From assembly GCA_021813445.1 (NCBI GenBank), contig JAKAKP010000116.1, forward strand, positions 1 through 58,263: 58,263 nt of DNA, read 5' to 3'. Below the pieces are notes generated by a model, which saw only the letters and a list, made by a program, of their open reading frames with translations, was not told the DNA's origin and made no database searches. The stretch is from Deltaproteobacteria bacterium (lineage in GTDB: Bacteria > Desulfobacterota > Desulfobaccia > Desulfobaccales > 0-14-0-80-60-11). The position numbers and the translations under genes are program-made. Each line of letters starts with the position of its first letter. Position 1 is the stretch's first letter. Shown here one piece after another: positions 1-58,263 of this stretch.

Positions 1-786
1 ATTTCCGCGGTGGAAGAGATCGATAGCGTGATCAAGTGTATCGAGATGGGGGCCGCGGATTACCTGAATAAGCCCTTTAATCCCACCTTGCTGAAGGCCC
101 GGGTCGACGCCTGCCTGGAAAAAAAACGCCTGCAGGACGAACAGCGGGCCCTGTTTCGCAGATTTGCCACCGACGAGGTGGCGGACGAGCTGCTCAACTC
201 GGGGTTTTCCCTGGGCGGCAGGCTGGTGGAGGCCACGGTCCTTTTCAGCGACATCCGCTCCTTCACCACCATCGCCGAATCCCAATCTCCGGAAGATACC
301 ATCGAATTGTTGAACTCTTACTTTTCCTTGATGATCGATGCCATCGCCAATGAAGGGGGCATCGTCAATCAACTCATCGGTGACGGTATAATGGCCATCT
401 TCGGGGCCCCTTTACCGCTGCCGGACCACCGCCAACACGCGGTGCGCGCCGCCCGGCAGATGATGGAACTCATCGGTTTGTTCAACCACGAGCAGGCCGC
501 CTTGAACCGGGTACAGATCAAGATCGGCATCGGCATCGCCTCCGGCACGGTCGTAGCCGGCTATGTGGGCACCCAACGCCGCGCCACCTATACCTGCGTG
601 GGTGATACGGTCAATCTTGCCGCCCGCCTAGAGGCGCAAACGAAGGTAATCGGGGACCCGATTTTGCTGGATGAGAATACCTATCTGGGCCTCGAGGGTG
701 ACATCCCCATTGTGCCCCAGGGTAAATTGAAGCTAAAGGGCAAGACCCAGGCGGTGAAAGTCTTTTCGGTGCCCCTGCAGGAATAG
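1..786 (+). CDS. Receiver-domain adenylate/guanylate cyclase, 5' end missing
   Basis: The frame is open from the first base, so the N-terminus lies outside the window. The first ~45 residues are the end of a response-regulator receiver domain (GAADYLNKPF, containing the conserved Lys). A short helix leads into a class III nucleotide cyclase domain that fills the rest. Cyclase signatures are visible: LFSDIRSFT with the first metal Asp, IGDGIMAIFG with the second, and VGDTVNLAARLE with the transition-state Asn and Arg. The family makes cAMP (less often cGMP), here presumably under phosphorelay control. It is convergent with the CheY-like gene at 983-1420. It is one of two class III cyclases in this window. 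Whether it prefers ATP or GTP cannot be told with confidence. Confidence 0.9.
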   Translation: MSAVEEIDSVIKCIEMGAADYLNKPFNPTLLKARVDACLEKKRLQDEQRALFRRFATDEVADELLNSGFSLGGRLVEATVLFSDIRSFTTIAESQSPEDTIELLNSYFSLMIDAIANEGGIVNQLIGDGIMAIFGAPLPLPDHRQHAVRAARQMMELIGLFNHEQAALNRVQIKIGIGIASGTVVAGYVGTQRRATYTCVGDTVNLAARLEAQTKVIGDPILLDENTYLGLEGDIPIVPQGKLKLKGKTQAVKVFSVPLQE

Positions 787-873
787 TGCGGAGCCGCATT
801 GCTTCCAGGGCTTTTATACCAATTTCATATTGCCCTGCAACAAACCCAGAATCAGCGGCGTTTATCTGCGTTT

Positions 874-900
874 ATCGGCGGTTGAATATTAGCCGCCGAT
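874..900. repeat. Hairpin between convergent genes
   Basis: Perfect 8-bp arms ATCGGCGG and CCGCCGAT are separated by 11 bp. The hairpin lies between the convergent cyclase and CheY-like genes, within a stretch of imperfect GCGTTTATC/GCCGAT repeats. It could act as a bidirectional transcription stop, but there is no clear T-run. Confidence 0.5.
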
Positions 901-982
901 GCACGCCGATACACGCCGGTCTTTAGGATTTGTTGCATGCAAAAGCGAACTTGATATTAATGGCCAGGGCGGGGTCAGGTGT

Positions 983-1420
983 TTAGGCGGGGAGAAAGGT
1001 GTTTAATACTCCCCAATATGCGCAGATGCGCCGGAGGGACTCAGAAAATTCATCGAAGTCAATAGATTTTTGAATATAACTATTGGCCCCCAACTCATAG
1101 GCCGCGGCAATATCGCGATCTTCCGCGGAGGAAGTAAATACTACCACCGGTATTAACTGAGTCCGGGGATGGGCGCGCAAGTGGCGCAGCACTTCCAGAC
1201 CATTAATCTTGGGCAGATTCAGGTCCAGCAGGATTAAGGAAGGCAGCTCTACTTTGTCCTGATTGTCTTCATCTTGGTTGCGGAAGAGATTATGTAATGC
1301 CTCTTGCCCGTCATGCGCTACCATTACTTCACGAAAAATTCCCTGCTGTTCCAAAAGCCGTTTTGATAATAATTCTTCATCGGGATTGTCTTCCACTAAG
1401 AGGATATATTTCTGCTTCAT
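983..1420 (-). CDS. CheY/Rcp1-like single-domain response regulator
   Basis: A 145-residue protein made only of a receiver domain. The acidic pocket is ED at residues 10-11. The phospho-acceptor is Asp66 in LILLDLNLP. The conserved Thr/Ser lies in VVFTSS and the Lys in YIQKS. An insertion of acidic and Gln residues (about 49-58) before the phospho-Asp strand is typical of the Rcp1 branch that partners bacteriophytochrome or other hybrid kinases. There is no output domain, so it probably acts by protein-protein contact or as a phosphate shuttle. No cognate kinase is adjacent; the receiver-cyclase at the window start is the only signalling neighbour. The ribosome-binding site before the ATG is weak. 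Confidence 0.92.
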   Translation of the reverse strand: MKQKYILLVEDNPDEELLSKRLLEQQGIFREVMVAHDGQEALHNLFRNQDEDNQDKVELPSLILLDLNLPKINGLEVLRHLRAHPRTQLIPVVVFTSSAEDRDIAAAYELGANSYIQKSIDFDEFSESLRRICAYWGVLNTFLPA

Positions 1421-1785
1421 TGTTTCATTCTTAAAATAATGGATAAGTTATAGTTATAGTTATACTATAAATAGTATACTAACTTTAGAGAATACAGATA
1501 AAAGCCTCTAATGTAAAGGGAAAAGTGGTGTTCAAACTTTTTTCCAAGGGGGAGGATCCACCCGAATAAAGGCCTCTTTCCCTCTGGGAGACATATTGGC
1601 TCAATTGAGCAAAGAAGAATGTGCCCAAATGACCCAATAGATTGATATCATTAATAATTATAAAATAGCTAGATAAAGACCAAAGGAGCATATGTGCATT
1701 ATATTAATAATGCCCGGGCGAATCCGCATTAAACTTTACATGTAAAAGGGAAGGCAACTCTTTGGTAAAGTCTTAGGTTGAATAA
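1421..1785. other. AT-rich intergenic region, no convincing gene
   Basis: This 365-bp AT-rich gap separates two minus-strand genes. It contains reiterated TTATAG units near 1449-1460 and an AT-rich palindrome at 1461-1478. A 68-codon minus-strand frame exists (1485-1691), but it lacks a recognisable domain and a clear ribosome-binding site, so I do not call it. Confidence 0.6.
1461..1478 (-). promoter_or_regulatory. AT-rich palindrome upstream of CheY-like gene
   Basis: TATACTAT and ATAGTATA arms flank AA, about 40 bp upstream of the response-regulator start codon. The position and symmetry suit an operator or promoter element. The binding protein is unknown. Confidence 0.4.
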
Positions 1786-2403
1786 TCAGATATTTATTTT
1801 TACAGACTGCCGGCTTTGTTCGGCCAGGGAGAGGAATTCTTTCAGCATCTCCAGGGTCAGGAGACATTGCCCTTTGACCTGAGCATGCCTCTTTTTCAGC
1901 AAGCGGAAGAAGTCTTCCATCTCCTCCCGGACTTGATTGACCTCGTAGAGATTGAGGTTGGCGCCCAGGCGCACGTCCCGATGCTTCTGGGCGACCTGAT
2001 TGTAGTTTTGGAGTTCGTCCAGCAAGGCCTTCAGGTTGATATAGGTCTCGATAATTCTCTTGCCCGATTCTGGATCCAAAGTTCCCAATAACTGGGCGGA
2101 GTTGTCATAGACGCTGAAATAATTATGGGTGGCGGCAAAGATCACGGCAACGGGTATGTCCTCGCCTTTTTGGGCCTTCTCCAGGGCCGCGCCCACCATG
2201 GCCATATACCTTTCCCAAATTGCTGTCAACTCGGCGTTAAGGGCCAGGAAGAGATTGATCAACTGGTTGCTTTTTAACTCCAGGTCCCGCTTTTTTTCAT
2301 AGCGGTAATGGCCATAGGATACGGCTTTACTGCCGATGATGGCGCCGATGAACCCGGCCACCAGGGCGATGATGAGACCAAGAACCAGGCCCTCCATTCT
2401 CAC
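1786..2403 (-). CDS. Membrane-anchored coiled-coil protein of unknown function
   Basis: A 205-residue protein. A single N-terminal hydrophobic segment (about residues 5-25, GLVLGLIIALVAGFIGAIIG) is followed by a basic patch (YRYEKKRD) and then long amphipathic helices rich in Leu, Glu and Gln. The likely topology is one membrane anchor with a cytoplasmic helical domain. I recognise no family. It lies upstream of the CheY-like gene on the same strand but separated by 365 bp, so co-transcription is doubtful. The CoA-binding gene starts 45 bp upstream on the same strand and could share its promoter. Confidence 0.7.
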   Translation of the reverse strand: MRMEGLVLGLIIALVAGFIGAIIGSKAVSYGHYRYEKKRDLELKSNQLINLFLALNAELTAIWERYMAMVGAALEKAQKGEDIPVAVIFAATHNYFSVYDNSAQLLGTLDPESGKRIIETYINLKALLDELQNYNQVAQKHRDVRLGANLNLYEVNQVREEMEDFFRLLKKRHAQVKGQCLLTLEMLKEFLSLAEQSRQSVKINI

Positions 2404-2448
2404 CTCACTTAGATCCGGCTCGGATTTTCTTCCACCCTTTAGAGATTC

Positions 2449-2868
2449 TCAGCCCCTGAACATCCTGGCATGCTCCACTTTCAAACAGCGGTCCATAACC
2501 ACCTGCAACCCGGCCTCCCTGGCCTTTTGGGCCGACTCCGGCTCCACCAGTTCCAATTGCATCCACACTGCCTTGGCCCCTATCTGGATGGCCTCCTCCA
2601 CGATGGCCGGGATGGCTGCCACTTTGCGGAAGATATCCACCACTTCCACGGGGAAAGGGATCTCTTTCAGGCTGGAGTAGCACTTTTCCCCCAGGATTTC
2701 CTGACAGCCGGGATTGACGGGGATGATGCGGTAGCCATGCGCCTGCAGATACTCTGCCACCTGATAGCTGGGCCGGGCGGGGTCGGAGGAGAGCCCCACC
2801 ACCGCCACTACCCGATAGTTTTTGATGATGTCGGCAATTACTTGCGTCTCAACTGCGTCGTTGCTCAT
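2449..2868 (-). CDS. CoA-binding domain protein (YccU-like)
   Basis: A 139-residue single-domain protein of the CoA_binding family, which adopts the Rossmann fold of the succinyl-CoA synthetase alpha N-terminus. Visible signatures are VAVVGLSSDPARPSY near residue 22, RIIPVNPG near 47, VDIFRK near 77, AVWMQLEL near 98 and VMDRCLKVEH near the C-terminus. All match the YccU type, in which the last Cys-containing motif is conserved. The family is small, soluble and cytoplasmic; its physiological ligand role is poorly defined. The start is the ATG after a good purine-rich stretch (AGGGGAA). Confidence 0.9.
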   Translation of the reverse strand: MSNDAVETQVIADIIKNYRVVAVVGLSSDPARPSYQVAEYLQAHGYRIIPVNPGCQEILGEKCYSSLKEIPFPVEVVDIFRKVAAIPAIVEEAIQIGAKAVWMQLELVEPESAQKAREAGLQVVMDRCLKVEHARMFRG

Positions 2869-2889
2869 CCATTTCCCCTGGGATAATGA

Positions 2890-2984
2890 AGGGGAAAAAG
2901 GCGAAAAGGGGAAACGGGGAAATACTCATCGTTATCTTGCTTCTTTTCCCTTTTACCCTCTTACCCTTTTCCCGTTTTCGCCCT
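2890..2984. repeat. G/A-rich inverted repeat region
   Basis: A G/A-rich block around GGCGAAAAGGGG is mirrored downstream by a C/T-rich block ending in CCCGTTTTCGCCC. Together they give an imperfect long foldback between two minus-strand genes. It is probably a dispersed non-coding repeat. Confidence 0.45.
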
Positions 2985-3042
2985 CGGTTGACTTACTTAA
3001 ACTAATTCTAAAAAAACTATCACCATCTCATTGAGAGGTTGT

Positions 3043-3840
3043 TTAAAAAGTCATGGTGGTGGCCCCGAGGCCCGGGCCCAGTCGCGGCTGGATGAGCTCG
3101 CTGTCCTTGATTTTCAGGGCCATCCGCACGTATTCGTAGCCGAACTTCAGGAGTTCCTCATCATCGTTCCAGATCTTTTCCCGGACGTCTTCATCTATCT
3201 CGAAGATCTGCAAAAACCGGCTTTTGAAGACAAAATTCCGGAACTGGTCCAGGTCGTACATCACCATGGCAAAGAGCTTGTTGCCCCGCGCATCCGCGAC
3301 CGGCCCGCCGTCCTGACCCCGGCGGAGCATCATGGTCTTCCAGGGCAGGTTCATCTCGTCATAGAGGTCCACGCCCTGGTCGGCCCGCCAGGAGGCCACG
3401 TTCCATTCCGCGTCTTCCTCATAGCCCTTGCAGTGCTCTTCCCGGACGAAGAAATAGAATTCATCCACCCCTTCCTCGGTGATCAGCGTGCCCTGGCCGA
3501 TGGGGTAATAGCGGCAACTGGCGGGGCGGTCCGTGTAGACCTCGCAGCCGGTGGCCGGCCGGACAAAGGGGCACTTGCCCTCAAAGCGCGGCATGTCCAT
3601 AATCACCATGGGCAGGCCCGATTTGTCGTGCTCTTCCATGCGGGTGTATTTGGCGAGAAACTCCCCGGAGTGGATACGCAACCGGTTTTTTAACCGCAAA
3701 ATATCATAGGGGGTAAGAATAATGGTGGTCTTGCCGCAGCACTCGGTAAAGCACGAGATTCCCGGATAGCACTTAAACTTGAACCGGCTGTCCTTGGTAA
3801 GCTGGATGGGCTCCACCACTTTCATGTTCAGATCGACCAT
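3043..3840 (-). CDS. YkgJ-family cysteine-cluster protein next to qmo
   Basis: A 265-residue YkgJ/FliB-type zinc or iron-chelating cysteine-cluster protein. The signature cysteines are visible: C-x3-C-x3-CC near the N-terminus (CYPGISCFTECCG), then KCPFV, GCEVYTDRPASCRYYP, and a later EEHCKGY. The start chosen is the ATG at 3840, because AAGGAG lies 8 bp before it; the frame stays open further upstream but without family sequence. It sits downstream of qmoC on the same strand, past a strong terminator, so it is a separate unit. Family members bind metal through the Cys cluster. The function here is unknown; proximity to the sulfate-reduction genes hints at a metal or Fe-S-related role, which is inference. 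Confidence 0.85.
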   Translation of the reverse strand: MVDLNMKVVEPIQLTKDSRFKFKCYPGISCFTECCGKTTIILTPYDILRLKNRLRIHSGEFLAKYTRMEEHDKSGLPMVIMDMPRFEGKCPFVRPATGCEVYTDRPASCRYYPIGQGTLITEEGVDEFYFFVREEHCKGYEEDAEWNVASWRADQGVDLYDEMNLPWKTMMLRRGQDGGPVADARGNKLFAMVMYDLDQFRNFVFKSRFLQIFEIDEDVREKIWNDDEELLKFGYEYVRMALKIKDSELIQPRLGPGLGATTMTF

Positions 3841-4287
3841 TGCTGCTGCTCCTTCATACTTTTTTGACTGAATAATTATTTTATCAGAATTATCGCGAGT
3901 TTCGCCTAAATAAATTATGGGGGAGTGACCCAAGCTCTCAGCACATACCTTTCTTCCCTCCCTGCCCCAGGGATATAAAAAATTAACCGCAGGCAAAGCC
4001 GCTTCAACTAAAGACTTAGGCAGGTGCAGGGACCATGGAAAAGGGGGCAATATGCTTACCGTTATCCCGTGCAAGGGAATAGGCCGATAGTCCTTTCCTT
4101 ACTTCTCGGATTTCTCTCTTTTTTGATTAATCTGCCCGTGAAATAAAGGACATGCCAACCCGTCATTAAACCACATGGACGGACACTTGGATACGCCCCT
4201 GGAGAAAATCGAGGTTAGATTGCATCCTTGTATCACTATACCCCACAAATTATAAGAAACTATTTTTGTGGGGTATCGGTCTGCCGA
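3841..4287. other. Intergenic region with a long inverted repeat
   Basis: There is no convincing gene here. At 4238-4275 a 12-bp inverted repeat (ATACCCCACAAA and its complement) is separated by 14 bp. It could be a second transcription stop behind the qmoC terminator or an operator for the cysteine-cluster gene. Confidence 0.55.
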
Positions 4288-4319
4288 TAAAAAAACCGGC
4301 CCCTAAAAGGGGCCGGTTT
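4288..4319 (-). terminator. Rho-independent terminator of qmoABC
   Basis: Read on the minus strand, AAACCGGCCCC-TTTT-AGGGGCCGGTTT runs straight into T residues. It is a textbook strong hairpin with a T-run, 24 bp past the qmoC stop codon. Confidence 0.9.
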
Positions 4320-4342
4320 GATTATTTTTCTGCCTTAAGTCT

Positions 4343-5458
4343 TTAGAATCCCCTACCTGACATCCGGGCGTAGAGCATGGCCGCGGTGCGGTACACCATG
4401 TGGGCCATCTTGGTATAGGGCGCATAGAAGAACAGGCAGAACACGGAAGTCAGGTGCAGGAAGTACGTGGGGTAAGCCAGGATCCTGATGCCCACCAGGC
4501 GGAAGACCCAGGAGAGCAGGCCGGTGGCGCCAACGGCAAAGATCACGTAAACGAAGAACCAATCATAGTAGCCGCCCAGGCCGGCCTTCTCGGCGTTGGC
4601 CTGGCGGGATTTGATGATGTTATAGATCCCGTAAAGCAAGGCCGCAGTCCCCACCATGGCCATCAATTTGACGGGCCTATAGAAGGCGAATGGGGACTCA
4701 TCATGCAGAAACCATTCACCCAAGAAACTGTAACCGGTAACCAGGGCCAGGAAGATAAACCCGAACAGCACGAACAGATGGTTGGTGGACCGGGGATAGG
4801 TGGTTTCGCACAGACGGAAGCGGTTGTGCATTACGATATCTTTTAAAGTGGCGATGAGGTTGCCCACCAGGTTGCCTTCCACCTTGACCTTCCAAGGGCT
4901 GGCTTCATTGATGTCTTTCCAATAGGCCAGCACGCCCTTGGCCAGTACGGCCGCGGCAAAGAAAAACGCCGGGACGAAGATGGCGTCCACCAGCAAAGTG
5001 GGAAAGAACTTGGCGTAGACAATGGTTCCCTCGGGCAGGGCCAGATGGCCGGTGACTTTCAAGGCCGCCAACAGCAGCAGCACCGGAAAGGCAATGAGGG
5101 CCAGGAGAAACTTGGGGTCCCCCACCATCTTGGCCAGTTGCGGCGGGGTGGCATACTCCTGGATACACATCTTCCTGAGGGCGTTCATCACTTCCCCGGG
5201 TTTGGCTCCCCGGGGGCAATAGACCGTGCAATCGCTGCATTGATGGCACAGCCAGATATCCGGATCTTTCAGGACGCTTTTCTGGCCCCATTGGGCTTGC
5301 AGCATCTCTTTCCGGGGGAAAGGCTTGGCATCCGGAGTGGGATTGCAGACCACCGAACAGGTGTCGCACTGATAACATTTCTTTACAGTGTCCCCTCCGG
5401 AGGCAATCACCTGATTGACGAATTGCAGGTCTGGTTTAATAACAGTTTCGCCTGCCAT
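4343..5458 (-). CDS. qmoC: QmoC, quinone-interacting membrane-bound oxidoreductase subunit C
   Basis: A 371-residue membrane subunit of the Qmo complex, which passes electrons from menaquinol towards APS reductase. The N-terminal ~100 residues are an HdrC-like domain with two [4Fe-4S] motifs (CYQCDTCSVVCNP and CHQCSDCTVYCP). The rest is a NarI/HdrE-like heme-b domain with about five to six membrane helices (around residues 120-140, 155-175, 225-245, 265-285, 300-320 and 330-350). An AGGAGGT ribosome-binding site lies 7 bp before the ATG. It is 12 bp downstream of qmoB and is the last gene of qmoABC, followed by a strong terminator. Length and domain order match known QmoC. Confidence 0.97.
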   Translation of the reverse strand: MAGETVIKPDLQFVNQVIASGGDTVKKCYQCDTCSVVCNPTPDAKPFPRKEMLQAQWGQKSVLKDPDIWLCHQCSDCTVYCPRGAKPGEVMNALRKMCIQEYATPPQLAKMVGDPKFLLALIAFPVLLLLAALKVTGHLALPEGTIVYAKFFPTLLVDAIFVPAFFFAAAVLAKGVLAYWKDINEASPWKVKVEGNLVGNLIATLKDIVMHNRFRLCETTYPRSTNHLFVLFGFIFLALVTGYSFLGEWFLHDESPFAFYRPVKLMAMVGTAALLYGIYNIIKSRQANAEKAGLGGYYDWFFVYVIFAVGATGLLSWVFRLVGIRILAYPTYFLHLTSVFCLFFYAPYTKMAHMVYRTAAMLYARMSGRGF

Positions 5459-5470
5459 GGATCATACCTC

Positions 5471-7648
5471 CTAAAATTCCTTGAAGGGGTTGGGGCCGAT
5501 CTCCATCACCCGTTTGACGAAGTCGCTGATGAGGTCGGGCAGTTTATCGAAGTCGGAATGCTGGATTTGGAATTGCACCACCCGGTCGGATTCCAGTCCC
5601 AGCTTGTCCAGGGTCTCGGACAACTTGCTCAGGCGGTAGTTGCAAAGCTCGCTGCCTTTGGCAAAGTGGCACTGGTAATCGTCGCCGTATTTGCAGCCCA
5701 GGAGGATCATGCCGTCAATACCACGGGACAGGGCGTCGGAGACCCAGACCATGTTGAAGGAACCCATGCAGCGCAGGGGCACAAACCGGACCCGGGGGTC
5801 GATTTTCAACTTGTGCAGGGCCGCGGCGTCCAGGGCCGGCATGGCGTCGTTTTCGCAGATAAGGCCGACGATCCGGAAAGGTGCATTGGGATCGTCTTCG
5901 TCCTCGAGCTCCGGCACGTCGCAGGCCTTGAGCATGGAGCCGATGATGTCCACGCTGTAGTCCTTGAAGGAGACGATGCGCTCGGGGCAGGCCCCCATAC
6001 AGGTGGCGCAGCGGCGGCAGCGGTTGATCTTATAGAACGGCGTGCCTTTTTCGTCTTCCTCGATGGCGCCGAAGGGACATTCCTCGGTGCAACGCTTACA
6101 AGAGGTGCAGCGCTGCATGAAGGGATCGGGGAAGGTCTCGTCCCAGGCCCGGGGGTGTACGGCCATACCCGCGGCCACGTGCTCCACGGCCTGGATGGCC
6201 TTGCAGGCCGCACCGACGCCGTCGGCCATGGCCATGGGTACGGTCATGGCTTGGTGCACCGTGCCCGCGGCATAGATGGCGGTGCGCCGGGTTTCATAGG
6301 GGAAGCAGATGAAGTTGGAGTCGGCGAAGCCGTCGTAGGCCCTGCTCTCCGGATTGGTTTCCGGCAACCAGGGACCCTGGCGGTAGCCGAGATTGATCAC
6401 CGGCTCATCCATGGTCGCCGGCACCATGCCGGTGGCCAGGACCACCAGATCGGCCTCGAAGACCACGTTGTCGCCCAGAAGGGTGTCCTTGGCGGCAATC
6501 TGCAGCTTGCCGTCGCCAGCCACGGTAACCCCTTCGATCTCGGCCTTGGTCAGCATGACGCCGGGGTCCGACTGGGCTTCTTTATAGAAAAGCTCGGTCT
6601 GCCCCGGGGTGCGGATGTCCTTGTAGAGGATCATGGCCGTGGCGTTGGGGTTGGACTGGCGCACGTACAAAGCCTGCTTCAAGGAAGTCAGGCAGCAGAA
6701 GTCGGAGCAGTACGGCAGGTGCTCCGGGTCCCGGGAGCCGGCGCATTGGATGAAGGCCACGGATTCGGCCACTTTGCCGTCGGAGGGCCGCACGATCTTG
6801 CCCTTCTTGGCCAGCTCTTCCATCTCCACGTTGGTGATGACGTCTTTGGAGGCGCCGTAGCCCAGCTTGGTGAGCTTGGTGGCGTCATAGGGCCGGGAGC
6901 CGGCGGCCACGACCACCGCCCCCACCCGGAAGGTCTCTTCGTTGCCGTCCACGGTGATAGTGGTGTCCAGCAATCCCGGTTGGCCGTCGATCTTCTCGAT
7001 CTTGGCGCCGGTATAGACCTTGATCTTGGAATTGCCCTGGACCTCTTTGATCTTCTTTAAGACCGCGGGCTCCTGCAGGGTGGTATAGGGGTAGCTGGAA
7101 GGCGTCTGGCGGTACATCTTGGCCGCGTAGCCGCCCAACTCCGCTTCCTTTTCCACCAGGACCACGTCGTAGCCGTCATTGGCCGCTTCCAGAGCCGCGC
7201 TTAAGCCCGCGGCGCCGCCGCCGATGACCAGGATGGTCTTGTCGCATTCGGTTTGGTACGGCTCCGGCAGGTCGGACTTTTTCACCCGGGCGCAGTACAT
7301 GCGCAGGTAGTCTTCCGCCAGGGCCTGGGTTTCTTCGGCTTTGGGCTCCTGGGTCCAGGCCACCAGTTCCCGGATGTTGCAGCGCTCCACCAGGACGTTG
7401 GGAAAATCCAATTCCTCGTACTTCACCCGGGGGGAGCAGGCGGCGATCACCAGGGCATTGATGCCCTCGCCTTCCGGCTTGATATCTTCCAGGACCATCG
7501 CCCGGCCTTCGGGGGAGCACATGATGTCGTGCTCTTTGATGAACTGGATCTTGCCCTCTTTCTTGATGACCTTTTGCAGGCTCTCAAAATCGATGGCGTC
7601 CCCGATGCCACAGCCCTTACACAAATAGACACCGTATTTTTTTTCCAT
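5471..7648 (-). CDS. qmoB: QmoB, HdrA/MvhD-like flavoprotein
   Basis: A 725-residue cytoplasmic subunit of Qmo. An N-terminal segment (CKGCGIGD) precedes an HdrA-like FAD domain with the dinucleotide motif VIGGGAAGLSAALEA near residue 140 and CAGSRDP near 300. Two [4Fe-4S] motifs follow around residues 515-560 (CTSCKRCTEECPFGAI and CRRCATCMGACPERI). The C-terminus is an MvhD-like domain (LRCMGSFN, LLGCKYGDDYQCHF). The HdrA-MvhD fusion is the hallmark of QmoB. Its ATG touches the qmoA stop codon, so the two are translationally coupled. Qmo is thought to bifurcate or confurcate electrons between menaquinol and AprBA; the exact partner is unsettled. Confidence 0.97.
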   Translation of the reverse strand: MEKKYGVYLCKGCGIGDAIDFESLQKVIKKEGKIQFIKEHDIMCSPEGRAMVLEDIKPEGEGINALVIAACSPRVKYEELDFPNVLVERCNIRELVAWTQEPKAEETQALAEDYLRMYCARVKKSDLPEPYQTECDKTILVIGGGAAGLSAALEAANDGYDVVLVEKEAELGGYAAKMYRQTPSSYPYTTLQEPAVLKKIKEVQGNSKIKVYTGAKIEKIDGQPGLLDTTITVDGNEETFRVGAVVVAAGSRPYDATKLTKLGYGASKDVITNVEMEELAKKGKIVRPSDGKVAESVAFIQCAGSRDPEHLPYCSDFCCLTSLKQALYVRQSNPNATAMILYKDIRTPGQTELFYKEAQSDPGVMLTKAEIEGVTVAGDGKLQIAAKDTLLGDNVVFEADLVVLATGMVPATMDEPVINLGYRQGPWLPETNPESRAYDGFADSNFICFPYETRRTAIYAAGTVHQAMTVPMAMADGVGAACKAIQAVEHVAAGMAVHPRAWDETFPDPFMQRCTSCKRCTEECPFGAIEEDEKGTPFYKINRCRRCATCMGACPERIVSFKDYSVDIIGSMLKACDVPELEDEDDPNAPFRIVGLICENDAMPALDAAALHKLKIDPRVRFVPLRCMGSFNMVWVSDALSRGIDGMILLGCKYGDDYQCHFAKGSELCNYRLSKLSETLDKLGLESDRVVQFQIQHSDFDKLPDLISDFVKRVMEIGPNPFKEF

Positions 7649-8911
7649 TTATGACCTCCCACCCACGCTGATGAGACTCTTGAGCGCGACCCCTGTGGCG
7701 TCTTCATTGGATTTCATTACATCCAAGGGGCCTTTTAAGGTGCCCACGGCGTGAATGCCAGCCGGCAAGAGTTCCTGGATGATGAAGCCGTCCGGGGTGT
7801 AGGACAGCGGCAGGGGGAAGGGATTGGCCTTGGTGGAAGGCACCATGCCGGCGGCCAGGACCACCATGTCGAAGGTCATGCGGACCTTGTCGCCGGTAGC
7901 CGTGTCTTCCGCCACGATGGTGACGTTGCCGGTTCCCGCCTCTTGCTCGACCTTGGCCACCTTACCCCGGATGAGATGGACGCCCTCGTCATCCCGCACC
8001 TTCCAGAAAAACTGCTCATAGCGCCCGGGGGAGCGGATGTCGATATAAAAGATATAGGCCTCGCTCTCGGGGTCCTTTTCCCGGAGATAGGTGGCCTGCT
8101 TCAGGGAAGCCATGCAGCAGATATAGGAACAATAGGGCAGATGATTTTCATCCCGGGAACCGGCGCACTGGACAAAAGCCACCTTTTTGGCGGGCGCCTG
8201 GTCCGAAGGCCGGAGGATCTGGCCGCCGGTGGGGCCGTTGGACGCAGCCAGCCGTTCCATCTGCATATTGGTGATGACATTGGCCACCTTGCCGAACCCC
8301 AAATTGTCTGCCTTGGCAATGTCATAGGGTTCCCAGCCGCTGGCCATGATGATGGAGCCGACCTTGAATTTCAAGGTTTCCGGCTTCATGTTCAGGTCGA
8401 TGGCCTCGTACTTACAGGCCTCCAGGCACTTTTTGCCGCAGTCGCCGGTGCAGGCTGAGGCATCGATGACGTACTTCTGGGGAAAGGCCATATCAAAGGG
8501 GATATAGGCCGCTTTGGTCTTGTCCAGACCGAAGTTGAAGTCATTGCTCCGGGACTCGGGGCAGGCCTGGGCGCAGGCATCGCAGGCCACGCAACGGTCG
8601 TTGACGAAGCGGGGGTTGACCTTCACGGTGACTTCGAAATCACCGGCTGAGCCGCTGATCTGGGTGACTTCCGCCATGGTGTAAAAACTGATGTTGGGAT
8701 TTTCTTTGATCCGGCGGAAGTTGATCTCCAGACCGCAGGTGGGCGGACAGAGTTTGGGGAAATACCGGTGGAGTTGCGCCACCCGGCCGCCCAGATTGGG
8801 GCCCTTTTCGGTAAGGACGACCTGGGCTCCGGCTTCCGCCGCTTCCAGGGCGGCGGTGAGGCCGCTTATGCCTCCCCCGATGACCAGAATTTTGCGATTT
8901 TCGGCGTTCAC
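7649..8911 (-). CDS. qmoA: QmoA, HdrA-like flavoprotein
   Basis: A 420-residue HdrA-type FAD subunit. The FAD motif is at the N-terminus (VIGGGISGLTAALEAAEAG). A ferredoxin-like insertion follows near residues 110-165, with CVACDACAQACPE and a second Cys group (CTGDCGKKCLEACKYEA). CAGSRDENHLPYCS lies near residue 257. It is first in qmoABC and partners QmoB in the cytoplasmic flavoprotein part of the complex. An AGGAGG-like site precedes the ATG. It is separated from aprA by 264 bp holding two terminators and a probable promoter, so qmo can be transcribed independently of sat-apr. Confidence 0.97.
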   Translation of the reverse strand: MNAENRKILVIGGGISGLTAALEAAEAGAQVVLTEKGPNLGGRVAQLHRYFPKLCPPTCGLEINFRRIKENPNISFYTMAEVTQISGSAGDFEVTVKVNPRFVNDRCVACDACAQACPESRSNDFNFGLDKTKAAYIPFDMAFPQKYVIDASACTGDCGKKCLEACKYEAIDLNMKPETLKFKVGSIIMASGWEPYDIAKADNLGFGKVANVITNMQMERLAASNGPTGGQILRPSDQAPAKKVAFVQCAGSRDENHLPYCSYICCMASLKQATYLREKDPESEAYIFYIDIRSPGRYEQFFWKVRDDEGVHLIRGKVAKVEQEAGTGNVTIVAEDTATGDKVRMTFDMVVLAAGMVPSTKANPFPLPLSYTPDGFIIQELLPAGIHAVGTLKGPLDVMKSNEDATGVALKSLISVGGRS

Positions 8912-9003
8912 ACCAGTCCTCCTTCAGGACGTTTCGCGAGCCAGAGCCGCTGGCCAAGACGAGTAAACCCGGCCCAGGCCTTACGGTCGCGCGCATTTGC
9001 TAC

Positions 9004-9009
9004 CCTATA
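9004..9009 (-). promoter_or_regulatory. Possible -10 element of qmoABC promoter
   Basis: TATAGG on the minus strand, about 93 bp before the qmoA start. A TTGCGC at 9025-9030 is a possible -35 with a short 15-bp spacing, and it overlaps the CRP-like site. Confidence 0.35.
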
Positions 9010-9012
9010 ACA

Positions 9013-9030
9013 TTGTGAATAGATGCGCAA
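9013..9030 (-). promoter_or_regulatory. CRP/HcpR-like operator upstream of qmoA
   Basis: TTGTGA-N6-GCGCAA matches 10 of 12 positions of the CRP/HcpR consensus TTGTGA-N6-TCACAA. It is located about 100 bp upstream of qmoA, at the probable promoter. A stronger version lies before sat at 12973-12990. Confidence 0.5.
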
Positions 9031-9092
9031 GGAAAAATAAGAGACCATTTTGCCCGGGCAGAGGTTGAGGAAGGTACTGCCCCTCAAAAATA

Positions 9093-9120
9093 TGGCCGTG
9101 GCGGCTTAAAGCCACGGCCA
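9093..9120 (-). terminator. Second hairpin downstream of aprA
   Basis: TGGCCGTGGC and GCCACGGCCA arms around an 8-base loop, followed on the minus strand by ATATTTTTG. It is probably a back-up terminator of sat-aprBA. Confidence 0.65.
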
Positions 9121-9124
9121 GGGT

Positions 9125-9160
9125 AAAAACTTCCGGGGGCCCCGGGATTACCGGAGCCCC
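9125..9160 (-). terminator. Rho-independent terminator of sat-aprBA
   Basis: On the minus strand GGGGCTCCGG and CCGGGGCCCC pair (one G-T wobble) around a 5-base loop. A run of five Ts follows within a few bases. It lies 16 bp past the aprA stop. Confidence 0.75.
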
Positions 9161-9175
9161 AGGAAAGGTTAAAGA

Positions 9176-11137
9176 TTAGCAAAGCTGTTTGTAAGGCTCG
9201 GTCTCAAACTTCCACTCGTTGGTGTCCTTGTTGTACTGGGAAATGGTGAACACCTTCCACTTGCTGTCGTCGATGGACAGGAAGTCGGCACGGTAGTAGT
9301 AACCGGGGTAACGGCTCTCTTCCCGGAAGAGGATGTGCCGCAGGTGGGCCTCACCGGCCAGGATGCGGTGATACTGTTCCCAGGCCCGCATCAGTTCGTG
9401 CAGGTCGCGGGCGGCGATCCGGGTAGCATCTTCCTTCAGCAGGGTGAGACGCTTCAACCCTTCTTCCAACATGGTTTTGTTGGTCTGGTACATGGGGGTG
9501 CAGCCGGCGCAATACTCGTCCATCAGCTTCTGCAACCGGGTCTGGACCTGCTTGGGCAGCAGGTAGTTGGGGTTGATCTCCGGAGCGGAGGTGTAGTTTT
9601 TGTACTTCTCGTAGATCTCGAAGGGCAGGTAGATATCGGCGATGACTTCGTCGATGTTCTGCGCGGCTTCCAGCTTGTCGTTCTTGTGGTCCAGGATGAA
9701 GGCGATGGCGCCCTTGGCGGCCATGCGGCCCTCAACGTGGGAGCCGGAGGAGAACTTGTGCCCGGAGGCGCCGACGCCGTCACCGGCGGTGAACAGGCCC
9801 TGGACGGTGGTCATGCGGTCATAGCCCCAGAACCAGCTGTCGGGAGCGCCCATGTAGCCCTTTTCAGGACCGGAGACCCACAGACCGGCGCAGCCGGCAT
9901 GGGAACCGAGCAGGTAGGGCTCGGAGGGGATAATTTCCGACGGCACCTTGTCGGGCTCCATGTTGTAGGAGGCCCACAGGGAGGCGGCGGAGATGGACAT
10001 ATCCAGGAAGTCTTCCCAGGCTTCGGCTTCGAGGTGCTTGAGTTCCTTCTTGGAGAGGACCTCGGCCAGGGCCTTCATGGCTTTGTCGGTGTGCATCATG
10101 ATGGGACCGCGGCCAGCCCGCATTTCCATCATGGCGGCATGGTTCCGCAAGCAGGTGCCGGGGTTGTCGGCGTAGCCGGGGTATTCCTTTTTCACCTGCT
10201 CCCAGTTTTTGGCCATGTAGTCTTCGCCGTAGGCGTTGGTGGCCTGGGCTTTGAAGAACAGGAACCAGGCGCCGACCGGGCCGTAACCGTCCTTAAACCG
10301 GGCCGGGACGAAACGGTTTTCCATGAGAACCATCTTGGCGCCGATTTCAGCGGGCATGGCATAGGTGGAGCCGGCATTCCATACGGGGTACCAGGCACGA
10401 CCCTGACCTTCACCCACGGACCGGGGCCGGAAGACGTTGACCACGCCGCCGCAGGCCACGATCATGGCTTTGCATTTGAAGACCCAGGTTTTGTGCTCGC
10501 GCACGCTGAAACCAACGGCGCCGCATACCCGGTTGGGATCGTTCTTGTCGGTGAGGAGCTTTACGATGAAGACACGCTCGTGGATGTTTTCCATCCCCAG
10601 GGCGTTCTTGGCGGCCTCGGCCACGATCACCTTGTAGGATTCGCCGTTGATCATGCACTGCCAACGGCCGGAACGGACGCATTTACCACCGTCTTTCAGG
10701 AGGGGCAGACCCTCGTCCCGGGCGGCCTGGCCGTCAACGGTGTGGTTTTCGGCGTCTTTCTGCCAGATGGGGAGGCCCCAATCCTGGAAGTCATGCACGG
10801 TCTGGTCGACGTGGGCGCCCAGGGAGTAAACCAGGTCTTCCCGGATGATGCCCATGAGGTCGGTGCGGACCATGTTGACGTAATCGGCAACCTTGTTCTC
10901 GGGGCCGATGTAGGTATTGATAGCGGACAGACCCATGGCCACTGCACCGGAACGGTCCAGGGCGGCCTTGTCCACCAGGGTGACTTTCAAGCCGGCTTGT
11001 TTGGCCCAGACAGCCGCTTCCACCGCGGCGCCGCAGCAGGCCATGCCGCCGCCCACGAGCAGCAGGTCGGTCTCGACGGTTTCTACTGCCGGTTTCGAAC
11101 AAAAAGACCATTTACAGAATTCTCTTTCCAGAGCCAT
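9176..11137 (-). CDS. aprA: Adenylylsulfate reductase alpha subunit
   Basis: A 653-residue FAD subunit of dissimilatory APS reductase, which reduces APS to sulfite and AMP in the cytoplasm. The length and landmarks are those of AprA: an FAD-binding start VETDLLLVGGGMACCGAAVEA near residue 20, DKAALDRSGAVAMGLSAINT near 55, RSGRWQCMINGESYK near 155, NRFVPARFKDGYGPVGAW near 265, and GDGVGASGHKFSSGSHVEGR near 465. It is downstream of aprB by 38 bp and forms the AprAB heterodimer. A GGAGG ribosome-binding site precedes the ATG. It is followed by two hairpins, so most transcripts of sat-aprB-aprA should end here. Confidence 0.98.
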   Translation of the reverse strand: MALEREFCKWSFCSKPAVETVETDLLLVGGGMACCGAAVEAAVWAKQAGLKVTLVDKAALDRSGAVAMGLSAINTYIGPENKVADYVNMVRTDLMGIIREDLVYSLGAHVDQTVHDFQDWGLPIWQKDAENHTVDGQAARDEGLPLLKDGGKCVRSGRWQCMINGESYKVIVAEAAKNALGMENIHERVFIVKLLTDKNDPNRVCGAVGFSVREHKTWVFKCKAMIVACGGVVNVFRPRSVGEGQGRAWYPVWNAGSTYAMPAEIGAKMVLMENRFVPARFKDGYGPVGAWFLFFKAQATNAYGEDYMAKNWEQVKKEYPGYADNPGTCLRNHAAMMEMRAGRGPIMMHTDKAMKALAEVLSKKELKHLEAEAWEDFLDMSISAASLWASYNMEPDKVPSEIIPSEPYLLGSHAGCAGLWVSGPEKGYMGAPDSWFWGYDRMTTVQGLFTAGDGVGASGHKFSSGSHVEGRMAAKGAIAFILDHKNDKLEAAQNIDEVIADIYLPFEIYEKYKNYTSAPEINPNYLLPKQVQTRLQKLMDEYCAGCTPMYQTNKTMLEEGLKRLTLLKEDATRIAARDLHELMRAWEQYHRILAGEAHLRHILFREESRYPGYYYRADFLSIDDSKWKVFTISQYNKDTNEWKFETEPYKQLC

Positions 11138-11175
11138 ATCTTATAGACCTCCTTGAATTTTCGCTGCTGCGTGGA

Positions 11176-11598
11176 CTATTCTTTGCGGGCCGGGCCGGTG
11201 TACAGACCAGACTTCTTGATGTCGGCCAGGTTGGGGGCGCTTTTGCCCTTCATGATGTCAATGGAACCTTCCGGGGTGGTGCGGATGGGGAACTTAAACC
11301 GCTTGGTGGTCTTCTGATCCCGGAATTTAATGGTCCACATGATGGAGTCGGAACCCCGCATGGGATAGGTGCTGGAGCCCAGGGGCATAATGTCCGCATA
11401 GTGCCGGACTTCAATGGCCTGCTGGGGGCAAATCTTTACGCAGTTGTAGCATTCCCAGCACTGATCCGGTTCCTGATTGAAGGCCTTCTTGCTTTCGGCA
11501 TTCAGGACCATCAGGTCGTTGGGACAAATGTACTGGCAAGCGGTCTTGTCCAGGGCTTTGCAGCCGTCACATTTTTCCACAATTACGAAACTCGGCAT
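11176..11598 (-). CDS. aprB: Adenylylsulfate reductase beta subunit
   Basis: A 140-residue Fe-S subunit of APS reductase. Two [4Fe-4S] motifs are visible: C-x2-C-x8-C-x3-CP (CDGCKALDKTACQYICP), with the long insertion typical of AprB, and CWECYNCVKICP. The C-terminal tail (after about residue 100) is the segment that wraps around AprA in known structures. It delivers electrons from the surface to the AprA flavin and is thought to receive them from Qmo. It lies 93 bp downstream of sat and has an AGGAGG ribosome-binding site. Confidence 0.98.
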   Translation of the reverse strand: MPSFVIVEKCDGCKALDKTACQYICPNDLMVLNAESKKAFNQEPDQCWECYNCVKICPQQAIEVRHYADIMPLGSSTYPMRGSDSIMWTIKFRDQKTTKRFKFPIRTTPEGSIDIMKGKSAPNLADIKKSGLYTGPARKE

Positions 11599-11650
11599 AA
11601 CTTAAAACCTCCTCATTAGGGTTAAAACAGTTAATCTTTATACTTAACAT

Positions 11651-11680
11651 GGGAGGAGGCGGTAATTCCCGCCTCCTCCC
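11651..11680 (-). repeat. Strong hairpin between sat and aprB
   Basis: GGGAGGAGGCGG and its exact complement are separated by 6 bp, 11 bp past the sat stop. There is no T-run on the minus strand. It is more likely an mRNA-stability or partial read-through element than a full terminator, and could set the sat:apr ratio. Confidence 0.7.
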
Positions 11681-11691
11681 AGCTTGACGCC

Positions 11692-12921
11692 TTACTTCTT
11701 GGCCGCGATATCGCCGGTGGCGAAGCCGTGAACCTTGATCTCCACCTTCTCTTTCAGGCCGGCATAGTACTTGCGCAGCACCGCCAGCACTTCGGGACGG
11801 CTGAAGTCCGCAGGCACGTCGCCGCCTTCGGAGAGCAGCTTGCGGAGCATGGTGCCGGAGAGCATGAGACGATCTTCTTTTCCATGAGGGCAGGTACGCA
11901 TGGAGGCCATGCCCCGGCATTTGTGGCAGAAGAAGGTCCAGTCGATGTTCAGGGGTTTCAGTTCCAGGGCGTCCTTGGGGATCTGGCTGAAGATCTTCTG
12001 GGCGTCAAAGGGACCGTAATATTCGCCCACGCCGGCATGGTCACGGCCGACGATCAGGTGGGAGCAGCCGAAGTTCTGCCGGAACACGGCGTGGAACAGG
12101 GCTTCCCGGGGACCGGCGTAACGCATATCCAGGGGATAACCGGACTGAATGCAGGTATCCTTCACGAAGTAGTGCTGGGTGAGGGTATTGATGGCCTCGG
12201 TGCGCACTTCCGCGGGGATGTCGCCGGGTTTCAGCTTGCCCAGGAGCTGGTGGATCAGCAGGCCGTCGCAGACTTCGATGGCGATCTTGGCCAGGTATTC
12301 ATGGGAGCGGTGCATGGGGTTGCGGAGCTGCAGGGCGGCGATGGTGTTCCAGCCCTTCTCCTCGAACATGCGCCGGGTTTCCCAGGGCCGCATGTACAGG
12401 CCGGGATACTGTTTCGGGAAGGGGCCCTCACTCCAGACCTTGCACACGCCGCCCAGGTTGACTTCCTCCTGGTTCATGACCATGCGCACGCCGGGGTGCT
12501 CCATGTCGTTGGTGGTGAAGACCTCTTTACACTCCCAGGCCTTGTCGATGGTGTACTTTTCGGTGACCTTCATGGTCCCCATCTGCTCTTCCGTCTCTCT
12601 GTCCACCAGGAGCACTTCCTGGCCGATCTTGATGGAATCGGCCTTGCCCTTGTTGACGGACAGGGTGACGGGAATGGGCCAGAAAGTGCCGTCGGTGAGT
12701 TGCATGTCGCCCACGGAGCCTTTCCAGTCGGCCTGACCCATAAAGCCGTCCAGGGGGGTAAAACCGCCGATGCCCATCATGATGAGATCGGCCGTTTCCC
12801 GAGAGGACATGGTAACCGCGGTCAGTTCCTTGACCCGCTTCTTCTCTTCGGCGATCTCTGCCGGGGAAAGCAACAAGGGTTTTAATTTCTTCTCTTTACC
12901 AAGCGGATTAACTAAAGCCAT
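11692..12921 (-). CDS. sat: Sulfate adenylyltransferase (ATP sulfurylase)
   Basis: A 409-residue monofunctional ATP sulfurylase, which makes APS and pyrophosphate from sulfate and ATP as the first step of sulfate respiration. An N-terminal PUA-like domain precedes the catalytic domain. Active-site motifs are present: [12 protein letters not shown] near residue 197 (QxRNP..HxxH type), GRDHAGVG near 296, and a Cys-rich [19 protein letters not shown] near 332 that is typical of the bacterial/archaeal dissimilatory group and binds zinc. A later SGTMLRKLL matches the ISGTxxR motif. AGGAGGAAG precedes the ATG. It is first gene of sat-aprB-aprA, with a perfect CRP-type palindrome about 50-70 bp upstream. 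Confidence 0.98.
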
Positions 12922-12972
12922 CTATCTTCCTCCTCGGGATTGTGTTTACTAAAATACTAAGTGATTGGAAAA

Positions 12973-12990
12973 ATGTGAAAATTTTCACAT
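12973..12990 (-). promoter_or_regulatory. Perfect CRP/HcpR-type operator before sat
   Basis: ATGTGAAAATTTTCACAT is a perfect 18-bp palindrome and contains TGTGA-N6-TCACA exactly. This is the consensus of CRP and of HcpR-type regulators. Its centre lies about 60 bp before the sat start codon. A TAGTAT at 12954-12959 on the minus strand is a possible -10. Binding by CRP, HcpR or another CRP/FNR protein cannot be separated from sequence alone. Confidence 0.8.
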
Positions 12991-13083
12991 GCCATTCAGA
13001 TTCTCAAATTAATACATATCTGAAACCTTGTCAATATATTTTTCAGAAATTTTCTTTTTCCTCCTCCCACTCGGAAACCCTGC

Positions 13084-13935
13084 TCATTCCTCTTCTACCC
13101 CCATTAATCGGTAAATCGCGGTGGACTCCCTCCTGCCCCTGAGCACCATTGGCGGCACTTGCTGAAAGCGGAACTGTCCCTCCACTTCCCGAAAGGTGGC
13201 TTTGCTCACCAGGGTGTCCGCTTCCAATTCCTTGGCCAGTTCCTGCAGCCGGGCGGCCACGTTGACCACGTCGCCGATCACCGTGAAATCCATGCGTTTG
13301 GCGGAGCCGATATTGCCCACGATGGCTTCCCCGGTATTGATGCCGATGCGCATCCCTTTAATGGGAGTCGCCCCTTGGGCTTGCATCTCTTGCAGACGGC
13401 GCTGCATGGCCAGGGCGCAGGCCGCGGCCTGGGCCGGGGCCTGGGGGATTTCCACCGGCACCCCGAAATCCGCCATCAACGCGTCCCCCAGGAACTTATC
13501 CAGGGTCCCCCGATGTTTAAAGACCAGGTCCACCATTTCCGTGAAAAAGGTGTTGAGCACCTCCACCACCTTTTCCGGCTCCATCTTTTCCGAGAGAGCG
13601 GTGAAGCCCTTGATATCCGCAAAGAGAATGGTGACCTTCCGGCGTTGCCCCCCCAGTTGCAGCAAGCCGGGATTCTTCAAGATCTCCAGGCACATCTGGG
13701 GACTGACGTAGCGGGAGATGGTATCCCGCAGCAAGTGTTTCTCTTCGTAGAGACGGAGGCGGCTGCGCAGGGTGGCTTCGTGGCCGGCCTCCTCCGCGGC
13801 GATTTCCCGGAGTAACCGCTGCAACTCCGGATCCTCGCTTTCCTGAGCCAGGGCCAGATAGCTCTTCCGGGCCTCCAACTCATGGGAGATAGCCAGCTCA
13901 ATGGCCTTGATGATTTCCGATTCCATAGTCGGCAC
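13084..13935 (-). CDS. Ferritin-like domain fused to class III nucleotide cyclase
   Basis: A 283-residue soluble protein. Residues ~5-65 form a rubrerythrin/ferritin-like helical pair: AISHELEARKSYLALA in the first helix, with Glu19 as candidate ligand, and EEAGH (Glu49-x-x-His52) in the second. That is one half of a di-iron four-helix bundle, which a dimer could complete. Residues ~95-280 are a class III cyclase (LFADIKGFT with Asp107, FLGDALMADFG, VIGDVVNVAARLQ), with all catalytic signatures intact. A short segment near 70-92 (DTISRYVSPQM) is the usual link before such cyclases. It is the gene immediately upstream of sat on the same strand. An iron-, oxygen- or redox-responsive cAMP source is a reasonable inference; metal binding is unproven. 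Confidence 0.85.
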   Translation of the reverse strand: MPTMESEIIKAIELAISHELEARKSYLALAQESEDPELQRLLREIAAEEAGHEATLRSRLRLYEEKHLLRDTISRYVSPQMCLEILKNPGLLQLGGQRRKVTILFADIKGFTALSEKMEPEKVVEVLNTFFTEMVDLVFKHRGTLDKFLGDALMADFGVPVEIPQAPAQAAACALAMQRRLQEMQAQGATPIKGMRIGINTGEAIVGNIGSAKRMDFTVIGDVVNVAARLQELAKELEADTLVSKATFREVEGQFRFQQVPPMVLRGRRESTAIYRLMGVEEE

Positions 13936-14140
13936 TCCTCATTTCGTGCAATTATCGTCTCCATAAAGTAAGCACCGATTCCTGAACTTCATCAGGAAAT
14001 GGCTCAGATTCTTATGGACTTGTGAAAAAATTATTGGGTTACCCCAGAACCGGCGCGACAATTTTAGCCATGCCGGATGGGACTGGGGTCCCGGTCTCTG
14101 TCCCTCCCTGAGATTTCTTAATATATCAAAGAGAATCTTT

Positions 14141-14509
14141 ATGACCTCCAAAGAAAAAGTGCAGGTGGTGATTTATGACGCGCCCGCGGTGAAGGCCGGG
14201 GATTGCGGCTGCGGCTGCGGCGGCCATCATCACCGGGAGCCGGGGGACGATCCCCTGGCCGACACCCACCTGGAATTTCAGACCCGGGCCCTGGCCATGA
14301 CCCTGGAAGCCGCGTTTCCCGGGGAAGTGGCAGTGGAATATATCAATGTTCTGCAGGACCCCCGGGGGCCGAAGCTGCCCCAGACCCCGTTGCTCTGCTC
14401 CCTGGCCTATCCCCCGCCCCTGGTGTATATCAACGGCCAGGGCCGCTTTGCCGGCGCCCTGCCCGTGGAGCGCATCCAGGAAGAAGTGCAGAAAATCCTG
14501 GAGGGTTAA
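14141..14509 (+). CDS. Small Cys/His-rich protein, possibly thioredoxin-like
   Basis: A 122-residue cytoplasmic protein. The N-terminal strand (VQVVIYDAP) is followed by a metal-binding-looking stretch CGCGCGGHHH at about residues 27-36. The remainder suggests a thioredoxin-like fold: a long helix (ALAMTLEAAFPGEVAVEYI), the strand PPLVYINGQGRFAGALP, and a C-terminal helix. This resembles the YuzD/DUF1462 type, but I am not certain. A weak AAGAGA site precedes the ATG. It is divergent from the cyclase gene, and the SAM hydrolase lies about 200 bp downstream beyond a repeat. Confidence 0.7.
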   Translation: MTSKEKVQVVIYDAPAVKAGDCGCGCGGHHHREPGDDPLADTHLEFQTRALAMTLEAAFPGEVAVEYINVLQDPRGPKLPQTPLLCSLAYPPPLVYINGQGRFAGALPVERIQEEVQKILEG

Positions 14510-14575
14510 CCATGGCGGCCAGGGATTTGGGACTTCTGAGGAAATGGGCTTTGGGCCTGTTGAGACGTAGGTTTT

Positions 14576-14662
14576 ATCCCCCCCTTTGAAAAAGCGGGGT
14601 TAGGGGGGATTTTCTATGCGCCTGAAATCCCCCTAAATCCCCCTTTTCCAAAGGGGGACTTT
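14576..14662. repeat. Pair of inverted C5/G5 repeat units
   Basis: Two ~38-bp copies of a unit of the form CCCCCTTTG...AAAG.GGGG..TTAGGGGGATTT lie in opposite orientation and make a large foldback. Related units occur at 32819-32890, 33005-33038 and 48967-49000. Confidence 0.75.
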
Positions 14663-14716
14663 TAACACCCTGCGCTTCGCTCGGGAGAAAAGATCGATAT
14701 TTAGCAGAGGTCTCGT

Positions 14717-15556
14717 TTGGGAACCGGAAGTCAGAAACCACAGATAGCCGGGGTTCCATCCCCCTCCTCCCGGCCGATTATAACGCTGCTTACCGATTTC
14801 GGCACCCGGGACGCGTATGTGGCGGCCATGAAGGGGGTGATCCTGGGGCTCAACCCCCGGGCGGTGCTGGTGGATGTGACCCACGAGGTCCCGGCCCAGG
14901 ATGTGGTGGCCGGGGCTTTCATCCTGGCCCAGGCTGCTCCCTATTTCCCGCCGGGCACGATTCATCTGGCGGTGGTGGACCCGGGCGTGGGCACGGGCCG
15001 CCGGGCCCTGGCGGCTTTGGCCCGGGGCCAGTTCTGGGTGGGGCCGGACAACGGCCTGCTGCCGTGGGCCTGGGGATCCAGCCCCGACCTGACCGTCGTC
15101 TCCCTCACCGCCACCAACTATTTCCGGCCGCAGGTCTCCGCCACCTTCCACGGCCGGGACCTCTTCGCCCCCGTGGCCGCCCATCTCTCCCTGGGGGTGG
15201 ACCTCTTAAGCTTCGGGCCTCCTGTCCCCGACCCCCTGCCCCTGCCCTTCCCGGCTGCGGTTTGGAATCCTGGCAAAATTGAGGGCCAAATTATCTATGT
15301 GGACCACTTCGGCAATCTGGTGAGCAATGTCCCGGCCGCGGAGCTTCAGGCCTGGCTGCAAAACCGCGGGCTGACAGTAAGGCTCGGCTCCCACACCATT
15401 TCCGGCCTGGCCGCCACTTATGAAGACGCGGCTCCCGGAGAATTGCTGGCCGTAAGCGGCAGCCACGGCTACCTGGAGATCGCCTGCAACCAGGACCACG
15501 CAGCCCGGCGCCTGGGGCTGGGACGAGGAGCCACCCTGGAGTTGCTCCGATCCTGA
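14717..15556 (+). CDS. SAM hydroxide adenosyltransferase (SAM hydrolase, DUF62)
   Basis: A 279-residue enzyme of the duf62 (SAM_HAT) family, which hydrolyses S-adenosylmethionine to adenosine and methionine. Family motifs run in order: LLTDFGTRDAYVAAMKG near residue 24, VDVTHEVPAQD near 51, AVVDPGVGT near 84, VGPDNGLL near 107, TFHGRDLFAPVAAHL near 140, and IIYVDHFGNLVSNV near 192. A TTG start is chosen, with AGAGG about 7 bp before it; the family sequence begins ~20 residues later, so a start slightly downstream is possible. No operon partner is evident. The cellular purpose of the family (SAM control or salvage) is poorly settled. Confidence 0.92.
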   Translation: MGTGSQKPQIAGVPSPSSRPIITLLTDFGTRDAYVAAMKGVILGLNPRAVLVDVTHEVPAQDVVAGAFILAQAAPYFPPGTIHLAVVDPGVGTGRRALAALARGQFWVGPDNGLLPWAWGSSPDLTVVSLTATNYFRPQVSATFHGRDLFAPVAAHLSLGVDLLSFGPPVPDPLPLPFPAAVWNPGKIEGQIIYVDHFGNLVSNVPAAELQAWLQNRGLTVRLGSHTISGLAATYEDAAPGELLAVSGSHGYLEIACNQDHAARRLGLGRGATLELLRS

Positions 15557-15711
15557 GCATCTGGACATTTATCGCGCCCGTCTATTATCCTGTCCCAGAA
15601 ATACCTTACAAAAGTTGACCGGTCTTTTCTCCCTCCTCCTCGATGCTATACACGGCGTCAAAAGTAATTGCATATCTTTTTCTCTGCGCTCTCTGCGCCT
15701 CTGCGGTAAAT

Positions 15712-15797
15712 GGCGGTTCGGCGGTTCGGCGGTTTAGCAGTCAGTCATTGAATGCCAACCCGCTGACCCGCTAGCCCGCTAGCCCGGAGACCAGAGA
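15712..15797. repeat. Short tandem repeats
   Basis: Three near-identical GGCGGTTC units come first, then units built on CCGCTGAC/CCGCTAGC near 15768-15792. They are of the slipped-strand type and non-coding. Confidence 0.65.
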
Positions 15798-15842
15798 ACG
15801 CAGAGAAACCGTTTATGTGCAATTATTTATGTCCTTCTGTAT

Positions 15843-15978
15843 AGAAGCCATTTCAAAACCATTCTTTCTGTCATCCTGAACGCAATGAAGGATCTCAAGC
15901 CCTCGGAAATACGAGATTCTTGCTTCGCTTCGCTCAGAATGACCATGCCGGGCTATTGGAGGTTTTGAAATGGCTTCT
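15843..15978. mobile_element. 136-bp MITE-like element, copy A
   Basis: Perfect 18-bp terminal inverted repeats (AGAAGCCATTTCAAAACC) bound a core of about 77 bp. The core runs from GTCATCCTGAACG to CGCTCAGAATGAC. A second copy with closely related termini and core is at 49049-49176, with its core in the opposite orientation. The element has no coding capacity. Target-site duplication is not evident. Confidence 0.8.
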
Positions 15979-16023
15979 GGGCATTGCCCACAAGTCAGGA
16001 AGCAGTTGATTCATGGGAGTCTT

Positions 16024-16050
16024 GGTGGTGCAGGCTTTCCAGCCTGCGCC
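16024..16050. repeat. Palindromic GCAGGC-TTTCC-AGCCTGC repeat
   Basis: A REP-like short palindrome built on GCAGGCTTTCCAGCCTGCGCC. Relatives occur at 28735-28759 and 33069-33098. Confidence 0.7.
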
Positions 16051-16159
16051 GAAGGCTCTGCCGCCAATTTAGACTTGTGGGTAGTGAGAAGCTCGCAGGG
16101 GGCGGGAGAAATACAGGTCATTTTATGTAAGGTATTCCTGGGACATGATACTGGAATAG

Positions 16160-17809
16160 TTAATCAGCACCACCCGGGGTGAGGTACAGATTTTTCAGGG
16201 GATGGACCTTGAGGAAGTAGGTGCCCTGGGGGAAAAAGACGGCTTCCAGGAGCATCCCGGAAACTCGTGCATTATCCTGGTCGAACAGGAAATTTCCCAA
16301 AGAAAAGACCCGGCAGGATTTTTTGCTCACCTCCAAGGAACCGGCGCGGTGGGAATGAGAGCCGATAACGACTTCCACGCCCCGGTCCTCCAGGAGCGCG
16401 GCCAACGCCTGCTCCCGGGGCCCGGCTTGAGCCGCATATTCCCGGCCCCAGTGGATCAAGGCGAAGAGGGGTTTGTCTTTCTTGATGCGGGCAAGACCCT
16501 CCAGGTCTTCCTGGGTGAGGCGGGCGGTCCTCTCTTCCCCCTGATTATCCACATCCGTAAATCCCGTTAGATAAAAAGCCCCCAAGTCCAGGACTCCCCG
16601 GTTCTCCAGGCAGCGGATGCCCTGGGCTTCCAGGGACCGGGGCATCTCCCGGTATGCGTCCTCTCCCAGGTCATGGCTGTGATTGTTGGCCAGGCTCACT
16701 GCCCGGACCTTCATTTCCTTTAACAAAGGCAGGGTCAGGGGGCTTTCCATACATAAGGTGTAAGGACCGGGCGCGTCCGGACATCTCTCTTGGAGCACTC
16801 CCTCCAGATTGAGAATCAAGGGCCGGCCCCCGGTAAGGTGCAGCACCTGGCGTTCCAGGGCGGCCCGGTATGCCGGAACCGCCAATTTCCGGGCCACCCA
16901 CCGGCCGCAAAAAAAGTCCCCCCCGAAGAAATAGGACCGGGCCCCCGCTACCGGCAGCGGCTCAGGGCTGTAAAGCTGGACGATATAGCTGGTGGTCTTC
17001 TTTACCGGCTCGGCGGTGTACTCCTGGGAATTGCGGTTGGCGATGACCGTGGGCCCGGCTCCAAAGACCTGCCGCTGCAGCTTTAGTTGCAGGTACTGGC
17101 ACCCCCGGGAATCCAGATGGGCCGGTTCGCTGAGGGTCAAAACCGCCCGGGGGTCGCCGCCGCTTAAGACCCGCAGGGTTTCCTGGTCCCTGGCGCGGGC
17201 CTTTGACTGGGGCAGGTAATGGGAGAAATCCGTGCTTTGCACCAGGAGAGTGCTGCCATCCAAGAGGGGAGCCAGGGTCTTAGCCAGGGCCTCCCAATCC
17301 GCCTGAGAGCTGCGGTGGCGAATGGCAATGGGAAGAATCCGGGCCTGGGGGAAAAAGTGGGCCACGAAAGGCAGGAGGGCCTGGACGCCATGCTCATGAG
17401 AAAAGAGAGAAGACTCGGTGACCAAGGGATTTGCCAGGACGCGGGCCACCGCGGCCCGATCAGTGGCAAGCCTTCCCAAGGCAGTCTCAAAGTCCCGCCG
17501 GGTAACGGCAAAGGGGCTGCGGCTGCGGGAGAAATGGTCGGGACTTAGAATCACGACGCGCCGGTAATGATGCCCTTGGACGCGGGCGAAGCCCACGGCC
17601 ATGAGGTCCGCGGCCAGGAGGTGATGGGGCACGGTGATGCCGTTGATCTTCCGGGGCAAAGGTTGGACCCGGCAGTGAGCGATGGCCGCAAGAAACGGCC
17701 CCGGGTCCGGGAAAAGAGGCGGAAAGGCCCCTTTCCCCGGAGGCCGGTCAGGGCCGGAACAAGAAGCCGCCAGGCACAGGATCAGGAAGATAACCGCGAG
17801 GGGCCGCAT
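16160..17809 (-). CDS. Exported Memo-like / CapA-like fusion lipoprotein
   Basis: A 549-residue protein with a lipoprotein signal peptide (LCLAASC, Cys17). Residues ~45-285 resemble the Memo family (AmmeMemoRadiSam protein B): VPHHLLAADLM, ILSPDHFSR, SHEHGVQALLPFV, VQSTDFSHYLP. Residues ~290-545 form a CapA-type metallophosphoesterase domain: FFGGDFFCGR, LILNLEGVL, SLANNHSHDLGED, HWGREYAAQ, VIGSHSHRAG, FSLGNFLFDQ. Both domains keep their His/Asp metal-site motifs. The ATG directly abuts the stop of the DUF3160 gene, so the two are surely co-transcribed. CapA-like proteins act in poly-glutamate or envelope polymer metabolism; the fused function is unknown. Confidence 0.85.
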   Translation of the reverse strand: MRPLAVIFLILCLAASCSGPDRPPGKGAFPPLFPDPGPFLAAIAHCRVQPLPRKINGITVPHHLLAADLMAVGFARVQGHHYRRVVILSPDHFSRSRSPFAVTRRDFETALGRLATDRAAVARVLANPLVTESSLFSHEHGVQALLPFVAHFFPQARILPIAIRHRSSQADWEALAKTLAPLLDGSTLLVQSTDFSHYLPQSKARARDQETLRVLSGGDPRAVLTLSEPAHLDSRGCQYLQLKLQRQVFGAGPTVIANRNSQEYTAEPVKKTTSYIVQLYSPEPLPVAGARSYFFGGDFFCGRWVARKLAVPAYRAALERQVLHLTGGRPLILNLEGVLQERCPDAPGPYTLCMESPLTLPLLKEMKVRAVSLANNHSHDLGEDAYREMPRSLEAQGIRCLENRGVLDLGAFYLTGFTDVDNQGEERTARLTQEDLEGLARIKKDKPLFALIHWGREYAAQAGPREQALAALLEDRGVEVVIGSHSHRAGSLEVSKKSCRVFSLGNFLFDQDNARVSGMLLEAVFFPQGTYFLKVHPLKNLYLTPGGAD

Positions 17810-20209
17810 TTATTTGATCAGCAAACTCCGATACCAGAAGTTCTTCTCCGGCACGGGGCCCTGGCCTTCGTAGACCCGGCTCTGCCAGGCCGCGTCGGTG
17901 TAGCGGGTCGTCAGCGGCCCGGCCAACTCGTAATGGTTGAAGGCCACCCCCACGGCCAGGCGCACCGTATTCTCGTTACCCACCAGGACCAGCATAATCT
18001 GGGGCTCGCCGGTGGCTTCATATTGAATCTGCCCCTGGGCCACATCGGTGTGCACATCCGCGATGAGCCCGGAGCGCATGTCCTTCTCTTCTATAATCTG
18101 CGACACTTCCAAGGGAGCGGCCATATACATGAGGGGCTCGAGGCGCAGTTTTTCATAGTCATCTTCCGTGAGGGGCACCCCTTGGAGCTCTTTAGCGGCC
18201 AGGGAGGCATAAAACGCGACATCCCGCTGGAACCGGCTCAGATGGCCATACCTCTCCTGTTCCCTCTTAAGAATCCCATACTTGGCATAGCCGCTGCGGA
18301 TGCTATCCACCAGGCGGGCCAGGGTGTTCCAGAAGGCCGGATTGGGCTCCACAAAGCCCTTGGGCACCGGGGGCGGGGTGCCTTCATCCCCGCCGCCCCC
18401 CCGTTCCGCGTAATTCTGCTTGGCGTAAAGGAGGGTGTCATGCTTGAGCTCGGTATAGGAGCCCAGGAAGGTTTCCAGCTGCTTCACCGGAAAGAGCTGG
18501 TCCTGCATATAAAAGGGATAGCCGGGGCCGTAGACGGCAGTCAGGGTGCCGAGCAGCTTCAGCCAGGCAGCGCTCAAGGAACTGAACCATTCCGGGTCCT
18601 TAACTTTCCCCAGGTCCGCGGCCACCTCCTGCACCCGGCCGTTGAACCGGGCCGTCTCTTCTGGAGAGAAGGGAGGAGCCAGGTGATTCAGGTACTGGTC
18701 TGCAAATTCCAGGGCCTTCTTATCCCCCAGGGCCGCCGGGACAAAGAGGGCCGAAGGCATGGAGGGCAGGCGCAGCGGCGTTTGCTCCTGCCCCGCGGTC
18801 AGGCGGCTCAAGATCCAGGCGTCGAAGGCAAAGCGCTGCCCGAAGATGCGGAAACCCTTGGACGCCTCCAGGAGCTGCTCCTTGGTGGAGGTGAAGACGC
18901 GGGGATGAATGATTACCTCTGAGAGAACCTTCGGTCCCCGCAGTTCTCCCAAATGTTGGCTGATTTTGGTCAGGGTCGCGGGGTTCAGGGCCTCGCCGGC
19001 CGCAAGCTTTTCAGTGCCCAGGACCTTGACCAGAAAATTGCGCCATTCCGGGTAGCCGATATCATCGGGCTGGCCCGCGAAAAAGCCGGTAACCTCCATG
19101 ATCCGCTGCCAGTCTTGCACCAAGGGTTTGCCATCGGTTCCGGGGCTGGCCATGATGACGGTGAGCAGCAGGGCGTCGCTGATTCCCTCCTCTTTCCCCA
19201 GGAGATAGGCATTTCTCCCCAGATAGATCATGGCCCGGAAATAGCTGCGGAGGGCCGAACTCTTGACGTAATGGCTCCGGGGGGTGAACTGGGTGAAATC
19301 GCATTTAACCGCCCCGTCTTTGGCGTACTGCCCGTAGAGGGGGGAGGGCATCACCTCCCGGGCCTCGTAAATAAGCCGCAGTTCCGCGGCCATGCGCGCG
19401 AATAGAGGCGGAGAGACCTTATCCTTGAATTTATCCAAAATCTTCAAGGCGTTGGCCAGGGTGTCCCCCTCATCCGTCAGGGGCACCGGGGGTGGCCGCA
19501 ACGCGATTTCCCGCAGTTGTTCGGGAGTGGGATAGTGGGCGTTCTCCAGGATGACCAGGGGCACCGTGAGTTGGGCGGCGATGAGCTCAAGATGCTCCGC
19601 CAGCTTGCCGGTGGCCCCGGACTTATACTCCAGGGCTTGGGCCTGCAGCCGGGCCAGCAGACCCCGGAGCTTGGCGGCCAACTCCCGCTTTTCCAGATAT
19701 TCCAGGGAATTTTCCAAATACTTGTGCAGGGCGTGCAACATCAAATCCGGATTGACGAAGCGGCAGTTCTCCGGCTGGCGCTGCATGGGGTCGAAATTGC
19801 CGGACACCAGGTCGAAGAGCCCCAGCATCTCATCAAAAGGATCATCCGATTCCCCGCAGATATCCACCTTGCCCTGGAAACGGGTGGCACTTTTAGGAAT
19901 GAGCAGGAAGCGGTGGGCGTTCAAAAACTTTACCTGGTCCGGAGAGAGCTGCGCCCCCAACAGGGTCATGACCTGCTGATAGTTGATGGCCCGGTCCACC
20001 GGGGCCGCCTGGTCCTTGAAGGCGGGAGCGGGGGCCGTGGGCGCCGCGGGCGGCAGGGCGCCGAAGGACTGGACTTCCACGGCCGGCAGGGACACGGTAG
20101 GCCCTGGGGGCGGCGGCGCGGGCTTTTCGCAGCCGCACATGATGCTAATCACCAAGACCAGGAAAAGCGGGATGAGCTTGCAGAGAATTGACTTCTTTGG
20201 CTGTAGCAC
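17810..20209 (-). CDS. DUF3160 family exported protein
   Basis: A 799-residue protein. An N-terminal hydrophobic export segment ends in MCGCEKP and is probably lipid-anchored, though the lipobox is imperfect. A Pro/Ala-rich linker (to about residue 65) precedes the DUF3160 region. Recognised family-type segments include FVNPDLMLHALHKYLE near residue 155, a long helical middle, and YFRAMIYLGRNAYLL near 328. The late segment ADVHTDVAQGQ...EATGEPQIMLVLVGNE near 725 is typical of the family. The start is a GTG with GGGGAT about 8 bp before it. Second in a run of exported proteins on this strand. The biochemical role is unknown. Confidence 0.85.
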   Translation of the reverse strand: MLQPKKSILCKLIPLFLVLVISIMCGCEKPAPPPPGPTVSLPAVEVQSFGALPPAAPTAPAPAFKDQAAPVDRAINYQQVMTLLGAQLSPDQVKFLNAHRFLLIPKSATRFQGKVDICGESDDPFDEMLGLFDLVSGNFDPMQRQPENCRFVNPDLMLHALHKYLENSLEYLEKRELAAKLRGLLARLQAQALEYKSGATGKLAEHLELIAAQLTVPLVILENAHYPTPEQLREIALRPPPVPLTDEGDTLANALKILDKFKDKVSPPLFARMAAELRLIYEAREVMPSPLYGQYAKDGAVKCDFTQFTPRSHYVKSSALRSYFRAMIYLGRNAYLLGKEEGISDALLLTVIMASPGTDGKPLVQDWQRIMEVTGFFAGQPDDIGYPEWRNFLVKVLGTEKLAAGEALNPATLTKISQHLGELRGPKVLSEVIIHPRVFTSTKEQLLEASKGFRIFGQRFAFDAWILSRLTAGQEQTPLRLPSMPSALFVPAALGDKKALEFADQYLNHLAPPFSPEETARFNGRVQEVAADLGKVKDPEWFSSLSAAWLKLLGTLTAVYGPGYPFYMQDQLFPVKQLETFLGSYTELKHDTLLYAKQNYAERGGGGDEGTPPPVPKGFVEPNPAFWNTLARLVDSIRSGYAKYGILKREQERYGHLSRFQRDVAFYASLAAKELQGVPLTEDDYEKLRLEPLMYMAAPLEVSQIIEEKDMRSGLIADVHTDVAQGQIQYEATGEPQIMLVLVGNENTVRLAVGVAFNHYELAGPLTTRYTDAAWQSRVYEGQGPVPEKNFWYRSLLIK

Positions 20210-20221
20210 CTGATCCCCTCT

Positions 20222-20845
20222 CTATTTCAAGACTTTCTTCTGTCGATTCAGATCATAGAGCGGCGCAAATTTGAGGTCATGGCGCAAGACTTCCTGGGGG
20301 GATTTGTCGATAACTTTCCCGTCTTCCAGGATGAAAGACAGTTCGGTGCCGGCCCCGAAACCTTCCTGGCGCGCCTGCTCCAGTTTGGCTTTGACCGGGG
20401 CATACTGCGCCTCGGTCGCGCTTTTGTAAAAGAAACGGCGGAAGTCGCTCCATTGCCCGGGAGGAACGCCGCTCTGGTCTGCGAAGACATAATATACGAC
20501 TCGATCCGGGCAGTCCTCCTCCAGATAGACGAAATACTCCCGTTGGCCGGGCTTTTCTCCATAGGTGTAACGGTCTTGGGCGCCGCCCTCGACGAGCCAG
20601 GCGGTGGGGCATTTGCGGGAGGCGGCAAAGGCCTTGACGGTACCGAAGATAAACCGCGGGTCCATCTCGCTGGTGACAAAATTGCAGGCCAGGAATTTTG
20701 CCGGAGGCGTAAAAACGATCAGGCCCTGTTGTTGCCGCAAAGCCGCAGCTTTCCGACTTTCCGCCCCACCCGGCGCCCCCTGGATTACCAGAACCAGGAG
20801 TCCCAGGAAAAAAAGAAATAAATGCCTGATCACTGACGCGGCCAT
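20222..20845 (-). CDS. Exported protein of unknown function
   Basis: A 207-residue protein with a cleavable signal peptide (hydrophobic residues ~8-22, then GAPGGAES). The mature part is soluble and mixed alpha/beta, with two Cys in the middle (KCPTAW and EEDCPDRV) that could form a disulfide. I recognise no family. The start ATG lies one base upstream of the stop of the gene at 20847-21238, and DUF3160 begins 12 bp downstream, so it belongs to the same transcription unit. The hydrophobic C-terminus is absent, so a periplasmic location is most likely. Confidence 0.75.
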   Translation of the reverse strand: MAASVIRHLFLFFLGLLVLVIQGAPGGAESRKAAALRQQQGLIVFTPPAKFLACNFVTSEMDPRFIFGTVKAFAASRKCPTAWLVEGGAQDRYTYGEKPGQREYFVYLEEDCPDRVVYYVFADQSGVPPGQWSDFRRFFYKSATEAQYAPVKAKLEQARQEGFGAGTELSFILEDGKVIDKSPQEVLRHDLKFAPLYDLNRQKKVLK

Positions 20846-20846
20846 G

Positions 20847-21238
20847 TCACTTCTTTTTATAGATGCCCGCCAATGGCAGAGGCCCCAGGCGGTCGCGGCA
20901 TTTGGGGGCCTTGACCACGGCCTGGTTGCCCTGAAAGGTGATGGTCAGGGGACACTCTTTATCCCTGTCTACATAGGTAGCCGTGTTTCCCTTCAGGTCG
21001 GCCACGCCCGACATGCCCCCCAGCGGCCCTCCGCCTCGATTTCGACACTAATTTTAAACAGTACCGCGCCGGGTTGCTGCCACTTGGAGACCGTTAACTG
21101 ACGGAGTCCTGCTTTATCCCGGAACTCATAGTCTCCGTAAATTCCGGCCGCAGATGCATAACCCAGGCCCAGGAGCCAAAGCGCCAGACCAACGATTATC
21201 AGCCCTTGCCGTCTTAAAATCACCGGGGGATCCTCCAT
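20847..21238 (-). pseudogene. Small exported protein, frameshifted at a G6 run
   Basis: The frame from the ATG at 21238 encodes a signal peptide (VGLALWLLGLGYASAA) and about 50 mature residues. It then reaches a premature stop past a six-G run (plus-strand C6 at 21016-21021). Adding one G restores an open frame of ~130 residues ending at 20847. The restored C-terminal part (MSGVADLKGNTATYVDRDKE, then CPLTITFQ and KAPKCRDRLGPLPLAGIYKK) is plausible coding sequence with two Cys, and it abuts the next gene. This indicates either a recent inactivating deletion or a homopolymer read error. The family is not recognised; it is first in the exported-protein operon. Confidence 0.7.
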
Positions 21239-21470
21239 TTCCTGTTAACTTAGGTAATACTCTTATCCCGGGCAGAATCAGCGATTTAAGCTCCCTTAGG
21301 CCATGTCCTCCAGATGAGGCATAATAGCATGAAAAAGCCCGGAAAAGTTAACAGACATCATACTACGGCTTCTTTCACCCAATCTGTACCCCTTTGATTT
21401 TCCTTGCTTTTCTTGGCAGCAATTTATATGTTTAAACAAGAGCTTTCACACGCCTGAGAGAACAGCTTCC

Positions 21471-23924
21471 ATGAAGCTTCGCTCCATTTTATTAATACTC
21501 TCCCTGTTATCTTTTCTATCCGCGTCTGCCGGCGGCTACCTCTACTATGCCTCCCTCAAGGAAGGTGCGGTGCATGAGGCCGAGCGGCAATCGCTGAACC
21601 GCCTGGTGGCCATCAAGAAAAACCTCTCCACCTCCCTGGCCGAAAACGTCAAACCCACGAGAGTCTTGGCCGGGATGAAGGAAATCCGGGAGGCCCTGGT
21701 CCGGCCCGGCCCCGGGTCTCTGGCCCGGGCCAACGCCATGCTGGACTATTTTCAAAAGACCCTGAACGCGGAAGTCTGCTACCTGATAGATCGCCGGGGC
21801 AATACCCTGGCCTCCAGCAACCGCCACGCCCCGGACAGCTTTGTGGGCATTAACTTTGCTTTCCGGCCTTATTTCCAACGGGCCATGGCCGGGGATCCCT
21901 CCTCTTACCTGGCCCTGGGCACCACCTCCAAGAAACGGGGGGCCTACTACGGCCAGCCGGTGTATGGCCCAGGAAAAACGCCGGTGGGCCTGGTGGTCAT
22001 CAAGGCCTCCATCGAACATATCGAAGAAGAGTTGGGTGCGGATCGTGACGAAATTGTCCTGGTGACCGATCCCGCGGGCATTATCTTCATCTCCAGCCGC
22101 AAGGGTTGGCTGAACCGGACGATGCAGCCGCTTTCCCCGGAACAAACCGCTAATATCGCCCGGTCGGTCCAGTTTGGGGCTGGCCCCTGGCCCTGGACAG
22201 GGCTGACTTTAAAGGAGCCCCAGACCGCGGTGGATGCCACCGGTGAAGAGTATCTGTTGCACCGTTTGGAAATGGAAAGATATCCGGGCTGGCACGTCAT
22301 TTACCTCCGCAGTCTCAAGGCCATCGCCAAAACCGTGTCCGACCCCTTCAGGCGCACCGCCGGCCCTATCATCCTTCTTTCGCTCCTGCTCATCGGCTTG
22401 GCCGTGGGCCTCCTCTACCGCAAGGCCAGCCGGGAGCTCACCCGGCGCCGGGAGGCGGAGGTGGCCTTGCGCAAAAGCGAAGAGCGCTACCGTTTCCTCT
22501 ATAACAATACCCCGGCGATGCTGCATTCGGTGGACCCGGCCGGCATCCTCCTGAGCGTCTGCGACTACTGGTGCGAGGTGTCGGGATATTCCCGGGAGGA
22601 AGTCATCGGCCGGAATATCCTGGAGTTTCACACCGACGCGTCCCGGCGCTATGCCGAAGAAACGGTTTTTCCCCAATTCCGGGAAAACGGCTTCGTTAAA
22701 GATGTCCCCTACCAGTTCGTGAAAAAGAATGGAGAGATCATCGACATCCTGCTCTGCGCCTTTGGGGAGCGGGACGACCAAGGAAACCTGGCCAGATCTC
22801 TTTCCGTTTCCATCGATGTCACCGAACGGCTGCGGGCGGAAAAGGCCCTGAAGCTGGCCCAGGAGGAGTTGAGCCGCTACTCCCAGGACCTGGAGCGGCA
22901 GATCCGCAATCGCACCCGGGAAATCGCCAGCATCCTAAAATATACCCCCGCGGTCATTTATATTAAGGATAAAGAAGGCCGCTACACTCTGATCAACCCC
23001 CGCTTCGAAAAATTGTTCGGCCTAAGCCAGGAGGAAGTGCGTGACAAGACCGACTACGACATTTTCCCCCGGGAAACCGCGGACCAGCTCCGGGCCCACG
23101 ACCTCCAGATCCTGGCCACCCAGGTCTGCCAGCAGGTGGAGGAACAGATGCCCCAGGCCGACGGGCTGCATACTTATCTCTCGGTAAAGTTCCCCATTTA
23201 CGACGATTCCCGGGCCATCAGCGGCCTGTGCAGCATTGCCACGGACATCACCGAAGTGAAAAAGGCCCAGGACCAGTTACGGAGGCTCTCCGGGTCCATT
23301 ATCGCCGGCCAGGAAAAGGAGCGCACCGCCATCGCCCGGGAGCTCCACGATGAGTTGGGGCAGATGCTCACCGCCTTGCGCCTGGACTGCGTCTGGCTGG
23401 CGGAACGCCTCAAAGGTACGGATGGTACGGCCAAAGAGAGGGCCGCGGGCATGTGTGGCCTGATCGACAAAGGGATCCAGGAAGTGCGGGAGATGGCGGT
23501 GCGGCTGCGCCCCGGGGTCCTGGACCGGCTGGGGCTGGTGGACGCCCTGGAATGGTACACCGCGGATTTCGAGCGGCGCACCGGCATCACCTGCTTCTTT
23601 GAGCGCGACGGCGTGCCCGCCATTCAGGACAATGTAGCTACCGCGGCTTACCGCATCGCCCAGGAAGCCCTGACCAACGTGGCCCGCCATACCAACGCCA
23701 ACCTGGTGAACGTCACCCTCCAGGCAACAGAAGGCCTGCTTACCCTCACCGTCACCGACAACGGCCAGGGCTTCGACGCCACCAAGCTCACCGCGGAGGA
23801 AGGACTGGGCATCGCCGGCATGAAGGAGCGGGCCGGCCTGGTGGGAGGCAAGCTGGAGGTCCAGTCCCAGGCGAGAAAAGGGACCAGCGTCTACCTTAAG
23901 GTACCCCTTGAGGAACGTTCATGA
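21471..23924 (+). CDS. Membrane sensor histidine kinase (Cache-PAS-PAS-HisKA_3)
   Basis: An 817-residue NarX/DegS-type kinase. TM1 (about residues 5-26) and TM2 (about 297-316) bracket a ~270-residue periplasmic Cache-like sensor. Two PAS domains follow (about 335-460 and 485-605), joined by a coiled coil (ALKLAQEELSRYSQDLERQI). Residues ~610-680 are HisKA_3 with the phospho-acceptor His626 in ARELHDELGQ. The ATPase domain follows, with DNGQGFD and GLGIAGMKERAGLVGG. Its stop overlaps the start of the regulator gene (ATGA), so the two form a cognate pair. The ligand is unknown; the double PAS suggests an additional cytoplasmic redox or small-molecule input. Confidence 0.95.
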   Translation: MKLRSILLILSLLSFLSASAGGYLYYASLKEGAVHEAERQSLNRLVAIKKNLSTSLAENVKPTRVLAGMKEIREALVRPGPGSLARANAMLDYFQKTLNAEVCYLIDRRGNTLASSNRHAPDSFVGINFAFRPYFQRAMAGDPSSYLALGTTSKKRGAYYGQPVYGPGKTPVGLVVIKASIEHIEEELGADRDEIVLVTDPAGIIFISSRKGWLNRTMQPLSPEQTANIARSVQFGAGPWPWTGLTLKEPQTAVDATGEEYLLHRLEMERYPGWHVIYLRSLKAIAKTVSDPFRRTAGPIILLSLLLIGLAVGLLYRKASRELTRRREAEVALRKSEERYRFLYNNTPAMLHSVDPAGILLSVCDYWCEVSGYSREEVIGRNILEFHTDASRRYAEETVFPQFRENGFVKDVPYQFVKKNGEIIDILLCAFGERDDQGNLARSLSVSIDVTERLRAEKALKLAQEELSRYSQDLERQIRNRTREIASILKYTPAVIYIKDKEGRYTLINPRFEKLFGLSQEEVRDKTDYDIFPRETADQLRAHDLQILATQVCQQVEEQMPQADGLHTYLSVKFPIYDDSRAISGLCSIATDITEVKKAQDQLRRLSGSIIAGQEKERTAIARELHDELGQMLTALRLDCVWLAERLKGTDGTAKERAAGMCGLIDKGIQEVREMAVRLRPGVLDRLGLVDALEWYTADFERRTGITCFFERDGVPAIQDNVATAAYRIAQEALTNVARHTNANLVNVTLQATEGLLTLTVTDNGQGFDATKLTAEEGLGIAGMKERAGLVGGKLEVQSQARKGTSVYLKVPLEERS

Positions 23925-24559
23925 TTAAAGTCCTTTTGGCAGACGACCACGGCATTGTCCGGGCGGGGCTCCGGCGCCTGGTGGAGGAGAGCGGCGACAT
24001 CGCGGTGCTGGCCGAGGCCGCGGACGGCCGGGAGGCCATCCGCCTGGCCCGGGAACAGGAACTGGACGTGGCCGTCATTGACCTCACCATGCCGGGCCTG
24101 GACGGGCTGGAGGTAATCAGCCAGCTCAAGCTCTATTGCCCCAAGCTCCCCATCCTGGTCCTCACCATGCAGGAAGAGGGCCAGTTCGTGGTCCGGGCCC
24201 TGGGCGCCGGGGCCAAAGGCTATATCACCAAGCAATCAGCCCCGGAGCAACTGGTCAGCGCCATCCGCAAAGTCTACGGCGGCGGCACGTATCTTTCCGA
24301 AACCGCGGCCGAAGCCCTGGCCCTCCATGCCACCCGGGAAAGCCCGGGCCGGTCGCTGTTGAGTTCGCTGTCCAACCGGGAAATCGAGGTGCTGCGGCGC
24401 CTGGCCTCGGGCCAGACCAACCGGGAGATCGCCGACGCCTTCGGTATCAGCGTCAAGACCGTGGACGCCTACCGCCAACGCCTTTTGAAGAAACTGAACC
24501 TGCGCAACAATGCCGAACTGACCCGCTTCGCCATCCAGAACCGGCTGGTGCAGCCTTAA
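23921..24559 (+). CDS. NarL/LuxR-family response regulator
   Basis: A 212-residue regulator. The receiver domain has DDH at residues 8-10, phospho-acceptor Asp54 in VAVIDLTMPG, and Lys in GYITKQS. A LuxR-type HTH occupies the last ~65 residues (LSNREIEVLRRLASGQTNREIADAFGISVKTVDAYRQRLLKKL). It overlaps the kinase by 4 bp and is almost certainly phosphorylated by it. The liv transport genes follow 190 bp downstream on the same strand and could be targets, though no operator is recognised. There is no clear terminator after it. Confidence 0.95.
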   Translation: MIKVLLADDHGIVRAGLRRLVEESGDIAVLAEAADGREAIRLAREQELDVAVIDLTMPGLDGLEVISQLKLYCPKLPILVLTMQEEGQFVVRALGAGAKGYITKQSAPEQLVSAIRKVYGGGTYLSETAAEALALHATRESPGRSLLSSLSNREIEVLRRLASGQTNREIADAFGISVKTVDAYRQRLLKKLNLRNNAELTRFAIQNRLVQP

Positions 24560-24749
24560 TACCCTGCCGGATCTTCTCCAAATACAGAAATTTTCTTATA
24601 CCAAAAGCCGAAATCCTCTAATTTTCAGGGCGGCTCCTCCCAGGTAAATAGAAGCCATAGGGGATCGACCTCCTTTTTGGGTCTTTCCCCCTGTGCCCTT
24701 TTTCGATAGCCACTGGGCTTGAAGTTAACCCTGAAGAAATGGAGGAGCT

Positions 24750-26060
24750 ATGCAACAAGGGTGGAAAGGCGTTTTTCTCATGGTGGCCGGTTTAGTGCTG
24801 TCGGTTCTCATTCTGCCGCTGGCGGCCTGGAGTAAGCAAGAGCCTCCGGCACAGCCGGCTGCGGTCCCCCAGGCCGCGGCCAGCAAGACGATAACCATCG
24901 GCTTCACCGCCTCCCAAACCGGGAAGCTCAACGTGGAGGCCATTCGCCAGATCAACGGCCTGAACCTCTGGATCGAGCAGGTGAACAAGGCGGGAGGCAT
25001 CAAGCTGCCAGACGGCACCACGCTGAAAGTGGCGGCCAAGTTCTATGATGATGAAAGCAACAAGGACCGGGTGCAGGAACTATATACTCGCCTCATCAAC
25101 AATGATAAGGCCGACTTCCTGATCAGCCCTTACAGCAGCGGCCTGGCGGATGCCGCGGCCGTGGTGGCCCAGCAGAATAAGCGGATCATGATCACTGCCG
25201 GGGCTTCCTCGGACTCTACCCATTACAAGGGTTTTTCCCTGGTTTACATGACCTATACGCCCGCTTCCCGGTATCTGACGGGCGCAGTGGACCTATTGGG
25301 CAAACTGGCCCCGGATGCCAAAAAAATCGCCATTATTCATGAGAAAGATAAGTTTTCCACCGACTCGGTGAACGGCTTGCGGAAGTATGCCGAAGGCAAG
25401 GGCTACAAAATCGCCATGTTTGAGGGCTACGACAGCGGCACCACCGATTTCGCCCCCTTCATCAACAAGATTCCCCAGGGGGTGGACGCGGTCATGGGCG
25501 GCGGCCATTTTGCGGATACCACCACCTTAACCCGCCAGCTATACGAGAAAAAGGTCAAGACCAAGATGATCGCCCTGCTGGTGGCGCCGCCGGAACCCAA
25601 GTTCGCGGAACTGGGCGACGCCTGCATCGGTGTCATCGGCTCCAGCCAGTGGGAACCGGTGGCCAAGTACAGCCCCGAAGCCGCCAAAGCCCAGGGGGTG
25701 GAATGGTTCGGGCCCACCGTGGCCGAGTTTGTCAAAGAATATCAGGCCAAGTATGGCAAAGAAGAGCCTTCCTACCATAGCGCCGGCGGTTATGCTGCGG
25801 GTCTGATCCTGCAAAAGGCCATCATGAAGGCCGGGTCCACCGACACGGAGAAAGTCAAGGCGGCCCTGGACGGTGAAGACATGTATACGTTTTACGGGCA
25901 CATCAAGTTCGACACCACCCCCAAGGCCCACGGCCTGCAGCTGGGCCACGAGATGATCGTCATCCAGTGGCAGAAGGACGCCCAGGGCAAACCCCATAAA
26001 GTGGCGGTCTATCCGCCGGCCGCGGCCATCGGCAAGGCCATGGTCTGTCCGGAGCGCTAA
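24750..26060 (+). CDS. livK: LIV-type ABC transporter substrate-binding protein
   Basis: A 436-residue periplasmic binding protein of the branched-chain amino-acid type (type 1 fold, Peripla_BP_6). A signal peptide (about residues 8-28, FLMVAGLVLSVLILPLAAW) precedes the mature start. The family opening ITIGFTASQTGKLN and INGLNLWIEQVNKAGGI is visible, then KFYDDESNKDRVQELYTRLI and DFLISPYSSGLADAAA. A GGAGG ribosome-binding site is present. It is first of livKHMGF. The true ligand may be branched-chain amino acids, amides, or another small organic compound; the fold does not decide. A stable hairpin after the gene may make livK mRNA more abundant than the permease mRNA. Confidence 0.92.
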   Translation: MQQGWKGVFLMVAGLVLSVLILPLAAWSKQEPPAQPAAVPQAAASKTITIGFTASQTGKLNVEAIRQINGLNLWIEQVNKAGGIKLPDGTTLKVAAKFYDDESNKDRVQELYTRLINNDKADFLISPYSSGLADAAAVVAQQNKRIMITAGASSDSTHYKGFSLVYMTYTPASRYLTGAVDLLGKLAPDAKKIAIIHEKDKFSTDSVNGLRKYAEGKGYKIAMFEGYDSGTTDFAPFINKIPQGVDAVMGGGHFADTTTLTRQLYEKKVKTKMIALLVAPPEPKFAELGDACIGVIGSSQWEPVAKYSPEAAKAQGVEWFGPTVAEFVKEYQAKYGKEEPSYHSAGGYAAGLILQKAIMKAGSTDTEKVKAALDGEDMYTFYGHIKFDTTPKAHGLQLGHEMIVIQWQKDAQGKPHKVAVYPPAAAIGKAMVCPER

Positions 26061-26071
26061 GAAACTGACGT

Positions 26072-26095
26072 AGGGGCACAGCTCGCTGTGCCCCT
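26072..26095 (+). repeat. Hairpin between livK and livH
   Basis: AGGGGCACAG-CTCG-CTGTGCCCCT has perfect 10-bp arms, 12 bp past the livK stop, with no T-run. It is a REP-like mRNA stabiliser or partial stop that could raise binding-protein expression over that of the permease. Confidence 0.7.
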
Positions 26096-26165
26096 CAACC
26101 GCAAAAACAAACTGCTTGACCTCGCCGCGGCAAAGCGGCGGGGCCCAGAGACGAGAGACTGGCAA

Positions 26166-27020
26166 GTGACACAGATACTACCTTCCATCATAGACGGTCT
26201 GCTCATCGGCTTCGTGTACGGCGTCGCGGCCATGGGCCTGACCCTGATCTGGGGCGTGATGCGGGTCATCAACCTGGGCCATGGCGCCACCATGGCCCTG
26301 GGGATGTTCTGCACCTATTTTTTATTCTCCGATTTGGCGGTGAACCCTTACCTGGGAATTCTGGCGGTGGTGGTGCTGTCCCTGCTCTTCGGCTTCATCA
26401 TTTACGGGGTGGCCTTACAGCGGGTGATCCAGGCGGGGTATCTCTCTACCCTGCTGGCCACCTTTGCGGTGAATATGATTATCATCGGCGTGGGCACCGC
26501 ACTCTTCACCACCTCCCCCAGGAATATCGATTTCTCTGCGGGTTCCATCACCCTGGGGCCGGTGATTCTCCAGGGCACCCGCCTGCTGGCGGCCCTGGCC
26601 GCGGTGGTGATCACCGGGGCCCTTTATCTCTTCCTTTATTGCACCCGGCCGGGAAAGGCCATCCGGGCCGTGTCCAATAACCGGGCCGCGGCGGAGTTGA
26701 TGGGGATTCCCTCCTCCTACGTCCTGGCCCTGGCCTTCGGCTTAGGCACCATGCTGGCCGCAGTGGCCGGGGGGCTCACTTCCACCTTCTTCCCCTTCAC
26801 CATCCTGAGCGGCGCTACCTACCAGCTAAAGTCCTTCGTCATCTGCGTCCTGGGCGGTTTGGGGAATCCTCTGGGCGCCCTCCTGGGCGGGCTGTTTCTG
26901 GGCGGCCTGGAAGGCGTCATCCCCACCTTTATGCCGGTGAGTTGGGTGCCGGTGGTGGAGTTCGTGTTATTCGTCCTGGTCCTGGTGGTCAAACCCACCG
27001 GGCTGTTGGGGGCCAAGTAG
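26166..27020 (+). CDS. livH: LIV-type ABC permease LivH
   Basis: A ~284-residue inner-membrane permease. The GTG at 26166 is chosen because the family N-terminus (ILPSIIDGLLIGFVYGVAAMGLTLIWGVMRVINLGHG) begins directly after it. An upstream ATG at 26088 would add a charged, unrelated leader that includes part of the hairpin region. About eight membrane helices are visible, and the NLGHGAT motif near residue 40 is the LivH hallmark. It is followed by livM without a gap. With LivM it forms the transmembrane channel of the transporter. Confidence 0.92.
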   Translation: MTQILPSIIDGLLIGFVYGVAAMGLTLIWGVMRVINLGHGATMALGMFCTYFLFSDLAVNPYLGILAVVVLSLLFGFIIYGVALQRVIQAGYLSTLLATFAVNMIIIGVGTALFTTSPRNIDFSAGSITLGPVILQGTRLLAALAAVVITGALYLFLYCTRPGKAIRAVSNNRAAAELMGIPSSYVLALAFGLGTMLAAVAGGLTSTFFPFTILSGATYQLKSFVICVLGGLGNPLGALLGGLFLGGLEGVIPTFMPVSWVPVVEFVLFVLVLVVKPTGLLGAK

Positions 27021-27989
27021 ATGAATGCCTGGCGGCAACCCGGTTTCTGGGTCAGCTTTCTCCTGATCTTCCTGGCAGGCGTGGCGGTCCTGGTCCTGCG
27101 CCAGGATACCCTGCGGGAGACGGCCTTTACGGTGCTCATGTTCATCGCCCTGGCCTCCAGCTTGAATATCCTCATGGGCTACACCGGCTACGTCAATTTC
27201 GGCCACATCGTCTTCTTCGGCCTGGGGGGGTATTTCGGCTTCTACCTGGTGAGCGAAATGGGCTGGCCGGTTTACCTGGCGGCGCTGGGCGGCGGGGTCC
27301 TCTCCGCGGTCATCGCCTACATCATCGGCTGTGCGGTGCTGCGGCTGCGGGGGGCCTATTTCGCCCTGGCCACCATCGGGGTTAATGAGGCGGCCCGGGC
27401 CTTTGTCAGCAATTTCGAGCCCTTCGGGGGCTCCACCGGCTTATATGTCAACTTTGCCGCGTATGACCGCTACGGCGGCGCGGCCCATGCCCTCTGGTTC
27501 ACCTTCATCCTCCTGTGGCTCGTTACTCTGGCGGTGGTAGTGACGAGCTATCTGGTGAAGCGCTCCCGCTTCGGCCTGGGGCTCAGCGCCATCCGGGAGG
27601 ATGAAGACACGGCCATGGTCATGGGGGTGAAGGCCCCCCAGGATAAAACCAAGGCCTTTTTGATCTCCGCCTTTTTCCCCGGTCTCATCGGCACCCTCTA
27701 TTTCTTTAAAAACGGCAATGTGGAGCCGGATGACGCGTTCCGCTTTCAAATGTCCCTGGAGATCCTGGTGATGGTGATGCTGGGGGGCAAGGGCCTACTT
27801 TTGGGGCCGATTGCCGGGGCCTTCGCATATGAGCGGCTGCGGGGTTATCTGATTATCAGCCCCATGTTCAAAGACTTGCATCTGGCGCTGTCCGGACTCA
27901 TCTTGTTACTCATAGTCCTATTCGTCCCCGGGGGCGTAGTGGGCTGGTTGCGGGAGCGCTTGCCCCATTACAGGAGGTGGCTGGAATGA
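27021..27989 (+). CDS. livM: LIV-type ABC permease LivM
   Basis: A 322-residue permease with an N-terminal helix (VSFLLIFLAGVAVLVL) and the family motif LNILMGYTGYVNFGHIVFFGLGGY near residue 48. The cytoplasmic coupling region SRFGLGLSAIREDEDTAMVMGV is near residue 190. It starts at the base after the livH stop. Its own stop overlaps the livG ATG, so livHMG is translationally coupled. It pairs with LivH in the membrane. Confidence 0.93.
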   Translation: MNAWRQPGFWVSFLLIFLAGVAVLVLRQDTLRETAFTVLMFIALASSLNILMGYTGYVNFGHIVFFGLGGYFGFYLVSEMGWPVYLAALGGGVLSAVIAYIIGCAVLRLRGAYFALATIGVNEAARAFVSNFEPFGGSTGLYVNFAAYDRYGGAAHALWFTFILLWLVTLAVVVTSYLVKRSRFGLGLSAIREDEDTAMVMGVKAPQDKTKAFLISAFFPGLIGTLYFFKNGNVEPDDAFRFQMSLEILVMVMLGGKGLLLGPIAGAFAYERLRGYLIISPMFKDLHLALSGLILLLIVLFVPGGVVGWLRERLPHYRRWLE

Positions 27990-28729
27990 TCCTCCAGGTT
28001 CAGGAAGTCCACAAGCGCTTCGGCGGGCTCCAGGCCTTAACGGACGTTAACTTCGAAATCGCCCCCGGCGAGATCATGGGGCTCATCGGCCCCAACGGCG
28101 CGGGCAAGACCACTCTGTTTAATGTGATCAATGGGGTTTATCCCCCCACCAAGGGCCAGGTGGTCTTCCGGGAGGAAAAGATCACCGGTCTGCCCCCCTA
28201 TGAAGTGGCCCGGCGGGGTCTGGCCCGGGCCCACCAAGTGGTGCGGCCCTTGAACGATCTGACCGTCCGGGAAAATGTCATGGTGGGGGCCTGCTTTGGC
28301 CGGGAACGCCTCTCCCTGGGCAAAGCGGCTCAAAAAGCCGATGAGGCCCTGGCTAAGGTCGGTCTGGCGGACCGGGCCGGCCAGCTCGCCGGCAGCCTCA
28401 ACGTGGCCCAAAAGAAACGCCTGGAGCTGGCCCGGGCCCTGGCGGCCAATCCCTATCTCCTGCTCTTGGACGAGGTCCTGGCGGGGCTGACGCCCTCGGA
28501 GATCGTGGGCATGATGGACACTCTCCGCAACATTCGGGACGAGGGCTTCACCATCCTGATGATTGAGCACGTGATGCAGGCGATCATGTCCATTTCCGAC
28601 CGGATCATCGTCCTGGACTACGGCCAGCTCATCGCCGCAGGCAAACCCGGGGAAGTGGCCGCCAATCCCCTGGTCATCGAGGCCTATCTGGGCGATCCGG
28701 ATATGACCGCCAGACTCATGGCGGAATGA
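27986..28729 (+). CDS. livG: LIV-type ABC ATPase LivG
   Basis: A 247-residue ATPase. The ATG at 27986 is chosen because AGGAGG lies 8 bp before it; an in-frame GTG 9 bp upstream falls in that site. Walker A is GPNGAGKTT near residue 35. The usual LivG insertion around VRRPL-type sequence is VVRPLNDLTVRENV. The signature loop reads SLNVAQKKRLELARAL where most ABC proteins have LSGGQ. Walker B is LLLLDEVLAG, and the switch His is in MIEHVMQ. The weakened signature is worth noting, though LivG proteins vary here. Confidence 0.92.
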   Translation: MILQVQEVHKRFGGLQALTDVNFEIAPGEIMGLIGPNGAGKTTLFNVINGVYPPTKGQVVFREEKITGLPPYEVARRGLARAHQVVRPLNDLTVRENVMVGACFGRERLSLGKAAQKADEALAKVGLADRAGQLAGSLNVAQKKRLELARALAANPYLLLLDEVLAGLTPSEIVGMMDTLRNIRDEGFTILMIEHVMQAIMSISDRIIVLDYGQLIAAGKPGEVAANPLVIEAYLGDPDMTARLMAE

Positions 28730-28734
28730 GCGGT

Positions 28735-28855
28735 AGCACGGGCTTTCCAGCCTGTGCGGATTCTTTCTCGTACAAAAGCTGCGCTTGGGAACTCCTGGCC
28801 CGCCAAGCTCAGCTTGGCAAAAACAAGCGTTCCCAAGTGCAACTTGGGAACGAGG
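28735..28855. repeat. Cluster of short palindromic repeats between livG and livF
   Basis: A GGGCTTTCCAGCCTGTG palindrome (28735-28759) is followed by repeated GCTTGGGAAC/GTTCCCAAG and CCAAGCT/AGCTTGG motifs to about 28855. Non-coding and able to fold extensively. It interrupts an otherwise compact operon. Confidence 0.7.
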
Positions 28856-28866
28856 GAAAATAAGAA

Positions 28867-29577
28867 ATGAATCTCTTAGAAGTCAACGACATAGCTTCCG
28901 GTTACGAAGGGGTCCAGATCCTCTGGGGCGTGAACCTGCGCTTGGAGAAGGGCAAACTTACCACCCTGGTGGGCTCCAACGGCGTGGGCAAGACTACACT
29001 GCTCAGCACGGTTATGGGTTTGCTGCGCCCCTGGCAGGGGAAGGTGACCTTTGAGGGCAAAGACGTCACGGGCCTTCCGGCCCATGGCCGGGCCAAGGCG
29101 GGGATGGTCCTGGTCCCGGAAGGCCGCCAGCTTTTCACCGAAATGACCGTCCTGGAAAACTTGGAAATGGGGGCCTTCTCCGGGCGGGCCCGGGCTTCCT
29201 TTAATCGCAACCTGGACATGGTCTTTGAGCTCTTTCCCCGGCTGCAAGAGCGGGCCAAACAGAAGGCCGGCACCTTGAGCGGCGGCGAGCAGCAGATGGT
29301 GGCCGTGGCCCGGGGCCTGATGGCCGAGCCGGAGGTCTTGATGCTGGACGAGCTCTCCTTGGGCCTCTCTCCTTTGCTGGCCCTGACCCTGTTTGAGTCT
29401 CTCACCCAGTTGAAAAAGACCGGCCTGACCATGCTCCTGGTGGAGCAGAACGTCTCCATGGCCCTGGCCGTGAGCGACTATGCCTACGTCCTGGCCGAAG
29501 GCCGGGTCCACTTGGAAGGGGAAGCCCGGGCCCTCATGAAGAACGACGAGGTGCGCCGCACCTATTTGGGGATTTAA
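28867..29577 (+). CDS. livF: LIV-type ABC ATPase LivF
   Basis: A 236-residue ATPase. Walker A is GSNGVGKTT near residue 38. The LivF-specific MVLVPEGRQLFTEMTVLENL lies near residue 80. The signature is LSGGEQQMVAVARGL, Walker B is LMLDELSLGLSP, and the switch region is LLVEQNVSMAL. It is separated from livG by a 137-bp repeat cluster, but shares strand and function. It forms the nucleotide-binding pair with LivG. The CBS protein follows 15 bp later. Confidence 0.95.
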   Translation: MNLLEVNDIASGYEGVQILWGVNLRLEKGKLTTLVGSNGVGKTTLLSTVMGLLRPWQGKVTFEGKDVTGLPAHGRAKAGMVLVPEGRQLFTEMTVLENLEMGAFSGRARASFNRNLDMVFELFPRLQERAKQKAGTLSGGEQQMVAVARGLMAEPEVLMLDELSLGLSPLLALTLFESLTQLKKTGLTMLLVEQNVSMALAVSDYAYVLAEGRVHLEGEARALMKNDEVRRTYLGI

Positions 29578-29592
29578 CCAAGGAGGTTCACC

Positions 29593-30249
29593 ATGCCCGT
29601 CAGGGAATTAATGAGCAAAAAGCTGATCACCGTCACGGTGGATGACAGCGTTATGAAGGCCTCCAAACTCATGAAGGAACACGGCATCCAACATCTGCCC
29701 GTCCTCAAACAAGGGGCGCTGGCGGGTATTGTCAGCGACCGCGACCTGAAAGAGGCCTCCCCTTCCAAAGCCACGGCCCTGGATATCCATGAACTCTATT
29801 ATCTGCTGGATCAGATCACCGTGGGCAAGGTGATGCCCACCCGGCTCTTCACCGTCTCCCCGGTGGATACCGTGGAAAAAGCCGCGGCCATCATGCTCAA
29901 GCACAACATCTCGGCCCTGCCGGTGGTCAACCCGGAAGGCGGTCTGGAGGGCATCATCACTAAAGGCGACATCTTCCGGGCCTTTGTCTCCATCTCCGGG
30001 ATCTACCAGGGAGAGTGGGCCATGGGCTTTGAACTGGCGGACGACCCCGGCTCCATCAAAGAAGTCACCGACGTCATCCGGGCCCACGGGGGCCGCATCG
30101 CCAGCATTTTGACCGGGTACGAATGGGCCCCGGCGGGTTTCCGCCACGTCTACATCCGGGCCCGGGACCTGGCGGATGCCATGGCCCTTCAGCAGGAATT
30201 GGGCCGCAAAGTCAAGATTATCTACTTCCTCCATGAGAAAGTGGACTAG
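29593..30249 (+). CDS. CBS-pair protein with C-terminal ACT-like domain
   Basis: A 218-residue cytoplasmic protein. Two CBS motifs are visible: MSKKLITVTVDDSVMKASKLM with HLPVL and GIVSDRDL (residues ~6-60), and VMPTRLFTVSPVDTVEKAAAIM with ALPVV and GIITKGDI (about 82-135). The last ~70 residues (FELADDPGSIKEVTDVIRAHGGRIASIL) look like an ACT-type ligand domain, as in AcuB-like proteins. Such proteins sense adenine nucleotides. AAGGAGG precedes the ATG. It sits between livF and the malic-enzyme gene (3-bp gap), so it may regulate one of them. That link is inference. Confidence 0.88.
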   Translation: MPVRELMSKKLITVTVDDSVMKASKLMKEHGIQHLPVLKQGALAGIVSDRDLKEASPSKATALDIHELYYLLDQITVGKVMPTRLFTVSPVDTVEKAAAIMLKHNISALPVVNPEGGLEGIITKGDIFRAFVSISGIYQGEWAMGFELADDPGSIKEVTDVIRAHGGRIASILTGYEWAPAGFRHVYIRARDLADAMALQQELGRKVKIIYFLHEKVD

Positions 30250-30252
30250 TCC

Positions 30253-32775
30253 ATGACCGTCGAATTCGATACCCTGTCCTACCGTCGGCGTTACCGCGGC
30301 CTCATCGGCGTGCAGAGCAAGATGCCCATCCGGGACATGTCGGTGCTGAGCCGCATCTATACCCCCGGGGTGGGCGCGGTGTGCCGACTGATCGAGAAAA
30401 ACCCCCTGGCCTCTTACAGCCATACCTGCCGGGGCAATACCATCGCCCTGATCTCCGACGGCAGTGCGGTCTACGAGTTCGGCAACGTCGGGGCCCTGGC
30501 GGTGCTGCCCAAGTTGGAAGCCAAGTCGGTCCTTTTCAAGACTTTCGCCAATGTGGACGCGGTGCCCATGGCGCTTAAAACCCAGGATGCCGATGAAATC
30601 GTGGAGATCGTCCGCACCCTGGCCCCTTCCTTCGGCGGCATCTGTCTGGAGGGGATCGCCGCGCCCAAGTGCTTCGCCATCGAAAACCATATTCGCAAGG
30701 CCGTCCGGGAGGCGGTGTTGCACCATGAATTCCATGCCGCGGGCATCATTGTCCTGGCTGCGCTCATCAACGCCCTCAAGGTGGTGGGCAAGGGCCTGGA
30801 GGAGGTGCGCATCGTCATCAACGGCGCCGGGGTCTCCGGTATCGGCGTGGCCAAGGGACTGATCGTCGCCGGTCTGAAGAATATTATTCTCTGCGACCGC
30901 CATGGCGCGTTGCGGGTATACCGCCAGGTGGGCATGAATTGGGCCAAGTCGGAAATCGCCCGCCTAGTGGGACCCCAGGACGTCAAGGGGAGCCTCGCCC
31001 AGGTCCTCAAAGGCGCGGACGTCTTCATCGGCATGTCTTCAGGAGGCCTGGTCACCAAAGAAATGGTGGCCTCCATGGCCCCGGACCCCATCGTTTTCGC
31101 CCTGGCCCTGCCCGAGCCAGAGATCAGCGAGGCCGAAGCCATAGCCGGGGGCGCGGCGGTGGCGGCCACGGGCCTGGCGGACAGCACCAACCAGGTGCGC
31201 TCTTCCCTGGTGACCCCGGGATTCTTCCGGGGCTGCCTGGATGTGGGGGCCAACCGGGTCAATATCGAAATGTACCTGGCCGCGGCCCGGGCCCTGGCGG
31301 GCATGATTCCTGACGACCGGCTCACTCCCCAAAATATTATTCCCCGGCAGATGGACTGGCACATCTCCCCGGTGATCGCCGAGGCCGTGGCCCGGGCCGC
31401 CCAGGAGACCGGGGTGGCGCAGCTGGGCCCGGAGGTGGTCACCCCGGAGCGGATTCATCAGCGCACCGAAAGCTATATCTATGAAGGCGAAATGGCCTGG
31501 CTGCCTTCGGAAGGCCAGGATTACGGGAAGATGAGCATCGATGAGGAGGCCCTGGAACTGCACCGCCGCTATCAAGGCTGCATCCAGGTCAATACCAAGG
31601 TGCCCATCAAGGACGAGGTCATCTATAGCCATCTGTACGCGCCCCAGCCAGTGGCCGCAGTGGTGCAGAAAATCCTCCAGGACCCCATGGCCGCTTATGA
31701 TTATACCTGCAAAAACAACCTGGTGGCCATCGTCACCGACGGCAGCGCGGTGCTGGGTTTCGGCAACCTGGGTCCCCGGGCCGCACTCCCGGTCATGGAG
31801 GGCAAGGCCATCCTCTTTAAAACCTTCGGCGGCGTGGAGGCCTTTCCCATCTGTATCAGCACCCAGGAACCCGACAGAATTATCAACCTGGTGGAAAACA
31901 TTGCCCCCGCGTTTGCGGGCATCAACCTGGAGGACATCTCCTCGCCCCGCTGCTTTGACATCGAGCGGAGCCTCATCGAGAGGCTGGAGATCCCGGTATT
32001 TCACGACGACCAGCACGGCACCGCGGTAGTGGCCCTGGCCGGCCTGATGAACGCCCTGAAGATAGTGGACCGCAACCTGGCGGAGGTAAAGATCGTGGTC
32101 AATGGCGCCGGGGCTTCCGCCATCGCCTCCATCAAAATTCTCCTCCAGGCCGGGGCCCAAAACATCGTGGTCTGCGACACTACCGGCGTGATTTATAAGG
32201 GCCGCAACAAAGGCATGAATTCCATCAAACAGGAGCTGGCCGCGCTTACCAACCCGGACCGGCTGCGAGGCACCCTGGCCGATGTCCTGCGGGGGGCCGC
32301 GGTCTTCATCGGCCTCTCCGGCCCCAACGTCCTCAACCGGGAGATGGTGCAATCCATGGCCCCGGACCCCATTGTCTTTGCTCTGGCCAATCCGGTACCG
32401 GAGATTCATCCCGAGGAGGCCAGGCAGGGGGGCGCCCTGGTGGTGGCCTCGGGCCGCTCCGATTTTCCGAACCAGGTCAACAACTGCCTGGCCTTTCCCG
32501 GCATCTTCCGGGGGGCCCTGGACGTGCGGGCCCGAACCATCAACGAGGAAATGAACGTGGCCGCGGCCCATGCCATCGCCGGCCTGGTTGGCAGCGATTT
32601 GAGCCCCGGCTACATCCTGCCGGGGGCCATGGACTTCCGGGTGCCGCCGGCCGTGGCCCAGGCCGTAGCCCGGACCGCCATGGACACCGGCACGGCCCGG
32701 GTGCAGATCGAACCGGAACGGGTAGCCCAGCATACCCGGGAATTTATCTACGACGAGAGACTGTCATTGCTGTAA
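30253..32775 (+). CDS. Double-length malic enzyme with a degenerate N-terminal copy
   Basis: An 840-residue protein made of two full malic-enzyme units in tandem (residues ~10-415 and ~425-838). Each has the malic and NAD-binding domains. The C-terminal copy keeps the metal site (Glu560-Asp561 in NLEDIS, HDDQHGT at 584-590), catalytic Lys518 in MEGKA, and GRSDFPNQVNN. The N-terminal copy keeps YTPGV (from Tyr36), Lys91 and the dinucleotide GAGVSG, but has EG for ED (133-134), HHEFHAA for HDDQHGT (157-163) and GLADSTNQVRS for GRSDFPNQVNN. Conversely, the second copy has YAPQPV where YTPGV is expected. The N-terminal half is probably a regulatory pseudoenzyme. It decarboxylates malate to pyruvate, most likely; the preferred cofactor is unclear. 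Confidence 0.9.
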   Translation: MTVEFDTLSYRRRYRGLIGVQSKMPIRDMSVLSRIYTPGVGAVCRLIEKNPLASYSHTCRGNTIALISDGSAVYEFGNVGALAVLPKLEAKSVLFKTFANVDAVPMALKTQDADEIVEIVRTLAPSFGGICLEGIAAPKCFAIENHIRKAVREAVLHHEFHAAGIIVLAALINALKVVGKGLEEVRIVINGAGVSGIGVAKGLIVAGLKNIILCDRHGALRVYRQVGMNWAKSEIARLVGPQDVKGSLAQVLKGADVFIGMSSGGLVTKEMVASMAPDPIVFALALPEPEISEAEAIAGGAAVAATGLADSTNQVRSSLVTPGFFRGCLDVGANRVNIEMYLAAARALAGMIPDDRLTPQNIIPRQMDWHISPVIAEAVARAAQETGVAQLGPEVVTPERIHQRTESYIYEGEMAWLPSEGQDYGKMSIDEEALELHRRYQGCIQVNTKVPIKDEVIYSHLYAPQPVAAVVQKILQDPMAAYDYTCKNNLVAIVTDGSAVLGFGNLGPRAALPVMEGKAILFKTFGGVEAFPICISTQEPDRIINLVENIAPAFAGINLEDISSPRCFDIERSLIERLEIPVFHDDQHGTAVVALAGLMNALKIVDRNLAEVKIVVNGAGASAIASIKILLQAGAQNIVVCDTTGVIYKGRNKGMNSIKQELAALTNPDRLRGTLADVLRGAAVFIGLSGPNVLNREMVQSMAPDPIVFALANPVPEIHPEEARQGGALVVASGRSDFPNQVNNCLAFPGIFRGALDVRARTINEEMNVAAAHAIAGLVGSDLSPGYILPGAMDFRVPPAVAQAVARTAMDTGTARVQIEPERVAQHTREFIYDERLSLL

Positions 32776-32818
32776 AGGACATCTTCCCGCTCAGCAAAAA
32801 TGCCTGGAACGGAGATTT

Positions 32819-32890
32819 AAAGTCCTCCTTTCTTAAGGGGGAATTTAGGGGGATTACCGGGCGCTCACTAATCCCCCCTGCCCCCCTTTA
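32819..32890. repeat. Inverted C5/G5 repeat units
   Basis: AAGGGGGAATTTAGGGGGATTA is answered by an inverted TAATCCCCCCTGCCCCCCTTTA. This is the same family as 14576-14662. It lies downstream of the malic-enzyme gene and may end or protect its transcript. Confidence 0.7.
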
Positions 32891-33004
32891 GAACCTTATC
32901 ATTACCCACAAGTCTTAATTTGCCGGGAGAGCATTTCTGATTGTGTCCAGATTCTGCCAGAGCTAAATTCTTTTGAACCACGGGGTCTTAGGGTTGGGCG
33001 TCTC

Positions 33005-33038
33005 AAAATCCCCCCAGCCCCCTTTTTCAAAGGGGGAG
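33005..33038. repeat. C5/G5 repeat unit
   Basis: AAAATCCCCCCAGCCCCC followed by TTTTTCAAAGGGGGAG. It is a single unit of the family at 14576-14662. Confidence 0.7.
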
Positions 33039-33068
33039 AAAGAAAGTGCCCGATTTAAGGTATTCTTT

Positions 33069-33098
33069 GGTGGCGCAGGCTGGAAAGGCTGCGCCACC
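33069..33098. repeat. Palindrome of the GCAGGC family
   Basis: Perfect 10-bp arms GGTGGCGCAG and CTGCGCCACC around a 10-bp centre. Related to 16024-16050 and 28735-28759. Confidence 0.75.
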
Positions 33099-33294
33099 GG
33101 TTAGGAAACTTGTGGGCAAAGGTAAGCTTTAGAACCGGGTGATGTTTTTACTACTTATATTAAGCTTTCCTGGTATTATCCCCCGAAAATCGAATCTGCC
33201 ACCCATCGGAAAAAGATTGTCCTGGGCCCGGAAGTGAGCGAAAATACTGGTAAGGGCCAGATGGCCTTGATCCATTTTTGCCAGGTGGCTCCTG

Positions 33295-34152
33295 ATGTCG
33301 CTGCCATTGCTGCCGGTTCCGGGATATACGGATTTTTCCTTGAGAAAGGGGGGCGCGCCTTTTAGGACCGGCTCACCTTTCGACACCCAGATGCTGGCCC
33401 AGTTCCGCTTGACTGGCGACGTCTCCCCTCTCTTCCCCTACATCAACGCGGTGGCCGACTCTTCCAGCCTCCTGGAGAAACCCCGGTTTATCCGCTTTGT
33501 GCTGGACGGGGTTTGCTGCGGCCTCTATCCCGATCACGGCATCGCCGGCGCTTTCGCCAGCCGGGACCAGGCCCTGGGGTTTCTGGACCGGCTGCTGGCC
33601 TTCCTCAATGATCTCGGCCGGCGCCAGGATGAACTCCAGCCCAACTACAAGAGCTGGAACCCGGTGCCGGTGCTGGATATCTTCCGGCTGCTGCCCCGTA
33701 CCAACTGCCGGAGCTGCGGCTATCCTTCCTGCCTGGCCTTTGCCGCGGCCTTAAGCCGACAAAGAACCAGCCCCCGGCGCTGCCCCGGATTTAGCTCTCC
33801 CATCTCCACCCAGGCGGTCTACCCGGTCCATGATAAATTCGGCAATCTGCTGTCCACGGTGACCCTGGAACTCGATCTGTCCCCTCCCGGTCGGAGACCA
33901 GCCGCGGCAGAACCTTCCAGCCCCAAGAAAGTGGCGGCCCAACGCGATGATTACCTGGCCGCGCCCCTGACCGGGCGGGAACTGGAGGTGCTGCGGCTGC
34001 TGGTCCAAGGGGCCACCAATGGGGAGATTTCCAGCTCCCTGCAGATCAGCCGGCACACCGTCAAAAGCCATGTAATCCATATTTTCAACAAGTTGGGAGT
34101 CAATGACCGCACCCAGGCCGCGGTCCGGGCCCTGCAGCAGGAGCTGGTCTGA
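33295..34152 (+). CDS. Fe-S-binding LuxR-family regulator
   Basis: A 285-residue fusion. Residues ~40-135 match the N-terminal region of stand-alone (Fe-S)-binding proteins of anaerobes (FPYINAVAD..., LQPNYKSWNPVPVLDIFRLLP). A 4Fe-4S domain of the PF04060 type follows (Cys138-x2-Cys141-x4-Cys146-x16-Cys163). After a Pro/Ala/Ser-rich linker, residues ~224-282 are a LuxR-type HTH (LTGRELEVLRLLVQGATNGEISSSLQISRHTVKSHVIHIFNKL). This is a plausible redox-, oxygen- or one-carbon-responsive one-component regulator. There is no receiver domain. It stands alone between the malic-enzyme gene and a broken methyltransferase, with a moderate AGGTGG site. Confidence 0.88.
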   Translation: MSLPLLPVPGYTDFSLRKGGAPFRTGSPFDTQMLAQFRLTGDVSPLFPYINAVADSSSLLEKPRFIRFVLDGVCCGLYPDHGIAGAFASRDQALGFLDRLLAFLNDLGRRQDELQPNYKSWNPVPVLDIFRLLPRTNCRSCGYPSCLAFAAALSRQRTSPRRCPGFSSPISTQAVYPVHDKFGNLLSTVTLELDLSPPGRRPAAAEPSSPKKVAAQRDDYLAAPLTGRELEVLRLLVQGATNGEISSSLQISRHTVKSHVIHIFNKLGVNDRTQAAVRALQQELV

Positions 34153-34311
34153 TCCCCCTTATTTCTCCCAGATAGCTTCTTTATTCTCCCCAAAAAGATG
34201 CCTCCTCACCCAAATGGGGGATTCTTTTCGCCTGCAATAGGGCTATCCTTAGTGGGCAACAACCAAGGACCTGACCTCGGCATCAAAAACCTTTCTGAGA
34301 GTGAGTAAGCC

Positions 34312-35168
34312 ATGAACGCACAAACAGGCAACCCGTCCCCATACCGGACTCCAACGCGGCAATTGTGGGACCGGCTGGCCGCGGGCTGGGAAAAATGGTG
34401 GCCGAGCCAGGAACATGGGGGGCAGGCGGTCTCCGGTTGCCTGGCGGATCTGGCGGCAATCCGCCCCGGCGACCGGGTACTGGATATCGGCACCGGCGTC
34501 GGCGAGCCCGCCATTACCGCCAGTCTCCGGGCAGGCCCTGGAGGACAGGTCGTAGCCACCGACCTTTCCCCGCAGATGCTGGCAGTCGCCCGCAGGCGCG
34601 CCGCAGCCCTGGGGTTGACCAACCTTGAGTTCCGGGAAATGGCGGCTGAGACGCTGAATTTTCCCGAAGGCAGCTTTGATGCGATCCTGGCCCGTTTCTC
34701 GCTGATGTTCGTGTCTGATCTTCATGACACCCTGGCGACCATCTTAAAAATGCTGACGCCCCGGGGCAAGTTTGCGGCCGCGGTCTGGGACGGAGCCTGG
34801 AAGGTACCGATTATCAGTCTGGCCTTTGATCTGGCCAAGAAAATGCTGCGGCTGCCTGAAAATACCGTGAAGAGCCGGTAGCTTTCAATCTGGCGGGAGA
34901 CAAATTAGAAAAAGCCTTAACACAGGCCGGATTCCGTCAGATCCAGACAGAGATCGTGGAATGCTCCATGGAGTTTGCCTCCGCCAAGGAGCTGACTCAA
35001 TTTCTGGCAGAGGTTAATGCCTCCATCGTCGACTTGCTTGATGGCCAGCCGGCCGAGTTGCTGACCGCATACTGGCAGGCGCTGACCGAGGCGGCGGGGC
35101 AGTTCGCCCGCCCTGGCGGCAGCATCAACATCCCTGGCAGAGCTATCTGCACGGGGGGACAGCGATAG
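34312..35168 (+). pseudogene. Class I SAM methyltransferase, frameshifted
   Basis: The first frame (34312-34881) encodes a UbiE-like methyltransferase: SAM motif I VLDIGTGVGEPA near residue 59, ATDLSPQML near 83, and FDAILARFSLMF near 123. It stops abruptly after MLRLPENTVKSR. Coding sequence resumes in another frame from about 34884 (FNLAGDKLEKALTQAGFRQI) to the stop at 35168, which supplies the expected C-terminus. One missing base near 34880 explains the break. The full product would be ~285 residues. It lies directly upstream of an ene-reductase gene that is also frameshifted. Inactivation and read error are both possible. The substrate is unknown. Confidence 0.8.
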
Positions 35169-35201
35169 GAAAGGCCTTGAAGAGCGAAGAAGGGGAAACA
35201 A

Positions 35202-36313
35202 ATGAGCAGGTTGTTTGAAAGCAGCATGATAAACGGCATGCAATTGGCGAACCGGTTCGTCAGATCCGCCACCTGGGAGGGGATGGCAACCGCGGATGGC
35301 GCAGTTACGCCGCGACTGATAGAGATCATGACCGCCCTTGCCCAAGGCGGCGTCGGCTTGATTATCAGCAGCCACACCTATGTGCGGCCGGAAGGACAGG
35401 CCACTCCCTGGCAGCTCGGCATCTACCAGGATGATCTCATTCCGGGGCTGCAGGAGATGACCGCCGCCGTTCATGACCTGGGCGCCAAGATGGTGATGCA
35501 GCTGGCCCATGGCGGCAACTTTGCCGCAGAAAACCTGATCGCCCAACCGCCCCTCGTGGTCTCAAATTATGAGGGACTGTCTTCATCACCACGCCGGGAA
35601 ATCACCCGCAGCGATATTCGGGAACTCGTTACGGCCTTTGCAGATGGGGCCCGACGAGCCAGGGCAGCAGGCTTTGACGGGGTGCAGATTCATTCTGCCC
35701 ATGGCTATTTTCTCAGCCAGTTTCTCTCCCCTATATTCAACCGGCGCCGGGATGACTACGGAGGAAGTATCGGCAATCGAGCCCGCATTCTTCTCGAAGT
35801 GGTCCAGGCCATCCGCAAGGCGGTGGGCGACGGCTATCCGCTGCTGATCAAGATGAACTGCCGGGATTTCCAGGAAGATGGTCTAACCCTGGAAGATTCT
35901 ATCCAGGTTGCGCGTCTGCTGGCCGCAGCCGGCCTGGATGCTATTGAAGTTAGCGGGGGACTTCTGACTGGGGGGAAAATGTCTCCCAGCCGCCCCGGCA
36001 TCAACAGCGAAGAGAAAGAAGCCTATTTCTCGGAAGAACTACGGTCCTTTAGAAAGGCAATAGCTCTCCCCCTGATTTTAGTGGGCGGCATCCGGTCGTT
36101 TACCGTTGCTGAACACTTGGTGGATGACGGACTGGCTGACTATATCTCCATGAGCCGGCCGTTTATTCGGGAACCGGCCCTGATTAATCGTTGGCGAGCC
36201 GGTGACCGCCGCCGGGCGGAGTGCCAACGGACAACCTCTGTTTCAGGCCCGGGTATGAGGGTGAAGGAATCTATTGCGTCACCAGGGAGCGGGCGAAAAA
36301 CAAAGAGGGGTAG
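35202..36313 (+). pseudogene. Old-yellow-enzyme family oxidoreductase, frameshifted near the C-terminus
   Basis: An NADH:flavin oxidoreductase of the OYE type: FVRSATWEG near residue 24, QLAHGGN near 103, QIHSAHGYFLSQFLSP near 168, DDYGGSIGNRARI near 188, and PLILVGGI near 290. After GDRRRAEC (~36222) the frame becomes unrelated (ending at 36353). A frame two bases later reads NLCFRPGYEGEGIYCVTRERAKNKEG and stops at 36313, which is the normal end of this subgroup. One missing base near 36222-36230 accounts for it. The fold would survive, but the last ~35 residues would be wrong if the shift is real. It reduces activated C=C bonds or related substrates. Confidence 0.8.
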
Positions 36314-36382
36314 GAACTGGAGCCCACCTCCAATACCGGTGCTAATTTATTAGCTGATGAGCAGCAAAGGAGGCTATGAGGA

Positions 36383-36745
36383 ATGCAATGCGACAAATGC
36401 CAAACCATGATCGAACCGGGAGAGGAAAGAAGCCATCAGGGCCGGGTTATGTGCGAGGACTGCTACCTGGAAGACGTCTCCCGGGTCAAAGTGTGTGATC
36501 CTTGGGCGGTGTACTGCGCCACCTCCACGGAGCGCCATGGCGGCCCGGTTTCCCTCACCCCGATCCAGAGGGAAATCCTGGAGGTCCTCCAAAAGGCGGG
36601 GAGACTAGAGCCGCCGGATCTGCTCCAGGAGCTCGGGGGGAAGTTGACCATGCCGCAACTGGAACAGGAATTCGCGGCGCTGCGGCATCTGGAAAAGGTC
36701 CGGGGCGAGAAACTGGGGGATAAGGTGGTTATTAGTCTCTGGTAA
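36383..36745 (+). CDS. Small zinc-ribbon protein
   Basis: A 120-residue protein. The N-terminus has a four-Cys zinc ribbon (CDKCQ at residues 3-6 and CEDCY at ~24-27) like that of LIM-type or short rubredoxin-like ribbons. The C-terminal ~65 residues (LTPIQREILEVLQKAGRLEPPDLLQEL...) look like a winged-helix-like segment, so it may bind nucleic acid or a protein partner. It is recognised as a type common in Desulfobacterota, but without a named function. AGGAGG precedes the ATG region. Confidence 0.75.
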   Translation: MQCDKCQTMIEPGEERSHQGRVMCEDCYLEDVSRVKVCDPWAVYCATSTERHGGPVSLTPIQREILEVLQKAGRLEPPDLLQELGGKLTMPQLEQEFAALRHLEKVRGEKLGDKVVISLW

Positions 36746-36808
36746 TTTCTGGGACACAATACCAGGAGGCCAGGGAGGCCCTGCGGCAGAGGCCTCCCCG
36801 ATCCGGGC

Positions 36809-37240
36809 CTACCTCTTTAAGATCAGGTCGATCATGGTTCTCCGGGGCTGGGAGAAAAGGCCCTGCACCAGTTCCCGGAAGGTCGCCGCGTTCCCCTCTT
36901 CCTGGTGGGTGCCCAGGATGAACTGCACCTGGGGGAAGGCCTCCTGTAACACGCTCAGGTACTTTTCTTTGAAAGGGCACAGATATTTGATGCAGTTGCT
37001 GAGGTGCACGGCCTGCACCTTGAATTCGGTGAGACCGCGGACCCGCTGCAGCAGCTTGTCATACCCCGCCAGGGTGGGGCAGCCGGGACAGTTCATCAGA
37101 CCCACCAGGTCCAGGCGTTCCTCCTGGGGATAATTGGCAAAAAATCCCTTCCTTTTCCGCAGGTCGGCGAGACAGACCACCGACGAACACCCCAAATCTT
37201 GAGTGGCATTACTGCAAGTGAGAATTCCAATTCTGGCCAT
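36809..37240 (-). CDS. CGGC-domain cysteine protein
   Basis: A 143-residue protein of the CGGC family (PF08821), predicted to bind metal through cysteines. Visible groups are ILTCSNATQDLGCSSVVCL at the N-terminus, LMNCPGCPTLAGYDKLL near residue 48, and HLSNCIKYLCPFKEKY near 78. The family name motif here reads CPGC. It is convergent with the zinc-ribbon gene and divergent from the MerR-family gene. AGGAGG lies about 8 bp before the ATG. Function is unknown; the family is frequent in anaerobes and methanogens. Confidence 0.85.
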   Translation of the reverse strand: MARIGILTCSNATQDLGCSSVVCLADLRKRKGFFANYPQEERLDLVGLMNCPGCPTLAGYDKLLQRVRGLTEFKVQAVHLSNCIKYLCPFKEKYLSVLQEAFPQVQFILGTHQEEGNAATFRELVQGLFSQPRRTMIDLILKR

Positions 37241-37590
37241 GGATTAGACCTCCTTATCTTCTTGCCATTTGCATATCATCGCCAAGACCGGGAAACATCG
37301 CCCATTTGGGGGAGGATGACAAAATAATCCCGGTCAGCCCCGCCTGCGGCCGGGATAAATGACCTATAGTTAATGTTTCCTCATGCTTTTCGGGTCTGTT
37401 GTACCTCCCCCACACCCGCTTTTTGACAACAAGTTGATTATACTTAGGTAATCAAATTTTTTCTAAAAATCTACCTACCCTTATCTCAAAAAAAATCTTC
37501 GGGCCTAATTTTTTCTTGTAACTAAAGGCGTTTTATGTAAAATTCGTTAATACTTAAATTGTATATACTTAATCATTTATAGAATTGATT
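37241..37590. other. AT-rich intergenic region between divergent genes
   Basis: This ~350-bp region separates the CGGC gene (minus) and the MerR gene (plus). The right half is strongly AT-rich, with repeated TATACTTA motifs at 37439-37446 and 37563-37570 and an inverted repeat at 37434-37455. It likely holds promoters for both genes. Confidence 0.6.
37434..37455. promoter_or_regulatory. Candidate MerR-type operator
   Basis: TTGATTA-TACTTAGG-TAATCAA is a perfect 7-bp inverted repeat with an 8-bp centre, about 135 bp before the MerR gene. MerR proteins usually bind such dyads in their own control region. Confidence 0.45.
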
Positions 37591-38034
37591 ATGCCCCGAG
37601 GAAAGAACAAACGGGCCACAGGTGAAGGAGACCTTTTTCTGATTAATGAGGTCTCCCGCCTAGTGAACCTCTCCCAGAAGCGCATCCGGGAATATGAAAA
37701 AGAAGGGTTTATCAAACCCTTAAGGGAAAAGAATACCAATAACCGCCTCTATTCTTCCTTCGACGTCGCCCAGATTAATCAAATCAACAGCTTGATCCAC
37801 GAACGGGGTTTCACACTGGCGTGCCTCCGCAACCTGATGGTCCTGGCGCCCTGCTGGAATATTTTTAATTGCAAAAAAAAGGAAGACTGCGCCGCGTATA
37901 AGCTCCCCTGGCGCCCCTGCTATGAAGTGCGGGAATATAACGAAACCCTCTGCAACGGCCCCTGCCAGCGGTGTGCGGTCTATCTGAACCGGAGCGTCAA
38001 AAAAGAAAAGATCCTGGACAAGCCGGAATCTTGA
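37591..38034 (+). CDS. MerR-family regulator with cysteine-rich C-terminus
   Basis: A 147-residue regulator. Residues ~15-85 form the MerR-type winged helix (LFLINEVSRLVNLSQKRIREYEKEGFIKP...). The last ~60 residues are cysteine-rich: APCWNIFNCKKKEDCAAY, RPCYEV, LCNGPCQRCAVYL. These eight Cys with the CW...C...C pattern resemble an Fe-S or zinc-binding tail seen in sulfate reducers. The ATG at 37591 is preferred over a TTG two codons upstream. It is probably autoregulatory and redox- or metal-responsive. mobA follows 63 bp later on the same strand. Confidence 0.85.
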   Translation: MPRGKNKRATGEGDLFLINEVSRLVNLSQKRIREYEKEGFIKPLREKNTNNRLYSSFDVAQINQINSLIHERGFTLACLRNLMVLAPCWNIFNCKKKEDCAAYKLPWRPCYEVREYNETLCNGPCQRCAVYLNRSVKKEKILDKPES

Positions 38035-38097
38035 TCCCTGCCGCGGATTCTCCCCTGCCCTTCTGGATAAGAAGCCCAAGATAGAGAGGGCGGTGCT

Positions 38098-38724
38098 ATG
38101 TCTACCCCGCGAATCACTGGCTTTATTTTGGCCGGAGGTCTGAGCCGGCGGCTGGGGCAGGATAAACCCTCCCTGCGGCTGGGGTGCAGGTCCCTGGCTT
38201 TATGGGTGGCGTCAGCGCTGGCTCCCTGGGTCGAGACCTGCTGGCTGATCACTAACCAACCCCAGGTTCATCTCTCTCTGGGCCTGCCGCTGCTCACCGA
38301 TCTGCGGCCCTGGCAAGGCCCCCTGGGCGGGCTGGAGACCGCTTTGTTTTACGCCCCTACTCCCCTGGTGTTGGCAGCCGCGGCGGATGCCCCCTTTCCC
38401 GCGCCGTCTTTGCTGGCGGCCCTGGTGGCCCAGGCCGGCCAGGGTGTCAAAACTGCGGTTCTCTGCCACACCTCCCGGGGGATGCAGCCCTTCCCCGGCA
38501 TTTATTCCCTGCGCCTCCTCTCCCGGCTCACTGCTTTCTTGAATGAAGGCGGCCGCCACGTGATCCGCTTCCTGGAGCAAAGCCGGCCTCTGGCGCTGCC
38601 GGCGGAGGAAGTGATGCGTCTGGACCCCCAGAGCCTTAGTTTTATGAATCTCAATACTCCGGAGGACTTGCAAGCCGCGGTCCGGCTGGTGCAGGAAAAC
38701 CCGCAGTTCAGTCTTTCATCTTAA
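38098..38724 (+). CDS. mobA: Molybdenum cofactor guanylyltransferase
   Basis: A 208-residue nucleotidyltransferase that adds GMP to Mo-molybdopterin to form the MGD cofactor needed by enzymes such as the 42.8-46 kb reductase. The MobA/GT-A motif FILAGGLSRRLGQDKPSLRLG is at residues ~8-28. LLTDLRPWQGPLGGLETAL lies near 63 and AAAADAPFPAPSLL near 96. The C-terminus has LNTPEDL, typical of the family. It overlaps the convergent phosphoesterase gene by 17 bp. Confidence 0.9.
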   Translation: MSTPRITGFILAGGLSRRLGQDKPSLRLGCRSLALWVASALAPWVETCWLITNQPQVHLSLGLPLLTDLRPWQGPLGGLETALFYAPTPLVLAAAADAPFPAPSLLAALVAQAGQGVKTAVLCHTSRGMQPFPGIYSLRLLSRLTAFLNEGGRHVIRFLEQSRPLALPAEEVMRLDPQSLSFMNLNTPEDLQAAVRLVQENPQFSLSS

Positions 38725-39103
38725 AGAAGAGCCAATCGTTTTCCTTGCCTTTCCCTTTAAAGCGGATCAGGGCGAAATTGCCCTTCAGCCTGCGGCCCTC
38801 CAGACGCACTTCCACCCGGCCCTGGGCCAGGGCCGCGGCCATGGGCCGGGGCCCTAGATTCTCGTAAGGGCCTGTATCCCAAATCCTCACTTCCCCGGCC
38901 CCGTATTGACCCTCGGGTATGGTCCCTTCAAAACCGCCATACTCCAGGGGATGGTCCTCCACCATCACAGCCAGGCGTTTGACCGCGGGGTCGAGGGAGG
39001 GCTCTTTGGGCACGGCCCAGGATTTCAGCACCCCGTCCACTTCCAGGCGCAAGTCCCAATGCTCCCGGCGGGCCAGATGGTGGTGAATCACATAATGGGG
39101 CAT
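38708..39103 (-). CDS. Stand-alone LigD-type 3'-phosphoesterase
   Basis: A 131-residue protein equal to the phosphoesterase (PE) module of bacterial LigD, which trims 3' ends during non-homologous end joining. Motifs: YVIHHHLARREHWDLRLEVDG near the N-terminus with the metal-binding His and Asp, SWAVPKEPS, VEDHPLEYGGFEGTIPEGQYGAG, and DWLFFKMKD at the end. No ligase, primase or Ku gene is nearby, so it may act alone in end cleaning. It is convergent with mobA and overlaps it by 17 bp. Confidence 0.92.
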   Translation of the reverse strand: MPHYVIHHHLARREHWDLRLEVDGVLKSWAVPKEPSLDPAVKRLAVMVEDHPLEYGGFEGTIPEGQYGAGEVRIWDTGPYENLGPRPMAAALAQGRVEVRLEGRRLKGNFALIRFKGKGKENDWLFFKMKD

Positions 39104-39269
39104 GGATCTTCTCCCGAAGCCATTGAGTGGCGTTGCTCTGTACTAATTTAAGCACTAAGGACGAAGATGGCAATCAACCGGCAAGGGAGGACCTTTTGCC
39201 TCTAAGGAAGATGCGGGCCAGAAGCCCATTGACAAAACCGGGACCCTTTGGTTATAAAATTAGGGACGT

Positions 39270-39345
39270 GGTCCCATCGTCTAGCGGCCTAGGATATTGC
39301 CCTCTCACGGCAAAGACACGGGTTCGAGTCCCGTTGGGACTACCA
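39270..39345 (+). tRNA. tRNA-Glu (anticodon CTC)
   Basis: A 76-nt cloverleaf. The acceptor arms GGTCCCA and TGGGACT pair (G-T at the first pair). The anticodon stem TTGCC/GGCAA encloses loop CTCTCAC, giving anticodon CTC. The T-arm ACGGG-TTCGAGT-CCCGT is perfect, and CCA is encoded. Its 3' end lies 15 bp from an integrase remnant, as expected for an integration site. Confidence 0.93.
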
Positions 39346-39359
39346 ATAACCGCTTTAAC

Positions 39360-39923
39360 TTATTGATATTTCATATTATTTTTCTCAGACATGGGGAAAC
39401 GTTTCCCCATGTCGCGTGTCCCCGCCAACAACTTTCCATCTTCCCGAGCCAGGTTCGGGACATACCGGTTATACCTTTCCAGGGTCATCACCAGACTTTT
39501 GTGCCCCAACATCCGGGACACCCAGTTAGGATTCTCTCCTAGAGATAGGGCCAGGGTCGCAAAAGTGTGGCGCATCTGATAGGGCGGCCGATAGCGGAGG
39601 CCCAGACGCTTCAGCATTGGCGCCCAAGCCTTCTGCCGGAAAATTTCCTGGTTAATGGGATTGATGCGGCGGCTGGTTTCCCGGATGCGGGCCCCGATCT
39701 TCAAGAGTTTGAGCCGCAGGGTGTTGACCTGGGCCGCGGCCAGCTCCGTGCCTTGGAGGTGGTGGCGCAACAGCCAAAACAGGCAGTAAGCGGCAGTGTG
39801 GAGCAATAGCCGAAACTGATTGGCCAGGAACCGGTGGCAGCTCAGACGGTCGGCCTTGAGCTCCAGCTTCAGTTCCTTGATGCGGTTTTCTGAAGGCCGG
39901 GTGTCCAAATCGCCAGCCCTCAT
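39360..39923 (-). pseudogene. Chimeric remnant: IS1380-type transposase fused to integrase C-terminus
   Basis: The 187-codon frame joins two unrelated pieces. Residues ~10-88 (NRIKELKLELKADRLSCHRF, LLLHTAAYCLFWLLRHHLQG, GARIRETSRRI) are the C-terminal part of an IS1380-family DDE transposase. Residues ~90-180 (IFRQKAWAPMLKRLGLRYRP, YQMRHTFATLALSLGENPNW, MLGHKSLVMTLERY) are the C-terminal half of a phage-type tyrosine recombinase with the Arg-His, His and Tyr of its active site. The catalytic Asp/Glu part of the transposase and the first half of the integrase are missing. It points at tRNA-Glu, suggesting an element once integrated there and was later cut by an IS-linked deletion. Confidence 0.85.
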
Positions 39924-40023
39924 ACTCCTGGAAGACTCAGGTTGAGGCCCTCATGAGTCCCGTTATGATAGCCTGACCTTATCTGCAACTTCCCTTATCA
40001 TCTGACAAGTCTCACCAGTGGAG

Positions 40024-41004
40024 CTATCCGCCGATGCTGACCATCGACCGGCCGGGATGATAGGAAGGAGTTATAGGCAGGCAAGCTCTTCGAGCTTTCA
40101 GCTCCAAAGCTTCCTTGAATAAGTAACTTATTAAACCATCCCCCAGATCTAGGCGAAGAGGCTTTTTTAGATCGAGTTCGCAGGCCTGCATTAGACATGG
40201 GCGTAATTTGCCGTCAGCCGTAAGGCGCAGACGGTTGCAGGTGCGGCAGTGGTGCCCGCTCATGGGGGTGATAAAGCCCAGTTCCCCCTGGAATCCCGGC
40301 AGTCGGAAATTCCGGGCGGGCCCGGCTGTGGCCTCCCGGGTTGCAGGCAGGAGAGGCCCCAGCCCTGTCAGCCGCTGCCGCACCTCGGGCAGAGGCAGAA
40401 AATGGCGCTGCCACCATTCCTGGGAAACCGTGGGCATAAGCTCGATGAAGCGCACCTGATAAGGATGGTCCCGGGCGAGCAGGGCAAGGTTCAATATTTC
40501 GTCATCATTGATGCCTTTCAGCACCACACAGTTGATCTTGAGCGGGTGGAAGCCCAGGGACGCAGCCCGTTCCAACCCCGATAGAACTTCGGCGAAATTG
40601 TCCCGGCCGGTGATCTGCCGGTACCGTTCCCGCTGCAGGGTGTCCAGGCTGACATTGACATGGCGCAGCCCAGTGTCATAAAGAGCCGGTGCCAGTTCCG
40701 ACAGCAGCACCCCATTGGTGGTCAGACAGACTTTGGTAATCCCGGAGACTTGATGGAGCTTTCCGAGAAACTCCGCCAGGCCCCGGCGCACCAGAGGTTC
40801 ACCCCCGGTAATTCTGACCTTGGAAATGCCTATCTCCCCCGCGATGGCAGCTAGGCGGAGCAGTTCCTCGTAGCTCAGGATTTCCTTTGACGGCAGCTTC
40901 CTCCAGTCCTGCCAATAAGTGCAATACCGGCACCGGAGATTGCAGCGGTCGGTCACGGAGAGGCGCAGGTAGTTGATTTTAGGAGCGCCGGGGTCTTCTC
41001 TCAT
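40024..41004 (-). CDS. moaA: GTP 3',8-cyclase MoaA
   Basis: A 326-residue radical-SAM enzyme for the first step of molybdopterin synthesis. The radical-SAM cluster is CNLRCRYCTYW near residue 21; in most MoaA proteins the Cys triad is followed by MP. KVRITGGEPLVRRGL near residue 62 binds SAM. The second cluster is CRTCNRLRLTADGKLRPCL near 253. The C-terminal GG of SIGG is present, as expected. It is last in the run that begins with the reductase genes; the MoeA-like gene is 7 bp upstream. No moaC appears in the window. Confidence 0.95.
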   Translation of the reverse strand: MREDPGAPKINYLRLSVTDRCNLRCRYCTYWQDWRKLPSKEILSYEELLRLAAIAGEIGISKVRITGGEPLVRRGLAEFLGKLHQVSGITKVCLTTNGVLLSELAPALYDTGLRHVNVSLDTLQRERYRQITGRDNFAEVLSGLERAASLGFHPLKINCVVLKGINDDEILNLALLARDHPYQVRFIELMPTVSQEWWQRHFLPLPEVRQRLTGLGPLLPATREATAGPARNFRLPGFQGELGFITPMSGHHCRTCNRLRLTADGKLRPCLMQACELDLKKPLRLDLGDGLISYLFKEALELKARRACLPITPSYHPGRSMVSIGG

Positions 41005-41011
41005 ACCTCAC

Positions 41012-42043
41012 CTACAGGCCTTTGCCGAAAGGACAATGAGGATAGCTGCATTCCGGGCAATCCCGGCAGAGACCGCCGTGGCCCAGCAGGGCCAGCTCCA
41101 ATTTGCCGATTCTTTCTCCCGCCAGGATTCTGGGGAGCACCAGGTCCAGGGCCGTGATGCGGTGGTGCAAGGCGCAGGCGGGCACTCCCAGCAGCGGCAC
41201 CTCGCTCAGATAGGCCACCAGAAACATGGCCCCGGGCAGGACCGCGGCCCCGTAATGCATTTCCGTGGCCCCGGCCTGGCGGATGGCATGGCGGGTGACG
41301 TCATCCGGGTCCACACTCATGCCGCCGCTCAGCAGAAGCAGGTCGCAGCCCTGTTCCAAGTGGGAGTGTATCGCCCAGGCAATGGCCCCGGCGTCATCCG
41401 GGACAAAGGCCAGGGCGGCCACTTCCGAGCCCAGGGCTTGAATCTTGGCCGACAAGACCGGAGCGAAGCGATCCTCAATCAGGCCGTGATAGACTTCGTT
41501 GCCCGTAATAATCAGCCCGGCCCGGGCCCGGCGCAGGGGCCGCACCATCAACACCGCACCATTTTGCCGGGCGATGGCCGCGGCCCTCTCAATTATGGCC
41601 CGCTTCATAATCAGGGGCAGGGCCCGGGTGCCCCCTACTAACGCGCCCTGCTGCACCAGGGTATGATTATGTAGGGTCGCGCACATGACTTCCTCCACTG
41701 AATTAAAAGCGGACAAGGCTTGGACATTTACCTGGAGGAGGCCGTCCCAGGCGGCATGGAGATTGATCTTGCCTTCCCTGGGGTTGTTTTCCCAGACAAT
41801 TCCCTCCCCGGCCAGGGCTTGCGCCAGGATGGCCGCGGCCTCGTTTTCGTGGATTTCATCCTCCTCCAAATCAATCACGTAGAGGTGATTCTTCCCCAGC
41901 CGCTGCAGGCGACAGATATCTTCATCACAGACGGTATGGCCCTTGCGAAAAGCAGGGCCTTTAAATTCTCCCGGGCGGATTTCGGTGATATCGTGGGCCA
42001 GTTGCGTGCCCACCGCCTCTTCCAGGCTGATAGTCTTAATCAT
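41012..42043 (-). CDS. Molybdopterin-binding (MoeA/MogA-like) protein
   Basis: About 343 residues. The N-terminal third is specific (EEAVGTQLAHDITEIRPGEFKGPAFRKGH). The central and C-terminal part is the MoCF_biosynth fold (AGLIITGNEVYHG near residue 193, LLLLSGGMSVDPDDVTRHAIR near 237, GAMFLVAYL and GVPACALHHR near 280). A C-terminal tail has a Cys group CRDCPECSYPHCPFG, unusual for MoeA and suggestive of metal binding. Two ATGs lie in the same frame; the one at 42043 is preferred because GAGGG is too close to the other (42052). It fits between FmdE-like and MoaA in a molybdenum-cofactor block. Confidence 0.88.
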   Translation of the reverse strand: MIKTISLEEAVGTQLAHDITEIRPGEFKGPAFRKGHTVCDEDICRLQRLGKNHLYVIDLEEDEIHENEAAAILAQALAGEGIVWENNPREGKINLHAAWDGLLQVNVQALSAFNSVEEVMCATLHNHTLVQQGALVGGTRALPLIMKRAIIERAAAIARQNGAVLMVRPLRRARAGLIITGNEVYHGLIEDRFAPVLSAKIQALGSEVAALAFVPDDAGAIAWAIHSHLEQGCDLLLLSGGMSVDPDDVTRHAIRQAGATEMHYGAAVLPGAMFLVAYLSEVPLLGVPACALHHRITALDLVLPRILAGERIGKLELALLGHGGLCRDCPECSYPHCPFGKGL

Positions 42044-42083
42044 TTTTTTCATCCCTCGGCAGCCATCCCCTGGTCGCTCATCC

Positions 42084-42800
42084 TTAACTCAGCCGAATCG
42101 AAAGTTCTCTCAGGTCCTTTGCCCTGGTCCGGGGCTCCATCTCCTGAACCTGCGGCTGGGGGGACCAGTTCATATTGTCCCAGGAGACTTCTATGGCCCT
42201 CCGGAAATAACCCCCCTGGGCGCAGGGACGGCAGTACGGCTGGCCCTCCCAGATTACCTCCCGGCCATCCCGCACCACCTGCCCGCACTTGACGCAGGTG
42301 GCCTTATGGCGGGTAGGCCCGGGCAGGTCAAAGGGCGTGAGGTCCACCTTGACTTCCTGGACGCGGAACATGACGCTGTCCGGCATGACTTTATAGGCCA
42401 TGCTTTGCTGCTGCCTACGGTCAGGTTCTCCGGGGGCATAGAGAGCCGCCAATTCCCGGGACTCCTCGGTGGAAATTACCCGGAAGGCCGCATCGGTCTT
42501 CAGGTTGATAAAGGTGGCGGCCATGATGCCGTAATCCACAAATTTCAGGGATCGCCGCCCCAGTTTGGCATTGGTCACAAAAGCCACCGCGTCGCCGGTG
42601 CAACGATCCATTTCCACAAAGACGATGAGCTGCTTTAGTTGAGGATACGTCGGCGGGGTTTCAAAATCCAGAAGCCTGAGGCCCAGCATGGCCATGCGCA
42701 CCCCGACAATCTGGCCGGGACAGAGGTGGCCGTGGGCCGCGACCGAACCGGCGAGCAGTTCCTCAAAGGTTTGTCCCATGGTATTTATGGCTTGTTCCAC
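42084..42800 (-). CDS. FmdE-like protein with C-terminal zinc finger
   Basis: About 238 residues. The FmdE domain (formylmethanofuran dehydrogenase subunit E family) opens with FEELLAGSVAAHGHLCPGQIVGVRMAMLGL, and MDRCTGDAVAFVTNAKLGRRSLKF lies near residue 80. These carry the His and Cys expected for a metal site. The C-terminus has a zinc finger (CVKCGQVVRDGREVIWEGQPYCRPC). The GTG at 42800 is preferred because AGGAG lies ~10 bp before it; the ATG at 42779 is also possible. The family is often found beside molybdenum enzymes and is thought to help their cofactor. It is 40 bp downstream of the reductase gene. Confidence 0.86.
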   Translation of the reverse strand: MEQAINTMGQTFEELLAGSVAAHGHLCPGQIVGVRMAMLGLRLLDFETPPTYPQLKQLIVFVEMDRCTGDAVAFVTNAKLGRRSLKFVDYGIMAATFINLKTDAAFRVISTEESRELAALYAPGEPDRRQQQSMAYKVMPDSVMFRVQEVKVDLTPFDLPGPTRHKATCVKCGQVVRDGREVIWEGQPYCRPCAQGGYFRRAIEVSWDNMNWSPQPQVQEMEPRTRAKDLRELSIRLS

Positions 42801-42840
42801 CTCATTAGGCTCCTGTTTCAGATCTTCACCAGGCAAACGC

Positions 42841-45800
42841 CTAGGCAATCTTGACCAACTTTATTCGCGTGCCGGTGAAAGCGCTGTCTCCGGCAATCGG
42901 GTCCGTAAGGCACACATCCTTAAGATAACCATCGACAGCCATCGCGGCATTGGGCGCCAGCCCTTTACTGCGAGCCCGCTCCCCGGGGATCCGCTGGCCA
43001 TCGATTTCGACCTCGCGTGCCCCGTAGGCCCAGTGGCCATAATGAAAAGAGATGCTGACCACCCCCGGCCGCAGTCCCTGGACGACCCGGACCTTGCCCT
43101 CCACTTTACTGGGCGCCTGGCCCGGTCCCAATTCGAAGATCCCTTTGAAGCCAGCGCCCTCGACCCTCACTGTGTCACCATCAACCAGGCCGAGGCGTTG
43201 CGCGTCAATTTTACTCAAGTTGACGAAATTCTCCGGCATAATCGCCATCTGTGCGGCGTAATTGCCAATCGTGCGGGACTCACAGCCATGAATTTCCTTA
43301 TAAGTAATCAGCGCCAGGTCGAACTCCTTCGGGAAGGATACTGGCTTCCCGTCGAAGGATTCAAACTCCTGATAGATGGGCACGCCCGAAAACCGCTGGC
43401 CCTTCCCGGCGTGGATGCCTGAACCGACCGGCTCGACATAAATGTTCAGTTGGTTCGCCCAGGGGTGATTGGCGAAGCCGTCTTTATAGGCGCCCGAGGC
43501 AGCCTCGAACCGCCCGCCGCGGTTGAGCAGATAGGCCACCTGCGGCCAGTGGCCGCCAACCGCGGCCTGCCATTTCTGCTCGTCAAAAACGGCCTTGGGC
43601 AGATGCCGCCTGGATTGGCGGAATAACTTCATCTCGGCGGCATTGGCCCCGGGCACCCCGTCGCCGGGCTTATCGCCGGCGGCAAGATTGGCGACCATCT
43701 TGAGATAAAAATCCTCAGGCCGGTTCAGGTTTTGACCAGGTGCGAAAGCGTCTTTGCCAAATCCGGATACTCCCAACCTTTTGGCCAGGGCGATCAGGAT
43801 TGCATCAAGGCTGATCGGCATCTCCTCCCCGTCAATGGTGACGATCTCGGTGATTGGCGCGGTGACGGGTTGCCTGAACTTACTGATTTGCGTAAGGACA
43901 ACCGGGCTGGTGCCTAAGGGATTTGACCACCGCTCCAGATACGACAGGTCCGGAAAGATATAGTCGGCGTACATGCTCGTCTCGCCGATCACGATGTCCG
44001 TGGCGATGAAGAGCGGAATCTTCGCGGTGTCCTGGAGCATTTTGATCTGGAGGTGCCCGGCGGGCGCGGCCATCGCCGGGGTGCCGTAATGAAGCCAGAG
44101 GATCTTGATGGGATAAGGATAGCCGGCGTTGGCGGCAGGGATGACCTCTTGATACACATCATCGGTAAAGGGAAACCAGGGCCGTTTCGCCGGATAGCCA
44201 TCCCGCTTGAAGAGGGTGCAGGTTTCGTATGGCCCTGAGCTTTCACGGGTAAGCTTGATTCCGAAGGGCGTCAGCGCGTGCGGATGCAGCTTGGCGATTG
44301 GGAACGGCTGGCCCGGCTTGCCGCCGGTGCCATCCCAGGCGCCGCCTCCTTTCATGAATCCGCCCACATGGTCCACGTTGCCGATGAGGAAGTTCAGGAT
44401 GATAATCGCTTGGGCGGTGTAGTAGCCAAAGGTCGTCTTGATGGGACCGCGGTAAAAGTCGATCGCGGCCTTTTTCCCATGATTGGTGAACTCCCTGGCC
44501 AGGGCTTCAATCTGAGTTGCGGGCAATCCGGCAATTTCGGCGTATTCGGCCAGACTTTTGACGGCTGCAGCATCTTTTAGCAGCCTAAAGCTGGATGAGA
44601 CTGCAATACCGTTAATAGTTGCCGCCACATCCAGGTCGCCCACTACCGGGGTCTTGGTTTCCGCGGGGTCTACGGCTACCGGTGCGCCCCTTACCAGGGC
44701 CACGAATTGGTTCGCGGTTCCCACGTTGGCCTCGGCGGCCCGGAGAAATTTGCCGGTTTTCGGGTTCACCAGCCAGGTGGCATTGGTCCAGCTCTTCTCG
44801 CCTGCGGCATTGGCCGCGGCCTTATTCGCATTCCGCAGGAACTTTTCGTCATAGCGCTGGTTGTCGATGATCCATCGGGTCATAGCCATGGCCAGCGCCA
44901 GGTTGCCGTTGGGATTTACGGGAATCCACCACCCTTTGGCCGCACTCTTGGACAGCCGCGGGTCGATCACCGCGATCTTGAGCCTGCCGTCGACAATGGC
45001 CCGCGACACCCGGGGGCTCAACGAGGTAGGCCCGAAATTCGCTTCGTTGAAACCTGTGCCCCAGAAGATCACAAACTCTGCCCGGGTATAATCGGGCTTC
45101 ATATGGTTGGGGCCCTTGGCCCAGGAGAACTTGTCGTCTTTTCCCTGCCATTGCGCCAGGGAGTACATGAAGGCCACATGATGAGCCTGCTCGCAAATGG
45201 TCGTGTGCCCGAACCAGTTAACCGATCCCAGGGAACCGAAGGTGAAACGTTTGGTGATTATTTCACGATCCGGAGAAATACGCCCGCCCTGCAAGACGAA
45301 CTGATTGTTTTTGGGCCCCAGGTCGGGATGGTCCGGATCGATCAACAGGTCCAGGTGCGCGGAGTGCTTGGCTTTGAAACCCTCTACCGTCATCTTACCG
45401 CTGCGGATGGCCCCTACATCCGCGGCCAGCTCTTTGGCCAGCTTGGGGTCCCGCAGCTTGATGACCTCCTTGAACCCCGGCACCACACGTTTTTCACCAA
45501 TGTCGGCAAAAAGCTGGCCGCCCTCGCTGATCTCCTTGATAGCCTGCTTGAAGGAAATGGAGCGCCATTTGTTCGAACCGCGGGCCCCGGCGCGTTTGAG
45601 GACTCTCCGAACCCGATAAGGGTCGTAGATGGTCTGCACCCCGGCTTGACCCTTCGGGCATATCGCACTGTCGACCGCTACGGCTTCCTGGGGCGGGGTG
45701 GCGAATGGTAACTGCGGCCACAACGTATCAGGGCCATAGGGGTTTCCGTCGATTTTGGTGACCAGGCCGTCCTGGAGCTTGACCTTGAGGGTGCACTGCG

Positions 45801-46002
45801 TGTTGCATTGCAGGCAGGTGCTGTGGATGATGTTCTCGGCGTCAGCCAGTGGATACGGCCCCGGCTTGGTGCCGTCCAAGGCCTTTTGCTGCTCAATGCT
45901 CTGGCAGCCCCAGACGCCGAGGGCCACACCGCCGGCCAGGGCGCTGCAGGCGGTGACAAAATACCGCCGGCTCACTTTTTCCGTCTCATGTTTCTCGTTC
46001 AT
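42841..46002 (-). CDS. Tetrathionate-reductase-like molybdopterin oxidoreductase, catalytic subunit
   Basis: A 1053-residue Tat-exported enzyme of the complex iron-sulfur molybdoenzyme family. SRRYFV at residues 11-16 is the twin-arginine motif. The first cluster is Cys63-x2-Cys66-x3-Cys70...Cys115, and the Mo ligand is probably Cys270 in FGHTTICEQAHH. Size and B-C-A gene order match TtrA of tetrathionate reductases, but arsenate, polysulfide and thiosulfate reductases are close relatives, so the substrate is open. It overlaps the upstream NrfD gene at the start. Downstream genes are FmdE-like, MoeA-like and MoaA. The active site faces the periplasm. Confidence 0.9.
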   Translation of the reverse strand: MNEKHETEKVSRRYFVTACSALAGGVALGVWGCQSIEQQKALDGTKPGPYPLADAENIIHSTCLQCNTQCTLKVKLQDGLVTKIDGNPYGPDTLWPQLPFATPPQEAVAVDSAICPKGQAGVQTIYDPYRVRRVLKRAGARGSNKWRSISFKQAIKEISEGGQLFADIGEKRVVPGFKEVIKLRDPKLAKELAADVGAIRSGKMTVEGFKAKHSAHLDLLIDPDHPDLGPKNNQFVLQGGRISPDREIITKRFTFGSLGSVNWFGHTTICEQAHHVAFMYSLAQWQGKDDKFSWAKGPNHMKPDYTRAEFVIFWGTGFNEANFGPTSLSPRVSRAIVDGRLKIAVIDPRLSKSAAKGWWIPVNPNGNLALAMAMTRWIIDNQRYDEKFLRNANKAAANAAGEKSWTNATWLVNPKTGKFLRAAEANVGTANQFVALVRGAPVAVDPAETKTPVVGDLDVAATINGIAVSSSFRLLKDAAAVKSLAEYAEIAGLPATQIEALAREFTNHGKKAAIDFYRGPIKTTFGYYTAQAIIILNFLIGNVDHVGGFMKGGGAWDGTGGKPGQPFPIAKLHPHALTPFGIKLTRESSGPYETCTLFKRDGYPAKRPWFPFTDDVYQEVIPAANAGYPYPIKILWLHYGTPAMAAPAGHLQIKMLQDTAKIPLFIATDIVIGETSMYADYIFPDLSYLERWSNPLGTSPVVLTQISKFRQPVTAPITEIVTIDGEEMPISLDAILIALAKRLGVSGFGKDAFAPGQNLNRPEDFYLKMVANLAAGDKPGDGVPGANAAEMKLFRQSRRHLPKAVFDEQKWQAAVGGHWPQVAYLLNRGGRFEAASGAYKDGFANHPWANQLNIYVEPVGSGIHAGKGQRFSGVPIYQEFESFDGKPVSFPKEFDLALITYKEIHGCESRTIGNYAAQMAIMPENFVNLSKIDAQRLGLVDGDTVRVEGAGFKGIFELGPGQAPSKVEGKVRVVQGLRPGVVSISFHYGHWAYGAREVEIDGQRIPGERARSKGLAPNAAMAVDGYLKDVCLTDPIAGDSAFTGTRIKLVKIA

Positions 46003-47225
46003 TGACCCACCTCACTGGATCGCGCAGGACTGGGGAAAACCTGCGGGAGTAGTCGTATCGCCACGTACCAAAGGGCAACCCCGAAAGCAATCGCGCCCAG
46101 GAGCACTTGCCATTCAAACCAGGAAGGAAAGTAGGCGAAAGTGAGCCGGTTGCCGATGGGATCGCTATACGCCCGTTCCAAGCCGCGCAGTTCCGGGGTA
46201 ATCAGACCGGGAATCACCAGATTCAGCCGCACTGCAAAGAAGGTGATTGCCACCAGGGCCCCAGCCACTCCCGTGACCACAGGGTTGCGGGTTTTAACCA
46301 GCAGCACAATCGGCACGATGACCCCCAACAGCAGGTGCACCAGCCAGAACACGTACCAATAAGGTCCAAACAGAACATAATGGGTGAGCTCGTAAAACGA
46401 GCCAATCTGATACCATGACGGGGTCGAAAACTCCGCCCATTCCAGGATTAAGTCAATGACGATGAACACCAATAGCAAACGGCCCAGCAAAGTCATGAGG
46501 TCTTTCCAGCCCGCATCCCGGGATGGCCAGAGCCAGCCAACCACCGCGGTCACCAAGCCCGTGCCAGATGTCAGAGCCCCGACCAGAAAAAAGATAGGAA
46601 ATAACGAGGAGTTCCAAAACTCGCGGGCCGCGAGGGTCGCAAACAGGGCGCCAACGCCTCCGGCAAACGCGATAGCCAGAGGGACGCCGATAATGGCCAG
46701 CAGGCGCAGCCGGGCCTGATCATTGCTCACCGCCTCGGACTCCCTGCCGGGCTGATCGCTCCTGAAGCTCAACCACAGCATCGCGACCACCAGGATCAGG
46801 TAGGCGGTATAAAGCCAGACCATCCAGGCCATCATCGAATGAAACTGGGGACGAAAGATGACTAGGTAGGCTCTTTCCAAGTGGCCCAAGTCAACCCCGA
46901 TCAGTAACAAGCCCATGAGCAGCGTCACCGCGGCCAGGAGAAGCGCGGGGCGGAAAATGGGTTCGAGCACCCGGATTCTAAAAACATAGGCGGCGGCTGC
47001 GATCAGGAACGCTCCGGCTGACAAGCCACTGAAGTAGATATAAGCGGCCACCCAAAGGCCCCAGGGGATATAGCTGGAAAAGTCCGCGGCCTGTTCGCCA
47101 TAGAACAAACGCTCAATAAAACCAAGCCCGCCTATGATAGCCGCCAGAATCCACAAGGCCCATAACAGGCGCGCCCGGTTGGCAGGACTGGCAATGTCAA
47201 TTGAAGAGACGGAAGAGACAGCCAT
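45999..47225 (-). CDS. NrfD/PsrC/TtrC-type membrane quinol subunit
   Basis: A 408-residue integral membrane protein with about nine to ten helices, of the NrfD/PsrC/TtrC family. It oxidises menaquinol and passes electrons to the Fe-S subunit. The ATG at 47225 is chosen for AAGGAGGT seven to eight bases upstream; the frame runs on beyond it without family sequence. Visible helices include WALWILAAIIGGLGF near residue 22, LWVAAYIYFSGLSAGAFLIAAAAYV, and FWLVHLLLGVIVPIVLLV. It overlaps the catalytic subunit gene by 4 bp and follows the Fe-S gene by 16 bp. Confidence 0.92.
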   Translation of the reverse strand: MAVSSVSSIDIASPANRARLLWALWILAAIIGGLGFIERLFYGEQAADFSSYIPWGLWVAAYIYFSGLSAGAFLIAAAAYVFRIRVLEPIFRPALLLAAVTLLMGLLLIGVDLGHLERAYLVIFRPQFHSMMAWMVWLYTAYLILVVAMLWLSFRSDQPGRESEAVSNDQARLRLLAIIGVPLAIAFAGGVGALFATLAAREFWNSSLFPIFFLVGALTSGTGLVTAVVGWLWPSRDAGWKDLMTLLGRLLLVFIVIDLILEWAEFSTPSWYQIGSFYELTHYVLFGPYWYVFWLVHLLLGVIVPIVLLVKTRNPVVTGVAGALVAITFFAVRLNLVIPGLITPELRGLERAYSDPIGNRLTFAYFPSWFEWQVLLGAIAFGVALWYVAIRLLPQVFPSPARSSEVGQ

Positions 47226-47241
47226 TGTGACCTCCTTGGCG

Positions 47242-48132
47242 TTAAAGCAGATAACGAGTCTTAGGTTCGGTACCAAGCTCGGGTTTCAAGCTCACGGCGT
47301 TGTTTTGTACGGTTTGCTGGGAGACGAGAGTCGTCGGGTCATTGAGATCGCCGAATAAAGTCGCCCTCCCGAGGCAGGTCGTGACGCACATGGGCAACTG
47401 CCGATGCTCCAGCCGGTGCACGCAGAAGGTGCACTTGCGGGCATTGCCCACCGGACTTTTCGGGATGACGCCTTCGCCGCGATGCCAGATGGCGCCGTAC
47501 TCAAAAGAAGGCTCCTGCTCATATTTTCGACAGGTCTGCAGCGCCAGGCCGCCGTCGTTGCCGTGGGCAGCGTTATTGTCCCAGTTTTCTCCGAAGTCGA
47601 AGGTCCGGGCCTGGTAGGGGCAGGCGGTGATGCAATAACGGCAGCCGATACAGACGTTATAATCAATCACCACCACGCCGTCGAGGCGCTTCCAGGTGGC
47701 TTTCACCGGGCAGACCGGAACGCAGGGTGGATTATCGCATTGCATGCAGGGCCGGGGCAGAAACCTGCGGCCGACATTGGGATAGCTGCCGACTTCCGTG
47801 TCGATCACGGGACGGTAGACTACCCCGGGAGGGAGCTTGTTTTCCATGATGCAGCCCACATTACAGGAATGGCACCCGACGCACTTGCGCGTGTCGATGA
47901 CCATCCCCCAACGCCGCTTCTCGAGAGGTTTGTTCATCGCCCGGACCAGCTCCCGCTGCATGCGAATCAGCACGTCTTCGCCCGGCTCGGCCTTGACCCG
48001 ATCAAGCACGGGCAGGCTGGCGTTTCGGTCAGCAGCAGGGTTGGCAAGCGCGTCTCCAATGGTTAAAAGATCGGCCGCTCCAAGGGTGCCGCCTATGAGA
48101 CCGCTAATCTTCAGAAAAGAACGTCTGTCCAT
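47242..48132 (-). CDS. Tat-exported four-cluster ferredoxin subunit (TtrB/PsrB-like)
   Basis: A 296-residue Fe-S subunit. [11 protein letters not shown] at the start is a twin-arginine signal. Four [4Fe-4S] motifs follow the usual DMSO-reductase-B pattern: [11 protein letters not shown] near residue 83, [14 protein letters not shown] near 127, [13 protein letters not shown] near 161, and [22 protein letters not shown] near 240. It wires the NrfD subunit to the molybdenum subunit. It is first of the three structural genes (B-C-A order, as in ttrBCA). A receiver gene lies 105 bp upstream on the same strand and may be co-transcribed. Confidence 0.93.
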
Positions 48133-48236
48133 GCCTAGATCTCCTTCATTCTTATTGCTCGCACTAAAAGACCAAGACTTTCCTTCGGGTTGCGGGTTGG
48201 TTCCATCAGGAATTCACCTCATGCTGAAATTAGTTT

Positions 48237-48626
48237 TTAAGGTTCTTCATGTTTTGCCTCAGGAGCAATTTCAGCAATGGCCTTAAGCCAGTAAAACAGT
48301 TCCTCGGAGTTTAAGGGCTTGGCCAGACTGGCGCAGATATGCGATCCCATAGCCTCTTCCAGCTCCGGGTGATGGGTGCGGCTGGAAAGACAAAAAATAT
48401 GCAGGTCGGGGTATTTTTTTTTAAGGCTCCGAAAGAAGGTGTTGTCGACAGGCAAGCTATCCAAGTCGATAATCAACACAGCCACTGGCTCCTTCTGCAG
48501 GTGGTCGGCCAATACTTTCAGGGTAGGTATCGAGGCGGCGGGAATGTTGGCCTGCTCCAGCAAGGCGCAGATGGCGCGGCAATTTTGCTTGTCAGCATCC
48601 ATTACCGCCACCCTGGGCCTGCCCAT
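48237..48626 (-). CDS. Receiver-only response regulator before the reductase operon
   Basis: A 129-residue receiver domain without output. Family features: DADKQNCRAICALLEQ after the first strand (an acidic pair split as D-A-D), the phospho-acceptor region LIIDLDSLP, SSRTHH in place of the Thr loop, and the Lys in SLAKPLNSEELF. The pocket looks somewhat divergent, so phosphorylation is uncertain. The ATG at 48626 is chosen because GAGG lies 5-6 bp before it; an upstream ATG at 48647 has no ribosome-binding site. A sigma-54 promoter lies about 40-65 bp upstream. It may be an adaptor in the signalling chain of the neighbouring activator. Confidence 0.8.
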   Translation of the reverse strand: MGRPRVAVMDADKQNCRAICALLEQANIPAASIPTLKVLADHLQKEPVAVLIIDLDSLPVDNTFFRSLKKKYPDLHIFCLSSRTHHPELEEAMGSHICASLAKPLNSEELFYWLKAIAEIAPEAKHEEP

Positions 48627-48674
48627 GCCTGCTGCCTCAATTCCCATAATTTAGGGTTCTCTATATGCGCAGAA

Positions 48675-48690
48675 AGCATATTCCAGGCCA
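48675..48690 (-). promoter_or_regulatory. Sigma-54 promoter
   Basis: On the minus strand TGGCCTGGAATATGCT fits TGGC-N8-TGCT with the exact GG-N10-GC spacing. The predicted start of transcription is near 48664. It precedes the receiver gene and the reductase operon, and a sigma-54 activator is encoded just upstream. Confidence 0.65.
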
Positions 48691-48804
48691 GCTTTTCTGA
48701 TCCCTAAAATTTCTTTAAGGTATGCCTATCTAATGGATATTATTTTAAAAAACTGCCTAGAGAATTTTTGTGAGATGAGAGAAGGCTCTATCCCGCTCGG
48801 CCAA

Positions 48805-48884
48805 TCGGACACGAGGTTTCAGACACTAACGGGAATTAGCAATTATTTAAAATAGATGTCTCTGTCCGAGATTCGGACGCGAAG
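48805..48884 (-). promoter_or_regulatory. Candidate enhancer sites for the sigma-54 activator
   Basis: TCGGACACGAGG (48805-48816) and TCGGACGCGAAG (48873-48884) are direct repeats matching at 10 of 12 positions. The second lies in a perfect dyad GTCCGA-GAT-TCGGAC (48864-48878). They sit about 115-200 bp upstream of the sigma-54 promoter, a usual enhancer distance. Confidence 0.5.
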
Positions 48885-48966
48885 AGCCCATTAAGACATA
48901 CTCAGATATATAAATGAGATGGGCGAAATAGTGTATTGTCCCAGGAGTGCCTTGCAAAATTCACGA

Positions 48967-49000
48967 TCTTTCTCCCTCCCCCTTTGAGGGGGAGGGGGAG
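48967..49000. repeat. C5/G5 repeat unit
   Basis: CTCCCTCCCCCTTTGAGGGGGAGGGGGAGATTTT is shortened here to its key form: CTCCC-CCCTTTGAGGG-GGGAG foldback. Related to 14576-14662. Confidence 0.65.
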
Positions 49001-49048
49001 ATTTTACCCGACATTTTTTGAATGTTATTCGTGGGAAACAACACTGGA

Positions 49049-49176
49049 AGCAATTGCAAAACCTCAAATTACCCCGAATTGTCATTCTGAGCGCAGCGAA
49101 GCGAATCTCGTATTTTCGAGGCGTTGAGATCCTTCACGGCGTTCAGGATGACAGAAAACGAGGTCTTGCAATGGCT
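49049..49176. mobile_element. 128-bp MITE-like element, copy B
   Basis: 17-bp terminal inverted repeats (AGCAATTGCAAAACCTC and its complement, 15 of 17 matching) enclose the same core as copy A at 15843-15978 (GTCATTCTGAGCG to TTCAGGATGACAG). It ends 1 bp before the stop codon of the sigma-54 activator gene, so it forms that gene's immediate 3' flank. Confidence 0.75.
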
Positions 49177-49177
49177 A

Positions 49178-51367
49178 CTAATGCATTATGGGTTTGGAGC
49201 CGGAGATCTTGTGCCTTTTCAGCATAAGATAAAGGGTGCTGCGGCTAATGCCCAAGCGCTGGGCCGCTAATTTTTTATTCCAACCGCATTCTTCCAGGAT
49301 TTCTCGGAGGGCTTTTTCCTCCCTCTGGGAGAGGGTGGGCGAGGCTCCCGGCGAACCAGATTGAATAGCGGCGGGTAAATCCCAGGCTTCCACCTGCCCT
49401 GCCTTGGCCAGAACGACCGCATGTTCGATAGTATTTTCCAGTTCCCGGACATTGCCCGGCCAGGAGTAATTCAATAGTAATCGCAAGGCTTCAGAACCCA
49501 GGTCTTGGATATCTTTCCCCTTGGCCGCGGCAAAAAGCTTCAGAAAATGTTCGACCAGCAAGGGAATGTCATTTTTTCGCTCTCTGAGCGACGGCAGTTT
49601 TATCGGGATCACGTTGAGGCGATAGAAGAGGTCCTCTCGAAAGTTGCCGTTCTTTACTTCTTGGACCAGGTCTTTATGGCTGGCCGCCAAGACGCGCACG
49701 TCCACCGTGAGCGTCTGCTCTCCTCCTACTCGTTCAAATTTACGGGTCTGCAATACCCGTAACAATTTGACCTGTGCCGGTAAGAGGATGTCTCCTACTT
49801 CGTCCAGAAAAACCGTGCCCCCGTGGGCCTGCTCAAACCGCCCCGCCTTCTGGCGCAAGGCCCCGGTAAAGGCCCCTTTTTCGTGCCCGAAAAGTTCGCT
49901 CTCCAACAACGTAGCGGGATACGCCGAGCAATTGATTACCACAAAAGGTCCATCTTTCCTGGGACTGTGCTGGTGGATGGCCCGGGCCACCAATTCCTTG
50001 CCGGTGCCGCTCTCCCCTTGGATTAAGACGGTAGCATCCGAGGGCGCCACGTCTTCGATGAGCTGATAAACTACATGCATCTTAGGGTCTTTGCCGATAA
50101 GGTCGCCGAAACCGGAGGCAGAGTCCACCCGACTCCTGAGAGCACTGACCTCTTCTTCATGCTGCATGGCCCGCCTGATCGCCCCGGCGTTCTGGCTGAC
50201 GATTAGCCGCACCAATTCGATTTCTTCGTGGCTGCAAGAGTCTTCCGGACAGGCCATGACGATGGCGCCGCTCACCTGGCCGTCGCTAAAAGGAATTAGG
50301 GCCTGGGGCTCAGCGATAGGAAAGTCTTCGGGGACCAAAAGGGATTTAAAGGGATTCTTCTGGGTGAAGGTCACCTTTTTCAGGTTTTCCAGGTATTCCC
50401 TGGCGACTTTTCGGGCAGGCGTATCCTTGACTTCCCAAACGCCCCGCTGCGACACCACCGCCAGGGAATCTTTGCCGGTATTAAAGACCAGCAGGGCCAA
50501 GTCCCGGCCACGCATGATTTCCTGCAACTTACCGAGCAAGGTGGCGCCCATCTCCTTCAGGGTACGCAGACCGCTGATCTCCCGGACGATTTTGCAGGCG
50601 GTAATGGCCTGATCGTGAGCCCGTTCCAACTCCATAGCCTGATCTTCCAAGCGCCGGGTATATTCCTCCTGGCGGCTCACCATTTGATTAAAGGAATTCG
50701 CCAAAACTGCAATCTCATCCTGGCCTTGAACCGCGACCTGCACATCTGTTTCTCCCCGGTCGATTTTCTGGGTCGCGCCTACTAACGCGGCCAAGGGGCT
50801 GGTAATGCGGCGGACGAATAAGAGGCTGCCCACCAGGGAGATTATGAGAATCCCCAGGGTGAAAAGCCCGATCTCCAGCCATAAGCCGGCGATTTGCCGC
50901 CGGTAGGTTTCCTCCGAAAAGCCGAGGCGTAAGACTCCGGCTTTGCCCTCAAAGATGGACCAGGCAGTATCCAGAAAATGCTGCCCCTGTAATGAGACGA
51001 TTTCCCGAAAATGGGCCTGGTCCGTGGAAATAGTGGCATTGGCGTTCAGCAGGTCGGCAGGCACACCCCGTTCGAAGGTGTGGGCCAGGACCTGGCCGTT
51101 CCGAACCACAAAAATATACCCCACCAAAGGATTGCTGGCGGTCTGTTCCTCCAACATCCTCTGGAGACCCACCAGGTCGTTAGTGAGGATTTTGTCAGCC
51201 GCGTCGAGAGCTACAGCATGAGCCATATTTCCAGCCTGGCCTCTCATGGCTTGGTACAAGGCGGCACTGTATTGCCGGGTGACCAGAACGGCAATGATGA
51301 GCCCGCTAAAAATCACCAGGGCCGAAACCATGGCCAGAAGCTTGCTCTTCAAACTTTTAGGCCGCAT
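49178..51367 (-). CDS. Transmembrane sigma-54 enhancer-binding activator
   Basis: A 729-residue protein that joins a membrane sensor to a transcription activator. TM1 (about residues 12-30) and TM2 (about 165-188) bracket a ~130-residue periplasmic Cache-like domain. A HAMP segment ([23 protein letters not shown]), a coiled coil and a GAF-like region (about 270-400) follow. The AAA+ domain has Walker A GESGTGKE, the sigma-54 contact loop GAFTGA, and FLDEVGDI. A Fis-type HTH closes it ([22 protein letters not shown]). It has no receiver and no kinase domain, so it is a one-component transmembrane activator. It starts 13 bp after the PhnD-like gene. Confidence 0.93.
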
Positions 51368-51380
51368 GTGGCTTGTCTCC

Positions 51381-52358
51381 CTATCGCTCCAGGCGCTGAG
51401 TCATCCCCCTAAGAGAGTCATACCACTCTTCCCGGGGAGGAATAAAACGGTCAATCATCAATTCCGCCAGGATCTTCCTCCCTTCCGGGTCCTGATGCAT
51501 GGAGAAAAGCAACTGCTGGATCTGGGTCTTGGTTTCTCTGGACAGTTGCTTGGAGGCCACCAAGGGCGGGATGCCGAATAATTGGGATTTTTTAATGATT
51601 CGCGTTTTGGAGGTTAAGGCCGGAGTCTTTGCCTGATAGTAATCCCAGATCAGGCCATCTACGGCCGCGCCGTCCACCAGACCCCGGGCCACGGCCATGA
51701 TGGAGTTATCATGGCTGTAGGTATAGATGATCTTACTAAAAAAGGTGTCCGGGTGCTGTTTGATTTCTTCCAGCCAGTAAGTGGGTACCAGTCTGCCGGT
51801 ATTGGAATCGGGGTCGGTGAAGGCGAAGGTATGGCCTTTTAAGTCTTCCAGGCTCTTGAAAGGACTGTCTTTATTGACGATGAGGTAGGCGCGGTAGAAG
51901 TGGCTGTCGTGGATTTCGGGGACGGCTACCAGAGAAAAACCGTACTTCTCTTTGCCGCAGACATAGGGGCCGGAGCAGATGAAGGCCAAATCGATTTGGC
52001 CCTTGCCGAGCAGCTCATCGATCTCGGCATAAGTCTTGCGCTGCACTAATTCTATTTTCTTCCCCGACTTATGGCCGATATACTCCAGAAGCTGCCGGTA
52101 AAGGTTGAAGGTCTCCCGGGGTGAAACCATGGCGGCCACCGCGACCCGTAACGGCGGGTCATGGCCAGACTTATCTCCGGGGCGTTCCGCCGGCACGGTC
52201 TTGGAGAAGTCAACCACCACCTTCTCATCGTCACGATTGCAACCGCCCGAAAGCAGACATAGCCCAATCCCCAGAGCGAGAATCAAGAGAAAAATAAGTC
52301 TGAAGGCCAGAGGTTTGCCGCCTCCAAGCTTCCCTATAGAATGAAGGGGTATGCCCAT
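51381..52358 (-). CDS. PhnD-like periplasmic binding lipoprotein
   Basis: About 325 residues. A lipoprotein signal (LILALGIGLCLLSGGCNRD) leads into a PhnD/TtrS-sensor-type binding domain (LRVAVAAMVSPRETFNLYRQLLEYIGHKSGKKIELVQRKTYAEIDELLGKGQIDLAFICSGPYV...). The ATG at 52358 with GGAAGAG 7 bp before it is preferred over an upstream codon. In TtrS-type kinases this same domain is the periplasmic sensor of tetrathionate. Here it is a separate lipoprotein encoded immediately before a membrane-bound sigma-54 activator, so ligand handover to that sensor is likely. Confidence 0.9.
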   Translation of the reverse strand: MGIPLHSIGKLGGGKPLAFRLIFLLILALGIGLCLLSGGCNRDDEKVVVDFSKTVPAERPGDKSGHDPPLRVAVAAMVSPRETFNLYRQLLEYIGHKSGKKIELVQRKTYAEIDELLGKGQIDLAFICSGPYVCGKEKYGFSLVAVPEIHDSHFYRAYLIVNKDSPFKSLEDLKGHTFAFTDPDSNTGRLVPTYWLEEIKQHPDTFFSKIIYTYSHDNSIMAVARGLVDGAAVDGLIWDYYQAKTPALTSKTRIIKKSQLFGIPPLVASKQLSRETKTQIQQLLFSMHQDPEGRKILAELMIDRFIPPREEWYDSLRGMTQRLER

Positions 52359-52499
52359 CGCCCGTCTCTTCCGTTTCTTATATTCTACTATTAATTTAGT
52401 ATACATCCACTGCAAGATAGTTTCGGGAAAAAATTTTAGGAAGGATTAAAAAGAGGTGCCGGCCGGCCGTGTTGGGATAAGCCCCAGGGAGAGTAGCAG

Positions 52500-53027
52500 G
52501 TGGACTTTTATGAGGTCTACGAGCAGCACCACGACCGCGTCAGAGACTTCATCCTGGCCTCGGTCAAGAACCGCTGGGTCGCCGACGACTCGGTGCAGGA
52601 GACCTTTCTCCGGGTCCTGCAAAATCTGGAGAAAGTCAGGGGTCCAGCCAAACTCTCCAGCTGGATTTTCCGTATTGCCGGCAACCTCTGCCAGGATTAT
52701 TTCCGCAGTCCCAGACGGAAGGTGTTGTGCTTTGCAGATAATCCCGCCGGAGAGTTGCCGGGGGAGTCCTCCCTGGAAAAGGAGATGGAAAAATACCAGA
52801 TGAGCCTGTTGGTGCAGGACCTGATCAAGCTCCTGCCGGAACCCATGCGCCAGGTGATCTTTCTCTGTGACATAAAAGAGGAGAGTCAGCAGGAGGCCGC
52901 AGAACTCTTGGGCATCTCTTTGGACAACCTCAAAGTCCGGCTGCACCGGGCCCGCAAACAGCTCAAAGCCATCCTGGAGGAAAAGGGTTATTCCCCAGCA
53001 ACTAACCTGCCTTGCCGGACCCTGTAA
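52500..53027 (+). CDS. ECF-type RNA polymerase sigma factor
   Basis: A 175-residue sigma-70 factor with regions 2 and 4 only. Region 2 is FYEVYEQHHDRVRDFILASVKNRWVADDSVQETFLRVLQNL (about residues 3-43). Region 4 is LIKLLPEPMRQVIFLCDIKEESQQEAAELLGISLDNLKVRLHRARKQLK (about 112-160). The start is a GTG with GGGAGAG about 7 bp upstream. No anti-sigma gene adjoins. A SigZ-like role is possible. The next plus-strand gene, encoding a DGC protein, begins 91 bp later and could be in its regulon; that is inference. Confidence 0.9.
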   Translation: MDFYEVYEQHHDRVRDFILASVKNRWVADDSVQETFLRVLQNLEKVRGPAKLSSWIFRIAGNLCQDYFRSPRRKVLCFADNPAGELPGESSLEKEMEKYQMSLLVQDLIKLLPEPMRQVIFLCDIKEESQQEAAELLGISLDNLKVRLHRARKQLKAILEEKGYSPATNLPCRTL

Positions 53028-53118
53028 CTTTTCCTAACCCTCATCCGTCTTAACAGCCAAAGATCGAAGCGCTTCGCATCCACCAATCTCTAAATCTTGA
53101 TCCGAGGAGAAATCGATC

Positions 53119-53589
53119 ATGGCTGACACCATTCAAATTGAACTGTCAAACCAGTCTTGCGGCGCTGGCCTGGAATATGCCCGGAAGCAATCGGCGGGAC
53201 CTGCCAAAGATGCCATTCTCTGCTGCGAAGGCATGTGCCTGAAAGGGGAAACCGCCCGCCGGGCCGCCAACCTGATGGGTCACCGGCTGGTGCCGGAAAA
53301 GACCGTCCGCATCTGCCACGGCGGCCTGCTGGAGAAAAGCGGCGGCATGCGCGACCTGATTCAACGGTCCAGCCGGGTGCTGGTTCTGGACGGCTGCGGT
53401 ATGGCCTGCTGCTCACGCCTCACCAAGGCCGCCTTCCCGGAGCTGCAACCCGAAGTGGTCTTTACCAACGAGATGACCACCTATGCTGGCGACCCATTCG
53501 GCATTGATGAGGTGCCGGAAGCGGAGATTACCGCTAACGCCCAAAAAGTGGCGGCCGCCCTGGTGAGCAAGTATTACGGCGGCTGCTAG
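53119..53589 (+). CDS. DGC-domain putative zinc-binding protein
   Basis: A 156-residue protein of the DGC family (PF08859). The name motif is VLVLDGCGMACCSRL near residue 94. Other Cys groups are ILCCEGMCLKG near 33 and RICHGGLLEK. An N-terminal SCGAG is another possible ligand. The last residues are GGC. It is followed 28 bp later by an OsmC gene, which suggests a shared transcript. Function is unknown; the family is associated with anaerobes, metal handling and sulfur-rich settings. Confidence 0.87.
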   Translation: MADTIQIELSNQSCGAGLEYARKQSAGPAKDAILCCEGMCLKGETARRAANLMGHRLVPEKTVRICHGGLLEKSGGMRDLIQRSSRVLVLDGCGMACCSRLTKAAFPELQPEVVFTNEMTTYAGDPFGIDEVPEAEITANAQKVAAALVSKYYGGC

Positions 53590-53617
53590 CGAACGGGTTA
53601 CTTTAAAGGAGGGACTT

Positions 53618-54100
53618 ATGAGCGCTACAGACTGTTGCGGCCCAGGCGGCACCCCGGGATTAAAGCCCAAGCTGAAAACTATCCGCATCGAGGCCAGGGC
53701 TAATGATAAATATCAAGTGGCGGTCCAGGCCGGGGAACGCACCCTTTATGTGGATCAGGCGGTGGCGGTGGGTGGTGAAGGCGCCGGAGCCAGCCCCATG
53801 GAATACCTGTTTGCTTCCCTGGCAGGTTGCCTCGCCACCACGGCCCGAATCATCGCCACCCAGCAGAATCTCGATTTGAAAGGCATGGATATTAAAGTCG
53901 AAGGGGCGCTGGATCTGAATTTCCTCTACGGCAAAAGCAGGGACGGCAGGCCCGGGGCCGCGGGCATTAAGGTCAGCGTGGCGCTTGACTCGGCCATGTC
54001 GGAGCTGGAGCGCCAAAGCTTCTTTAAGGAGTTGCGAGCCAGATGCCCGATCTCGGATACGATCGCGGCAGCCACGCCGATAACCATTACCGCCGTATAA
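53618..54100 (+). CDS. OsmC-family protein
   Basis: A 160-residue protein of the OsmC/Ohr family, whose members are thiol peroxidases or have unknown thiol roles. The family core is ASPMEYLFASLAGCLATTARIIATQQNLDLKGMDIKVEGALD (about residues 50-90), with one Cys in AGC. The second conserved Cys is in RARCPISDTI near residue 142. The N-terminal DCCGPGG is an additional Cys pair not usual in Ohr proteins. AAAGGAGG precedes the ATG. It lies between two DGC-domain genes. Confidence 0.9.
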   Translation: MSATDCCGPGGTPGLKPKLKTIRIEARANDKYQVAVQAGERTLYVDQAVAVGGEGAGASPMEYLFASLAGCLATTARIIATQQNLDLKGMDIKVEGALDLNFLYGKSRDGRPGAAGIKVSVALDSAMSELERQSFFKELRARCPISDTIAAATPITITAV

Positions 54101-54106
54101 CTTTGT

Positions 54107-54118
54107 AACACCGGTGTT
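54107..54118. repeat. Perfect palindrome after OsmC gene
   Basis: AACACCGGTGTT, 7 bp past the OsmC stop and 90 bp before the next gene. It may be an operator for the following gene. Confidence 0.4.
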
Positions 54119-54208
54119 GGAATAACGGCAGCCCTTGGATATGGGGAGGTTCATTTCCGGGGCTGCCTCTATAAAAATTCACATACATAATTCTTTAAGG
54201 AGGAAATC

Positions 54209-54584
54209 ATGTCTCAAGATTGTTGTCAGCCCCAAGTGGATACCTTGATCCTGGCCTGTTCGGGGGGGTCCAATGTGGGGCAGTTGGCCAACCAGGCGGC
54301 GGTGGAACTGACCCAGGAAGGCTTCGGCAAACTCTTCTGCCTGGCCGGGGTGGGGGCGCAGTTAAGCGGTTTCGTCCAATCCGCCTAAGGATATTCCCAA
54401 TTTGGTGGTGATCGATGGCTGCGAAGTCGGTTGCGCCAAAGGAGTGCTGGAACAGGCCGGGGTGCTGCTGCGCTCTTATCTGGTGATCACCGAAATGGGA
54501 ATTTGCAAAAACAAGGATATGCATCTCCAGCGGAAAGAAATCGACCGGGTCAAGCAGGCGGTGCAGGACCTGCGCGGCAAGTGA
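54209..54584 (+). pseudogene. Second DGC-domain protein, frameshifted
   Basis: A gene with AAGGAGG before its ATG. The first frame (59 codons: SQDCCQPQVDTLILACSGGSNVGQLANQAA...) stops at 54386-54388. In the frame one base later the sequence continues as KDIPNLVVIDGCEVGCAKGVLEQAGV and runs to a stop at 54584, completing a typical ~125-residue DGC/zinc-binding protein. Deleting one base near 54381-54386 restores it. Either the gene is newly broken or the base is a sequence error. It resembles the protein at 53119-53589 in the motif region. Confidence 0.78.
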
Positions 54585-54635
54585 TACTGCCGGTCCGGAA
54601 AAACGGGCCTCAGTTCCATAATTTTGCATTGACAA

Positions 54636-54655
54636 TAATCGGCTAAACGGTTACA
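54636..54655 (+). promoter_or_regulatory. ArsR operator upstream of arsR
   Basis: TAATCGGCTAAACGGTTACA, 8 bp before the arsR ATG. It differs at only 2 of 20 positions from the site at 55087-55106. TTGACA stands at 54629-54634. The start codon has no clear ribosome-binding site, so arsR could be translated from an almost leaderless transcript. Confidence 0.75.
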
Positions 54656-54663
54656 AGAAAATT

Positions 54664-55050
54664 ATGAAATTCGAGGCCCGGCTTTTTAAATCCCTGGCAG
54701 ATGAGACCCGGCTGCAAATCCTCTGGCTCCTGAAAGGCCAGGAGGAGCTCTGTGTGTGCGACATCATGCGGGTCCTGGGCATTACGCATTCCAAGGCTTC
54801 CCGGCATCTGCGCTATCTCTTTCACCTGGGTTTGGTCAGCGACCGCCGGGAGGGCCTCTGGATGTATTACCGCCTCAGCCCCGCGCCCGGCAGCCAAGGC
54901 GATAAATTGCTCCGGATGCTGGATGAGATGTTGGCCCCCCTGCCCGAAGCAGAAGCCTTGCGGCAGCGGCTTAACCAGTGGCTGGAAGAGAAAAAGGCTC
55001 TTCAGGACAAGGCGGGACTGTCCCGGGAAGCCACCTGCATGTGCTCTTGA
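54664..55050 (+). CDS. arsR: ArsR-family metalloregulator
   Basis: A 128-residue ArsR/SmtB-type repressor. It has the classical arsenic-binding ELCVCDIM (Cys at residues ~31 and 33) and the winged helix FKSLADETRLQILWLLKGQ...HSKASRHLRYLFHLGLVSDRREGLWMYYRL. Two Cys at the C-terminus (TCMCS) may add a metal site. It probably binds the duplicated operators at 54636-54655 and 55087-55106, repressing itself and the acr3 remnant until As(III) or Sb(III) binds. Confidence 0.93.
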   Translation: MKFEARLFKSLADETRLQILWLLKGQEELCVCDIMRVLGITHSKASRHLRYLFHLGLVSDRREGLWMYYRLSPAPGSQGDKLLRMLDEMLAPLPEAEALRQRLNQWLEEKKALQDKAGLSREATCMCS

Positions 55051-55086
55051 TTACCGTTCTTGGGAAAAATTTTTTTGGACGAAAAT

Positions 55087-55106
55087 TAATCGTTTAAACG
55101 GTTACA
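55087..55106 (+). promoter_or_regulatory. ArsR operator upstream of acr3 remnant
   Basis: TAATCGTTTAAACGGTTACA. It contains the perfect palindrome CGTTTAAACG. It is 18/20 identical to the copy before arsR and lies 28 bp before the acr3 start. Confidence 0.75.
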
Positions 55107-55134
55107 TAAGTCCCCGTTCGATGAGAGTGTGAAC

Positions 55135-55440
55135 ATGGCTGCCACTGTTGGCAAGCGCCTGGGTTTCGTGGAGCGCTTCCTGACCCTGTGGATCTTTCTG
55201 ACCATGGCTGCCGGGGTGGCGCTGGGGTATCTGGTCCCCAATTTCACCAAGGCGTTGGCCTACTTCCAGGTGGGCACCACCAACATTCCCATCGCCATCG
55301 GCCTGATTCTGATGATGTATCCGCCCCTGGCCAAGGTGCGATGCGGTCATCGGCCCCCTGGTGGAGGTGCCGTTGCTCATCAGCCTGGTCAACATGGCCT
55401 TGCGCTTCCGCCAGAAGTATTTTGCACCAGCGGTTTGTGA
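55135..55440 (+). pseudogene. acr3: acr3 arsenite efflux gene with large internal deletion
   Basis: The first 68 codons are the intact start of an Acr3 arsenite permease ([24 protein letters not shown], then [26 protein letters not shown]). At about 55340 the sequence jumps, with a frame change, to the Acr3 C-terminus ([20 protein letters not shown], then RFRQKYF). Around 250 residues are absent, including most membrane helices. An arsenite pump cannot form. The ArsR operator upstream is still intact. Downstream genes for a thioredoxin, CcdA and a permease may provide the remaining resistance. Confidence 0.82.
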
Positions 55441-55472
55441 GCCAGCGGTTGTCGATAAAAAGGGACAATTCC

Positions 55473-56348
55473 ATGTTCAAAACCATCATGCTGGCTACCG
55501 ACCTCTCCCCTGCCTGGGACGAGATTGTCGCCTGCGCCGGAGAATTTCGAGCTTTGGGGTGCTCCAAGGTGATCTTGACGCATTTAATCAGCGTTAAGTT
55601 CATGATGGGCATGGAGGGAAGGCTAAGGGCCGAGGCCAGGCCGAAATTGGAAGCTCAAAAAGCGAAACTGGAAGCTCAGGGCTTGGCGGTGGAGATCGAG
55701 ATGCCTATCGGATTGCCCGCATATTCCATAAATGAAGTGGCTCGTTGTGGTGGAGCAGACCTCATTGTGATGGGCTCCCACGGCCAATCCCTTTGGCGGG
55801 AAGAGGTGCTGGGCTGCATCACCTGTGCGGTGTTGCATCATGTGCAGTACCCGGTGCTGCTTCTCAATGTGAAGATAAAGGAAGGTATGACCCGGGGCGC
55901 CTGCCGCCTCCAGGCTACGGAGTTGCTGCGCCACATCCTTTTTCCCACGGATTTTTCGGAAACTGCCCAAAGGGCCCTTTATTATGCGGAATTTCTGGCC
56001 GCTAAAGGGGCTAGTAAGGTTACCTTGCTGAACGCCTTGGACGTACCGGGGCATGAGGCCTATCCCCCCGGCTACCAGGAGTGGGCCGAAACTGCGGCCC
56101 GGAAGTTGCTGGCAGCCTGGCGGCAGCGCCTTCTGAAAGCCGGGGTCAAACAAATCCAAACCCGCCTTGACCCAAGCCATCCGATTCCGGCAATTTTGGA
56201 AGCCCTCAAAACCCAGGATATATCGTTGTTGGTTATGGGTACCCAAGGGAAAGGATTTATCAAAGAAATCTTTTTGGGGAGCGTAGCCCATAATGTTTCC
56301 CGCTTGGCGCCCTGCCCGGTGCTCTTGATCCCGCCGGCAACCCGGTGA
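55473..56348 (+). CDS. Tandem universal stress protein
   Basis: A 291-residue protein with two UspA domains. The first ends in the nucleotide-binding VMGSHGQSLWREEVLGCITCAVLHH, then YPVLLL near residue 125. The second starts at HILFPTDFSETAQRALYYAEF near residue 155 and ends in VMGTQGKGFIKEIFLGSVAHNVSR, then CPVLLIP. Both have the G-x2-G-x9-G pattern that binds ATP. The ATG at 55473 is chosen because it begins the family (MFKTIMLATDLSPAW) and GGGA lies just before it. It overlaps the out-of-frame tail of the acr3 remnant. Confidence 0.92.
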   Translation: MFKTIMLATDLSPAWDEIVACAGEFRALGCSKVILTHLISVKFMMGMEGRLRAEARPKLEAQKAKLEAQGLAVEIEMPIGLPAYSINEVARCGGADLIVMGSHGQSLWREEVLGCITCAVLHHVQYPVLLLNVKIKEGMTRGACRLQATELLRHILFPTDFSETAQRALYYAEFLAAKGASKVTLLNALDVPGHEAYPPGYQEWAETAARKLLAAWRQRLLKAGVKQIQTRLDPSHPIPAILEALKTQDISLLVMGTQGKGFIKEIFLGSVAHNVSRLAPCPVLLIPPATR

Positions 56349-56467
56349 TCATGATCTTTTCAGGAAAAAATTCCTGGGGGCGCGCCGATTTTTATGGGTG
56401 AGGGGGTTTTTATTTATAAATGCGGATATACGATTATATTAAATCCAAGCAACAAGGACGGGTAATC

Positions 56468-56851
56468 ATGAAATCGTGGCATCGTTGGGTCATCGGGCTG
56501 ATCGGTTTAGTCCTGGGGCTCTCGCTGGTCTGGCAACCAGTACAGGCATTGGCAGGTCCGTCTCCGGCCCCGGGCAAGCCGGCGCTTTATGATTTCGGCC
56601 GGGGCATGTGCGTCTCTTGCAAGGAGATGGAAAAGATCCTGGGTTCCATCAAGGGCAAATACGGCAGCCAAGTCGAGGTGCGCCTGGTCATGGCGGAAAA
56701 GAATGAGGATCTGTTCAAACAATATAAGATCATGCTCATTCCCACCCAGGTGTTTCTGGATGCCTCCGGGAAAGAGGTCTTTCGCCATATCGGGGTCTAT
56801 CCCGAAAAAGAGCTGGTAGCCAAGTTGAAGGAACTAAAATTTATCAAGTAA
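56468..56851 (+). CDS. Exported thioredoxin-like protein
   Basis: A 127-residue protein. Signal peptide or anchor at residues ~5-25 (RWVIGLIGLVLGLSLVW). The thioredoxin fold follows with active-site CVSC (GMCVSCKEMEKIL) near residue 50 and cis-Pro in MLIPTQVFLD. The ATG at 56468 is preferred over an in-frame start 48 bp upstream because it directly precedes the signal peptide. CcdA follows 10 bp later and is its likely electron donor. Thioredoxin-CcdA-permease sets beside arsR are common in anaerobes. Confidence 0.92.
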   Translation: MKSWHRWVIGLIGLVLGLSLVWQPVQALAGPSPAPGKPALYDFGRGMCVSCKEMEKILGSIKGKYGSQVEVRLVMAEKNEDLFKQYKIMLIPTQVFLDASGKEVFRHIGVYPEKELVAKLKELKFIK

Positions 56852-56861
56852 AGGAAAAGCC

Positions 56862-57563
56862 ATGTCTTGGTCCGAAACGTTGGGGCAGGTCTTACAGCAT
56901 AAACCGGGGCTGGCCTATGGGGCCGCTTACCTGGGCGGGGTGGTGGCGACCGCCAGTCCCTGTATCCTGGCCAGCATCCCTCTGGTTATCGGTTTTGTCG
57001 GCGGTTATGCCGGGGGCAACAAGAAGCAGGCCTTTTACTATTCCCTGACCTTTGTCATGGGGTTGGCCCTGGTCATGTCCGTTTTGGGCGCGGTGGCCGC
57101 GCTCATGGGCACCATGTTCGGTGATGTGGGGGCGGGCTGGCGATTTGTGATCGCGCTTATTTTTATGGTTATGGGCCTCCAGTTGGCCGGGGTTATCAAC
57201 CTGAAGCTGGGCGGCAATGCTCAGAGATTCCTGCCCCAGCGCACCGGCCTCATCGGGGCCCTGATCCTGGGCATGCTCTTCGGCCTGGTGCTCTCACCCT
57301 GCGCCTCCCCGGTGCTGGCGGTGATCCTTACCCTGGCCGCGGTCAAGGGCGAGGTTGCCTACGGCAGTTCCCTGCTTTTCGCCTATGCTTTGGGCCAAGG
57401 GACCCTGGTCATCCTGGCGGGCACCTTTACCGGGGTGGTCGAAAGCTTCCTGCAATCCCGGGGAGCCAAGGCCAGCCTGTTGATGCAGCAGGTGGCCGGC
57501 TTTTTGATCTTCTTTGCCGGAGCCTATTTCTTCTTCCAAGGAGTGCGCGCCTGGATGGTTTAA
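56862..57563 (+). CDS. ccdA: CcdA-type transmembrane electron transporter
   Basis: A 233-residue DsbD-beta-like membrane protein with six helices. The two conserved Cys lie in the first (TASPCILASIP, Cys34) and middle (GLVLSPCASPVL) helices, each next to Pro. It transfers reducing power from cytoplasmic thioredoxin to exported thiol proteins, here most likely the thioredoxin encoded just upstream. AAGGAAAAGCC precedes the ATG. Confidence 0.93.
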   Translation: MSWSETLGQVLQHKPGLAYGAAYLGGVVATASPCILASIPLVIGFVGGYAGGNKKQAFYYSLTFVMGLALVMSVLGAVAALMGTMFGDVGAGWRFVIALIFMVMGLQLAGVINLKLGGNAQRFLPQRTGLIGALILGMLFGLVLSPCASPVLAVILTLAAVKGEVAYGSSLLFAYALGQGTLVILAGTFTGVVESFLQSRGAKASLLMQQVAGFLIFFAGAYFFFQGVRAWMV

Positions 57564-57605
57564 TCAGCAAACCGGGAAATTATTTTCCTTTAGAGGATAT
57601 TAACA

Positions 57606-58263
57606 ATGGATAAACAACCTTCATCAGAGCAGGCTGCCGCTTCAGAAATCGCCTCTGAGATGACCGAGGAACCCCTGAACTTCGTGGCCAAAGTGAAAAC
57701 CGCATTAACTGATATTTCGGCCAGGCAAGTCCTCAAACTGGGTTTTCTGGCACTGGGTCTTATTGTCTGGTATCCGATTTATCGTGAACTGGACCCCTTT
57801 TCCCGTTGGGTGGCTTCTGACCTGTTCCGCATCGCCCCCGGCAGTCACTTGGGCGAATCCGTGTCATTCTTCTTTCTGGACATCCCCAAGGTCTTCATGC
57901 TGCTGCTCCTGATCGTCTGGGGCGTCGGCGTGATCCGCTCCTTTTTCTCACCTGAGCGCACCCGGGCCATCCTGGCGGGCAAGCGGGAGTTCCTCGGTCA
58001 TGCGCTGGCAGGGGCGCTAGGGGTGGTGACGCCGTTCTGTTCCTGTTCGGCGGTGCCCCTGTTTATCGGCTTCGTGGAAGCGGGCATTCCCATCGGCGTC
58101 ACCTTCTCGTTTCTCATCACAGCTCCCATGGTGAATGAGATCGCCCTGGCGCTGCTGTGGGCCATGTTCGGCTGGCGCATCGCCTTGCTCTACATGGCCA
58201 CCGGACTGGTCATCGCCATCTCCAGCGGCATCGTCATCGGCCGCCTGAACCTGGAGCGCCAGG
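57606..58263 (+). CDS. Permease of the ArsP/DUF318 type, 3' end missing
   Basis: 219 codons are visible and the frame is open at the window end. A hydrophilic ~40-residue N-terminus (many Glu, Ser and Ala) precedes helices at residues ~45-60 and ~95-115. The family signature lies near residues 138-175: GVVTPFCSCSAVPLFIGFVEAGIPIGVTFSFLITAPMVNE, with the vicinal CSC proposed to bind trivalent (organo)arsenicals. It is the last gene of the arsR-thioredoxin-ccdA-permease run. The substrate may be arsenic or another soft metal. Confidence 0.9.
   Translation, partial: MDKQPSSEQAAASEIASEMTEEPLNFVAKVKTALTDISARQVLKLGFLALGLIVWYPIYRELDPFSRWVASDLFRIAPGSHLGESVSFFFLDIPKVFMLLLLIVWGVGVIRSFFSPERTRAILAGKREFLGHALAGALGVVTPFCSCSAVPLFIGFVEAGIPIGVTFSFLITAPMVNEIALALLWAMFGWRIALLYMATGLVIAISSGIVIGRLNLERQ

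Follow-up and report, generated by a model that had tools for sequence, protein, structure and literature searches.

A tandem malic enzyme of sulfate-reducer-like bacteria is probably a fused pseudo-heterodimer with one composite active site

Introduction

Small, MaeB-type malic enzymes (MEs) are intertwined homodimers, in which the YTPGV segment of each chain threads into its partner and supplies the catalytic Tyr there. The phytoplasma ME reportedly works likewise, with a Tyr36 donated in trans (Alvarez et al. 2018, cited in PMC11944484). In the non-swapped eukaryotic MEs, the Tyr segment stays inside the subunit to which it belongs. In MaeB, the crossover region contributes its Y52 to the active site of the partner (PMC7902834). 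In the Entamoeba enzyme (EhME), Lys120 NZ is located 2.8 Å from the Tyr65 OH of the other chain, the interlocked region comprises approximately residues 46–92, and the β1 strands pair across the dimer (PMC11944484). The Asn of the ANP motif touches the nicotinamide ribose in homologues (PMC11944484). MaeB-type MEs are also under allosteric control (PMC7902834, PMC12704298).

Here we describe an ME from a 58,263-nucleotide stretch of DNA that was analyzed as a whole (the window). In this protein, two ME halves are joined in one chain. The ME family is known, and the tandem architecture is not described in the papers searched, which were an open-access subset. We estimate at about 0.85 the probability that the chain is a fused, entangled ME pseudo-heterodimer in which one composite active site works and the other site is dead.

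Results

Two malic enzyme domains in one chain

The gene is a single unbroken ORF with an ATG start (Table 1), and its 840-residue product consists of two MaeB/small-type ME domains in tandem. Pfam malic (PF00390) and Malic_M (PF03949) each matched two stretches of the chain (E values of 3.6e-37 and 3.2e-37 in the Pfam scan), and the two halves (residues ~1–424 and 425–840) are ~45% identical to each other. The top NCBIfam match was PRK12861, which is MaeB-type, with a score of 639 against the family cut-off of 1178. The score is far below this cut-off because the model expects one ME domain plus a PTA domain; the Pfam scan found no PTA domain in the 840-residue chain, and the two ME halves occupy its whole length. 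The only other ME in this genome is of the large eukaryote type and lies on a separate contig (G000:C157; locus L002).

The source assembly consists of 166 contigs, and an ORF of this kind could come from an error of assembly or gene calling in which neighboring genes were collapsed. The probability of such an artefact is negligible. The open frame recurs in dozens of independent assemblies, including the single-contig genomes G048 and G246, it is free of stops over ~830–880 residues, and its halves, 45% identical, cluster separately. The single-contig genomes with the tandem form and the 51 non-identical proteins described below refute this explanation.

Table 1. Features of the tandem ME and its neighborhood (window coordinates)
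Feature	Position	Strand	Description	Basis
Sensor kinase and response regulator	21471-24559		dCache/PAS sensor kinase (MctS-like) and LuxR-type response regulator; start of the apparent operon	
Liv-type ABC transporter	24750..29577	+	Binding protein, two permeases, two ATPases; same apparent operon	
Two-CBS protein	29593..30249	+	Weak ACT-like tail; possible regulator	Pfam, neighbor comparison
Tandem ME	30253..32775	+	840 aa	ORF; Pfam malic/Malic_M twice
N half (1-424)	30253..31524	+	Degenerate ME domain; proposed donor of the Tyr segment	51-protein alignments; own clade
N-half segment 17-62	30301..30438	+	Equivalent to the segment swapped in small ME dimers	Maps to EhME 46-92
N-half YTPGV	30358..30372	+	Tyr36, predicted catalytic Tyr of the C-half site	51/51
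Glu133-Gly134	30649..30654	+	Broken metal ligand pair, N half	
HHEFHAA (157-163)	30721..30741	+	Broken HDDQHGT, N half	First Asp lost in 51/51
GAGVSG (191-196)	30823..30840	+	Retained dinucleotide motif, N half	
Leu286	31108..31110	+	Replaces the ANP Asn, N half	
Arg316-Ser317	31198..31203	+	Replaces the malate-binding NN, N half	
C half (425-840)	31525..32772	+	ME body with complete metal/substrate/coenzyme site	8/8 body residues, 51/51
C-half segment 443-489	31579..31719	+	Counterpart of the swapped segment; degenerate loop	
YAPQPV (462-467)	31636..31653	+	Broken C-half YTPGV loop, Tyr462 kept	
Lys518 (MEGK)	31804..31806	+	Catalytic Lys, C half	51/51
Glu560-Asp561	31930..31935	+	Metal ligands, C half	51/51
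HDDQHGT (584-590)	32002..32022	+	Catalytic/metal Asp585-Asp586, C half	51/51
Asn713 (ANP)	32389..32391	+	Nicotinamide ribose contact in homologues, C half	51/51
Asn743-Asn744	32479..32484	+	Malate-binding pair, C half	51/51

Reciprocal losses are fixed among the homologues

The phylum search covered 395 genomes; the complete tandem protein was encoded in 43 of them, and in one more it is cut by a contig end. The homologues from the phylum, family, and order searches represent 12 families within a single phylum and are 51–92% identical to the window protein. The carriers are a group of sulfate-reducer-like bacteria. We aligned all halves of 51 non-identical tandem proteins together with 22 single-domain MEs. 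Eight body residues were scored: Lys518, Glu560, Asp561, Asp585, Asp586, Asn713, and the NN pair Asn743 and Asn744, which we take to bind malate by analogy with human ME2.

An earlier note on this DNA had proposed that the two copies degenerated reciprocally, and its description of the N half was accurate. In the window protein, the metal ligands of this half are lost, with Glu133-Gly134 in place of the C-half pair Glu560-Asp561 and HHEFHAA (starting at His157) in place of HDDQHGT (starting at His584), and GRSDFPNQ is replaced by GLADSTNQ (residues 307–314). The N half keeps YTPGV, which begins at Tyr36 and is present in 51/51 N halves, and the dinucleotide motif GAGVSG, whose Gly191 and Gly193 are found in 51/51 and 50/51 N halves, respectively. 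Two further N-half losses went beyond that description: FALALP replaces FALANP at the equivalent of Asn713, and RS replaces NN (743–744). The C half is intact in its metal site and its EGK, ANP, and NN motifs. The replacement of YTPGV by YAPQPV in the C half was likewise correctly described, but the Tyr itself survives there: the change consists of the loss of Thr and Gly and the gain of one residue.

The same two-half pattern was found in 51/51 full-length homologues. None of the 51 tandem proteins has both halves intact, which is what the earlier note had named as counterevidence, and truncated or frameshifted versions were absent among the 51. None of the eight body residues is altered in any C half (51/51) or single ME (22/22), and N halves retain two to five of the eight. 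No N half (0/51) has the leading Asp of HDD or the second NN Asn, and the ANP Asn is present in 51/51 C halves versus 3/51 N halves, i.e., it is gone from 48. The residue equivalent to Lys518 is Lys in 33 N halves, Arg in 10, and Val in 8. In the C-half loop, Thr was never found (0/51), the extra residue is universal (51/51), and Tyr is present in 50/51, while all 22 single MEs carry Y[TS]PGV. Of the 88 columns that are invariant in the 22 single MEs, 27 were lost solely in N halves, none of them within the swapped segment, and two solely in C halves, both of them inside the YTPGV motif. This distribution of losses relative to the swapped segment gave a Fisher p of 0.0025, calculated with columns treated as independent although the sequences are related.

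The Lys of the GK motif (residues 17 and 443; 30301-30303 and 31579-31581) corresponds to Lys46 of EhME, which marks the point of entry of the chain into its partner. It is invariant in 22/22 single MEs and was lost in all N halves and 49/51 C halves.

As for the distribution of other forms, genome G246 carries a separate single-domain ME in addition to its tandem ME, and the Desulfobacca-family genomes searched contain small-type ME in tandem form only. An N-terminal ACT domain is present in some of the phylum's single MEs (e.g., L084:501-1880 (-) in genome G261; ACT_4, E 8.7e-8), a different route to added regulation of ME. Scans of viral contigs for further tandem forms gave single-domain MEs only. 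A candidate broken tandem form (L029, genome G053) was rejected, as it is an ordinary single ME.

The losses match a proposed single composite active site

The swapped architecture of small MEs offers an explanation for this pattern. The interlocked EhME region 46–92 corresponds to residues 17–62 and 443–489 of the window protein. A dimer of two unequal halves would contain two composite sites, one with the Tyr of the N half and the body of the C half, and the other with the Tyr of the C half and the body of the N half. After tandem duplication and fusion, one of these composite sites would have been retained, namely that formed by Tyr36 of the N half with Lys518, Glu560, Asp561, Asp585, Asp586, Asn713, and Asn743/744 of the C half. 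The opposite site, in which the Tyr462 loop of the C half meets the body of the N half, would then have been free to decay and lose catalysis, and the N half would persist as an obligatory co-catalytic scaffold. If only the site with the N-half Tyr and the C-half body is kept, YTPGV is needed in the N half and all else in the C half, and this is what was observed.

The complete set of Tyr, Lys, the Glu/Asp/Asp metal ligands, the ANP Asn, and NN exists only as an N plus C composite in 51/51 proteins. Two equal sites, as in the homodimeric small MEs, are not present, because in 51/51 proteins the N-half site has neither the first HDD Asp nor the second Asn for malate. Comparison with ordinary MEs gave the same division. 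In loop 31–48, 22/22 ordinary MEs are nearer to the N half (mean identity 55% versus 33%), and in the body 22/22 are nearer to the C half (56% versus 45%). When windows of 15 columns were compared, 31–45 was the sole stretch where the N half is clearly more ordinary than the C half.

One observation stands against the composite site: 50/51 C halves still have Tyr462, which has no catalytic job if the second site is dead. Together with the otherwise intact catalytic residues of the C half and the retained Rossmann motifs of the N half, it would fit an arrangement in which the C half is complete and dimerizes with its counterpart in a second chain, Tyr462 being donated in trans, and the N halves pair with each other as regulatory or structural pseudo-enzymes. 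We consider this arrangement unlikely. It leaves unexplained why YTPGV is kept in 51/51 N halves amid the decay of the remaining site, and why all 51 C-half loops have an extra residue and no Thr when the 22 single MEs uniformly have Y[TS]PGV. Furthermore, the AlphaFold2 model described below pairs N with C.

The predicted structure pairs the N half with the C half

The 840-residue chain was modeled with AlphaFold2. A first run with a 16-row alignment gave a pTM of 0.51, with residues 1–48 and 411–467 below a pLDDT of 50 and the YTPGV loop unplaced, and was excluded as evidence. The second alignment consisted of the first one plus three distant single MEs (19 sequences) and gave a pTM of 0.82 and a pLDDT of 83.8. 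This model forms both β1 strands (residues 18–21 and 445–448). The confidence of the YTPGV loop is modest (mean pLDDT ~55 for residues 31–40), and known swapped dimers may have biased the AlphaFold2 prediction.

The small-ME fold was found in each half of the model, as 5cee aligned on residues 3..390 (Z 50.8, rmsd 1.4, 387 aligned) and 2dvm on 429..840 (Z 52.3, rmsd 1.7, 410 aligned). Swapped MEs thus align to one half, whereas the non-swapped eukaryotic MEs aligned to a range from residues 20–24 to 836–840 over ~380 residues at 25–29% identity. For human ME1, 379–383 residues were aligned at 26% identity. A combination of residues 20–62 of the N half with 489–840 of the C half would give 384 positions at 26.6% identity with human ME1, whereas the N body gives 22%. 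The range and identity of the ME1 alignment therefore fit the combined segments and not the N body, from which we infer that the model places the Tyr segment of the N half on the body of the C half. Pairing of N with C within the chain is thus predicted by the model. The suggestion in the earlier note of a mutual dependence of the halves through a shared active site is strongly supported by the trans-donated Tyr of the relatives, the division of losses in 51/51 proteins, and the predicted fold. Its other option, a regulatory pseudo-half, would be compatible with these results.

Both halves are under purifying selection

We built a tree from 124 sequences, comprising halves and single domains; all N halves fell into a clade of their own (SH-aLRT 99), as did all C halves (94). 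As the halves are each monophyletic, a single fusion suffices, and one duplication plus fusion is the simplest history. The N half evolves ~1.2 times faster than the C half in amino-acid distance, and this, with its lost catalytic residues, could mean that it is a decaying relic beside a C half that works alone as a monomer. Such a relic is very improbable. In 15 pairs, dN/dS was 0.04–0.16 for the N half versus 0.06–0.20 for the C half, the fusion is kept across 12 families with no truncated or frameshifted forms, and small MEs need the Tyr segment of a partner. By these ratios, the N half is under purifying selection as strong as that on the C half, and is no relic.

The degenerate N-half site may bind a nucleotide

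The Rossmann residues of the N half (Gly191, Gly193, Gly207, Asp215, Gly218, Arg224, and Lys232) are kept at 98–100%, the last five of them in 51/51 N halves each. By symmetry, Tyr462 should still face the N-half site. It is plausible, judging from the conserved residues, that this site is a pocket for an adenine-type nucleotide that serves as a structural or regulatory ligand without catalysis.

The composite-site reading can be extended on this basis, tentatively, to a dead N-half site that is allosteric for an adenine nucleotide or CoA-type ligand and tunes the shared site. This would agree with the loss of the nicotinamide-ribose Asn and the metal and malate residues while the Rossmann residues were kept, with a Tyr462 that caps the N-half site by symmetry, with a dN/dS as low as that of the C half, and with the allostery of MaeB-type MEs (PMC7902834, PMC12704298). 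The Rossmann residues may, however, serve folding or the interface alone. More doubtful still is the full picture of a fused interlocked dimer, possibly a truly knotted chain, with one catalytic site kept and the other now a nucleotide-sensing control site.

The neighborhood suits a malate function

The tandem ME is the last gene of an apparent operon (21471-32775) with the kinase/regulator pair, the Liv transporter, and the CBS protein, an arrangement that suggests substrate-induced uptake tied to malate metabolism. The liv genes are also directly upstream of the tandem ME in L036 and in L082, which belongs to another family. In L080, two lactate/malate dehydrogenase genes follow immediately after the tandem ME homologue (L080:6366-8254).

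The CBS gene is indeed 3 bp upstream, as it ends at 30249 and the ME starts at 30253, but the proposal that its CBS/ACT product is a partner fared poorly. Among the ~19 Desulfobacca-family loci whose flank was long enough, 9 have a homologue immediately upstream, and no locus of another family has one; relatives of the window genome include MAGs named Desulfobacca. The ACT part of the protein is a sub-threshold match (ACT, E 0.12). The CBS protein was rejected as an obligatory partner, since it is not upstream in most homologues. The neighborhood thus suits a malate function without a fixed partner. Downstream of the ME, a protein encoded at 33295-34152 of the window joins a LuxR-type DNA-binding domain to a putative Fe-S cluster domain (PF04060).

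Discussion

The tandem ME presumably converts L-malate by oxidative decarboxylation to pyruvate, CO2, and NAD(P)H, with one active site per chain. It would represent a natural homodimer with shared active sites that was fused and in which the labor was then divided. The division coincides with the known swap boundary, so the residue losses are predictable from the dimer structure. The family could serve as a test bed for which half of a split site persists, whether dead sites turn regulatory, and how a joined interlocked dimer folds. The automatic label "NADP-dependent malic enzyme" conceals a one-site pseudo-heterodimer of this probable kind.

The small-subunit MEs (AYWB-ME 5cee, Thermotoga TM0542 1vl6, Pyrococcus PH1275 2dvm, and Entamoeba EhME 3nv9) have the fold of each half, the same swapped Tyr segment, and the same catalytic residues as both tandem halves combined. 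Their dimers are made of identical chains and have two equal sites, whereas the tandem ME consists of fused unequal halves with one site probably dead. In the hybrid MaeB enzymes of E. coli and Bdellovibrio (ME + PTA), the ME domain is homologous to both halves and also receives its Tyr (Y52) in trans, but the second domain is a phosphotransacetylase-like regulator, and that of the tandem ME is a second ME half.

The large eukaryote-type MEs (human ME1/ME2 and E. coli MaeA) likewise have one full site per chain with the Tyr within the chain. They achieve this via insertions in one domain (PMC11944484), and the tandem ME would achieve it by duplication and fusion. The tandem ME is not of the large type, as it is not a single domain of ~550 aa with the Tyr/Lys insertions and YTPTVG.

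The closest known logic is that of the adenylyl cyclase C1/C2 pseudo-heterodimer, in which split sites and reciprocal losses have left one active and one degenerate site. The mammalian membrane adenylyl cyclases also derive from the duplication and fusion of a homodimer (PMC9552081 for the fusion history). The cyclases differ in that their fold and reaction are unrelated, and the halves of the tandem ME are, in addition, predicted to be physically entangled.
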